A stretch of 43,124 nucleotides of DNA from an uncultured Saprospiraceae bacterium (lineage in GTDB: Bacteria > Bacteroidota > Bacteroidia > Chitinophagales > Saprospiraceae), in assembly GCA_937923465.1 (NCBI GenBank), contig CALDUB010000147.1, positions 1-43,124 of the forward strand, written 5' to 3'. Under the pieces are notes generated by a model, which searched no databases, was not told where the DNA came from, and saw only the letters and a list, made by a program, of their open reading frames with translations. A program made the position numbers and the translations under genes. Of this stretch, positions 1 to 43,124 are shown in pieces (the first letter of the stretch is position 1; the number at the start of each line of letters is the position of its first letter).

Positions 1-1364
1 GAGTAATTTGTCGTGATTTTCAGATTTTTGATAGGCTTCAAATCTGCAAAAACAGAACCTACAATACGGTTATTATTCCAAGAATAATAAGTCTGCTCAA
101 CTGCGTTAATTGGATTTGCAATATCAGTATCTGCGTAGCGAGAATAAGCATATGTACCGTCTTCTTTGCGCACAGGTGTCGTTGGGTCAATATTAATCGC
201 ACGAATCAATGGCGTATTAAATTGATTGTTTTCCGCTAAAGCATTTCTTGTGAAATTGGTAAAGCTTAAGCGATTTCCAATAGTCAACCAAGACTTAATG
301 TCGTGGTCACCATTAAAACGAGCTGTAAAACGTTCAAAACGAGATTTATTTTCTCCGATATCTACACCTACTATACCTTCTTGCACAGTATAGTTACCTG
401 AGATAAGGTAAGAACTTTTTTCTCCACCACCAGAAAATGTCAACTGGTGTTCCAAACTTGGTGCTACACCAAAAAGTGCATCTTGCCAGTCTGTACCTTC
501 TCCCAATGCCGCAGGATTTGCGAACTCAGGTAAAGGTGTTTGACCTGCAGCAATATAAGACTCATTTTGAATGATAGCATATTCTTCTGCTGTCAACAAG
601 TTTAACTTACGTGCTACAGACTGTAATCCGACAGAGCCGCTGTAACTAATGCGACCTTCTTGATTTTTCTTACCACCTTTTGTCGTAATCAAAATAACAC
701 CATTACCAGCACTTGCACCATAGATGGCAGCACTTGCTGCATCTTTTAATACACTTACTGTTTCGACATCATTTGGATTTAAATAATCCAAACCTTCGAC
801 ACGTAAACCGTCTACAATGTACAAAGGAGAAGCATCATTGATAGTCGAGATACCACGAATACGCGTAAAGGCTGCAGCACCTGGCGAACCAGAGTTTTTA
901 GAAACCAAAACACCTGAAGACTTACCTTGTAAGGCTTGCTGTATAAGTACATTTGACCCTTCAGTCAATTCATCAGTACTGACGACACTAACAGCTCCTG
1001 TGATTTTACTACGCTTCTGAGACCCGTAGCCAATAACAACTACTTCATCTAAAAGAGCAGCATCTGCTGACATCACTAGATTAATCTCTGTACGACCATC
1101 TACCGCGATTGTTTGCGATTTTAATCCAGTATAAGAAAAGTTTAGAGAGGCATCTTTGTTGGGGACAGTTATGCTGTAAGAGCCGTCGAAATCAGTAACG
1201 GTACCAGCAGCTGTTCCTTCAACAAGAATTGTCGCTCCTATAACTCCTTCGCCGTCTTCAGCAGAAGTAACTATTCCTTTTACTTCCATCTGTCCAAAGG
1301 CAGATATGGAAAAGAATAGCAATAACAGCGGAAAAATCTGTTTTAATTTGTACATTTTTACCAT
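1..1364 (-). CDS. SusC/RagA-family TonB-linked outer membrane receptor, N-terminal part (partial)
   Basis: This is my own translation of the minus strand; the ORF track lacks it because the gene runs off the left edge. It starts MVKMYKLKQIFPLLLLF with a signal peptide ending near SAFGQ. A carboxypeptidase-regulatory-like domain follows (roughly residues 28-105, with the motif GTVTDFDGSYSI). Next comes the TonB plug (about 115-230) with the SusC hallmarks DEVVVIGYGSQKR, IRGISTINDASPLYIVDG and KDAASAAIYGASAGNGVILITT, and then the first barrel strands. Family members import oligosaccharides or peptides across the outer membrane together with a SusD lipoprotein, whose gene would lie beyond the left edge. 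ATG at 1364 and ATG at 1355 are both possible starts in frame. About 455 residues are visible of the usual ~1000. It is divergent from the membrane regulator at 2270, a plausible regulator of this locus. The substrate cannot be predicted. Confidence 0.93.
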   Translation of the reverse strand, partial: MVKMYKLKQIFPLLLLFFSISAFGQMEVKGIVTSAEDGEGVIGATILVEGTAAGTVTDFDGSYSITVPNKDASLNFSYTGLKSQTIAVDGRTEINLVMSADAALLDEVVVIGYGSQKRSKITGAVSVVSTDELTEGSNVLIQQALQGKSSGVLVSKNSGSPGAAAFTRIRGISTINDASPLYIVDGLRVEGLDYLNPNDVETVSVLKDAASAAIYGASAGNGVILITTKGGKKNQEGRISYSGSVGLQSVARKLNLLTAEEYAIIQNESYIAAGQTPLPEFANPAALGEGTDWQDALFGVAPSLEHQLTFSGGGEKSSYLISGNYTVQEGIVGVDIGENKSRFERFTARFNGDHDIKSWLTIGNRLSFTNFTRNALAENNQFNTPLIRAINIDPTTPVRKEDGTYAYSRYADTDIANPINAVEQTYYSWNNNRIVGSVFADLKPIKNLKITTNY

Positions 1365-1388
1365 GTTTTGATTAGAATTTACTTTGTG

Positions 1389-1445
1389 TACTTAATTAAG
1401 TAGTAGTACAATCTTGAGTTATTAATATGTTGATAATCAAGATTG
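1389..1445. promoter_or_regulatory. Palindrome plus inverted repeat upstream of the SusC gene
   Basis: A perfect 14-bp palindrome, tacttaattaagta (1389-1402), is followed by a 9-bp inverted repeat, caatcttga (1409-1417) and tcaagattg (1437-1445). They lie 25-80 bp upstream of the receptor start. This is where an operator or the 5' UTR would be. Either could be a dimer-binding site, possibly for the divergent HTH protein; this is inference from position only. Confidence 0.4.
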
Positions 1446-1589
1446 CAATTCGCTTTGATTTTCTATTACTCAATTTTTTCGGTTAAAATATTTTTTGTTT
1501 TTGAATGGGGCAATGTCTTAGAAACTGTTTTTTTCGCATTTCTTAGTGAGAATTTGATTTAAGTCATTAAGAAAAGCTAAAATGACAAT

Positions 1590-1850
1590 GACCTCCGGCA
1601 ATAATTGTCGGAGGTACCTGTAGTCCAATTTGCTGTGTTTATTTACTGTTGCTCAGTAAATGCTTCTGCTTTTGCAGAATATACCAACTTGCCTAATGCA
1701 TCAGACACCTGAATTTGTGCTGTTGAATTAAGATTTTGGTTGAATTTTACAACTGTAAACTCCTGAGCGAGAGTTGCTTGTAAAACGAGGATTAACTCGC
1801 TATTGACCACCAGAAAGAAAAGAAGTTGTAAAGTATCTGGATAATCATTT
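1590..1850 (-). pseudogene. Decayed remnant of a T9SS type A C-terminal sorting domain
   Basis: One minus-strand frame reads ...EFTVVKFNQNLNSTAQIQ, then VSDALGKLVYSAKAEAFTEQQ, then a TAA stop at 1643-1645. The same frame continues past the stop with INTANWTTG before losing sense. The string resembles the type A sorting domain, which typically has a D-x-x-GK-x-V strand and ends with an I-x-T-x-x-W/L-x-x-G-x-Y segment. A single C-to-T change (CAA to TAA) would explain the stop. The 3' end is a near-palindrome, acctccggc..gtcggaggt (about 1590-1615), that could act as a terminator. No intact start is joined to this frame: an upstream ATG in the same frame meets TGA after ten codons. I read it as a broken cargo-gene tail; chance resemblance cannot be excluded without a search. 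Confidence 0.5.
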
Positions 1851-2269
1851 TTTCTTCAACAGAAAAAGGAAAATAGACCTTGTTTCATTCATAGTTGTAA
1901 TGGTCTGATTTAGACAAATATCTATTCTTTTGTCTCATTTGATGAACAATTTCGAGTATTTGTCTTTTTGAGTAAGAAAATTTGATTGGGAAAGCCAAAA
2001 AAATAATTCTACATTTATCTATTATTTATTACACCTTAGTATATTTTGCGGAATATTTTTTTTAAGCATAATATTGGTTTAACACGTGATTTCCTGACAA
2101 ATGTATTGTTTATTAGTATGAAAAAAGAATATATATATACTGTATTACCTACACAAGTATGAAATTCGGACTGTTTTTACTACGTTAACACTACGACATA
2201 ACTGAATTAATACTACTACATCTGAGAAAAAATCCTTTATTTGTGCAAACATTCATACGAAATAACTTT
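1851..2269. other. AT-rich intergenic region, no gene seen
   Basis: This stretch between the sorting-domain remnant and the regulator gene is strongly AT-rich, with runs such as atatatatatac near 2130. No credible ORF, RNA gene or repeat was recognised. It should hold the promoter of the regulator at 2270, but I found no clean TAnnTTTG element. Confidence 0.5.
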
Positions 2270-5137
2270 ATGAGACAATTTCTTCTATATTTTATTTTTT
2301 TTACCCAAATTGGATTTGCTCAATCTTCTTTTATCGGAGATTTGCCCATTAATAATTACAGTAAAAAGATATATGACGGTGGCACCCAAAATTGGGATGT
2401 GGCAGTGTCTACTAGTGGCATTATGTACTTTGCAAATAATGAAGGATTACTAAGATACGATGGTGTTTTCTGGAAAAAATATCCAATAAGTAACCAGACG
2501 ATTGTAAGGTCTTTAGCCATTGTAGAAGATAGAATATATGTTGGTGGGCAAGGCGAGTTAGGATATTTTGATACAAAAGAAAATGGTGATTTAGAGTATA
2601 ATTCTTTAATTCAGACGATACCTGAGAAGTATAGAGGATTTAGTGAAGTATGGGATATTATAGTGAAGGATAATGCTATATTATTTAGGACAGAGCGGTA
2701 TATTTTTTATTATCTTAATGAAAGAATGAAGGTGTATGACACAGGAGGACCGATTCATTTTTTAGGGTTAGTAAATGATGAGATTTATGTACATGATGAA
2801 TATAAGGGACTTTTAAAGTTTACAGGAGACAGTTTTATACTTCCTAATTTTACATATAAACCTCCTTCGCCTGTCACGGCATTTTTGCCTTATAATCAAG
2901 ATACAGTTTTAGTGACAACACTAAAGGATGGTGTCTATTTTTTTGATGAAAAGGATTTGACGCCTTTCGAGACACCTCTTGATGCGCTATTTAAAGAAAA
3001 AAGTATTTACTCAGCTTGTCAATTAGTAAATGGGCAGTATGTTTTTGGAATTACTCCTACGGGGTTACTTTTTACGGATACTAAATTTCGTAAGAATAGA
3101 TTTTTAGGTAGAAAAGAGGGGCTACAAAATACAAATGTATTGGCTTTAGCGACTGACTTAGCGGGTAATTTGTGGCTAGGTCTGGACAATGGAATTGATT
3201 ATGTAGAGGTGAATTCCGCCTACACTTATATTTATCCAGACGGCAACTTAGAGGGGACAGGCTATACTGCTACTATTTTTGAAGACAAATTTTATCTAGG
3301 AAATTCTAATGGATTGTATGTGTCTGAATGGAATGACAATGATGAATTTTATACTAAAAAGCCATTTGAAAAGATAAAAAGGACAGACGGACAGATATGG
3401 GGATTACACCAGTCCAATGAGGAGTTATTTTTAGGAATGCATAGTGGTGCTTCTCAGTTGAAAGACGAGAATGCTTTCGAAATTCCAAATTTAAAGGGTG
3501 TTTGGAATTTTTTGCGTTTAGATGAAAATCACATTGTGGCTGGGCATTATCAAGGAATGACGATTTTACGCAAAGAAAATGGAGTATACCGTAAGTATAA
3601 AAAAGTAGAAGGCTTGGCAGAAAGCTCTCGTTTATTAGCGAAGGAAAGCTCACATATACTATGGATGTCGCATCCTTATCGAGGGGTATATCGAGTCGTT
3701 TTGGAAGATAACTACTCAACGAAGAGTGTGACACGATATGGTGTAAGTGATGGTTTGCCTTCTGATAATTTTAACCACACCTTTAAAATAAGAAACGAGG
3801 TTATTTTTGCTGGAGAAACAGGCGTTTATCGATTTGACAAAATAACGATGTCTTTTAAAGCGATGAAAAGCTATAATAAGATATTTCAGGATTATGGACG
3901 AGTAAAAATGCTGAAAGAAGACAGAGAAGGTAATATTTGGTTTATGGCTGGAGAAACCTGTGGTCGATTGACTATTGATGATAATGGTTTGGACATAGAG
4001 GTGAGTTCCGTTATTTTTCCTGAACTCAGCAAAAAACTAGTTGGAGGGTTTGAATTTGTATATCCATATAATCCACAAAATGTATTTTTTGGGTCAGAAA
4101 AGGGCTTTATTCGTTTTGATGCGCAAAAGTATGCAGACTCTGACTTTTCTATTAGTACAAAAATCAGTGAGTTTAGATTGAATAATGAAAATGACAGTTT
4201 ATTATATGCTAGCATAGGACTCGGTGTGAAAAGTAAGGAAATTTCTCTTTCGAGTGATGATAATTCCCTCTATTTTGCTTACTCTGCTAACGCCTACCGA
4301 AATCCAGAAGAGGTTCGTTTTCAAACTAAATTAGAAGGATTTGCTGATAATTGGTCGGATTGGACGGACAGACCAGAGAAGGAGTATATTAATTTAGAAC
4401 ACGGTGATTACACATTTATGGTGCGCGCTCGCAATGCGGCAGGCATCATTTCTGAAGCAGAAAAGGTCTCTTTTTCTATCAGTGCACCTTGGTATCTCAG
4501 TCCATTTGCTTATGTATTGTATGGCTTAGCTATTGTCTCTGCTATCTTTTTTAGTATGAGAAAGCAGTCTAAAAAGTTTGAACAAGAAAAGGTTTCTCTC
4601 CAAAATCAACATGAACAACAAAAGAAAATATTCCGTCAAAAAGTCGAAGATAGTGAGTTAGAGTTAAGTCGTGTAAAGCGTCAAAAACTAGAAACTGAAG
4701 TTGAATTTAAGAACCAAGAATTAGCTTCAGCCACGCTGCACTTGGTGCAAAAGCGAGAAATGTTGGCTGGTTTGAAAAGTGATTTGAGTAAGCTTTTAGG
4801 TAAAATGAGAAATCAAGAAGCGCGTCCACAGGACTTACAAAAGCTGATACGACTGGTAGAGCGAGACTTAGAAAATGACTCTGAGTGGGACCAATTTGCG
4901 CATCACTTTGACCAAGTTCACCAAGGTTTTTTAACTCGTTTAAAAGAAAAATATCCCGTTTTAAGTCCAAATGATTTGAAGCTTTGTGCTTATCTTAGAA
5001 TGAATTTGAGCAGTAAAGAAATAGCGCCGATGATGGCTATTTCTGTGCGTGGAGTAGAGGCAGGTCGGTATCGACTGAGAAAGAAAATTGACTTGCCAAA
5101 TGATGCAAATCTACGAGAGTTGATGATGAATATTTAG
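2270..5137 (+). CDS. Membrane-spanning propeller/Y_Y_Y sensor with C-terminal LuxR-type HTH (one-protein regulator)
   Basis: The track starts at GTG 2243, but ATG 2270 (MRQFLLYFIFFTQIGFAQ) gives a clean signal peptide and about 955 residues. The periplasmic part (about 20-650) is a series of propeller-type repeats (for example GLDNGIDYV and EDREGNIWFM), like the two-component-regulator propellers of Bacteroidota. A Y_Y_Y (triple-tyrosine) domain follows at about 665-737. A single membrane segment lies at about 741-762 (YVLYGLAIVSAIFF). After it come a charged coiled coil (about 765-870) and a LuxR/GerE-like helix-turn-helix (about 895-950: LSPNDLKLCAYLRMNLSSKE). There is no histidine-kinase or receiver domain, so the signal would pass directly from periplasm to the DNA-binding tail. 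It faces away from the SusC gene, so local control of that uptake locus is a reasonable inference. The ligand is unknown. Confidence 0.85.
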   Translation: MRQFLLYFIFFTQIGFAQSSFIGDLPINNYSKKIYDGGTQNWDVAVSTSGIMYFANNEGLLRYDGVFWKKYPISNQTIVRSLAIVEDRIYVGGQGELGYFDTKENGDLEYNSLIQTIPEKYRGFSEVWDIIVKDNAILFRTERYIFYYLNERMKVYDTGGPIHFLGLVNDEIYVHDEYKGLLKFTGDSFILPNFTYKPPSPVTAFLPYNQDTVLVTTLKDGVYFFDEKDLTPFETPLDALFKEKSIYSACQLVNGQYVFGITPTGLLFTDTKFRKNRFLGRKEGLQNTNVLALATDLAGNLWLGLDNGIDYVEVNSAYTYIYPDGNLEGTGYTATIFEDKFYLGNSNGLYVSEWNDNDEFYTKKPFEKIKRTDGQIWGLHQSNEELFLGMHSGASQLKDENAFEIPNLKGVWNFLRLDENHIVAGHYQGMTILRKENGVYRKYKKVEGLAESSRLLAKESSHILWMSHPYRGVYRVVLEDNYSTKSVTRYGVSDGLPSDNFNHTFKIRNEVIFAGETGVYRFDKITMSFKAMKSYNKIFQDYGRVKMLKEDREGNIWFMAGETCGRLTIDDNGLDIEVSSVIFPELSKKLVGGFEFVYPYNPQNVFFGSEKGFIRFDAQKYADSDFSISTKISEFRLNNENDSLLYASIGLGVKSKEISLSSDDNSLYFAYSANAYRNPEEVRFQTKLEGFADNWSDWTDRPEKEYINLEHGDYTFMVRARNAAGIISEAEKVSFSISAPWYLSPFAYVLYGLAIVSAIFFSMRKQSKKFEQEKVSLQNQHEQQKKIFRQKVEDSELELSRVKRQKLETEVEFKNQELASATLHLVQKREMLAGLKSDLSKLLGKMRNQEARPQDLQKLIRLVERDLENDSEWDQFAHHFDQVHQGFLTRLKEKYPVLSPNDLKLCAYLRMNLSSKEIAPMMAISVRGVEAGRYRLRKKIDLPNDANLRELMMNI

Positions 5138-5438
5138 GTTTGATTACTGCTGTTAAATTAGCCGAAAAAGAGCTTGTTTTTAAATGTTCATATTATGACA
5201 TTTTATTATATTAAAGTATTGATTGTCAGTTACTTATGTGTATTTTTATAATTTGATAAAAAAGCCTAAAAGTCGCCAAAACTGGACATATATTTCTATT
5301 TTTAATACCATAGCATCATTGATTCTAACCGTTTCCTTTTAGAAGGCGACCGTTCCCTAAAAATCATATCTTTCTGTGTTGTTGTTGTCTAACTTGAGTT
5401 TAAGAAAGACTAGATATTAAGACACAACGCACGTAATC
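5138..5438. other. Intergenic region, no gene seen
   Basis: About 300 bp without a credible ORF or RNA gene. It should carry the promoter for the gene at 5439. No strong hairpin with a T-run was found after the regulator stop, so any terminator for that gene is not obvious. Confidence 0.4.
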
Positions 5439-7430
5439 ATGGAAAAAATTGAGAGAAAACAGTCTGTAATTTCAGATGAAAAGGAGAGTGGTTTTTTAGC
5501 TATTAATTCATTGGGAGAGCTACTTCCAATCATTTTTATCGCCTTCTTTTTTGCCTACTTGATAGGGAGTCAAGCTAGAGTTGATTCTACCACGGTCGTT
5601 TACCCAGAAGCTATAGAAAATCATCAAGCATCTATAGAAAAATTAAAGGAATCTACTACTCTCGAAAAACAAGAAATAGTAAAGAACGAAGAACCACAAG
5701 AAGAGAAAGTCTACATAAACAAATCTCCAGATAACACGGAGGCAAAAGCATCGCGGATTATAGAACGTCCGTCAATTCAAAAAAATATTCCGACAGAAAC
5801 TGAAGAGAATATAGCTCGCCCTTTGTTTCCTAAAGCAAGCCCAAGAGAAGCCTTACCAACGCTCGAAGTTTCTCAACCGATAAAAGAACTTGCGCCTACA
5901 ACAGAAAAATATACATTACTGGAGGAGGACGCTGCTGATGAAATTATTTTAGCGACTAAACCTATAGAAGAAATTATCCTTTCAGAAGGTACTCCAATCA
6001 TCAAAGAGCAGCGGATTGAAACTTTGAAAAGTAAGAGTATTGCGCATTTGGAAGATGTCGAAGTCGAAGTAGCAGAAATGGTTGTCAAACCGAACTGGAC
6101 GCCAAGAACAATGCTATTAGAAGAAAGAGAAGAAGAGGCAGTCGCGGAAGAATTAGCACCAGAAATTAAGGAAGAAAAACAGGAAAAGTCGATTACCTTA
6201 TCTAACTATAATTCATCTGATTTTAAATGGACGGTTAATAATCACAGTCGCGGTATTAAAAAATCTGCCGTGTTTACCAATACGCCAGACGGAAAGGCTG
6301 CTTACTGCCGAACAGATGCAGGGATAGTATTGAAAATTAATGATTTGGCTAATATTGACCCTACTTATGGTGTTTTTGTGGAGAAAAGCGAGGATGGCGA
6401 AGAGTATAATAGTATTGGAGTCATCAATGCTGAAAATGCAAAAGAACTCTTCTATTTTGACTCTGAGTATAGTTTTGACGGGCAGCATCATTATCGCTTT
6501 CGTTCGACAAATATAGAAGGAGAGGAAGTCGAATTCGGAAAAATTTCGGTAATTCGCAGAGCTTCTATTTCTCCGGTTTTATCTCAAATTAATGCTGCTG
6601 GACAGTATAATTTGGTTTTAAATTCTAAATCGATAGAGGTGGTCAATTATGAAATCAAAGAAGCATGGGGAAGTCTAAATGGAGAAAAAGGAATGAAGGC
6701 TTTGGTAGAAGGCGAAAATAGTTTGTCGTTTAATTTAACTGGAGACCCAGGGCTTTATTTTTTAACGATTTCTACCGAAAATCAAGTTTTAGACCTATTG
6801 GTTGAGAAACCTGGAATAAGCCCAGATTTATCCTTTTATGACCAAGATGTGAGTGGAAAGCAATATTTTGGAGGACCTGATACGATGCCTTTTGTTATGG
6901 AAAAGCCAACATTATTAAATTTTGATTTTTATTTGAAAAATGGAAATACTCTTATTTTTAATGAAGGGGAGTATAAGTCCGAGACTGTAAAAATCAAAAA
7001 GGCAAAGATTGGAACACTACCAGAAACATTGCAAGCGCGTCATTCTGATGAAGTGCTTTGGTTTACGGCTTCTTCTAATGTTTCTTACCTGCATCAGAAA
7101 GTGCCTGTTATTTTAGAACACGATGAGCAAGAAATCGCTGCTCAGATTAATATTTTTGCTTCTAAAAATACAATTCGACCGATTAGCCATTTTTCACCAA
7201 ACAAGGATGGTATTCAAGATAACTGGAGAATTCCAGGGATTAAAAGTTGTCCAGATATAGATTTGTTAGTTTTTAATGATTGGGGAAATTTGGTCTACAA
7301 AACAGATAGTGTAACGGAAGATAACATCTGGAATGGCGAAAAAGACGGCAAGGAATCGCCTGCAGGAATGTATTATTATGTGCTTGGAGAGTATGGAGGT
7401 TGGGTACAGTTGGAGCGTGGGTCTATTTAA
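5439..7430 (+). CDS. Membrane-anchored Glu-rich protein with type B (gliding-associated) C-terminal domain
   Basis: A 663-residue protein of unusual layout. A charged 28-residue N-terminus precedes one hydrophobic segment (about 28-44, LLPIIFIAFFFAYLIG). A long Glu/Lys/Pro-rich, probably extended linker follows (about 50-260). Next are beta-rich domains (about 265-580), one resembling the fibronectin-like region seen in Bacteroidota secreted proteins. The C-terminus (about 580-663: FSPNKDGIQDNWRIPG, then NDWGNLVYK, then GMYYYVLGE) is a recognisable type B / gliding-motility-associated sorting domain. It lacks a classical short signal peptide; the N-terminus could be a long cleaved signal or a TonB-like uncleaved anchor. 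A hairpin terminator follows the stop. Its function is unknown. The C-terminal domain assignment is confident; the topology is inference. Confidence 0.75.
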   Translation: MEKIERKQSVISDEKESGFLAINSLGELLPIIFIAFFFAYLIGSQARVDSTTVVYPEAIENHQASIEKLKESTTLEKQEIVKNEEPQEEKVYINKSPDNTEAKASRIIERPSIQKNIPTETEENIARPLFPKASPREALPTLEVSQPIKELAPTTEKYTLLEEDAADEIILATKPIEEIILSEGTPIIKEQRIETLKSKSIAHLEDVEVEVAEMVVKPNWTPRTMLLEEREEEAVAEELAPEIKEEKQEKSITLSNYNSSDFKWTVNNHSRGIKKSAVFTNTPDGKAAYCRTDAGIVLKINDLANIDPTYGVFVEKSEDGEEYNSIGVINAENAKELFYFDSEYSFDGQHHYRFRSTNIEGEEVEFGKISVIRRASISPVLSQINAAGQYNLVLNSKSIEVVNYEIKEAWGSLNGEKGMKALVEGENSLSFNLTGDPGLYFLTISTENQVLDLLVEKPGISPDLSFYDQDVSGKQYFGGPDTMPFVMEKPTLLNFDFYLKNGNTLIFNEGEYKSETVKIKKAKIGTLPETLQARHSDEVLWFTASSNVSYLHQKVPVILEHDEQEIAAQINIFASKNTIRPISHFSPNKDGIQDNWRIPGIKSCPDIDLLVFNDWGNLVYKTDSVTEDNIWNGEKDGKESPAGMYYYVLGEYGGWVQLERGSI

Positions 7431-7457
7431 TTGTCTAATTTTATTGATAGGAAACAG

Positions 7458-7497
7458 AAAGCCTGCTTGAGTGATATCAAGCAGGCTTTTTGTTTTT
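7458..7497 (+). terminator. Intrinsic terminator after the type B protein gene
   Basis: A 13-bp perfect stem (aaagcctgcttga / tcaagcaggcttt) with a 6-nt loop is followed by a T-rich tail, 28 bp after the stop at 7430. It separates this gene from the convergent gene ending at 7554. Confidence 0.9.
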
Positions 7498-7553
7498 TAG
7501 ATTAGACTTTTGAAAAACTGTCAAAATTGGCACTAAACTCGTAAGTTTACTTT

Positions 7554-10500
7554 CTATTCAAACACCAAAAATCTCTTCGAGACAGGGCGAAACTCTTCCC
7601 CAATCAGCTGTATAATATAAGTACCTTCTGAATAATCCTTCAAATCTAATTCAAAAGGACTATCTGGTACTTCCTCTAGCTCAATCTCTTTTATGATTTT
7701 ACCCGTCACATTCGCGATTAGAATACTTAGTTTGCCAGTAAAAGAACTTCCAAAACTGATATTCAGTAAATCTGTTCTTTTTAGAGGATTTGGATACAAA
7801 ACTAACCCTTTGTTGTCAAAGTCATAACTTACTGCGACCATATTCGAATAGATAATCGTGCTGTTAGACAAGTTCTTACGAAGACGATAGTAATTCATAC
7901 CTTGAATAGGAGCGGTGTCAAACATGTCGAAAGTTGCGGTCTCTATGCTTCCATTAGACGGATTTTCAATCGTTCTAAATTCTTGGAAACTAATTCCGTC
8001 GAGACTTTTTTCAATTGTAAAAGAGTTGGTTTCGTTGACTCTATTAGCTGCCCAAAATAGAGAAATACCATTGTCTAGAGGAGTCGCCTCTAGGTTAAGA
8101 AAGTTTGGCGCATCGTCCATGAAATTCTCTGAAATCGTAACCGTGTAATCTTCCGTTTCACCAAAATCATAATCTCCACATTCTGGTGCAAAAGCATTTT
8201 GTCTCAATGAAATACGCAAACGCGTATTACCGCTAAGCGCATTTGGAGGAACTGAAAACACCAGATTAGTCTCTAATGCGTCAATATCCGCAGCTATCGT
8301 CGCGACATACTCCGCAATAACTTCTTCTCCATTTTCAAAAGTTTCATTTTGATTGTAATCAATCCATAGTCTCCAGTTTATATCACCGACATAGCCAGCA
8401 AAACCAGCTTTTAGCTTGATGAAATAAAACTGATTAGTAGAAAGAAGAGCTGTTTGGTCTATGTAATTGCCGTATCCATTATCGTTTTCGGATAGATTAT
8501 TAATTCCAGCCAATTTAACCTCTTTAATCCAAAGATTAGAACTGTTCAAACCCTGTGTGTTACAGTAGCCTGTTGGAGGATTTGTCGAACCTACGGTAAA
8601 TTCCTGAATCACATTAGGAGCAGGAGAGTAGACTGAATTACCCGCTTGCGATGCCTGTATCGTCACAACACCTTCGGCACCTGTCAGGGTTACAATGTTT
8701 CCGTTGAGTGTCGCAGGACCACTTAAAATGGTGAATGAAACAGGCAATCCAGAAGACGCGCCTGCCATTAATTCTATCTGAGGACTATCCGTTTGTTGGT
8801 CTGGTATTTCCTGAAAATTAATAGCTTGCTCTAATAAGGTATTCGTAGTGTCAATCGGAGCAAATAAAGCTCTTAAGATACTATTTTGGCTTAGATTTAC
8901 ATTTATTTCATCTTCTGTACTTGAAGAAACACCAATCCAATTTTTAAATTCAAAACCAGGCTTAGCTACTGCTTTTACTGGAATATCTATGCCTGAAAAA
9001 TAGCGACCTGCCCACGAGCTTACGTCGTCTTCTTCATCAATATTCAAAGTACTAAACTCTATCGTGCCCGCGCCCGCAGGTTCAGTAGAAATATTAACTT
9101 CTACCACAGATTGAATTTCTGGAATCGCATTTATATAGTGCTGTTGAAAGAGTTGTGTACGTTGATTTCCGTATGAACGCATGATATCTGCATTGGCATC
9201 TTGGTTGTATAGATTTTGCCAAGTAGCCAATTGTTGTTCTTTTTCTGGTTCATAACTAGCTAAAAATGCATCTATTCGACCATTGATTCTTTCAGAAGTA
9301 AAGAGCACATTTAAGTGGTCAGCAGTTCTATTGATAAAATCATGACGCCAGTTTTCATTTTCCATTAATTTTTGGAAAAGGCGAGAAGACCATTCTGGAT
9401 TAGGATTTTCATAATCCGTTGGGAATAGCAATCTTTCGAAAGAATTGTCCCCAGCATAGCCCGTATTCCAACCTTGCGAAGTGAAAAGCCCAAAGGTGAA
9501 GTCTAAATCGTAAGATAAAAATCTCCATTTTCCGTCAGCTACACGTTCTCTAAATCGGCGATTATTATTACCTGGCCAGTCTTGATTGTCAATAAAAAGA
9601 TTGAAAATACAGTAATCCATAAATTCATCAACATCCACCCAACTTTCTAAAGTTGCATAGTTAGTTGCATCCGCGAAACTATTATCTTCTAAAAAGTCTT
9701 GTAGCGCAAGCCAGTTATCTAAATCTCCTTCTTTTACTTCATCCTTGTTTTCGATGAGGTCAATCTCATCGTCATCTAGGTCAAAATGATTTTTGATGTA
9801 ACGCTTATCTGGACGCTCACGCAGATTATAAATACCCCAATATTCGCCATTTAGATATAAAATTGATTGTCTGTAAGCTTGATAATTAATCTTAGGTGCA
9901 TCAATCAAATCATCCGTATCAGACAAATCACGTATCAAACTAGACGCCGCAGCATCTCTAAAGTTAGTGACAGTCCAGTCGTTTCCACTGTTACGAAGTA
10001 CCAAACCTCTATATTCTGTGAGTTCTTCATCTGGAAAAACAGGGTAGTCAAACTTAGAGTTTCCTAAGCTGCCCTTTGCTTTCAAGGATAAAGATTTTTG
10101 TGCATTACCTGCACTAGATGTACCCGTCAGTTCGGCTTCTACCAATTGATTAAAACCAACAGTACCGTCTGTTTCATAAAATTCAGCGTTGACATTAATT
10201 TCGATGTCTTCTAATATATTTCCAAAAATACCAATAGTCTCATCAAAAAACTCTTCAGGATTACCTGCCACTGCGACAACAGGATAGGCATGAGAAACTC
10301 CAATTAAATAGGTCTCCGTAACAACATTACTCGCTCCCAGTCCTGTCGCAAAAGCACGAGCGCGTAGGGGAGTAGGAGTCGAAAACTCTAAAGGAGTACT
10401 GTAAAGAGTGCTCGTCTCGTCAGGATATGAGCCGTCTGTTGTATAGTAAATTGAAGCAGGATTTGAAGTACTTAAGCTAACGGATACATTTTCGTCGTAA

Positions 10501-11060
10501 AGACCTCCGTCTATAGAAAAAACAGGCGTTGGCGCAGTTCCAGGACTTTCGGCATTAGACTCGTTAGGTGTTGGGCTCGTGAAAAAGGCAAACTGAGCAC
10601 TTCCGTCCGTTAATCTACCTTCCGAAACATCCGTTAATTGAGGACCATAAGTATAAGAGTCAAGAATAGTCACGCCATCTGCCGCAGTTAATACAACATC
10701 TTCCCCATTTCCACTTAATTTAGCATCTATATGAAGCACACCGTCATCAGTATCTTTATCTAACCACAAAATGAGATAACCACCAGCAGCAATAGTTGTC
10801 TCGGCAGGAGCAGTTGTTGGTATTTGCCATAGATTTGGCTCACCGATGTCATCCGAGACATAGTATCCACCTATATTAACAGCCGTAGACCCAGCATTAT
10901 ATAGCTCAATCCAATCTTCAAATTCTCCATTTTCGTCTACAATACCAGTATCATTAGATGCAATGAATTCATTGATGTACACTTGCGAGAATAGCATTTT
11001 TGTACAGAAAAGGGATAGAAAAAGAAATAGGAATTTAATCCGAGTAGTATTTGTCTTCAT
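7554..11060 (-). CDS. Secreted CotH/lamin-tail/GEVED protein with T9SS type A sorting domain
   Basis: A 1168-residue secreted protein. The signal peptide ends near KMLFSQ (residue 26). A lamin-tail domain follows (about 26-150: YINEFIASNDTG, then EDWIELYNAG). A chitobiase/hexosaminidase C-terminal-like beta domain lies at about 175-255 (ASIYYTTDGSYPD). A CotH-type kinase-fold domain spans about 330-600, with NLRERPDKRYIKNHF (about 412), DNQDWPGNNNRRF (about 490) and LSYDLDFTFG (about 515). A repeat-like domain comes next, then a GEVED domain (about 830-976, ending GDYDFGETEDYTVTI), a fibronectin-like stretch and a type A sorting domain (about 1090-1168, starting VLYPNPL). CotH proteins of spore formers phosphorylate coat proteins. 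Secreted bacterial lamin-tail/CotH proteins are common in this phylum but their substrates are unknown. T9SS export to the cell surface or medium is expected. Confidence 0.9.
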   Translation of the reverse strand: MKTNTTRIKFLFLFLSLFCTKMLFSQVYINEFIASNDTGIVDENGEFEDWIELYNAGSTAVNIGGYYVSDDIGEPNLWQIPTTAPAETTIAAGGYLILWLDKDTDDGVLHIDAKLSGNGEDVVLTAADGVTILDSYTYGPQLTDVSEGRLTDGSAQFAFFTSPTPNESNAESPGTAPTPVFSIDGGLYDENVSVSLSTSNPASIYYTTDGSYPDETSTLYSTPLEFSTPTPLRARAFATGLGASNVVTETYLIGVSHAYPVVAVAGNPEEFFDETIGIFGNILEDIEINVNAEFYETDGTVGFNQLVEAELTGTSSAGNAQKSLSLKAKGSLGNSKFDYPVFPDEELTEYRGLVLRNSGNDWTVTNFRDAAASSLIRDLSDTDDLIDAPKINYQAYRQSILYLNGEYWGIYNLRERPDKRYIKNHFDLDDDEIDLIENKDEVKEGDLDNWLALQDFLEDNSFADATNYATLESWVDVDEFMDYCIFNLFIDNQDWPGNNNRRFRERVADGKWRFLSYDLDFTFGLFTSQGWNTGYAGDNSFERLLFPTDYENPNPEWSSRLFQKLMENENWRHDFINRTADHLNVLFTSERINGRIDAFLASYEPEKEQQLATWQNLYNQDANADIMRSYGNQRTQLFQQHYINAIPEIQSVVEVNISTEPAGAGTIEFSTLNIDEEDDVSSWAGRYFSGIDIPVKAVAKPGFEFKNWIGVSSSTEDEINVNLSQNSILRALFAPIDTTNTLLEQAINFQEIPDQQTDSPQIELMAGASSGLPVSFTILSGPATLNGNIVTLTGAEGVVTIQASQAGNSVYSPAPNVIQEFTVGSTNPPTGYCNTQGLNSSNLWIKEVKLAGINNLSENDNGYGNYIDQTALLSTNQFYFIKLKAGFAGYVGDINWRLWIDYNQNETFENGEEVIAEYVATIAADIDALETNLVFSVPPNALSGNTRLRISLRQNAFAPECGDYDFGETEDYTVTISENFMDDAPNFLNLEATPLDNGISLFWAANRVNETNSFTIEKSLDGISFQEFRTIENPSNGSIETATFDMFDTAPIQGMNYYRLRKNLSNSTIIYSNMVAVSYDFDNKGLVLYPNPLKRTDLLNISFGSSFTGKLSILIANVTGKIIKEIELEEVPDSPFELDLKDYSEGTYIIQLIGEEFRPVSKRFLVFE

Positions 11061-11260
11061 AATATTGAAATCGTCGAAAATGAATGTAATGAGGGAGGGT
11101 AACTTAGTTCTTGAAAGTAGGGGGAGTAGTCTTCTTAAACTTTAATGAGGGCGAAGTTCAAAAGTAATGAAAAAATGAAGGTAATTCTACTTTTTCTACT
11201 AGAATAACTGTTAATTGGTATTCATATTACATTTGTAAATCATAAGAAGAGGCATAAAAG

Positions 11261-11295
11261 AAATCCCGGACTTTCAAATTGAAAATTCGGGATTT
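11261..11295 (-). terminator. Terminator of the SprB-repeat gene
   Basis: The 8-bp arms aaatcccg and cgggattt, with a further inner inverted repeat (tttcaa/ttgaaa), form a long hairpin 33 bp downstream of the minus-strand stop at 11328. In the minus direction it is followed by ttctttta. Confidence 0.8.
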
Positions 11296-11327
11296 CTCTT
11301 CTCTATCGACGATTCGTAACAGTTGAT

Positions 11328-14300
11328 TTACATCTTAACTATTCTTTTCGTTAATCGTCTTAATCCTTCTCGTTCAATTACCACGAAATAAACACCTGGG
11401 TTATATTTACGTAGGTCGATACGTTGGTGTAAAGTGCCAATCGGAGCTGTTACATTTTCTAAAATCCCAGCTTGTGCGCTGATGATTTGTACATTAGCTG
11501 GTGCATCCAATGGAATTAAAAAGTTAACTCTAAAAACATCCATAGTTGGATTGGGAAATATTGAAAATTCCAGTTTGTTTTCTGGAATAATTTCAACATT
11601 CATTGTCTCAGAGGTACGTAGATTACCCATTACATCCACATAACGAATACGGAAAAAGTGTGTCCCGTATGCCATATCTACACAAGTATTGAAATACTCA
11701 TTTTGAGATTGAGTAGCGCCCTGTCCGGGTAGCAGTCCACCGATATCTGTAAAGACATCTCCGTCCATACTATGTTGGATAATGAAGAAACTCTCATTCG
11801 CCTCCGCCTCGGTCATCCAATGAATTTCAACTGAATGACTAGTTAAGTCAAGATTCAACTCATTCATTACAAAGTTAAACTCTTCGCCTGTTTCGGATTG
11901 TAGACAGTCCATTTCTCCAACTTCGATGTCAATGGCAACCTCACAACTACCAAAATCAGATACTGTAACCTTATAAATCCCCGGAGCTAAATTAAACTCT
12001 TCTGCACTTGTAGAACCATTTTCCCAGAGGAAAAAATATGGCTGTGTTCCTCCTAGAGGCCAAATAGATGCGCTACCGTCTTCCATCATACAGCTGGCGT
12101 CAACAACGATAGAAGATGCACTTAATATCTGGGGGTTAGAGATAACAGCTAAAAACAAGGTCATACAGCCATTAGCATCTGTAAGTTGCAATAGGTAGTC
12201 ACCAGGAGCAAGATTGTCAATATCTTCTGTCGTCGCCCCATTTGACCAATAGTAAGAATAGGGTGGAGTTCCTCCTGTTACTGTAATATCTACCGAACCG
12301 TCTGTCTCTCCAAAGCAGCTGACATTTTGGAAGTCACCTTCGTCTGCTGAAATTAAGATGTGTGAAGGAACATCTGCCACAAAAGCTTCCGAAATGGCAG
12401 TACATCCGTTCGTATCTGTAATTGTCAAAAAGTAAGTACCACTGGTTAAGTCATCTCTATTGAGTGTCGTTACACCGTCAGACCAAAGGTAAGTGTAAGC
12501 ACCACTACCACCCTGTACTGTTGCAAACTCAACCGTCACAAATTCGTCGGGGCAATTGGCGTCTGTTTGCTCTGCGAGGTAAACGATTTCGTCTGGTTCT
12601 CCTACTGAAAACTCTACTAAATCAGAACATCCAAAAGCATCAAAAACTTGTAATTGATAATCGTCTGAAGGTAGCGTACTTGGTAAGTCATCCAAAGATT
12701 GACCATTGAGAATGTATGTAAACGGAGGCGTACCTCCTGCAAAAGACATATTGATTTGTCCGTCATCCGTCCCGTTACAACTTGCGCTGATTGGGGTGAT
12801 GCTAACTACAAAGTCTATTGAAGATGCTAATGAAAATTCTTCTGAAATACTACAGTTATTAGCGTCAGTTATAGTGACACCGTAGTTACCACTCGATAAG
12901 TCAGAGCGTAAAACATCATCCATTAATCCGTCATTCCAAACAATCTGATAAGGAGGTGTACCTTGAGATACTGTAATGGCAATGCTACCATTGTTTTCTC
13001 CACAAGAAGTAGAAGTTACAGTCGAATTTAATGCTACATTAGGACTTCCGATTACTAAAAATGGGCTATCGTCATTATCAACAGAACAACCATTTGCATC
13101 TGTTATAGTGACGGTATAGCTACCTATTGTAACATTAACTAAGTTTTGACTTTCTTCGCCATTTGACCAAAGAAATTCGTACGGGAATATGCCGCCCTCA
13201 GGCGTAAGCGAAATACTACCAAAATCACTTCCACAAATTGTATATTCAATAGAACTTAAATAACTGATTTCAGCATCTGATTGGGCAATACTAAATGTCG
13301 TTTCATTTGAACAGCCATTAGCATCTTGTACAGATAAAATGTAGTCTCCAGCCGCAAGATTTGTTGGTAAACCGTCCAAACTCATACCGTCAAGTGCGTA
13401 AGAATATGGCTCTTGACCTCCGTCTACACTTACTGTAACCGTTCCGTCCATTCCTCCAAAACAACTAACAGGAGTTGTTGATGTCGAAATAGTGAAAGTT
13501 GCACTGTCATTTCCTACTGAATATGCCTCGGCATTAACTGCGGTACAACCATTTGCGTCTGTTACAGTTACAAAATAATCACCTGCGGTTACATCGCTTA
13601 GATTTTGAGACGTAACATCGTTTGACCATAAGTAGTCATAAGGTTCTGTTCCGCCCGTTATAGCAAGGGTAATTTCTCCACTACCTGCACAACCAGCATT
13701 TGTTACCATTACTGATAATTCTATCGCACTTTGAGCTGCAATGCTAAAGCTACTTTCTGTACTGCAACCGCCTGCCTCTGTAACTGTTAAGCTGTAATCA
13801 CCAGCAGCGTAACCAACAGGAAGTTCAGTGATTGCTTCTCCATTCAGAATGTATGAATAAGGTTCTGTACCTCCTGATACATTTACATTTGCTGTGCCGT
13901 CCTCTGTGTCAGAACAGCTAGTAGCTGTTGTCGAAATTGATATGTCTAAATCAACTTCTTCATTAGATAATGTAAATGAAGTTTCTTTAACACAGCCATT
14001 TGAGTCAGTCACCGTTACTGTATAATTGCCAGCAGAAAGGTTCATGCCATTTCCACTACTCCAAAATATAATGTAATCGTCAAATTCATTTGGTGTACCA
14101 CCAGTGATGTCTAAGGTGATGTTACCATTTGAACCACCGCAACTCTCATTAACAATAGTTCCAGCTACATTAATAGTCGAAGGTTCTGTAATCGTAAATT
14201 CTTCTGTTACTGAGCAGCCCGTTAAATCTGTCGTTTCTAAAGAGTAATCACCTGCGGCTAAATTATCTAAGTCAAGTACTACCGCGTTATTAAGAACGAA

Positions 14301-17300
14301 GAGATAAGGAGGTGTCCCGTTATTTACCGTTGGAGAAACGGAACCATCCGCTGCGCCATTACAAGAAATATTTGTGATTGATAATACTGTTTCCAAGTTA
14401 TTATCTCCACCTGTTAAGGTAAATTGTGTGGTAACAATACAATCATTTTCATCTTTTACAGATACACTATAAGTACCCATAGCTAAGTCTGTACGAATCA
14501 AGTCGTTAGAAAGATTATCATCCCAGACGACGGTGTAATTTCCTGTTCCGCCAGATAAAATTAGTTCAATACTACCATTATCTCCGCCGCATGTAGCGTT
14601 TTGAATATTTGCATCAACCATGAGTAGTGCTGGCTGAGCTATACTAAATGGAAGACTAACCGAGCATCCCTCTGCGTCGACAACAGTTACCATATATTCA
14701 CCTGCTGAAAGATTTGAAATCTCAGTGACTTCAATACCGTCTAATGTTACGGTATAGGGCTCTGTTCCTCCAAATATTTCAAGTGTTGCGGCACCGTCAT
14801 CTCCTCCATTACAAGACACATCGGTCAGACTAAGACTCAAGTCTAAATTACTATCCATAGTCGTCAGTACGAAGCTTTCCGTTGCTGTACAAGCATTTTC
14901 ATCCGTTACTGAAACATTATAAGTTCCTGCTGCTAAATCAGTTCTTTCTATTTCTGTATTACCGTCTTCCCAGATGACACTATAGTTTCCTGTCCCGCCA
15001 GTGATGACTAAAGAAATCGCGCCAGAGTTATTCGAACAAACAGGATTTATAGTTGAACCTGATATCGAAATATCACTATCTGTACTTTCAATACTAAAGG
15101 AAGTTTCTGCCTCACAACCATTTGCATCTGTTGCATTAACACTGTAATCGCCAGGCACTAATGCGCTGGCATCAAGAGCATTATCGCCATTAATGACGAA
15201 AGAAAAAGGTTCTGTTCCATTTGAAACTTCAAAACTTGCGCTTCCTGTTCCACCACATACTGCATCAGTTGTATTGACGCTGATACTTAAATCACTTTCT
15301 TCTGCCGTTAGAATAAAGCTTTCAGAAATCGTACAGCCATTTTCGTCAATAGCAGTAGCATTATAAGTTCCTGCTGCTAAATCAGTTCTTTCCGTTTCTG
15401 TATTACCGTCTTCCCAGATAACCGATATCGCACCTGTTCCGCCAGTGATGACTAAAGAAATCGCACCAGAGTTATTTGAACAGATAGGATTTATAGTTGA
15501 ACCAGATATCGAAATATCACTTTCTCCACCTTCAATTGTGAATGAAGACTCTATTTCACAACCATCAGCATCTATTACATTAACACTGTAATCTCCAGGT
15601 GTTAATGCATTCGTATCAAGAGTGTTATCTCCATTAATTGTGATTGAATAGGGCTCTATGCCGTTTGAAACTTCAATATTTGCACTTCCTGTTCCACCAC
15701 ACAAAGCATCCGTTGTGTTTATATTGATACTTAAGTTACTTTCTTGTGCAGTTAAAATAAAGCTTTCAGAAATGGAACACGCATTTTCGTCCGTTGCGGT
15801 CACAGAGTAGGTTCCTGCTGCCAATCCTATTCTTGCTATGTCTGTATTTCCGTCTTCCCAGAGGACAGAAACAATTCCTGTACCTCCGGTAATAGTCAGA
15901 GTAATTGCTCCTGTATTATTTGAACAAGATGGATTTAGTGTTGAACCTGTTATTGTAAGGTCACTTTCCGCTTCGATAATTGTGAATGTTGCTTCTTCTT
16001 CACAGCCATTAGCATCCGTTACATTGACGATGTAATCTCCAGGCGCCAATTCATTATCATTTGTAAAAGCTTCTCCATTGATTAAAATAGAGTAGGGGGC
16101 TGTTCCATTTGATACTTCAACGCCAGCACTACCAGTTCCGCCGCAGTTAGCATTCAATACGATTATGTTTATGTCTAGATTACTTTCTTCCGCTGTCAGA
16201 GTAAAGCTTTCAGAGGCTGTACATCCGTTTTCATCGGTAACAGTAACTTCATAAGCTCCCGCAGCAAGATTTTCTTGAGTAGCATCTTCCGAATCATTAA
16301 AATTCCAAGTAATAGCAAGAGGACCCGTTGCCCCATTTATATTTAAATCAATACTTCCGTTATTTGCTGTACAAATCGGATTGGTAAGAGTCGCTGAAAT
16401 AGTAAGATTACTGCTGCCGCCTGTTATCATTAATTCTTCCTCTTCAGTACAGCCATTTGCATCTGTCACCGAGACAATGTAGGAACCTGGAGATAGATTT
16501 GAAATTTCAGTAACGATATTTCCGTCTAACTCAATAACATAAGGTGCCATTCCACCTTCAATAATTACTTCTGCGCTTCCGTTAGAACTATCGCAAGAAG
16601 CATCAGTTGGATTAAGACTAAAAGCTAAATCACTATCTGATACAGTCAACGAAAAACTTTCTTGAGTCGAACAACTATTTTCATCAGAGACAGTAACAGT
16701 GTATGTTCCAGCCGATAAGTTAGCCCTATCGATGTCTGTACTTCCGTCATTCCAGATGATAGTATACGCACCCGTTCCACCACTAATAGTCAGGTCAATA
16801 CTTCCATTAGAAGACTGACAAATTGGATTTATAATATCTCCGACCGCACTTACTGTATTTTCTACTCCTTCGACAATGAATGAAACATTATCTGTACATC
16901 CATCCGCATCCGTCACCGTTAAATCATACGAACCAGCGGCATACAGCTCTGGTAATTCAGCTATCGTCTCGCCATTTAAATTGTAACTTAGTGGCAAAGT
17001 ACCTGCTACAATTGATAAATTCACCATTCCATTATCAAGACCACAATCTGCTGGCGTAATAGCCATGACATTGACCTTGAAAAACTCGCAAGCGTCCATG
17101 CATTCTTCTGCATATTCTACGGTTATGATATTTGACTCTCCAATGTATTCTGAACAACCCGCACGTCTAGAACAACGTCGGTAGTAGGTCGTATATGAAA
17201 TAGGACCTGGGTCGTAGCTGTCTTCTGGACTGTCAGGGATAGGCGTCCAAACAACTGTGGACGAATTAGGGTCTACCATAGCAGATATCCATAAAAATTC

Positions 17301-17480
17301 TAAATCCCCGCTACCTCCACTTGGCAATTCCACATTGGAAATAATAAATGGGTCTGGATTATCTGCACAGACAACTTGGTCAGCAGCGATACTTCCTGGG
17401 GAAGTCACATTATCGCACTGCGCATTTAAATTTTGAATTGAGAAAAAAATTATCAGGAAATAGAATAAATGTTTTTTCAT
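11328..17480 (-). CDS. Giant SprB-repeat surface protein with T9SS type A sorting domain
   Basis: 2050 residues. The signal peptide MKKHLFYFLIIFFSIQNLNAQ is followed by an Ig-like N-terminal domain (about 22-130). From about 135 to 1880 lies a long tandem array of more than twenty SprB-type repeats of about 70-75 residues. Each typically starts with a conserved Cys (NPxCSNNSG), carries GGTxPY, and ends with GxYxVTVTDxNGC. Two repeat types alternate, one with a Trp-containing strand (VIWEDGNTE) and one with a Leu/Ile-Asn-Gly strand (ILNGEAI). The central array shows a 444-bp higher-order period. The C-terminus has a fibronectin-like domain and a type A sorting domain (about 1970-2050, FSIFPNPTMDVFRV). 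SprB of Flavobacterium is the mobile gliding adhesin. Whether this protein serves gliding or static adhesion cannot be told, because no gliding genes are in the window. Confidence 0.93.
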   Translation of the reverse strand: MKKHLFYFLIIFFSIQNLNAQCDNVTSPGSIAADQVVCADNPDPFIISNVELPSGGSGDLEFLWISAMVDPNSSTVVWTPIPDSPEDSYDPGPISYTTYYRRCSRRAGCSEYIGESNIITVEYAEECMDACEFFKVNVMAITPADCGLDNGMVNLSIVAGTLPLSYNLNGETIAELPELYAAGSYDLTVTDADGCTDNVSFIVEGVENTVSAVGDIINPICQSSNGSIDLTISGGTGAYTIIWNDGSTDIDRANLSAGTYTVTVSDENSCSTQESFSLTVSDSDLAFSLNPTDASCDSSNGSAEVIIEGGMAPYVIELDGNIVTEISNLSPGSYIVSVTDANGCTEEEELMITGGSSNLTISATLTNPICTANNGSIDLNINGATGPLAITWNFNDSEDATQENLAAGAYEVTVTDENGCTASESFTLTAEESNLDINIIVLNANCGGTGSAGVEVSNGTAPYSILINGEAFTNDNELAPGDYIVNVTDANGCEEEATFTIIEAESDLTITGSTLNPSCSNNTGAITLTITGGTGIVSVLWEDGNTDIARIGLAAGTYSVTATDENACSISESFILTAQESNLSININTTDALCGGTGSANIEVSNGIEPYSITINGDNTLDTNALTPGDYSVNVIDADGCEIESSFTIEGGESDISISGSTINPICSNNSGAISLVITGGTGAISVIWEDGNTETERTDLAAGTYNATAIDENGCTISESFILTAEESDLSISVNTTDAVCGGTGSASFEVSNGTEPFSFVINGDNALDASALVPGDYSVNATDANGCEAETSFSIESTDSDISISGSTINPVCSNNSGAISLVITGGTGNYSVIWEDGNTEIERTDLAAGTYNVSVTDENACTATESFVLTTMDSNLDLSLSLTDVSCNGGDDGAATLEIFGGTEPYTVTLDGIEVTEISNLSAGEYMVTVVDAEGCSVSLPFSIAQPALLMVDANIQNATCGGDNGSIELILSGGTGNYTVVWDDNLSNDLIRTDLAMGTYSVSVKDENDCIVTTQFTLTGGDNNLETVLSITNISCNGAADGSVSPTVNNGTPPYLFVLNNAVVLDLDNLAAGDYSLETTDLTGCSVTEEFTITEPSTINVAGTIVNESCGGSNGNITLDITGGTPNEFDDYIIFWSSGNGMNLSAGNYTVTVTDSNGCVKETSFTLSNEEVDLDISISTTATSCSDTEDGTANVNVSGGTEPYSYILNGEAITELPVGYAAGDYSLTVTEAGGCSTESSFSIAAQSAIELSVMVTNAGCAGSGEITLAITGGTEPYDYLWSNDVTSQNLSDVTAGDYFVTVTDANGCTAVNAEAYSVGNDSATFTISTSTTPVSCFGGMDGTVTVSVDGGQEPYSYALDGMSLDGLPTNLAAGDYILSVQDANGCSNETTFSIAQSDAEISYLSSIEYTICGSDFGSISLTPEGGIFPYEFLWSNGEESQNLVNVTIGSYTVTITDANGCSVDNDDSPFLVIGSPNVALNSTVTSTSCGENNGSIAITVSQGTPPYQIVWNDGLMDDVLRSDLSSGNYGVTITDANNCSISEEFSLASSIDFVVSITPISASCNGTDDGQINMSFAGGTPPFTYILNGQSLDDLPSTLPSDDYQLQVFDAFGCSDLVEFSVGEPDEIVYLAEQTDANCPDEFVTVEFATVQGGSGAYTYLWSDGVTTLNRDDLTSGTYFLTITDTNGCTAISEAFVADVPSHILISADEGDFQNVSCFGETDGSVDITVTGGTPPYSYYWSNGATTEDIDNLAPGDYLLQLTDANGCMTLFLAVISNPQILSASSIVVDASCMMEDGSASIWPLGGTQPYFFLWENGSTSAEEFNLAPGIYKVTVSDFGSCEVAIDIEVGEMDCLQSETGEEFNFVMNELNLDLTSHSVEIHWMTEAEANESFFIIQHSMDGDVFTDIGGLLPGQGATQSQNEYFNTCVDMAYGTHFFRIRYVDVMGNLRTSETMNVEIIPENKLEFSIFPNPTMDVFRVNFLIPLDAPANVQIISAQAGILENVTAPIGTLHQRIDLRKYNPGVYFVVIEREGLRRLTKRIVKM
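14865..16430 (-). repeat. 444-bp (148-aa) higher-order tandem repeat inside the SprB array
   Basis: The same anchor, gttcctgctg or a variant, occurs at 14923, 15367, 15811 and 16255, exactly 444 bp apart each time. The first two units are nearly identical over long stretches (for example cgccagtgatgactaaagaa in both). Each unit encodes a pair of SprB repeats of the two alternating types. The next anchors on either side are 450 bp away, so the array is about four units long. Confidence 0.85.
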
Positions 17481-17922
17481 TTTAAAAGTAGCGTTTGTTT
17501 TTCTTTCCGTTCAGAAGAAAGTGGGCAGAACGAAGAAAAAATAGTTATAACGGTGTAGATAAGTTTTGTTTGTTAGTATGCAGCTTGAACAAATTCAGTG
17601 ATTGTGAAAAAATAAAGATGACAAACAGGAAAAGGTTATCTCTACATCAATAGTAGAAATAACGATTTTTCTGATTTTTTAAATAAGTGACATTTTGTCC
17701 TTTATTTATTCTTGAAAATCAAAATAAGTTGACTTAAGTTCAAGCAAACTTCCAATAAATTAATAAGTCCGAAAAAATGAATGCGCTTTGAAATGAAATA
17801 AAATGATAGCGCAAAAAACGTAGTTTACTCAAATTGCAATATAATGCTAATTCTTAATTTATGAAGAATATTGGGGAGGAAATCAAGCATTTATACCTGA
17901 TGTGTGGGATAAAAAGAGGGCT
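17481..17922. other. Intergenic region upstream of the SprB gene
   Basis: About 440 bp without a credible gene. It must hold the SprB promoter. It contains a 20-mer (17596-17615) that recurs at 22787-22806, flanked by imperfect inverted sequence (gtagataagtttt near 17555 and aaaaggttatctctac near 17630). The rest is AT-rich and unremarkable. Confidence 0.45.
17596..17615 (+). repeat. 20-bp repeat, copy 1 (second copy at 22787)
   Basis: cagtgattgtgaaaaaataa is identical to 22787-22806 in another intergenic region. An exact 20-mer in two non-coding places suggests a dispersed element rather than chance. Confidence 0.6.
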
Positions 17923-18216
17923 TTATCTAATAATAACATCTGAAACGGCTTCTTCGCCTAAATGATTGTTTACCCAGCTTTTTATCTTTTCGCGTTCGTA
18001 AAACAATTCATTGCGTAGAGGAGCAGAGTCGATTGTTATATACAAGCGGTTTCCAAAAATCTTAATTTCTTTGGTGTAATCATTAATGGTTGTGCCCATT
18101 TTCTCTTCCCAAAGCTTTCGTATTTTAACTTTGTTGAGTTCTTTTTTATGTTTGCCTGCTTGATTTAGCCATAATTTCATGGCATCCTTAATCGGCATAT
18201 CATTGTGTCTTTCCAT
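17923..18216 (-). CDS. DUF721/DciA-like protein
   Basis: A 97-residue cytoplasmic protein. The pattern of an N-terminal helix (MPIKDAMKLWLNQAGKH), a central W-E-E-K-MG motif and a C-terminal strand-helix unit (LYITIDSAPLRNELFYEREK, ending EAVSDVIIR) matches the short DUF721 proteins of Bacteroidota. DUF721 includes DciA, the replicative-helicase loader or operator of bacteria without DnaC, so a role in loading DnaB is possible. In this phylum the gene often sits near recF; here it lies 89 bp downstream of a secreted-protein gene and may be read from that transcript. No DNA-replication neighbours are present, so the function rests on family resemblance alone. Confidence 0.78.
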   Translation of the reverse strand: MERHNDMPIKDAMKLWLNQAGKHKKELNKVKIRKLWEEKMGTTINDYTKEIKIFGNRLYITIDSAPLRNELFYEREKIKSWVNNHLGEEAVSDVIIR

Positions 18217-18305
18217 TATATTTTTTCCTGATTGTAGTTAGTTTTTTATTTTGAAAAGTGTCTGTTTTCTTTTTACTCAATGCGTGTCGCGTTCCTAAGG
18301 GAGAC

Positions 18306-21300
18306 CTATTTAACCAAAGTAACATCTCCTTTAAATAAGCCTATCTCTCCGTCGAAATATCGAACTCTAGCAGTATATACAAATACTCCAGGGTTAACTA
18401 ATTTCCCACGGTGATATCCGTCCCAACCAAAGCCTGGTTTGTTAGGAGGAAAGAATGTATTTTCGAATAATAACTCTCCCCAACGAGACCAGACTTGAAA
18501 ACTTTCGACTTCTGTAACCCCCACATGACCAAAGACACTAAACTCATCGTTTACGCCATCAAAGTTAGGACTAAATGCGGAAGGAATGAAAACTTTGCGA
18601 ACTTTTATTACTTCAACATTGACTGAGTCTGCTCTAAAACAACCTGTTTCAGGGTCTGTAGCAGTCAAAGTATATTGCTGCGAATTAGGGGGCGTTAGCT
18701 CAGGATTAAGACAATCTGTACATTCCAAATCTATCTCTGGTGTCCAAAGAATATCTTGTCCAAAAAACGGGATGACATCCCCATTTAACTGAGTTGATTC
18801 TCCTAATTGAATACTAATATCTTCACCAGCATAAACAAAAAATTCGGGAGGCTGTGTGAGACTGACACTAACCGGAAATAGACAACCTACAGAGTCTAGT
18901 AAATTAAGCGTATACGAACCAGCATCTAAACCTGTAAAGTCTGGAGATGCTTGATATTCTCCGTCATTTAAACTAAAAATATAAGGCTGAACACCACCGA
19001 CAAAATTTACTGCCGAAATCATTCCCGAGCTATCTCCAGCACATACCAAGTCCGTGGAAATACTTTCTGTCGTCAACACCTCTGGATTAACCAAATCAAA
19101 ATCTGTGACGTATTCACACTCATCGTCTGTTACCGTTACAGTATAAATTCCAGGACATAAATTATTGATAGACAGAGCATTACTGCCATTACTCCAAGCA
19201 TAGCTTAATTCTCCTATTCCTCCATTTCCTATGACAGAAAGAGAGGCATTACAATCATTTGAGCATTCAATAGGTACAATATCAGACTCTAAATTAAACT
19301 CAGGGAAATACTCCAAAATAGCTTCATCCTCAGACTCACAACCATCGTCACTTACCGAGACTGAATAGGTCGCAGGCGTCGTTGTCGTCAGCGAGGCATC
19401 AGTACTCCCGTCAGACCAAGAGTAGGTTACATTTGTATTTGAGCCTGTGGCATTAAAAGTATAAGGCTCGCCGTCGCAAAGGATAACGTCTGGACCGATG
19501 TTGACAGTAGGAGTCTCTCCAAATAATAGGAGAGCATCATCAGAGTAGGTACAATTATTTTCATCTGAAACAGTCAGGACAAAGGTACCCTCAGAAGATA
19601 CCGTCCGAATCGGGTCTGTTACGCCGTCTTGCCATACATAATCGACGGCGCCAGCTGTAGTCCCGTCAAAGGTGTAAATAAAGACATCACAAGCAGAAAT
19701 ACTATCAGGTCCAATATTGACACTTAAATCAAGGGGTGGATTGACGAGAAATGTATCGGTTCGAGCACAGCTGCCAATGTCTACATTTACCCAATAAGTA
19801 CCTGGTTCACTTACAACACGTGTAGAACCTGTAAAACCGTCTTGCCATAGATAAGTAGCATTTTGAACAGAAGCATCTAAAATTAAATCTGAACCGTCAC
19901 AAAAGGATGTGTCTACCGAGAAATCTGTATTATCTAATACATCTACTTGCAGGTAAACGGTATCAATTTGATTACAAGTAAAAGGATTATCAACAACTAA
20001 GAAAACAGGGTAGGAGCCTGCGTTTTGATAAACGTGAGAAGGATTTTCTAGAGTAGAATCGTCTCCGTCGCCAAAGTTCCAATAAAAACCAGTACCGTCC
20101 TGTCCTGTATAAACAAAATCAACGTTGAAAGGGGCACAACCACTCGACGTGATAACATTCGTGCCCGACTCCATGATAACTCCAGCAGCAGTCACCGTTT
20201 CAACTTCAAAGTCAATCTTAAATACCCCAACATCACAAGTACTATTCGGCATATCTGTTTCAAATGCATCGGCATTTGTATTCATTGCAAAGTTTCCACT
20301 ATTAGTACACGAGCAAACCGCTTGATAGACTGTTCCACTCTTGTCAAAACGACTAGTACCACCGTCCACGTGGTTAGAACGTCCATAGTAAGTACCAAAT
20401 GATAATGCTGCTGCATTTGGTTCTAAAACACCGAGGTAGAAAGAGTTTCCTTGATTGTAAAAAGAACCTGCTGTCGTTGGCAAATTATCAGATGCACCAT
20501 AACCTGAAAAGTAGATATTATTACATTTGTCCACCATAAATGCTACGGGGACAAAATCTACATTGCTATTTAAAAAATCGTACCCTGCGCCGCCCGAGCC
20601 TTCACCGATGACGGTAGAGTAAACAACCTCATCAAGTCCAGATGAAAGTGCACTGATGAATTGAGGACTGCCTACTTGCGAAGAAAAAACGCCAGGGGTA
20701 ATAGGCATTGTACCTGTCGTCTGACCATAGATATGAACATTGTTTTCTTCGTCAATATCTAAGAAATATCCATGCTCTTCGCCATCTGATGACCCCCAGA
20801 AAGTACCTAGCAGAAGTTCGTCTCCATTTTTGTCGATTTTTACGACGAAAGCATTTTCACCACCACCAGGCCAAGCACTACTGACAGTCCCAGGAGTAGT
20901 CGGGAAAGTCGAATCTCCCGCAAAGCCTGTTACATAGACATTATTGTCATCATCTAAACGCATTCCCATAGCAAAATCTGGGTCACTACCTCCTAAAAAG
21001 GTAGACCAGTACAATAAGGACAAATCGCTATTCATTTTTAGAACAACACCGTCTTGAGAAGAAGAACTAGAGTCATCTGTAAATGTATTATCAAAACCAT
21101 TGACAATTGGAAAGTTTGCAGACTGAGTACCGCTACTTACGTAAACATTATTTTCTGAGTCTAAAATGATTTCTCCCCGATAATCGTCGCCATAGTTTTT
21201 ATTTTGAAAGGAATTATTAACTCCGTCATCTTGTGTGCCTCCAACGTGCGTAGAACCAACCAAACTACTCCCGTCAGACTCTAAAACGGTGATGATAATA

Positions 21301-22469
21301 TCCGAATTTCCTGCAATGTTTTGTTGATAAGCACTAGCCGTTGTTGGATAATCATTTGAATTACTGCTTCCATAGATGTACAAACGCTGACTAAAATCTG
21401 TAATAATACTATGAGGGAAATCGTCTCCGTCTCCGCCGATATATGTGGCGTAGATTAGGTTAGTACCGGTAGGATTATATTTACTAATCACAATGTCTTC
21501 ACCGCCATTAAATGTAAAATCAAACGAGCCTGTTGTCGTTGCATAACCTGCACCAAAAGCCAAACCACCTGCATATATATTTCCTTCTGAATCAAAACAA
21601 GCTGTATGACCAAATACACCTGCACTGCCACTTACATTGTGTCCAGAGAGCGTCGCTGCGACTACTGTCGGGTCGATAACTAATGGTAAGTTATGGTCGT
21701 AATTATCTGATATTTCAAAGCTTAACTCGTTGTCTTTCAGTACGTAACGAGAAGACACTTCTCTTTCTTTACCGTCAATGATTTGATAAGTATAAGGAGC
21801 TAATTCTGAAATGATAGCAGCAGAAGTATATACTTTTAATTGTCCATTTACCAATTCAACTTTGTCTGCTCCTTCATATTCCATGACAATGTCAGCAGGA
21901 TTGGCATGAGGTGCTAATATGAACTCATACTTGATTTCGCCGTTTTGTCTGAAAATTCTCAAGTCGGTTTTATCGTATATTCCTTGGTACAAAACTTCGC
22001 TAGCTGCAGGGACATTTGATGCCCATTTTGACTTGTCATTACCAATGAAATAGTTGTATTTTTCTTTACCCAGATTGACGGCTGCTATGTTGGCATCCAA
22101 TGAATTTTTAAAATTCACATGATAAGAATGCCCTTTGATAGGTTCAGGGTTTTCTGCATCTTTTAGGGCGTGCAAGTCGCTAAGTGCATCTTGGTCATAC
22201 ACTTGATAAGTCAGTCTGTTTCTTTCCAAAAATAGACCGTTGAAGGTACCACTAAAGCCCGTTTGATAAACGATGTTTTCATGCCATTGGTTATCATTTC
22301 TAATGAAAGAAGGCGTCTTTTTTCCAATTTCAGGCTGAGCAGATTGAGCTTCTGTTACATGAGAATGGTCGTGTCCGTCATGGTCATGGTGTTCTTGTGC
22401 AAGCAAACTCGAAAAAGATGCCAAACAGAGAATTAACAGTATTCCGAAAAATTTTGAGGGTGTATGCAT
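18306..22469 (-). CDS. Large secreted DUF7948-like/SBBP/PKD protein with type B sorting domain
   Basis: The track begins at 22499, but the internal ATG at 22469 (MHTPSKFFGILLILCLASF) gives a normal signal peptide ending SSLLAQ, and 1387 residues. A His/Asp-rich stretch follows immediately (EHHDHDGHDHSH). Next come a DUF7948-like N-terminal domain (about 50-270: FIRNDNQWHENIVYQ, then NYFIGNDKSKWASNVP), SBBP-type beta-propeller repeats (about 275-740: DSEGNIYAGG, DDDNNVYVTGFAG), a PKD domain (about 780-820: FYWNFGDGDDSTLENPSHVY), further PKD/SprB-like modules, and a type B gliding-associated C-terminal domain (about 1300-1387: IPSAFSPNFDGVNDEF). This is a standard T9SS surface-protein plan. No enzymatic motif was seen. 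The His-rich tail after the signal peptide may bind metal; this is inference. Confidence 0.88.
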   Translation of the reverse strand: MHTPSKFFGILLILCLASFSSLLAQEHHDHDGHDHSHVTEAQSAQPEIGKKTPSFIRNDNQWHENIVYQTGFSGTFNGLFLERNRLTYQVYDQDALSDLHALKDAENPEPIKGHSYHVNFKNSLDANIAAVNLGKEKYNYFIGNDKSKWASNVPAASEVLYQGIYDKTDLRIFRQNGEIKYEFILAPHANPADIVMEYEGADKVELVNGQLKVYTSAAIISELAPYTYQIIDGKEREVSSRYVLKDNELSFEISDNYDHNLPLVIDPTVVAATLSGHNVSGSAGVFGHTACFDSEGNIYAGGLAFGAGYATTTGSFDFTFNGGEDIVISKYNPTGTNLIYATYIGGDGDDFPHSIITDFSQRLYIYGSSNSNDYPTTASAYQQNIAGNSDIIITVLESDGSSLVGSTHVGGTQDDGVNNSFQNKNYGDDYRGEIILDSENNVYVSSGTQSANFPIVNGFDNTFTDDSSSSSQDGVVLKMNSDLSLLYWSTFLGGSDPDFAMGMRLDDDNNVYVTGFAGDSTFPTTPGTVSSAWPGGGENAFVVKIDKNGDELLLGTFWGSSDGEEHGYFLDIDEENNVHIYGQTTGTMPITPGVFSSQVGSPQFISALSSGLDEVVYSTVIGEGSGGAGYDFLNSNVDFVPVAFMVDKCNNIYFSGYGASDNLPTTAGSFYNQGNSFYLGVLEPNAAALSFGTYYGRSNHVDGGTSRFDKSGTVYQAVCSCTNSGNFAMNTNADAFETDMPNSTCDVGVFKIDFEVETVTAAGVIMESGTNVITSSGCAPFNVDFVYTGQDGTGFYWNFGDGDDSTLENPSHVYQNAGSYPVFLVVDNPFTCNQIDTVYLQVDVLDNTDFSVDTSFCDGSDLILDASVQNATYLWQDGFTGSTRVVSEPGTYWVNVDIGSCARTDTFLVNPPLDLSVNIGPDSISACDVFIYTFDGTTAGAVDYVWQDGVTDPIRTVSSEGTFVLTVSDENNCTYSDDALLLFGETPTVNIGPDVILCDGEPYTFNATGSNTNVTYSWSDGSTDASLTTTTPATYSVSVSDDGCESEDEAILEYFPEFNLESDIVPIECSNDCNASLSVIGNGGIGELSYAWSNGSNALSINNLCPGIYTVTVTDDECEYVTDFDLVNPEVLTTESISTDLVCAGDSSGMISAVNFVGGVQPYIFSLNDGEYQASPDFTGLDAGSYTLNLLDSVGCLFPVSVSLTQPPEFFVYAGEDISIQLGESTQLNGDVIPFFGQDILWTPEIDLECTDCLNPELTPPNSQQYTLTATDPETGCFRADSVNVEVIKVRKVFIPSAFSPNFDGVNDEFSVFGHVGVTEVESFQVWSRWGELLFENTFFPPNKPGFGWDGYHRGKLVNPGVFVYTARVRYFDGEIGLFKGDVTLVK

Positions 22470-22499
22470 AAAATATTGCGGTTTTAGTAGTTTTGCCAA

Positions 22500-22711
22500 A
22501 ATATTAAATGGCAGAGTTTGTATGGATAGGTGAAAAGAGATAAAAATAAACTAAATATAGGAATTAAATTTTAATAATAACACCCACAAATACATATCAG
22601 TTCGTTTTTAACGTATAATTTAGCTTTATGTGTTGTCTAGTTGACTTTTGTTGTTTTATTTAACATTTCTTACAACTTTAGAAGCTGTTTGAGTTTAAGT
22701 ATTTTTCTATC
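22500..22711. other. Intergenic region, no gene seen
   Basis: AT-rich stretch upstream of the large secreted-protein gene, expected to carry its promoter. No other structure recognised until the repeat element that starts at 22712. Confidence 0.4.
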
Positions 22712-22964
22712 CTGATAGGAATGCGGATAGGCGTCAGGTTTATTTTATCTCGTTTTTTGACAAACCCCGCCGCGTTGCGGGACAAGCAGTGATTGTGAAA
22801 AAATAAGAGTTCAAATCTCAACCTAACTTTGAGCTTCTTATTTTTCGACAGTTGAATGAGAAGTTTAACCTTAAAATTACCTCGATTTGAATTTAAAGTA
22901 CTGATAATCAGTCAATTAAACTTTAATGGGTAATAAACCTGACGCGAATCTGATAGGAATGCGG
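22712..22964. repeat. Small candidate mobile repeat element with terminal inverted repeats and flanking direct repeats
   Basis: The 15-bp direct repeat ctgataggaatgcgg occurs at 22712-22726 and 22950-22964. Just inside it lies a perfect 14-bp inverted repeat, gcgtcaggtttatt (22731-22744) and aataaacctgacgc (22932-22945). The interior has a small GC hairpin (cccgc/gcggg, 22766-22781), the 20-mer shared with 17596, and an AT-rich hairpin (22797-22845). The plan is that of a non-autonomous insertion with terminal inverted repeats, although a 15-bp target duplication would be long. No ORF is inside. Confidence 0.55.
22787..22806 (+). repeat. 20-bp repeat, copy 2
   Basis: Identical to 17596-17615, and located inside the candidate repeat element at 22712-22964. 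Confidence 0.6.
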
Positions 22965-22994
22965 GACATACAACACATTCTGGAATAAAGTCTA

Positions 22995-23297
22995 TTACCC
23001 CAAGACAATATCCTTAAAGTAGTAAACCCAAAAACCGATGTATAGAAATGTCGGTAAAACAACGCCTCGGACGCTATTGGTATGTCTGAGTTTGTTGAAG
23101 TAATTCATCAAAATTGCATTGGCACCTATCGCAACGATTCCTGTTGTTCTCTCTCTGAAATAGGGCGAAAAACCGTCTGTACTGGCTAGACCCGCCTCGT
23201 CTAGTCCGTCGAAAATAATCGTCAAGGCGACATAAGCGATGACGGGTAAAAGAGTGGCAGCAATTATTCCTGTTGGAAATGTATCTTTATTAAGCAT
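22995..23297 (-). CDS. Small predicted membrane protein paired with the GT39 gene
   Basis: 100 residues with hydrophobic segments at about 9-29 (GIIAATLLPVIAYVALTIIF), 52-65 and 79-96 (VVLPTFLYIGFWVYYF), so two or three membrane passes are likely. I do not recognise a named family. It starts 10 bp after the stop of the glycosyltransferase gene upstream on the same strand, so the two are almost certainly co-transcribed. A role alongside that enzyme in the inner membrane is possible but unproven. Confidence 0.7.
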   Translation of the reverse strand: MLNKDTFPTGIIAATLLPVIAYVALTIIFDGLDEAGLASTDGFSPYFRERTTGIVAIGANAILMNYFNKLRHTNSVRGVVLPTFLYIGFWVYYFKDIVLG

Positions 23298-23307
23298 GGT
23301 TTTTATT

Positions 23308-24873
23308 TTACTTTTTATTTACTTTTATATCGTAGTCCAAAACTACAATACTACTGTCTTTTTCCAAATATTCGGGGAGTTTATGATGAGGGAAACTTTC
23401 AAACATGATAAATTTTCGCCCTACTAATTTTAAACTATCTAAAGCCCTTTCATCTGGATAATAACAATTTGCATTAACATTCTTAAAAAACATGATGTCC
23501 AAATCATCATCACATTTGGTATTAATTAAAACACGGTTGTCTAATATGTCTTGATTTAAACTTTTGTAAATCAATGTATTATGAATATCAATGTTTCTAG
23601 ATTTACGTGTGATGCTTCTTCTCTCTGCTGTTTTTTGAGGTTGAAATACTTGAAGAACTGCGACGCAGCAACAGACAATTAAAATAGGTAATAGGGTGTT
23701 TTTTGAAGCATATTTTTTCAGTCGGTCAAATACGTTAATAATTGCCACGGCAATAATAATACAGAGTAGACTGCTCACGGGAAGCGTAAAAGCGGGCATT
23801 TTGGTGGCGACAACCAAAGAAAAGAAACCAAATATAACAAAAATGACAGCCAGAAACGCGAGTGTCATTGACTTTGAAATTCGTTTGTCAAACAATAAAA
23901 ATAGAATACCAGGGATGATTAGATAAGACAAATAGCCATAGAATATGCTTTGTTGATACAGATGATAAAATGCGTCTCCATGATGACTTTCAACGACTTC
24001 AAAAATATGTTCTGTATTCAGCGCATATTCACGAGCACTTTGAACAGGAAAAGCATATGAAATGTAGAGTTGCCAAGGCAGAAAAACACTAATTGCTGTT
24101 CCAATTCCTGCGGCAAGTTTCAAATACTGCTGCTTATCAAAACGCAGTTCCTTTTCAAATAAAATATAAAGCCCCCAAGCACCAAAAACGAGTAGTCCCG
24201 TTAACCATTTTACTAAAACAGCGCAGCCAATAAAAATACCAATCAAGACTGCCCATGATAGTGAATAATTACTTTTGATATAACGAATAAATGCCCAGAA
24301 ACTTGCAGTAACATAGAAAATAAAAGCAATATCATTGTGGTCGGTAGATTCTCGACCTGCGGTTAATTCTAGATGAAAGTGGGAAAAACACATCAATAAA
24401 GCGGCTAAAAAGGCAATTTCTTTATTTTTCGTCCAAAAATCAGCGATTTCTCTGACAAAATAAACACCAATCGTACCAAGCAAGGCAGAAGGCAATCGCA
24501 GTGCTATTTCATTAAAACCGAATATTTTAAGAGACAATGCCATCTGCCAGAGAAATAAAGGCTGCTTGTGCAACCAGATATGACTACAACACCAATGAAC
24601 CTCATCTTTGCCCCAAACATTATCTACGATTAGCATTGGTTTGAAGGGGTTGTCTACCATGTTTTTTGCAACGAGAGCATGGAATTTTTCATCCCAATCG
24701 TGCAAATACGGGTCTAAAGAAATCATGACCAAACGAAGCAGAAAAGCACTGAGCATTAGTAATCCAAAAGCGACCTTTTTCTTATCGGTAAAAAAGAAAA
24801 GCAATATTCCAATAAGTGAAGGAATAGAGGCTATTACTAGTCCCCAGAGGGTTTCATCTTGGTAAAAAATCAT
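23308..24873 (-). CDS. GT39/ArnT-type membrane glycosyltransferase
   Basis: 521 residues. The N-terminus has two membrane helices, then a first extracytoplasmic loop with the acidic pair expected for the ArnT/PMT superfamily (DPYLHDWDEKFHALVAKNM, about 53-71). Later come FGFNEIALRLPSALLGTIGV and AGRESTDHNDIAF, further family hallmarks, followed by about ten hydrophobic segments and a soluble C-terminal tail (about 420-521). Family members transfer a sugar from a polyprenyl-phosphate donor to lipid A, protein or another acceptor at the outer face of the inner membrane. The acceptor here cannot be deduced. It is the first gene of a two-gene unit with the small membrane protein at 22995 and is divergent from the gene at 25061. 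Confidence 0.87.
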   Translation of the reverse strand: MIFYQDETLWGLVIASIPSLIGILLFFFTDKKKVAFGLLMLSAFLLRLVMISLDPYLHDWDEKFHALVAKNMVDNPFKPMLIVDNVWGKDEVHWCCSHIWLHKQPLFLWQMALSLKIFGFNEIALRLPSALLGTIGVYFVREIADFWTKNKEIAFLAALLMCFSHFHLELTAGRESTDHNDIAFIFYVTASFWAFIRYIKSNYSLSWAVLIGIFIGCAVLVKWLTGLLVFGAWGLYILFEKELRFDKQQYLKLAAGIGTAISVFLPWQLYISYAFPVQSAREYALNTEHIFEVVESHHGDAFYHLYQQSIFYGYLSYLIIPGILFLLFDKRISKSMTLAFLAVIFVIFGFFSLVVATKMPAFTLPVSSLLCIIIAVAIINVFDRLKKYASKNTLLPILIVCCCVAVLQVFQPQKTAERRSITRKSRNIDIHNTLIYKSLNQDILDNRVLINTKCDDDLDIMFFKNVNANCYYPDERALDSLKLVGRKFIMFESFPHHKLPEYLEKDSSIVVLDYDIKVNKK

Positions 24874-25002
24874 TTATTAATTATCGTTTTTGTTCTTATA
24901 GCCCTAAAGAAAAGAAAATATTGGTAACTTCTGTGAATAGATAGCTGAATTTTATAAGCTGTTACAACCAAAAACGGACAAAGAGTGTCTTTAATGTAGA
25001 TT

Positions 25003-25010
25003 TATCTTTG
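25003..25010 (+). promoter_or_regulatory. Bacteroidota -7 element (TATCTTTG)
   Basis: TATCTTTG matches the TAnnTTTG consensus, 50 bp upstream of the ATG at 25061. No clear TTTG -33 partner is seen at the usual distance. Confidence 0.5.
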
Positions 25011-25060
25011 CGGATTGTTCAAAATGGACAATTCTTACGTCTTCTTTCTAAATACAATTA

Positions 25061-25609
25061 ATGAAATCACTTCTTTTTATAGCCTTTACATCTGTTTTGA
25101 CTATCTTTTCTACTGTAAAGTGGGAAGAACTACGTTCCTATGAAGGTCGCTTTCAGATTGAATCTCCAGGAACCCTGACAGAAAAGATTGACACCATTCA
25201 AACGGCAATTGGTGGAGTTCCTCACCACACTTTTTACTGGCAAGCAGAGGACGAAACAGCGGACAATCTATTCTTTTCTTTGATTTATTACGATTTACCA
25301 GAGAATGGGATTAACTCTGATAGTATAGACTTAATTGAAGAATTTTTTACAAATACGACAGAGTCTGCTGCGGAGTCCGTTCGAGGCGATTTGGTGTATA
25401 AAAGTTATGAAGAGTTATCTGGTTTTCCTGGGTACTTTTGGCGGATAGATTATCTGGACGGCAAGGCTGTCATTAAATCAAAAGCGTGGTTGGTTGACAA
25501 TCGCTTTTATGAGTTAAAGACGATTTCTTGGAAGGAAAAAAATGTCAATCCTGACTCTGATAAATTCTTTGATTCTTTTAAATTATTGGTTGCTCCGAGA
25601 AGAGAGTAA
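25061..25609 (+). CDS. Uncharacterised secreted protein
   Basis: 182 residues with an N-terminal signal-like segment (MKSLLFIAFTSVLTIFS). The mature part reads like a single small alpha/beta domain: EGRFQIESPGTLTEKIDTIQT, a central strand FFSLIYYDLP, an acidic helix, then AWLVDNRFYELKTISW, and a C-terminal helix ending FFDSFKLL. This layout resembles PsbP-like or DUF1795-like folds that begin with an F-x-I-x-x-P strand, but I do not recognise a named family. It stands alone between a divergent promoter region and a strong terminator. Export by Sec to the periplasm is likely. Confidence 0.72.
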   Translation: MKSLLFIAFTSVLTIFSTVKWEELRSYEGRFQIESPGTLTEKIDTIQTAIGGVPHHTFYWQAEDETADNLFFSLIYYDLPENGINSDSIDLIEEFFTNTTESAAESVRGDLVYKSYEELSGFPGYFWRIDYLDGKAVIKSKAWLVDNRFYELKTISWKEKNVNPDSDKFFDSFKLLVAPRRE

Positions 25610-25638
25610 GTATCACGTTCGTTTCTCGGCGTGACTAA

Positions 25639-25674
25639 AAAAGAGCAATGGTGAAAGTCATTGCTCTTTTTATT
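25639..25674 (+). terminator. Intrinsic terminator after the secreted protein gene
   Basis: A 12-bp perfect stem (aaaagagcaatg / cattgctctttt) with an 8-nt loop runs into ttttta, 29 bp after the stop at 25609. Confidence 0.92.
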
Positions 25675-25707
25675 TGCAATAATCTCCTTTAATTAGCAAG
25701 GGTTAGT

Positions 25708-25715
25708 TACATTTG
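25708..25715 (+). promoter_or_regulatory. Possible -7 element (TACATTTG) almost touching a start codon
   Basis: TACATTTG fits TAnnTTTG but ends only 4 bp before the ATG at 25720. If used, transcription would begin at or just past the start codon, giving a leaderless message. No well-spaced -33 element was seen, so it may be coincidental. Confidence 0.35.
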
Positions 25716-25719
25716 CCGC

Positions 25720-26901
25720 ATGAAAAGAATCATACTAAAAAGAAAGAGACTAGAAGCTATCAAACGCCGTCATCCATGGGTTTTTTCGGGTGCTATACAC
25801 GCAAAACCTGACGGAGAACCAGATAATGGCGAAATTGTACTTTTGGTAGACGGAGACGGGGAAGTATTGGCAACAGGGCACTACGCAAATGGTAGTATTG
25901 CTTTACGTCTTTTTGCTTTTGAGGAAACGAAGGCAGATGCGGCATTTTGGATAAAGAAAATAGCAGAGGCATACAAACACCGTCAAGCGATTAGTATTGG
26001 TACAAATGCTCAGACGACTTGTTATCGTTTAGTACACGCAGAGGGAGACGGTTTGCCAGGGTTGATTATCGATATCTATGGTAAAACGGCTGTCGTACAA
26101 TGTCATTCTGTGGGTATGCACAAGATACGTGAACATATTTCGACTGCGCTGCAAACTGTTTTAGGAAACAAACTAGAGGCAGTTTATGATAAAAGTGCTG
26201 CAAGTGTCGGTCAACCTTATAGTTTGAGTGTTGAAAATCAATATCTTTTTGGAAAGTCAACTTCTCAAATTGTCAAAGAAAACGATTGCAATTTCTACGT
26301 TAATTGGGAAGAAGGGCAGAAGACTGGTTTCTTTTTAGACCAGCGAGATAATCGCCAATTATTGAGCCGTTATTCGGAAGATAAGACGGTTTTAAATGCT
26401 TTTTCTTACTCAGGAGGATTTTCGGTTTATGCCTTGCGTGCAGGCGCAAATATTGTAGACTCTGTCGATGTTTCTAAAAAAGCAATCGAATGGACTGACC
26501 AAAACATTGAATTGAATAAAAGTGACCGTGGTATTCACAAAGGCTATGCAGAAGATGTTATGGCATTTTTGAAAAATAATACGCGAGCTTATGATACTAT
26601 GGTCGTAGACCCACCAGCATTTGCGAAAAATATTCGTAAAAAGCACAACGCAGTACAGGGTTACAAGCGTCTCAATGCCTTAGCAATCAGTCAAGTAGCC
26701 CCAGGAGGTATTATCTTTACTTTTAGTTGCTCTCAGGTAGTTGACCGTAAATTATTTTACGATACCATTACCGCAGCAGGGATAGAAGCAGGTAGAAACG
26801 TACGTGTGATACACCATTTGAGTCAGCCAGCTGACCACCCTGTTAACCTATTTCACCCAGAGGGGAGTTACTTAAAAGGATTGGTATTGAGAGTTGATTA
26901 G
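25720..26901 (+). CDS. rlmI: RlmI-type class I SAM-dependent rRNA (cytosine-C5) methyltransferase
   Basis: 393 residues, the usual length. An N-terminal PUA-like domain (about 1-75: RHPWVFSGAI, then VLATGHYANGSIALRLF) is followed by a linker domain (RLVHAEGDGLPGLIIDIYG, about 108-127). The Rossmann methyltransferase core has the AdoMet motif VLNAFSYSGGFSVYAL (about 224-239), the acidic end of strand 2 (VDSVDVSKKAIEW) and the catalytic-site motif VDPPAFAK (about 295-302), with FTFSCS further on. RlmI of E. coli methylates C1962 of 23S rRNA, and this protein probably acts at the equivalent position. It is monocistronic, with terminators on both sides. Confidence 0.9.
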   Translation: MKRIILKRKRLEAIKRRHPWVFSGAIHAKPDGEPDNGEIVLLVDGDGEVLATGHYANGSIALRLFAFEETKADAAFWIKKIAEAYKHRQAISIGTNAQTTCYRLVHAEGDGLPGLIIDIYGKTAVVQCHSVGMHKIREHISTALQTVLGNKLEAVYDKSAASVGQPYSLSVENQYLFGKSTSQIVKENDCNFYVNWEEGQKTGFFLDQRDNRQLLSRYSEDKTVLNAFSYSGGFSVYALRAGANIVDSVDVSKKAIEWTDQNIELNKSDRGIHKGYAEDVMAFLKNNTRAYDTMVVDPPAFAKNIRKKHNAVQGYKRLNALAISQVAPGGIIFTFSCSQVVDRKLFYDTITAAGIEAGRNVRVIHHLSQPADHPVNLFHPEGSYLKGLVLRVD

Positions 26902-26939
26902 TAGAACGAGTTTGCAATTTTTTGCAAATATGCAAGAAA

Positions 26940-26974
26940 AAAGCCGTTCAGAATATAACATTCTGAACGGCTTT
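26940..26974. terminator. Shared terminator between rlmI and rimM
   Basis: A 15-bp perfect stem (aaagccgttcagaat / attctgaacggcttt) with a 5-nt loop lies between the convergent genes. On the minus strand it ends in six T residues, so it suits rimM best, but it can also stop rlmI transcription. Confidence 0.88.
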
Positions 26975-26986
26975 CCTGTAAAATTA

Positions 26987-27014
26987 ACTCACAACTCACA
27001 ACTCACAACTCACA
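26987..27014. repeat. 7-bp tandem repeat at the rimM stop codon
   Basis: Four perfect copies of actcaca and a degenerate fifth (27015-27021) run into the rimM stop codon (27010-27012). Confidence 0.85.
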
Positions 27015-27546
27015 ACTCAAGAATCCCCTCAGGCAAATCCATAACAATAATCATTGATTTACTATCTACATCTTCAATCAGGGCATCATTCATCGGCAAT
27101 AAAATCTCATTACCTTGATAAGTAACCTGCGCCATTTCTTGCTGAGGCATTTCAATAATATCTTCAATCTCACCGACTTCGCCATGCGTCAAGTCAACGA
27201 TTTTAAAGCCTTTATATTTGCGAAATTGTAGCGTTTCTTCTTGAGTGAAATCAAACTGTCTTTCCTCTTCTTTTAAGATATCCTCTCTACGCAAATACAT
27301 CTGCTTTGCAGTATAAGGAACAGCATCTTGATTGCTATACAAATCTTCAAAAAGAACAAACGGCGTATCATTCATCCGAATATTCTCAACAAAGAAAGGT
27401 ACTTTTCCTCCGTCAATATCCAAAAAGATAAACTCGGCAGCTACGAAGTCTTCCGTAAACTCTTCAAATAAATGCACTTTTAATTCGCCTTCTGTTCCGT
27501 GGACTTTTTTAGTGCGACCGATATGTGTATATTTTAAATTATGCAT
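27010..27546 (-). CDS. rimM: Ribosome maturation factor RimM
   Basis: 178 residues, the typical length. The N-terminal RimM domain (about 1-90) begins YTHIGRTKKVHGTEGELKV, the family's G-(R/K)-(I/T)-x-x-x-H-G-x-(K/E)-G-x-(L/V) signature. The C-terminal PRC-barrel domain (about 100-175) includes YKGFKIVD..GEVGEIEDIIEMPQQEMAQV, then EILLPMNDALIEDVD. RimM binds S19/16S rRNA and helps mature the 30S head. The usual neighbour rpsP is absent. It is followed by a shared hairpin terminator, and its last codons run into a 7-bp tandem repeat. Confidence 0.92.
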   Translation of the reverse strand: MHNLKYTHIGRTKKVHGTEGELKVHLFEEFTEDFVAAEFIFLDIDGGKVPFFVENIRMNDTPFVLFEDLYSNQDAVPYTAKQMYLRREDILKEEERQFDFTQEETLQFRKYKGFKIVDLTHGEVGEIEDIIEMPQQEMAQVTYQGNEILLPMNDALIEDVDSKSMIIVMDLPEGILEL

Positions 27547-27566
27547 TTTTTATTTTTTAAGAACAA

Positions 27567-27599
27567 AAAAGGAGAGAAAACAGTATTTTCCCTCCTTTT
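27567..27599 (-). terminator. Terminator after the cupin gene
   Basis: The arms aaaaggagagaaaa and ttttccctcctttt pair with one mismatch around a 5-nt loop, 38 bp downstream of the cupin stop. On the minus strand a T-run follows (ccttttttg). It also marks the gap before rimM. Confidence 0.8.
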
Positions 27600-27636
27600 C
27601 CATTATTATTATCGCGTTCCTAAACTCAATTATATA

Positions 27637-28542
27637 TTACTTTACTGTTTGTATTGTCTGTACAGATTGTACTTTTCGGATGGCTTTAACCGCGCGTTTT
27701 TCTGCCATGTTTTTCTTCAAATTGAACCACCTGTCTTTTAATAAAAAGCGCATAACCTCATCGAGGTGTGTCATAAATCCAATTTGATAAACACCTCGCA
27801 TTCTTTCTTTTAAAGAAGGACTTAAAGAGCGAATCGAAAAGCCAATACCCGCCGAACGATACTCAATATGATGCCACCAACCCGCAGGAATAAAAATAGT
27901 ATCACCCGCTAAAATCGTTGAGTCATAACCTGTCACATGGTGCAAGCCAGGAAATTTATCGTAATCAGGATTATTGATATCAATCGAAGTATGCGTTCCA
28001 AATGGAAAGCGATACATCAATTCAGAGTATTTTGGGTCAAATAAGACGACCCGTTTGTTTCCTGCTAACTCCGTCAAAAATACATTCGAGTTGTCCATAT
28101 CTCTATGAATACGCGTCACGGCACCCTCACCACCAAAAAAAGCTAATGGTATGAATTTCAATACTTTATCAGCAATATCTGGAAATGTAAAATCCTTAAA
28201 AAGTTCCTTTTTGTGTTTGAACACATTAAACAAGAAAAGGCGCTTTGAAGTAGGTCCAGAGCGTACTAAGTCGATATAATCTCTAAATTTCATCTTGTCA
28301 GGAGCTCCTTTGTAAGAACGGTCTGCTGTAGCTTTTTTACCTTCAGCATCATAAACTCCCACTTCTAAATCTCCTAACTCGTTCTTAAAATACTCAAATC
28401 CCCATTTTGTATACAATGGAGAGTCTTTCCCATAAAAATTTTTAATGATGACCGGTTTTTGCGGTATCATATACTTTTCTTGAAATTCTTCTCGGGTAAT
28501 ATTTTCTACCCTATCTAATCCATCAATTAATTGTAAAGGCAT
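27637..28542 (-). CDS. JmjC/cupin_8-type Fe(II)/2-oxoglutarate oxygenase-like protein
   Basis: 301 residues. The N-terminal part (FQEKYMIPQKPVIIKNFYG, about 20-38) is typical of cupin_8 proteins. The jelly-roll core carries a likely metal-binding set: H146 and D148 (TRIHRDMDNSNVF) and H224 or H225 (IFIPAGWWHHIEY). This is the HxD...H triad of JmjC hydroxylases. FDP at 168-170 and RSL near 238-240 also fit. Homologues hydroxylate protein side chains, including ribosomal proteins; the target here is unknown. The last residues (KVQSVQTIQTVK) come from a small internal repeat. It lies upstream of rimM, with a terminator between. A 30-bp perfect palindrome lies about 130 bp upstream of the start. 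Confidence 0.87.
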   Translation of the reverse strand: MPLQLIDGLDRVENITREEFQEKYMIPQKPVIIKNFYGKDSPLYTKWGFEYFKNELGDLEVGVYDAEGKKATADRSYKGAPDKMKFRDYIDLVRSGPTSKRLFLFNVFKHKKELFKDFTFPDIADKVLKFIPLAFFGGEGAVTRIHRDMDNSNVFLTELAGNKRVVLFDPKYSELMYRFPFGTHTSIDINNPDYDKFPGLHHVTGYDSTILAGDTIFIPAGWWHHIEYRSAGIGFSIRSLSPSLKERMRGVYQIGFMTHLDEVMRFLLKDRWFNLKKNMAEKRAVKAIRKVQSVQTIQTVK

Positions 28543-28673
28543 CTAACAGTATTGGTTAACTAATATCAATCTTCTCTAAAATTTTCACAAAGATAAGTTT
28601 ATCATTTCAAAACGCGCTAATACTAAGAGAAGTTCTAGTAAAGGGAAAGTAAATTTAATGATTTTTAACATAA

Positions 28674-28703
28674 TACCGTGTAACAAACGTTTGTTACACG
28701 GTA
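28674..28703. repeat. Perfect 30-bp palindrome
   Basis: taccgtgtaacaaac and its exact complement gtttgttacacggta abut with no loop. A third copy of the outer arm occurs at 28752-28761 (cacggtatta, against taataccgtg at 28671-28680). It lies between the stop of the gene at 28838 and the cupin start at 28542, so it could be an operator for the cupin gene, a terminator, or a repeat element. Confidence 0.75.
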
Positions 28704-28837
28704 ATAAAGTAACGCGAAAAAAATAAATTCAGCTTCTTAAGCTATTTATCTCACGGTATTAAACTTAAATTTACGGACGATTTAGCTACAAAAAATTACT
28801 CCCCATCCATGACGCTTTGATGAGACAAAGTTCATCG

Positions 28838-29377
28838 TTAGTTTAAAAGGATACCCGCTTCTTTCCGAATAGCAACCTGTGCTTTTTGCAGAGGTGTCAT
28901 TCCGTCCACTTGCTCTAAGTAACTGCTAACCATATTCGCAAAATCTTTGGCACTTGCATTTTCGGGTAGTTTTTCATACAAACCGTTGATAACTACCAAA
29001 TTATCATCTTTACACAATTTAATAATCTGCCATAGATTTTCAGAGACATAGACTTGTTGAGTCATATTGTGCTCATATTCTTGTTGAATTGCCATCATCA
29101 AGCCGACGCGCAAAGAGGCTGCAGACTGGTCTTGAGTCGGCAGGCGCATTAATAGATTATTCAATGAGATACGCTCACAGAACAAAGCCAAACGCTCATA
29201 GGCCGTCAACTTTAATGGAACGGTAATACTAGAGATTTTATCCGTTTTAGTTTTCTGTAACTCAGCATGACGCATTGCCAACTCAGTTTCAGAGTGTTGT
29301 TTCATCAAAAAGTAAATAGTGACAAAAACAATGAGAGCAGGAATGGTTAATTTTGCAATTTCGAGAATTAATTCCAT
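28838..29377 (-). CDS. Conserved Bacteroidota membrane-anchored protein of unknown function
   Basis: 179 residues with one N-terminal membrane segment (about 8-25, LTIPALIVFVTIYFLMK) and a cytoplasmic helical body. The stretch LKLTAYERLALFCERISLNNLLMRL (about 56-80) is the kind of conserved motif seen in a widespread family of uncharacterised Bacteroidota proteins (I believe DUF7935). The C-terminal half is helical (QQEYEHNMTQQVYVSENLWQ, then MTPLQKAQVAIRKEAGILLN). No catalytic residues stand out. It is a single gene, about 295 bp upstream of the cupin gene on the same strand. Confidence 0.72.
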   Translation of the reverse strand: MELILEIAKLTIPALIVFVTIYFLMKQHSETELAMRHAELQKTKTDKISSITVPLKLTAYERLALFCERISLNNLLMRLPTQDQSAASLRVGLMMAIQQEYEHNMTQQVYVSENLWQIIKLCKDDNLVVINGLYEKLPENASAKDFANMVSSYLEQVDGMTPLQKAQVAIRKEAGILLN

Positions 29378-29533
29378 GGTATGTTTTACTGTTTGAATAA
29401 TAAAAATGCTTTAATCGCCGCAAAAGTAACGTAAAGAATGAAAAAAGGAACAACCTTTTGCATTAATGCGTTGTTTTTATTTGGAATGGAAACTTTAGGG
29501 TAAAATAAGTAGGCGATTGACGCAAAAAATCCC

Positions 29534-29541
29534 TAAATTTG
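29534..29541 (+). promoter_or_regulatory. Possible -7 element (TAAATTTG) for the Fe-S carrier gene
   Basis: TAAATTTG fits TAnnTTTG, about 114 bp upstream of the ATG at 29655. A TTG lies 14 bp before it (29517-29519), closer than the usual -33 spacing. Confidence 0.35.
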
Positions 29542-29654
29542 TATACTAATTAGAAAAATATAGGCGTTTTGAATTATGATAGATGCAAAAATTAGATTTG
29601 AGAGGAATTAAATAGTATTTATCTACAATTCGAAATTCAAAATTCAAAATTATA

Positions 29655-29999
29655 ATGACTACAACAGCAATATTACCAGTAACATTAACAGCAGGCGCAA
29701 TAGTACAACTAAAGCGTATTCGCGATGAACAAAATATTACAGCTCAGCACGGTTTACGTATCGGCGTAAAAGGTGGTGGATGTTCTGGATTTACTTATGT
29801 TTTAGGTTTTGATACAAAAAAAGACGGCGACCAAACCTTCGAAGTAGAAGGAATGCCTGTTTTTATGCAAAAATCAGCCTTGATGTACTTAATGGGAATG
29901 GAAATTGACTGGGTCGAAGGTTTACAAAACCGTGGATTCTCGTTCAATAATCCTAACGCCACAGAATCTTGTGGCTGTGGAACTTCTTTTTCTGCATAG
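29655..29999 (+). CDS. HesB/IscA/ErpA-type (A-type) iron-sulfur carrier
   Basis: 114 residues, normal for the family. It has the three conserved cysteines: C43 in VKGGGCSGFTYVL, and C106 and C108 in the C-terminal ESCGCGTSF motif. These bind a [2Fe-2S]/[4Fe-4S] cluster for delivery to apoproteins in the cytoplasm. It is monocistronic with a strong terminator. The upstream region carries repeated attcaaa units directly before the ATG. Which subgroup it belongs to (IscA, SufA or ErpA) cannot be told, because no suf or isc genes are adjacent. Confidence 0.93.
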   Translation: MTTTAILPVTLTAGAIVQLKRIRDEQNITAQHGLRIGVKGGGCSGFTYVLGFDTKKDGDQTFEVEGMPVFMQKSALMYLMGMEIDWVEGLQNRGFSFNNPNATESCGCGTSFSA

Positions 30000-30015
30000 T
30001 AGAAAAGTCGTCATT

Positions 30016-30054
30016 AAAAAGAGGAACTGTATTATTCAGTTCCTCTTTTTTTAT
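30016..30054 (+). terminator. Intrinsic terminator after the Fe-S carrier gene
   Basis: A 14-bp perfect stem (aaaaagaggaactg / cagttcctcttttt) with a 7-nt loop, followed by more T residues, 16 bp after the stop. Confidence 0.93.
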
Positions 30055-30079
30055 GCCCATTTTAGAAAAACTATGAACC

Positions 30080-30254
30080 ATGTGTACTGACAAATAAACT
30101 TGCGCTAAAAATTTAGTAAGCTCAAAAATCGCAAGATTTTTTCTCTCTGCCTTCTCGAACACGTATTTTATGCAAATCACGCTTACAAACTCTGCGTTTC
30201 TGCGTCTCTGCGTTGAAAATTTTTGTAGTATAAGTCTGTTTGTCAATACAACTA
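30080..30254. repeat. Imperfect inverted repeat with an 8-bp tandem core
   Basis: The left arm tgtactgacaaataaactt (from about 30081) matches the complement of the right arm, aagtctgtttgtcaataca (30233-30251), at 16 of 19 positions, and both run into aaaaattt-type sequence. Between the arms are a short AT hairpin (30124-30141) and three tandem 8-mers, ctctgcgt/ttctgcgt/ctctgcgt (30190-30213), a type of tcTGCGT phrase repeat found in intergenic DNA of many genomes. The rest of the gap (30055-30468) has no gene. Confidence 0.55.
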
Positions 30255-30468
30255 TGAACTATGAACGGTTTAACGATGAACTTCTTCTCAGTAGAATTGT
30301 AGCTAAAGCTTACTTTGTTTGACTTTGGTAGAATAATCGGACTCATTAATAGAAGAAATGAGACTTTGGTCAACTAAGACAGACCTTGTATCGTTAGGAA
30401 GGGAAATATTAGATGTAAGGAGTGTATAGTCTAACATCCAACGTCTAAAATCTAACATCTTAAAATAA

Positions 30469-31692
30469 ATGAACATAATAAAAATTCTTCTCCCTGCAGT
30501 ACTAATTTTCCTATTGGATTATTATGCTTTTCAGGCGATAAAGACAGTTAGTGGAGGCTGGTCGCAAGTGACGCGCAACATCGTTTACAGTATTTATTGG
30601 CTCGTGCCGATATTGGCAGTAGGAATGATGGCTGCTGGTGCTTACGGTTATCTGGAGGGACTAAATAAAACGACTTATACTTTTTTACGTAGTTTTTTAA
30701 CGATTGCTTATGTTGCTAAGATTCCAATGGTAGCTTTGCTTTTAGTGGATGATTTGCGTCGATTATTTCTTTTTGGACAAGCAAACTTCAGTGAAACAAC
30801 AGAGTACTCGAAGGGACGGAGTGAGTTTCTTGCGAATACAGGAATAATTTTGGGTGCATTGCCCTTTGTAACTCTAATTTACGGCATTGTTCGCAATCGA
30901 TATCGTTATAAAGTTTTCCGTGAAACGGTAAGCATTGCAAATCTACCTGAAAGCCTGAAAGGCTTGAAAATAGTACAGATTAGCGATATTCATAGCGGTA
31001 GTTTTGACCAAATTGACCCTGTCAAAAAAGCGGTAGAATTGATTAATAAGGAAGAAGCAGATTTAGTTTTCTTTACAGGAGATTTGGTGAATTCGATAGC
31101 TTCTGAGATGACGAATTATATTGATGTTTTCTCTCAAATTAAAGCGAAAAAAGGCGTTTTTAGTGTTTTGGGAAATCATGATTATGGAGATTATCACAAT
31201 TGGTCAAGCGTCGAAGAAAAAAAGGAAAATCTAGATACTTTAAAAGGAATTCACCGCCAAATGGGCTGGGATTTGCTATTGAATGAAAATAGAATATTGG
31301 AAATGAATGAGGAAAAATTTGCGATTATCGGTGTAGAAAATTACTCTGCATCAGCGCATTTTCCAAAGTACGGAGATTTGGCAAAAGCATACCAGGGCGC
31401 AGAAAATATGCCTTTAAAATTATTGCTTTCTCACGACCCGTCACACTGGGAAAATCAAATTCTCGACACAGATATTGACCTAACTTTTAGTGGACACACC
31501 CACGGAATGCAGTTTGGTATTGAGATTCCTGGTTGGTTTAAATGGTCGCCCGTAAAATATGCCTACAAACAATGGGCTGGTCTCTATCAAACAGGGAAAC
31601 AGTACCTTTATGTCAATCGCGGATTGGGATTTTTGGGTTATCCTGGTCGGGTTGGGATATTGCCAGAAATTACGGTTATTGAGTTAACTTAA
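30469..31692 (+). CDS. Membrane-anchored calcineurin-like metallophosphoesterase
   Basis: 407 residues. The N-terminal third has about four membrane segments (KILLPAVLIFLLDYYAF; IYWLVPILAVGMMAAGAYGY; IAYVAKIPMVALLLV; ILGALPFVTLIYGIV). The soluble domain follows with the full metallophosphoesterase signature: QISDIHSG (about 166-173), FFTGDLVN, VLGNHDYGDYHNW, LLSHDP and FSGHTHGMQFG. These residues coordinate a dinuclear metal centre. The arrangement is close to YkuE-type phosphoesterases, although the substrate is unknown. It lies upstream of bioD, separated by a long hairpin, so co-transcription is uncertain. Confidence 0.9.
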   Translation: MNIIKILLPAVLIFLLDYYAFQAIKTVSGGWSQVTRNIVYSIYWLVPILAVGMMAAGAYGYLEGLNKTTYTFLRSFLTIAYVAKIPMVALLLVDDLRRLFLFGQANFSETTEYSKGRSEFLANTGIILGALPFVTLIYGIVRNRYRYKVFRETVSIANLPESLKGLKIVQISDIHSGSFDQIDPVKKAVELINKEEADLVFFTGDLVNSIASEMTNYIDVFSQIKAKKGVFSVLGNHDYGDYHNWSSVEEKKENLDTLKGIHRQMGWDLLLNENRILEMNEEKFAIIGVENYSASAHFPKYGDLAKAYQGAENMPLKLLLSHDPSHWENQILDTDIDLTFSGHTHGMQFGIEIPGWFKWSPVKYAYKQWAGLYQTGKQYLYVNRGLGFLGYPGRVGILPEITVIELT

Positions 31693-31694
31693 AA

Positions 31695-31781
31695 TTAGGT
31701 GAGAGGTGAGAGGAGAGAGGTGAGACTGCCAAGTCAAATTCAGGAAGGACTCTCACCTCTCTCCTGACACCTCTCACCTAA
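31695..31781. repeat. Long inverted repeat of GGTGAGA units
   Basis: The 31-nt arms at 31695-31725 and 31751-31781 are complementary at 29 of 31 positions, around a 25-nt loop. The arms are made of gaGGTGAGA-type units. It begins right after the metallophosphoesterase stop and ends 65 bp before bioD, so it could end or stabilise transcripts. There is no T-run. Confidence 0.85.
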
Positions 31782-31846
31782 TAACAAGCACCAAGAAAAG
31801 CAGCAATCTTTCGAATCTAACAAATACATATCCAGAGCAACACAAC

Positions 31847-32464
31847 ATGAAAAAGCACACACTTTTCGTCACAGGTATCGGCACCGAAGTCGGTAAAACA
31901 ATCATATCTTCCGTATTGGTTCAAGCACTAAAATCGGACTACTGGAAACCAGTACAAGCAGGTGATTTAGACGATACAGATAGTCATAAAATAGAGCGAT
32001 ATGCTGAGGTGGCGAAGATACATCCAGAAGGATTTCGTTTGAATACACCTATGTCGCCACACGCTGCGGCAGCTATCGATGGTGTTGAGATTAGCTTAGA
32101 TGATTTTCATATTCCAGAGACAGACAATCACCTGATTATCGAAGGTGCAGGCGGACTTTATGTACCTTTGAATGATAAAGATTGCGTGATTGATTTATTG
32201 GCAAAAATGCAAGTTCCTGTCATCTTAGTTTCTCGAAATTATCTAGGTAGCATCAATCATACTTTATTGAGTATCAATGCGTTGAAAAATAGAAATGTTC
32301 CAATATTCGGAGTTGTATTCAACGGTGAAAGTACACCAACAACTGAGCAAGTTATTGAGCGGATGACAGGTGTAAAAGTACTGGGAAGGGTAGAGGAGAT
32401 GAAAGAAATAAATCGCTCTGAAATTGCGAAAGCTGCTAAAAAATTCCGTTTTTTGCAGGACTAA
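31847..32464 (+). CDS. bioD: ATP-dependent dethiobiotin synthetase BioD
   Basis: 205 residues, a normal length. The P-loop GIGTEVGKT lies at about 10-18, followed by YWKPVQAG (about 32-39), MSPHAAAAIDG (about 69-79), the Walker-B-like IIEGAGGLYVPL (about 98-109), and VSRNYLGSINHTLLSINAL. It converts 7,8-diaminopelargonate, CO2 and ATP into dethiobiotin in the cytoplasm, the step after BioA. The next gene starts 10 bp after its stop, and bioA follows, so the three form an operon. No bioB, bioF, bioC or bioH is in the window. Confidence 0.93.
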   Translation: MKKHTLFVTGIGTEVGKTIISSVLVQALKSDYWKPVQAGDLDDTDSHKIERYAEVAKIHPEGFRLNTPMSPHAAAAIDGVEISLDDFHIPETDNHLIIEGAGGLYVPLNDKDCVIDLLAKMQVPVILVSRNYLGSINHTLLSINALKNRNVPIFGVVFNGESTPTTEQVIERMTGVKVLGRVEEMKEINRSEIAKAAKKFRFLQD

Positions 32465-32474
32465 AGCAAATCAA

Positions 32475-33110
32475 ATGGCATTTACTTTTCAAAATATTTT
32501 AGATAGAGTTTTTCCGTCTTCGCGTGGAGAAGAACTAAAGCAGTTTGCTTATCAGGAAGAATACAACTACAAAAGACAAGGAAGACTGGCTGGCGTGCCG
32601 TATTATTTTGCTCGTTTTCGCTTATTGAAAAAGGGAGATTTCAGGACGGTACATCACTTTATTTCAGGCGAATTGTCAAGTATTTATGCCAAACTTAGCA
32701 TTTTTGATTTCCACACGGCAGGGAACAATAAGACGAAAAAAACAACTGTTATTGAAATAAAATGTGATAGTCAATCTTTTGACGATTTTTATATCAGACC
32801 CAAAAATGCACTGCACGGAATTAAAGGTTTATTCCTCAATCGAGAACCATTTTTTCCCGAACTAACGGAATTTAACGAAAAGTATGTTTTAGAATACGAC
32901 GCTTTTAATAAGTCAAATATTCCTCTCAATTCTGCGGCATTGCGTCTCTTATCTACAACAAAAGATACCTATATCGAGTCCAAAGGCAATCAAATTATTT
33001 TTTACTCCAATAAATATCGCCTTTCTCCTGAAGAATTGCGAGAAGGGATTACATTTGCGGAAGATTTTGTCAGCAAATTACTGTTTGACAATACTGATAA
33101 CTTTGTATAG
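32475..33110 (+). CDS. Uncharacterised protein between bioD and bioA
   Basis: The track starts at 32424 inside bioD; the ATG at 32475, 10 bp after the bioD stop, is the better start (MAFTFQNILDRVFPSSRG) and gives 211 residues. There is no signal peptide or membrane segment. The protein looks alpha/beta, with aromatic-rich strands (PYYFARFRLLKKGDFRTVHHF; VIEIKCDSQSFDDFYIRPKN) and a C-terminal acidic helix. I do not recognise the family. Its place in a biotin operon suggests a linked function or simply a co-regulated lodger. Confidence 0.7.
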   Translation: MAFTFQNILDRVFPSSRGEELKQFAYQEEYNYKRQGRLAGVPYYFARFRLLKKGDFRTVHHFISGELSSIYAKLSIFDFHTAGNNKTKKTTVIEIKCDSQSFDDFYIRPKNALHGIKGLFLNREPFFPELTEFNEKYVLEYDAFNKSNIPLNSAALRLLSTTKDTYIESKGNQIIFYSNKYRLSPEELREGITFAEDFVSKLLFDNTDNFV

Positions 33111-33184
33111 AGACTTTAGATGTTAGACGTTAGACTTTTAACGCCTTTTATCAGAAGTCTAATCTTGATATTTTAACGCTTTCT

Positions 33185-34486
33185 ATGTCCTCAAATAATA
33201 GTTCTGACCTTTCTGACTTGCAAATCCGCGATGCAAAATACATCTGGCATCCTTATACACAACATGCGACGGCAAAAACACCTTTACCTATCGTAAAGGG
33301 AAAAGGTGCCCTTCTCTTTGATGAAAATGGTAATGAATACATTGACGGAGTAGCGTCTTGGTGGACGAATACTCTGGGTCATTCTCATCCTTATATTGCA
33401 GAGAAAGTCTACGCGCAAATGCTTGATTTAGAGCATCTTATATTTGCTGGCTTCACGCATAAGCCTGCCGTAGATTTAGCAGAAAGATTGATGAAACATT
33501 TGCCCGATAATCAGGCGAAAGTCTTCTTTTCTGACAATGGTTCTACAGCTGTCGAGATTGGAGTAAAAATGGCGATTCAGTACTTTCATAACAAAGATAT
33601 TAATAGAAAAAAACTGATAACTTTTGAAAATGCTTTTCATGGGGAGACCTTTGGTGCCATGTCCGCAAGTGGCGATTTGGGTTTAAATAATGCCTATTCT
33701 GAGCATCTTTTTGAAGTTATCCGCATTCCTGAACCCTATAAAGGACAGGAAGAAAAATCTGCTCAAGCTTTGGAAAAAGCAATCGCGGAGAACAATGCTT
33801 ACGCTTTTCTTTTTGAGCCATTAATACAAGGTGCATCAGGGATGAATATGTACGCACCAGCGGCTTTAGACCGATTATTGGGTATTTGTAAAGATAATGG
33901 CGTATTGACCATTGCGGATGAAGTAATGACGGGATTTTATCGGACAGGACGCTTTTTTGCTTGTGATTATTTGGAGAATAAACCAGACATCATGACTCTC
34001 GCAAAGGGGTTGACGGCTGGCGCATTACCTTTATCTATCACGACTTGTACGCAAGATATTTTTGATGCATTTTTATCTAATGATAAGCACAAAACTTTGT
34101 TTCACGGACATTCTTTTACTGGAAATCCAACCGGCTGTGCTTGTGCTTTGGCGAGTTTAGATATTTTGGAAAGGGAAGAGACTATACAAGACATTGAGCG
34201 AATTTGTACGCGTCATGCAGAGTTTAAAGCGCATATTGAAAAGCATCCGAAAGCGAAAGATGTGCGTCAGCAAGGGACAATTGTAGCGGTGGAATTTTTG
34301 ACGAGTACGGAGACTTCTTACTTCAACGACTTGCGAGACAAGTTGTATTATTTCTTTTTGGAGAATGGTGTATTGTTGCGTCCACTGGGGAATGTTATTT
34401 ATGTTTTGCCACCTTATTGTATGACGGATGCGCAGCTGAAGAAGATTTATGGATTGATAGAGCGGGCTTTGGATGAAATTGCGTGA
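33185..34486 (+). CDS. bioA: Adenosylmethionine-8-amino-7-oxononanoate aminotransferase BioA
   Basis: 433 residues of the class III aminotransferase fold. BioA signatures include YIWHPYTQH (about 19-27), GVASWWTNTLGHSHP (about 55-69), FFSDNGSTAVEIGVKMA (PLP phosphate site, about 114-130), D245 in IADEV and the Schiff-base lysine K274 in TLAKGLTAGALPLS. The YTQ and SWW motifs separate BioA from other class III members. It makes 7,8-diaminopelargonate from KAPA using SAM as amino donor and feeds BioD. It starts 74 bp after the hypothetical gene, in a gap that carries gatgttagac repeats. Confidence 0.94.
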   Translation: MSSNNSSDLSDLQIRDAKYIWHPYTQHATAKTPLPIVKGKGALLFDENGNEYIDGVASWWTNTLGHSHPYIAEKVYAQMLDLEHLIFAGFTHKPAVDLAERLMKHLPDNQAKVFFSDNGSTAVEIGVKMAIQYFHNKDINRKKLITFENAFHGETFGAMSASGDLGLNNAYSEHLFEVIRIPEPYKGQEEKSAQALEKAIAENNAYAFLFEPLIQGASGMNMYAPAALDRLLGICKDNGVLTIADEVMTGFYRTGRFFACDYLENKPDIMTLAKGLTAGALPLSITTCTQDIFDAFLSNDKHKTLFHGHSFTGNPTGCACALASLDILEREETIQDIERICTRHAEFKAHIEKHPKAKDVRQQGTIVAVEFLTSTETSYFNDLRDKLYYFFLENGVLLRPLGNVIYVLPPYCMTDAQLKKIYGLIERALDEIA

Positions 34487-34489
34487 TGT

Positions 34490-34671
34490 TTTTTTAGACA
34501 GGATTAACAAGATTACAGGATTTCCATTCTGACTTGTACCCATTCTGACTTGTACAAAGTATAGAGAGGGGAACAAGTCAAAGCAGGTATAAGTCATAAT
34601 TGGCATAAGTCAGAGCAGGAATCCTGTAATCCCGTTAATCCTCGCTTGCCCGTCTGGGTCTAAAAAAATAA
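34490..34671. repeat. Long inverted repeat of the ACAGGATTAAC/ATTACAGGATT type
   Basis: Left, tttttttagac, then AGGATTAACAAGATTACAGGATT-type sequence, then attctgacttgtac twice. Right, read on the other strand: tttttttagac, a short insertion, aggattaacgggattacagg, and tctgacttatg-type units. The arms are about 60 nt with mismatches. The element sits between the convergent genes bioA and plsC-like and probably serves as a bidirectional terminator. The aggattaac/attacaggatt phrase occurs in intergenic DNA of several phyla. Confidence 0.8.
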
Positions 34672-34698
34672 AAAGTTCTCCCTCATCTCGTGTGAGGC

Positions 34699-34731
34699 AG
34701 AGTTACTAGCTTTTTAAAAGCGAGTAACTCT
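34699..34731 (-). terminator. Hairpin after the acyltransferase gene
   Basis: agagttact and agtaactct form a perfect 9-bp stem, with an inner gctttt/aaaagc pairing, directly downstream of the minus-strand stop at 34738. A second small hairpin (cctca/tgagg) and a T-rich stretch follow in that direction. Confidence 0.7.
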
Positions 34732-34737
34732 ATGGTC

Positions 34738-36024
34738 TTAACGCACCTGCGCCAACAATTTATTCCGCATTTTCTGTATCGCAGCCTTTTCTTCATCAGG
34801 CAAACCATTATAGCAAAATGCCGAAGAAACTTCCTCTCTCAAGTCGCTATACAAAAGCGAAATTCTACCCAATACAGGCATCAAAATCGCAACAGCAATA
34901 CCTCCAACCCAGTTTGAAACGACAAAACCCAAGATAATCCACAGCACATACCAAATCAGCCAAATAAAGTAACCAACACCCAGTCGCAAAGAGGCATGAA
35001 ATCTAATATCAGAAGATTTTTTATCCGCAAAGTGCTTCGCAAAGCGTAAAGGTGGGAAATTCCAAATCAGACCTGCGAGGTGTAATGGAAAGCCAAAAAA
35101 TAACAAAATCCAATTAATAAAATTACTTCTTTTAGACTGCGCTGCACCGTGGTCTTCTGCTCTATATTCATTTAAACGGCGAATGTAAGCATCCGTTTGA
35201 GCAGCTAACTCTATGCGTTCATCCTTTGATTTTTTATTGATGTTTTCTACAATATTCCACTCTTGATTGGTTAGAGTTTCACTTTCTTCTTCGTAAGGGA
35301 ACGCATTGATTTTAAACTCGTTACGATTAAATTCTAACAATAAATTAGCCATGTCATCATCTGCTTTATCTGCAATGTGAATCACTTTTTCTCGCATGGC
35401 ATCTTGCAAGTCTTTTGTTACTTTCTTTATTGCTCTAGCTTTATTTTCTTTATATAAATCTAAATAATTTTCTAATAAAAGCGGCTCATTAACTTGAAAG
35501 GAAACCGTACTTCTAAATCTATGTGAATCTGTATAATTTACACCAACAGGCACAATCGAAATGTCTGTGTCTCCATATTTTTCATAAGTCTGAAACATCA
35601 TTCGAGCAGCTCCTTTTTTCAACGGACGCAAGCGTTTTTCGTGCTCTGATGTACCTTCCACCAAGACAAGAACAGCATCTTTGCCATCGTGAATTTTAGC
35701 TTCGATTTCGTCCATTATCTGCTCATTCTTACGCAGGTTATCTATGCCGTCCCGTTGACGGAAAATAGGGATAGTTTTAATTTTGCGCAGGAACCATTCG
35801 ACGGGTTTAGACAGAAAAGCGTCTCCACGTAGCAAAACTTGTATATGTTTATCGATAAGCGAACCAAAGATTATCGGTTCGATGCATGCGGTTGGATGAT
35901 TGAGCGCAATAATAGTTTTTCCATCTTTTTTAATTTGCTCGCGCCCCGTAATAAAAACCTTACGGAAGTAGACAGTACAAGCAATTCCAACAGTATATCT
36001 GACGAAGTGGTAAATTAGATTCAT
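34738..36024 (-). CDS. PlsC-like 1-acylglycerol-3-phosphate O-acyltransferase family protein
   Basis: 428 residues. The N-terminal acyltransferase domain has the motif I region ALNHPTACIEPIIFG (about 40-54), a substrate-binding stretch LLRGDAFLSKPVEWFLRKIKTIPIFRQRDG (about 68-97), and the EGT motif VLVEGTSEHEKRLRPLKKGAARM (about 120-142). A charged helical segment and two or three membrane helices (about 305-325 and 350-392) follow. Related Bacteroidota proteins carry NHP-x-x-F-L-D; here the acidic residue is Glu, not Asp. It probably acylates a glycerophospholipid precursor at the inner membrane. It lies 165 bp downstream of cysH on the same strand, with no clear terminator between, so readthrough from the sulfur operon is possible. 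Confidence 0.85.
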   Translation of the reverse strand: MNLIYHFVRYTVGIACTVYFRKVFITGREQIKKDGKTIIALNHPTACIEPIIFGSLIDKHIQVLLRGDAFLSKPVEWFLRKIKTIPIFRQRDGIDNLRKNEQIMDEIEAKIHDGKDAVLVLVEGTSEHEKRLRPLKKGAARMMFQTYEKYGDTDISIVPVGVNYTDSHRFRSTVSFQVNEPLLLENYLDLYKENKARAIKKVTKDLQDAMREKVIHIADKADDDMANLLLEFNRNEFKINAFPYEEESETLTNQEWNIVENINKKSKDERIELAAQTDAYIRRLNEYRAEDHGAAQSKRSNFINWILLFFGFPLHLAGLIWNFPPLRFAKHFADKKSSDIRFHASLRLGVGYFIWLIWYVLWIILGFVVSNWVGGIAVAILMPVLGRISLLYSDLREEVSSAFCYNGLPDEEKAAIQKMRNKLLAQVR

Positions 36025-36189
36025 TGAGTTTTTTTCGTTTTCTCTGAGAACGCGAATGATTAGTAAAACTTATTGAATTTGTTTTACTTATACTTAAAAC
36101 GCCAAAGTGCGAATTCAAGCCTCTCTTTGTTCCCGACGGGCTAAGGTAGGGAAAATTCAAAATTCATCATTCAAAAATCAAAAATAATC

Positions 36190-36921
36190 TTATTTTCCTT
36201 CAAAAAATCCTGGATGCAAACCACATTCCGTCTTCTCTTTATCTGCCCAACGCCCACTACGGCCTTCGCCTTTGACTGTACAATGCGTACACCCAACAGA
36301 ACCAAAACCCAAATCTAACAAAGGATGCTGTGGCAATTTATTCAAACCTGTCTGATACAGAAATTCTCCTTCTTCGATGTCAATCAAAGGATGAAATTTC
36401 ATTAAATCATCTTGCTCTTCCCACACCCGTAGATGTTTTCTAAAGTCAGTTTGATACGCCATGACACCAGAAATCCAAACCTTGTGCCCAGCTTTTATAG
36501 GCTCTAAAGGAGATATTTTGTTAATCGCACAGCAGCGTTCTGTATCCGTCTTCCACAACTCTTTATTTTTTGAAATCAAATTATCTTTCGCCACTGGCAT
36601 GACCTCAATAATTTCTAAACCGAATAAATCTGTCAACTGCTTTTTGTATTCCAAAGTCTCTGGAAAATGATAAGTCGTATTAATGAAATGTACCTTTTGT
36701 TCCTTCTGTATTTGTGAGATAAGCCACAAAAGAAAAACTGATTTAGTACCGAATGAAGAGGTCACTAAAATCTCTGACGCATCAAATTCTTCGTATAACT
36801 TCTCTAGTCTTTGACGGTATTTCAAAGGCTGAAAAGTCTTATTTAGAAACTCAATATTGAGCTTTAAATCTCCAATTAAATCGTTTTTTTCTGCGAAAAT
36901 GGATTCGATAACTTTAGTCAT
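36190..36921 (-). CDS. cysH: Phosphoadenylyl/adenylyl-sulfate reductase
   Basis: 243 residues. SSFGTKSVFLLWLI (about 55-68) is the PP-loop-like nucleotide site. INTTYHFPETLEYKKQL (about 80-96) and KTDTERCCAINKISPL follow. The paired cysteines C130-C131 and C211-x-x-C214 (GCTHC) are the four ligands of a [4Fe-4S] cluster, which indicates the APS-reducing type. C233 in the C-terminal TECGLH motif is the catalytic cysteine. The enzyme reduces APS (or PAPS) to sulfite with thioredoxin. It is the last sulfur gene of the operon, 69 bp after the siroheme gene. The sulfate-activating CysD/CysN genes are not in this window. Confidence 0.92.
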   Translation of the reverse strand: MTKVIESIFAEKNDLIGDLKLNIEFLNKTFQPLKYRQRLEKLYEEFDASEILVTSSFGTKSVFLLWLISQIQKEQKVHFINTTYHFPETLEYKKQLTDLFGLEIIEVMPVAKDNLISKNKELWKTDTERCCAINKISPLEPIKAGHKVWISGVMAYQTDFRKHLRVWEEQDDLMKFHPLIDIEEGEFLYQTGLNKLPQHPLLDLGFGSVGCTHCTVKGEGRSGRWADKEKTECGLHPGFFEGK

Positions 36922-36990
36922 ATTTCTTTGATTCGGTCTATTGCTTACTGTCGCAAAAATAATTAATTGCCTTTTACTTCCTATTCAAAT

Positions 36991-37599
36991 TTAAGCCCGT
37001 TCTACGCTTTCTACTTCGTTTTTTTCTACCAAACTAGAAGTTAACTCATTCAATTTTTGCACTTTATAAGTAAAATTTCCTTTTAATCTATCGCGTAATA
37101 CTTTCAAATTAGACAATAAACCGTCCGTATTTTCTGGTAGAATCTCTTCCAAAACCTGACGGAAGCGCTTAGCAAAAGTAGGGGACTGTCCATTTGTAGA
37201 AATAGCAACTTTTAAATTTCCGCGTGTCACGATACTTCCCAAATAAAAATCGCATAATGCTGGAGTATCCGCTACATTTACCAAGACACCAAATGCTTTT
37301 GAAATTTTATGAACACGACGATTTAATTCAGAAATATCTGTTGCTGCAATGACCATATCTTTGCCCGCAACATCTTCTGCCTCAAATTCACGATTAACGA
37401 TTTTGACCTTATTACCAGGATTGTCAATGAGTAAATTTTTGACTTCGTCCGAAACCCAAGGAGCGACCATTGTGATGTTCGCATCAGGGCTACTCTTGAG
37501 AATGAATGATAATTTTTCATGACCAACTTGACCTGCACCAACGATGAGAAGGTCTAAGGTGTGTACTTTTAAGAAAATTGGATATAGTGGATTTTGCAT
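36991..37599 (-). CDS. Precorrin-2 dehydrogenase/sirohydrochlorin ferrochelatase (CysG N-terminal domain, Met8-like)
   Basis: 202 residues, matching stand-alone siroheme-synthase N domains. A Rossmann NAD site lies at about 18-29 (LIVGAGQVGHEK). MVIAATDISELNRRVHKISK and VNVADTPALCDFYLGSIVTRGNLKVAISTNGQSPTFAKRFR contain the conserved Asp and the NGQSP segment typical of CysG/Met8. It oxidises precorrin-2 to sirohydrochlorin and inserts iron, giving siroheme for the sulfite reductase encoded upstream. It lies between cobA and cysH, and the 217-bp gap to cobA contains a long inverted repeat. Confidence 0.92.
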   Translation of the reverse strand: MQNPLYPIFLKVHTLDLLIVGAGQVGHEKLSFILKSSPDANITMVAPWVSDEVKNLLIDNPGNKVKIVNREFEAEDVAGKDMVIAATDISELNRRVHKISKAFGVLVNVADTPALCDFYLGSIVTRGNLKVAISTNGQSPTFAKRFRQVLEEILPENTDGLLSNLKVLRDRLKGNFTYKVQKLNELTSSLVEKNEVESVERA

Positions 37600-37640
37600 G
37601 ATATTGTTAGTTATTGAGTTATTATGTTATTAGTTATTTA

Positions 37641-37784
37641 CCCCCTAACCCCCATTTGGGGGAACTTTTTTCAGGGCTAAGTTTTTTGTAATTCTTTGTT
37701 TCTACGTTTCAACTAAAGAATTGCAATTGAGAATTATTGTAGAGTCAAATTCAACGAAAATTCCCCCAAATGGGAGTTAGGGGG
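37641..37784. repeat. Inverted repeat of the CCCCCTAACCCCC type inside the sulfur operon
   Basis: The arms ccccctaacccccatttggg (from 37641, 24 nt) and ttcccccaaatgggagttag (from 37761, 24 nt) pair at 23 of 24 positions across a loop of about 96 nt. Each arm also forms its own ccccc/ggggg hairpin. It lies between cobA and the siroheme gene. Similar phrases are frequent in Bacteroidota intergenic DNA (general recollection, not searched). Confidence 0.85.
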
Positions 37785-37816
37785 TTTCTCTCTCGAAAAA
37801 AGCGCTCGATTTATGC

Positions 37817-38605
37817 CTAAGTCACGTTTGTCGTACTTCGTAAATCGTACTTCGTACTTCGATTTGCTTCTGCAACAGCCAACTCAGGATGCAGCGCAAC
37901 TACCTCCCCAATAATGATAATTCCTGGCGCACCAATACCTTCATTGACGACCTTTTTAGCAATATCATTCACCGTTCCTAAGAGTTTGCGTTCACTAGGC
38001 AAAGACCCATTTTGTACGACTAAAACTGGTGTATTCCCTTTTCCTTGGCGCGCGAATATCTCAGCGATTTGAGCAATCTTACGAATACCCATGAGAATAA
38101 CTGCTGTAGCATTTGACTGCGCCGCAATTCTCAAATCCTTTGACAAACAACCATTTTTAGTCGTTGCCGTCAAGACCCAAAAACTCTCATTCACTCCGCG
38201 ACGCGTCACTGGCACACGCTGCAATTCTGGAACAGAAATACAACTAGAAATACCTGGCACAATCACCGTCTCAATTCCAAATGCATCCGCATAAGTAATC
38301 TCCTCATGACCCCGTCCAAAAACGAAAGAATCACCTCCTTTTAAGCGGACAACATGACCATTTGAAAAAGCATATTGAACCAACATCAAGTTGATTTCAT
38401 CCTGAGAGTAGCGGTGATTGTCAGCTCTTTTGCCGACATATATTTTTAGAGCATGACTTGGTGCCTCTTTCAATAATTCACGGTTAACCAGTGCATCATA
38501 AAGAATGACATCTGCCGATTGAATAGCGCGTAAACCTTTGATTGTCAATAGTTCTGGGTCACCTGGACCTGCGCCTACTAAAGTTATTTTTGCTTGCTGT
38601 TTCAT
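37817..38605 (-). CDS. cobA: Uroporphyrinogen-III C-methyltransferase (SUMT)
   Basis: 262 residues. It contains the full SUMT signature set: LVGAGPGDPELLTIKGLRAI (about 10-29), VILYDALVNRELL, YVGKRADNHRYSQDEIN, VVRLKGGDSFVFGRGHEE (about 85-102), VIVPGISSC (about 115-123), VPVTRRGVNESFWVLTA and VILMGIRK. It transfers two methyl groups from SAM to uroporphyrinogen III, giving precorrin-2, the first step of siroheme synthesis. It works directly before the Met8-like enzyme in the same operon. The last residues (STKYDLRSTTNVT) come from a short repeated stretch (cgtacttcgtaaatcgtacttcg) and may be non-conserved. Confidence 0.94.
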   Translation of the reverse strand: MKQQAKITLVGAGPGDPELLTIKGLRAIQSADVILYDALVNRELLKEAPSHALKIYVGKRADNHRYSQDEINLMLVQYAFSNGHVVRLKGGDSFVFGRGHEEITYADAFGIETVIVPGISSCISVPELQRVPVTRRGVNESFWVLTATTKNGCLSKDLRIAAQSNATAVILMGIRKIAQIAEIFARQGKGNTPVLVVQNGSLPSERKLLGTVNDIAKKVVNEGIGAPGIIIIGEVVALHPELAVAEANRSTKYDLRSTTNVT

Positions 38606-38666
38606 CTGTATTGTTACTTTTAGATTGCTTTTAAAGCTGAAATGAATGGGTTGTTTTTTAATTTTC

Positions 38667-38768
38667 AGGGGTCAGGGGTCAGGGGTCAGGGGTCAGGCTG
38701 TTCTAACTTGTCCGCTAAGTGGCACTCGCGAGGGCAGCCTGACTCCTGACCCCTCGCACCTGACACCT
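38667..38768. repeat. Inverted repeat with TCAGGGG tandem units between sulfite reductase and cobA
   Basis: Four tandem 7-mers tcagggg make up the left arm (38667-38700), which ends gtcaggctg. The right arm (38735-38768) is complementary at 29 of 34 positions, loop 34 nt. It starts immediately after the sulfite reductase stop (38770). In mRNA it would give a very stable hairpin inside the operon. Confidence 0.87.
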
Positions 38769-38769
38769 C

Positions 38770-40941
38770 TTAAGCATTATAATACTGACCAACCACAAGT
38801 TTATCTTGTCCCGTATCAGCCAATTGTTTCTCCCGAATTTCGATTACTTTCTTAAAGAAGTCCTGTGAATATTGAAGAAATGAACGAGCAAATTCTTCAC
38901 TCGGTTCCTGCTTATTTATCTGTAAAACTACTTCAGAAAAATCTCCTTCAAATTCAATCTTTCCTGCTTCGACATACAGCTCTTGAAAGTCAGAAATGAT
39001 TTTTCTCTGTGAGTTACACTTCACATCTTCTGCTAACAAGAGTGCTTTTGCTCCGATAACGAAGGCAGCATAAGAATTATAAATACTGTCTGCAAATGCG
39101 CCATGTTCGAGGGCTTCGCTGGCGAGTTGTAGTTTTTCTTTTGCATCATTGATGATAGTTCCGATGACATCGAGAGAGACACCTGCACATTCGCCCACAC
39201 CAATTTCTTGGCGGTACTGTGCATCTTGTCCCCAATCGAAAAAATCGGTAGGTGAGAGGCTTTCAATTTTGGCTAGTGGCTTTAATAAATCATAGAAATA
39301 TCTTTTGCCTAAGCGATAGTAATAATCATTAAAATATTCGCCTTGGAGGCTGCTATCTTCGTAGTCATTAAATAGACTGCGTAAGACTTCAGGAATACGT
39401 TTGGTCGGAATTTTAATTACTTTTTCTGCAATAAATCCTTTGCCTTCTTTGTCCACTCCACCGCCAATCACAACTTGCATCGCAGGAATAACCATTGCGC
39501 CTTTTTTGATAGAACTGCCGTGAAATCCAATATTTGCCGCCGTGTGTTGACCACAGCCGTTCATACAGCCACTAATTTTGATTTTTATATTGCTTTCCTC
39601 GACCAGAGACGGGAATTCATCTTGGATAAGCTCACTCAATTTCGTCGCCAATCCCGTACTATTCGTCACACCTAACACACAAGTATCAGTCCCTGGGCAA
39701 GCCGTAATATCTGCTGTCGAATCAAATCCAGCTTGCGCAAATCCCAACTGTGTCAATTCATTAAAAATGTGTGGCAAATGTTCCTCACGCACATATTTGA
39801 TAACTAAACCCTGATTAACCGTCAATCGCAAATCATCTGCCGCGTAATCCTTAATCAAAGTCGCCAATTGACGTGCTCTTTCTGCATCAATATCGCCCAA
39901 AGGAATGCGCACTTGTACCGCAAACCAATTTTTTTGCTTCTGTTCAAATACATTCGTTCTTTTCCACAAATCAAAAGCTACTGCATCAATCGGCGTATTA
40001 GAAGGTGCAAATTTATAAGCTGCTGGCTCTGGTTGAGGAACTAAATTGCGGTCGATTTTGACAATTTTATTAGCGATAGCAGTGCGTTCTTGCTCGACTA
40101 ATTTTGAGAATTCTTCAACACCCAATTTTTTAACCAAAAACTTCATCCGCGCTTTCATTCGCTTTTCGCGCTCGCCGTAGCGGTCAAAAACACGAATGGC
40201 AGCTTCCATGTAAGGAATGATTTCATCTTCGTGTAGAAATTCAGAAACCGTTTGTGCTACCTGTCCAACTGCACCCAATCCACCTGCTATTACTAATTTA
40301 AAACCTCTGACTTCTTCTCCATTTTCTTTTTTGACACGTGGAATAAATCCAAAATCATGAAAATAAGTATAAGCACTGTCCGCTTCGCTACTCGAAAAAG
40401 CAATCTTGATTTTACGCCCCATTTCTTGGCAAATTGGATTGCGCAAAAAGTATTCAAAAGTCTGGTGTACGTATGGCGTGACGTCAAAAGGCTCATTCGG
40501 GTCAATCCCAGCTATTGCAGATGCCGTGATATTACGGACAGTATTTCCACATGCTTCGCGGGCTGTAACGCCTGCATCTGCAAGGGCTTCCCACACTTTT
40601 GGGCTGTCATTTAGTTTGACGTAGTGAAACTGAATATTCTGGCGTGTCGTGATGTGTAGGTTACCAGGCGTAAATTTTTCAGAGGTGTCAGCCAAGCGAA
40701 TAAGCTGTGCTGTCGTCAATTTTCCATAAGGAATTTTAGTGCGAAACATGTGTACACCAAACTGTCTCTGACCATAAACGCCACGTGTCAATCGGTAATG
40801 TTTAAAACGTTCTTCATCTTCTTTTCCTGCGTGCAATCCTTTGATTCTACGCTTCAACTCATCAATATCTTTTGCGGCTTCGGGACTGATATTATTATAT
40901 GAATTTTCACTGATTTCTGTCGTATTTGGATTTGTACTCAT
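38770..40941 (-). CDS. Siroheme/[4Fe-4S] sulfite (nitrite/sulfite) reductase with C-terminal HEPN-like domain
   Basis: The track gives 747 residues from 41013, but the ATG at 40941 (MSTNPNTTEISENS, 723 residues) is the more family-like start; the first 24 codons overlap a 9-bp hairpin. The protein has two ferredoxin-like/siroheme half repeats: RLTRGVYGQRQFGVHMFRTKIPYGKL, HITTRQNIQFHYV, and in the second half RLTVNQGLVIKYV. The four cluster/siroheme cysteines sit in TACPGTDTC (about 441-447 in track numbering) and KISGCMNGCGQH (about 481-485). The last about 130 residues (SPTDFFDWGQDAQ onward, with YNSYAAFVIGAKALLL) look like a HEPN helical domain. It reduces sulfite to sulfide with six electrons. 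First structural gene after two polycysteine leader ORFs and terminators. Confidence 0.92.
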   Translation of the reverse strand: MSTNPNTTEISENSYNNISPEAAKDIDELKRRIKGLHAGKEDEERFKHYRLTRGVYGQRQFGVHMFRTKIPYGKLTTAQLIRLADTSEKFTPGNLHITTRQNIQFHYVKLNDSPKVWEALADAGVTAREACGNTVRNITASAIAGIDPNEPFDVTPYVHQTFEYFLRNPICQEMGRKIKIAFSSSEADSAYTYFHDFGFIPRVKKENGEEVRGFKLVIAGGLGAVGQVAQTVSEFLHEDEIIPYMEAAIRVFDRYGEREKRMKARMKFLVKKLGVEEFSKLVEQERTAIANKIVKIDRNLVPQPEPAAYKFAPSNTPIDAVAFDLWKRTNVFEQKQKNWFAVQVRIPLGDIDAERARQLATLIKDYAADDLRLTVNQGLVIKYVREEHLPHIFNELTQLGFAQAGFDSTADITACPGTDTCVLGVTNSTGLATKLSELIQDEFPSLVEESNIKIKISGCMNGCGQHTAANIGFHGSSIKKGAMVIPAMQVVIGGGVDKEGKGFIAEKVIKIPTKRIPEVLRSLFNDYEDSSLQGEYFNDYYYRLGKRYFYDLLKPLAKIESLSPTDFFDWGQDAQYRQEIGVGECAGVSLDVIGTIINDAKEKLQLASEALEHGAFADSIYNSYAAFVIGAKALLLAEDVKCNSQRKIISDFQELYVEAGKIEFEGDFSEVVLQINKQEPSEEFARSFLQYSQDFFKKVIEIREKQLADTGQDKLVVGQYYNA

Positions 40942-41059
40942 TGTATTTCTATTGTCGATTGAGAATTTTTGAAAGCGGGAGAGAAGCTTTAATTCTCTCC
41001 CTGTATCAAACATTTTTATGAAATTGTAATCTTGTTTTCTTTCAGTTTTTTGGGATTAA

Positions 41060-41106
41060 AAAAAAAGCCCGCTAAAGAATTTGATATTCCTTAGCGGGCT
41101 TTTTTT
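41060..41106 (-). terminator. Attenuator terminator 2, directly before the sulfite reductase gene
   Basis: The 21-nt arms (41060-41080 and 41086-41106) pair throughout except for one G-U, around a 5-nt loop. The core is agcccgctaa/ttagcgggct, and in the minus direction the stem ends in at least eight T residues. It begins 21 nt after the stop codon of leader ORF 2 and lies upstream, not downstream, of a structural gene, as expected for an attenuator. A separate 10-bp hairpin (tttttcgtta/taacgaaaaa) overlaps its A-rich foot. Confidence 0.92.
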
Positions 41107-41127
41107 CGTTATTATTTTAACGAAAAA

Positions 41128-41241
41128 TCAAGACTCATGCACATAGGAAAACCGTTCTGTCGGACAACAACAGCAGCAACAACAACACATCATTGTGTCT
41201 TGCATTGTCGAACGGTTAGGAATGTGGTTTGAGTAATTCAT
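41128..41241 (-). CDS. Polycysteine leader peptide 2 (37 aa, eight consecutive Cys)
   Basis: Not in the ORF track (too short). ATG at 41241 opens MNYSNHIPNRSTMQDTMM, then eight Cys codons (41164-41187: TGT x3, TGC x2, TGT x3), then PTERFSYVHES and TGA. The core TMM-Cys(n) is shared with leader 1 at 41378, but the flanks and the TGT/TGC pattern differ, so it is not a recent copy. The stop is 21 nt before an intrinsic terminator, and sulfite reductase follows. The 8-bp arms aaccgttc (transcript, 41217-41210) and gaacggtt (41157-41150) enclose the Cys codons in a stem-loop. The expected role is to stall the ribosome when Cys-tRNA is scarce and so prevent termination. Regulatory role is inference. 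Confidence 0.85.
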   Translation of the reverse strand: MNYSNHIPNRSTMQDTMMCCCCCCCCPTERFSYVHES

Positions 41242-41317
41242 TTTTATTTGTTGAAAATCAATGTTTTATAAAATTGATTTTAAATTATAAATGTAAAATG
41301 CATGTTTTGAAATAATA

Positions 41318-41355
41318 AAAAAAGCCTTTCCGAAATGAAACGGAAAGGCTTTTTT
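41318..41355 (-). terminator. Attenuator terminator 1, between the two leader ORFs
   Basis: A 15-bp perfect stem (aaaaaagcctttccg / cggaaaggctttttt) with an 8-nt loop, followed in the minus direction by seven T residues. It starts 22 nt after the stop of leader ORF 1. Its 5' arm contains tttccgttt, identical to a segment near the start of leader 1. Confidence 0.93.
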
Positions 41356-41377
41356 AGCATTGTGAATTATTAAAATT

Positions 41378-41485
41378 CTACATCTGCATATCAAGTTTTC
41401 CCGTCCGATTGGAACGACAACAACAACAGCAGCAACACATCATGGTGTTGTTCGCTAAGATTGTATGTAAACGGAAATTTTTCAT
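41378..41485 (-). CDS. Polycysteine leader peptide 1 (35 aa, seven consecutive Cys)
   Basis: Not in the ORF track. ATG at 41485 opens MKNFRLHTILANNTMM, then seven Cys codons (41417-41437: TGT, TGC x2, TGT x4), then RSNRTGKLDMQM and TAG. It is the first ORF of the sulfur-operon leader. The downstream terminator lies 22 nt after the stop, nearly the same spacing as for leader 2. Segment tttccgttt within codons 3-6 (41477-41469) is repeated exactly in the 5' arm of the terminator. Segment acgggaaaa after the Cys run (41404-41396) can pair with either, apart from one bulged G. This is the trp-attenuator logic of 1:2, 2:3 and 3:4 pairing. The peptide itself is probably dispensable; this and the mechanism are inferred. 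Confidence 0.86.
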   Translation of the reverse strand: MKNFRLHTILANNTMMCCCCCCCRSNRTGKLDMQM

Positions 41486-41739
41486 CGTAAATAAATACTT
41501 TGATTGTTAATTGATAATGCAAATGTGTGGACTTATTTTGGATTTTGCAAGGGGTAGATTCAAATTAATGAAAAGTGGAAAGGTCGAATTACGCTGCGCA
41601 AATTTTTTAGTTAATTTATAAGGTAACTGATTATGAATGATTTATGAAGAAAAACTGTCCGATTTGTGAGGGTGGATTTTTTTGAAAATAAATTTGAAAT
41701 AAGTGGAAGTGTTTTTATGCGGACGTAAAATTGTGAGCT
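41486..41739. other. AT-rich region upstream of the sulfur-operon leader
   Basis: About 250 bp without a credible ORF (the 81-aa track ORF at 41611 is a chance frame). It should contain the promoter of the attenuated sulfur operon. No exact TAnnTTTG element was found on the minus strand, and no other structure was recognised. Confidence 0.4.
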
Positions 41740-41876
41740 AATCATCCACACATCGGAGTAATTTTTTGCAAAAAAAATATGGAGTTTGTGGATGATTTTT
41801 GTGGTAGACTCAAGCAAATCATCCACAAACTCTATTTGATAGCTGCTGGCTATCAAATCTCGATGTGTGGATGATT
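41740..41876. repeat. Nested inverted repeat with four TCATCCACA sites
   Basis: Outer arms aatcatccacacatcg (41740-41755) and cgatgtgtggatgatt (41861-41876) are perfect complements. Inner arms gagtttgtggatgattt and aaatcatccacaaactc (about 41783-41832) are also complementary. The short hairpin tttgatagc/gctatcaaa lies between. TCATCCACA occurs four times in alternating orientation (41742, 41787, 41819, 41866). This looks like a mosaic palindromic (REP/BIME-like) element. It sits between the CIA30 gene stop and the sulfur-operon promoter. TCATCCACA differs from the DnaA box TTATCCACA at one base. Confidence 0.75.
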
Positions 41877-41894
41877 ACGGGTTTGCATAATGAC

Positions 41895-42419
41895 TTATTC
41901 CAAAACAGAAATCTCATCAATCTCCAACACAAAATCCTGCTCTTTTTTATTCCCAATCAAAAAAGCCATTTCGACAATCTGCTCACCTGAAAAATTAGCC
42001 ATATCCAACTCTCGACCCCGAAAAGTAGGATACATATCCGCAAAATTGATTTCAATTTCTTGCAACTCACCAGTCGTCTCAAAATAATGAATATAAGAAT
42101 GACGGTCAATTTCCCCACTCTTCACTCGAAACTGATAGCGCTTCCCGTCGCCTTTCACTTTTAAGCGGAACTTAGAATATTTTGATACATCCTTTGCTTC
42201 AAATCGACAACGTAGAGAAGAGAAACCGCCATTGTTTCTCGTCGTCACATGACCATTATAAACTGCATTTCCGTCTTCATTAAGAGAAATAGCGCCTTGC
42301 GAAAGTCCACCCATGACACGGTCATCGACAACCTGCCAAGCGGATAAGTCACAATCTTTATCAAATTTGAACAATGTCATAGAATTGAGTATTAATAGTA
42401 GCGGAAGGATAAAATTCAT
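41895..42419 (-). CDS. CIA30-family (complex I intermediate-associated protein 30-like) protein
   Basis: 174 residues. After a short hydrophobic N-terminus (MNFILPLLLILNSM), which may be a signal peptide, the body is a single galactose-binding-like beta-sandwich of the CIA30 family. Hallmarks include WQVVDDRVMGGLSQGAISL (about 28-46), GHVTTRNNGGFSSLRCRF (about 56-73), RLKVKGDGKRYQFRVK and a final EIDEISVLE strand. Eukaryotic CIA30 (NDUFAF1) assists complex I assembly. Bacterial homologues are widespread and mostly of unknown function, so I do not assign a respiratory role. It is the only gene of its transcript in this window and ends at the nested inverted repeat. Confidence 0.88.
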   Translation of the reverse strand: MNFILPLLLILNSMTLFKFDKDCDLSAWQVVDDRVMGGLSQGAISLNEDGNAVYNGHVTTRNNGGFSSLRCRFEAKDVSKYSKFRLKVKGDGKRYQFRVKSGEIDRHSYIHYFETTGELQEIEINFADMYPTFRGRELDMANFSGEQIVEMAFLIGNKKEQDFVLEIDEISVLE

Positions 42420-42488
42420 GTAGTTAAGACAAAATTAAAGAGACTTTGTTGTGAAAATCATAGTCTTAAATCTCTGCTCATTTTTAAC

Positions 42489-42496
42489 TACATTTG
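42489..42496 (+). promoter_or_regulatory. -7 promoter element (TACATTTG) for mqo
   Basis: TACATTTG fits TAnnTTTG, 40 bp upstream of the mqo ATG. The gap to the ATG contains gtctaacatctaaaatgtaac, a phrase also seen before two other genes. No -33 TTTG at normal spacing was found. Confidence 0.5.
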
Positions 42497-42535
42497 TTCT
42501 CGTCTAACATCTAAAATGTAACATTTCAAAATAAT

Positions 42536-43124
42536 ATGCAAAAGAAACACACAGACATTACGCTCATCGGCGCAGGAATCATGAGCGCAACGCTCGGCAT
42601 TCTCCTCAAAGAGTTAATGCCAGAGGCGACAATCGCGATATACGAACGCTTAGACAAGGTCGGTGCAGAAAGTTCTGATGCATGGAATAATGCGGGAACA
42701 GGACACTCTGCCTTTTGTGAATTGAACTATACGCCAGAGTTGGAAGACGGAACGATTGACCTTTCAAAAGCTTTAGAAATCGCCAATTCCTTTGAGGTTT
42801 CTAAGCAATTTTGGGCGTATTTGAATGAGCAAGAACTGTTTCCGAGTGAGCAATCTTTCATCAATGATATTCCGCATATTAGTTTTGTGTGGGGAGAGGA
42901 AAATGTGGAATTTTTGAAAAAACGCTATGCGGCAATGACGCAATATGCGATTTTTGAGGACATGGTATTTACCGAAGATTTGGATGTGATAGCAGCATGG
43001 GCGCCTTTGATGATGAAAAATCGGAAAGACGAACATAAGATTGCGGCGACCAAAATGGATATCGGAACAGATGTGAATTTTGGAGCGATAACGCGTGGTA
43101 TGATTCAATACTTAGAGACTTTGG
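42536..43124 (+). CDS. mqo: Malate:quinone oxidoreductase, N-terminal part (partial)
   Basis: My own translation; the gene runs off the right edge and is not in the ORF track. ATG at 42536 opens MQKKHTDITLIGAGIMSATLG, with the FAD-binding GxGxxS/A motif at about 12-17. VGAESSDAWNNAGTGHSAFCELNYTP (about 42-67) is the Mqo signature, and QFWAYLNEQEL, FINDIPHISFVWGEENVEFLKKRY and AWAPLMMKNRK follow. About 196 of roughly 500 residues are visible. Mqo is a peripheral membrane flavoenzyme that oxidises malate to oxaloacetate and passes electrons to quinone, replacing or complementing NAD malate dehydrogenase in the TCA cycle. Confidence 0.93.
   Translation, partial: MQKKHTDITLIGAGIMSATLGILLKELMPEATIAIYERLDKVGAESSDAWNNAGTGHSAFCELNYTPELEDGTIDLSKALEIANSFEVSKQFWAYLNEQELFPSEQSFINDIPHISFVWGEENVEFLKKRYAAMTQYAIFEDMVFTEDLDVIAAWAPLMMKNRKDEHKIAATKMDIGTDVNFGAITRGMIQYLETL

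Follow-up and report, generated by a model that had tools for sequence, protein, structure and literature searches.

Tandem polycysteine leader ORFs with intrinsic terminators as predicted serial cysteine attenuators before a sulfur-assimilation operon of Saprospiraceae

What could two consecutive short open reading frames (ORFs), each with an unbroken run of cysteine codons, be doing in front of the sulfur-assimilation operon of an uncultured Saprospiraceae bacterium? The window considered here, i.e. the whole stretch of DNA analysed (43,124 nucleotides), had been given a sequence-only reading, which claimed two minus-strand polycysteine ORFs (7 and 8 Cys), an intrinsic terminator 22 nt past the stop codon of leader 1 and another 21 nt past that of leader 2, and downstream of them a sulfite reductase gene (sir), cobA, a siroheme gene and cysH in this order. 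All these elements are confirmed from the sequence, the leader region being organised as follows:

41378-41485, minus strand: leader ORF 1, 35 aa with seven Cys in a row, MKNFRLHTILANNTMMCCCCCCCRSNRTGKLDMQM, with an orthologue in the same-genus genome L013
41417-41437, minus strand: the seven Cys codons of leader 1 (candidate sensor codons)
41318-41355, minus strand: intrinsic terminator 1, 15-bp stem with GCCTTTCCG arm and T-run, 22 nt after the stop
41128-41241, minus strand: leader ORF 2, 37 aa with eight Cys in a row, MNYSNHIPNRSTMQDTMMCCCCCCCCPTERFSYVHES
41164-41187, minus strand: the eight Cys codons of leader 2
41060-41106, minus strand: intrinsic terminator 2, GCCCGCTAAGGAAT arm and T-run, 21 nt after the stop

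Runs of six TGY codons are confined to the two leader ORFs in the 43-kb window and were absent from 100 dinucleotide shuffles of it (0 runs). In the rest of the 5.75-Mb genome, six-Cys-codon runs occur at three places only; two of these do not form a leader-terminator unit, and the third is a (TGT)10 microsatellite. A simple-repeat origin of the leader runs was rejected, as TGT and TGC are mixed (452:206 across 113 leaders), in frame and within short ORFs. After the Cys run, 12 codons follow in leader 1 and 11 in leader 2. Folded alone, terminators 1 and 2 reach -20.9 and -30.3 kcal/mol, respectively; a generic terminator scan recovered only the first, the second being longer, yet plain in the sequence. 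An Rfam scan of the leaders returned Thr_leader, Trp_leader and Phe_leader matches far below the gathering score, all on the terminator hairpins, and no SAM element, so that a known Rfam leader element, including the SAM-I riboswitch, was rejected as well.

Downstream of the leaders, the operon comprises four genes:

38770-40941, minus strand: sir, which opens the operon, encoding a NirA-like, ferredoxin-type assimilatory sulfite reductase
37817-38605, minus strand: cobA, uroporphyrinogen-III C-methyltransferase (TIGR01469, 264.7 bits, cut-off 185)
36991-37599, minus strand: siroheme synthase, CysG N-terminal domain (CysG-N/precorrin-2 dehydrogenase; TIGR01470, 122.7 bits, cut-off 62.3)
36190-36921, minus strand: cysH, (P)APS reductase (NF002537, 177.8 bits, cut-off 154)

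The sir product matches the NirA family and CysI/Sir models with scores below the equivalog cut-offs, and its start is the ATG at 41013 or, more likely, that at 40941. As in attenuated operons, the genes behind the leaders make the amino acid that would be sensed, namely cysteine. Several structured elements also surround these genes. A perfect hairpin, GGGAGAG...CTCTCCC, occupies 40977-41001, past terminator 2 and ahead of the likely sir start (40941). A 148-bp nested palindrome (41738-41885, RNA fold of -64 kcal/mol), immediately upstream of the leaders, has about 25 full or partial copies in its own genome, mostly 77-88% identical, in the manner of a REP/MITE-like dispersed repeat. Inside the operon, the sir-cobA gap (38655-38770) holds a second palindromic dispersed repeat family of about 20 partial copies, and a long inverted repeat (CCCCCTAACTCCCATTTGGGGG..., 37600-37830) with a fold of -66.5 kcal/mol lies between cobA and the siroheme gene.

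Regarding conservation, the sulfite reductase has its named relatives in Saprospiraceae MAGs and further Bacteroidota, and most of the named sir loci of Saprospiraceae have polycysteine leaders too. When 36 other genomes of the family were searched, leaders were present in 8 of the 10 genomes possessing the enzyme (a count that includes the genome of the window), with two leaders in six of the 8. The same-genus genome L013 has the identical two-leader layout, MKNFQSHTLQNNTMMCCCCCCC... and MKNLSQKNKPLAAAPTMCCCCCCCCC..., with a terminator after each. Enzyme-bearing members of the family lacking a leader at the cut-off used are G007/L022 and Neolewinella L048, and G018/L017 has CCC only in place of a longer Cys run. 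A pattern of five Cys codons, 75-105 nt and GGNTTTT, run over 298 genomes of the family, matched 82 of them, some of the matches being chance occurrences in coding DNA; the reversed control pattern gave few matches. Among the matches to the actual pattern, L185, L219, L226 and L230 were dropped as they are not leaders. Altogether, 69 loci have a leader with its terminator, of which 44 have exactly two leaders and none has three; since this set is partly pattern-gathered, it is biased towards one leader and carries no bias towards two. Several genomes even harbour two such operons and up to four polycysteine leaders (for example L203+L204, L206+L207, L208+L209, L210+L211), and the cultured species Portibacter marinus has a single leader.

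The genes behind these leader-terminator units are sir-cobA-cysG-cysH and, as a second type, a PALP (PLP cysteine-synthase-like) gene followed by those for a JAB peptidase, a ThiS-like carrier and a ThiF-rhodanese protein, besides cysH, O-acetylhomoserine sulfhydrylase, 1-Cys peroxiredoxins and an ATP-grasp gene. The PALP-JAB-ThiS-ThiF/rhodanese set presumably parallels the mycobacterial CysM-Mec-CysO-MoeZ pathway, and by its gene content this putative operon would provide Saprospiraceae with a sulfur-carrier route to cysteine. Tandem leaders precede it at L193, L195, L197, L199, L203, L207, L208, L211, L217 and L227; a peroxiredoxin gene comes first in the operon at L227, and the single-leader locus L177 encodes a ThiS-peroxiredoxin fusion. 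Across the phylum, the pattern search in 396 genomes yielded mostly chance matches in coding DNA and a few true single leaders. Other lineages of Bacteroidota have single polycysteine leaders with a terminator (L237, L252, L255 and L257, with families named by eye); these precede cysteine synthase-JAB genes in a genome of the same order, a DUF4395-like gene and an O-acetylhomoserine sulfhydrylase gene in a Chlorobi-like family, and, in another family, a cysteine synthase gene. The two comparative checks proposed with the sequence-only reading thus came out in its favour, as the Cys runs, the terminators and even the doubling are kept across Saprospiraceae genera, and leaders stand before several other cysteine and sulfur operons.

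Whether the two leaders belong to one message depends on where transcription starts, and the best candidate is:

41520-41550, minus strand: promoter-like site TTGCAA...CACATTTG, of the Bacteroidota -33 TTG / -7 TAnnTTTG type, with one mismatch

Its -7 box, a consensus-level match, lies 42 nt upstream of the leader 1 ATG, and in L013, of the same genus, a similar TTTGCAA...CACATTTGCA precedes leader 1 by 39 nt. Leaders that form separate transcription units, each with its own promoter and hence one attenuator per message, would find room in the inter-leader spacers of 10-110 nt, which contain one-mismatch -7 boxes, and in the window a generic scan picked a sigma70-like match at 41311-41284. The spacer is shorter than 30 nt at many loci, though, and exact TAnnTTTG boxes are scarcer there than upstream of leader 1 (1.1/kb vs. 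3.0/kb), as are TTG-coupled -7 boxes (2.2/kb vs. 7.0/kb), which makes separate units unlikely. Because of this higher density upstream of leader 1 and of the promoter-like site shared with the same-genus genome, the promoter consensus matches favour a single transcript that would run through both leaders.

An attenuator further calls for an antiterminator, and candidate segments occur in the tail of both leaders:

41392-41407, minus strand: candidate antiterminator segment 1 (CGGACGGGAAAACTTG), pairing with the 5' arm of terminator 1
41142-41151, minus strand: core of candidate antiterminator segment 2 (TTTTCCTATG), pairing with AGGAA in the 5' arm of terminator 2

The TTTTCCT of leader 2 and its partner AGGAAAA recur in L013. 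In RNA that stops short of the terminator's 3' arm, the antiterminators fold with -18.8 (leader 1) and -16.7 kcal/mol (leader 2), and the full-length leader RNAs fold into the terminators. Taken singly, the pairing gives p = 0.10 for each leader of the window, and 0.71 and 0.32 for those of the same-genus genome; in the two window leaders by themselves it is suggestive only, and the antiterminator case is strong because of the family-level signal. For the latter, the sequence from the last Cys codon to the terminator was paired with the 5' arm and loop side of the terminator. Summed over 113 leaders, the duplex energy is -1422 kcal/mol, as compared with -865 +/- 22 for dinucleotide-shuffled tails and -962 +/- 25 kcal/mol for tails swapped between leaders, the lowest of 2000 swaps reaching -1051. 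Thinned to 93 dissimilar leaders, the signal persists (-1143 vs. -768 +/- 22), and 123 ordinary terminators at the same loci display no such pairing (mean z of 0.02 vs. -2.45 for the leaders, p 3e-27).

The position of the segment is equally telling. Its start lies a median of 13 nt beyond the last Cys codon (IQR 12-16, SD 4.5), with a scatter of SD 12 when measured from the stop codon and of SD 15.7 with shuffled tails, despite widely varying tail lengths and stop-codon positions. With the last Cys codon in the A site, a ribosome would reach about 13 nt further downstream, and the segment start, being fixed to the Cys codons, is tied to the edge of a ribosome sitting on the Cys run. In 83 of the 113 leaders, no less than half of the segment would lie under a ribosome at the stop codon, such masking being moderately above random placement (mean coverage of 0.69 vs. 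0.57). From this position it follows that stalling would free the segment and completed translation would mask it. A general 1:2 pause hairpin is unsupported across the leaders (pairing of -723 vs. -691 +/- 17); such a pause/anti-antiterminator hairpin is absent from some accepted attenuators and is thus not defining alone.

Hairpins that are incidental, with polycysteine attenuation acting on translation or through Rho, would make the leaders resemble those proposed for mycobacteria. In Actinobacteria, polycysteine leaders before cys operons were predicted without terminators, with a run abutting the stop codon and a guessed Rho-dependent action (Seliverstov 2005, PMC1262725); in Mycobacterium smegmatis they act on translation, according to the accounts of Canestrari 2020 given in PMC9031893 and PMC13236596. 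The Cytophagales also have a class of polycysteine ORFs without terminator. The mycobacterial short ORFs and the leaders of the window share Cys-codon runs upstream of nirA/cys operons, and the cysteine-responsive attenuation of the former would have its counterpart in the window. By these same accounts, however, the mycobacterial ORFs are leaderless, translationally acting and devoid of any terminator hairpin found, whereas the window has terminators, candidate antiterminators and two units in series. Moreover, 6-11 codons on average follow the Cys run in Saprospiraceae-type leaders, instead of a run adjoining the stop codon, and a T-run hairpin stands at a set distance from the stop (median of 28 nt) with a covarying antiterminator. 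As for a leaderless start, the promoter-like box before ATG 1 would leave a 5' leader for leader 1, and leader 2, if on the same transcript, cannot be leaderless. Translational or Rho-dependent action is very improbable here. The Cys-rich peptides could alternatively be functional themselves, as metal- or thiol-binding small proteins whose mRNAs simply end at the terminators; the ORFs are complete, with 4-11 Cys, and some precede peroxiredoxin genes. Against this barely credible option, the peptides lack conservation outside the Cys run, their tail encodes an antiterminator that varies with the terminator arm, and the leaders lie directly upstream of sulfur operons.

The reading retained, in our view highly probable, is that of two consecutive transcription attenuators, each ribosome-mediated and each sensing the charged tRNA-Cys. 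The antiterminator, anchored 13 nt past the Cys codons and covarying with the terminator arm, fits the need of attenuation by Cys-codon stalling, and together with the conserved runs and terminators and the sulfur-gene context it supports the stalling that the sequence-only reading had put forward. A single transcript, ribosome stalling, a response to cysteine and a serial logic are what we infer from these sequence features. RNA polymerase would start upstream of leader 1. With ample cysteine, the ribosome would pass the Cys run, reach the stop codon and cover the antiterminator segment, allowing the terminator to form, and transcription would end at terminator 1 or, after escape from it, at terminator 2. 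When Cys-tRNA is short, the ribosome would stall on the Cys codons, leaving free the segment some 13 nt past the last of them, which would pair with the 5' arm of the terminator and let the polymerase read on. Production of sulfite reductase, the siroheme synthesis enzymes and CysH would require readthrough at both leaders.

Among known systems, the attenuators of trp, his and leu share with the window a regulatory-codon leader ORF, an intrinsic terminator downstream, an antiterminator excluding it (here at the family level) and a 5' arm common to both states; the unit of the window differs in its amino acid, its doubling and the absence of a detected general 1:2 pause hairpin. Upstream of cysS in Rhodobacterales, the uORFC-8-2 motif is likewise a Cys-codon-keyed ribosome-mediated transcription attenuator with an intrinsic terminator (PMC8632094), but it has two Cys codons, is single, precedes a tRNA-synthetase gene and belongs to another phylum, without serial arrangement. 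Leader-peptide attenuators before biosynthesis genes were noted in the transcriptomes of F. psychrophilum (PMC9723704) and B. thetaiotaomicron (PMC7366714), the main texts naming neither a cysteine leader nor a tandem. In tandem riboswitches and dual attenuators, too, one leader carries two successive regulatory decisions. Tandem riboswitches use ligand aptamers, whereas the polycysteine pair would use translating ribosomes, both for the same amino acid. The sequence-only reading knew of no doubled polycysteine attenuator in Bacteroidota and, likewise, neither a polycysteine transcription attenuator from this phylum nor a tandem leader-peptide attenuator was found in the open-access literature (supplements and subscription papers being outside this scope). 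The comparison of about 70 related loci indicates a predicted tandem transcriptional polycysteine attenuator whose layout is kept across a bacterial family.

A related design appears in Cytophagales sir operons (L046, L050, L053-L056, L067, L078 and L083), where a polycysteine ORF follows a SAM-I riboswitch (RF00162), for example at:

L050, 3014-3261: SAM-I riboswitch and polycysteine ORF
L053, 2695-2904: SAM-I riboswitch and polycysteine ORF
L055, 2907-3167: SAM-I riboswitch and polycysteine ORF

At the nine Cytophagales-type loci the ORF begins about 7-10 nt after the aptamer, and the Cys run (5-8 codons) of the riboswitch-linked ORFs ends at or near the stop codon; in L235, a same-family genome, sequence and riboswitch match are consistent with the Cytophagales layout. 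A terminator of the Saprospiraceae-leader kind was not seen right after these ORFs, and 30 further SAM riboswitch loci of the class all lacked a Cys-run ORF. The pair is possibly a combined SAM and cysteine sensor devoid of intrinsic terminator.

Within the Saprospiraceae tandems, the two leaders are not equivalent. The second has on average a longer Cys run (6.5 vs. 5.5) and a longer tail (11 codons vs. 6), and the terminator arms differ with position, GCCTTT prevailing in the first (28/44 vs. 11/44) and CCC in the second (24/44 vs. 3/44). Such position-specific arms suggest an old duplication, for which k-mer similarity is too weak to allow a firm statement. Tentatively, and with some reserve on our side, the doubling may have been selected as a serial cysteine gate, in which differentiated attenuators (longer Cys run and tail and different arms in the second) on one transcript would make the response to Cys-tRNA steeper, near-digital or split between two thresholds, within a multi-operon cysteine regulon of Saprospiraceae that may replace a CysB/CymR-type repressor.

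The arrangement would thus amount to an RNA-only sensing of cysteine that extends over several operons and a whole bacterial family, with the JAB/ThiS/ThiF sulfur-carrier route among its targets, and the pairing of sensors for the same amino acid on one message would offer a natural experiment on whether attenuators multiply. The constant 13-nt gap between Cys codons and antiterminator would be the footprint of a stalled ribosome, readable from the sequence alone, and for Bacteroidota it would imply ribosomes that are coupled to RNA polymerase or follow it closely.
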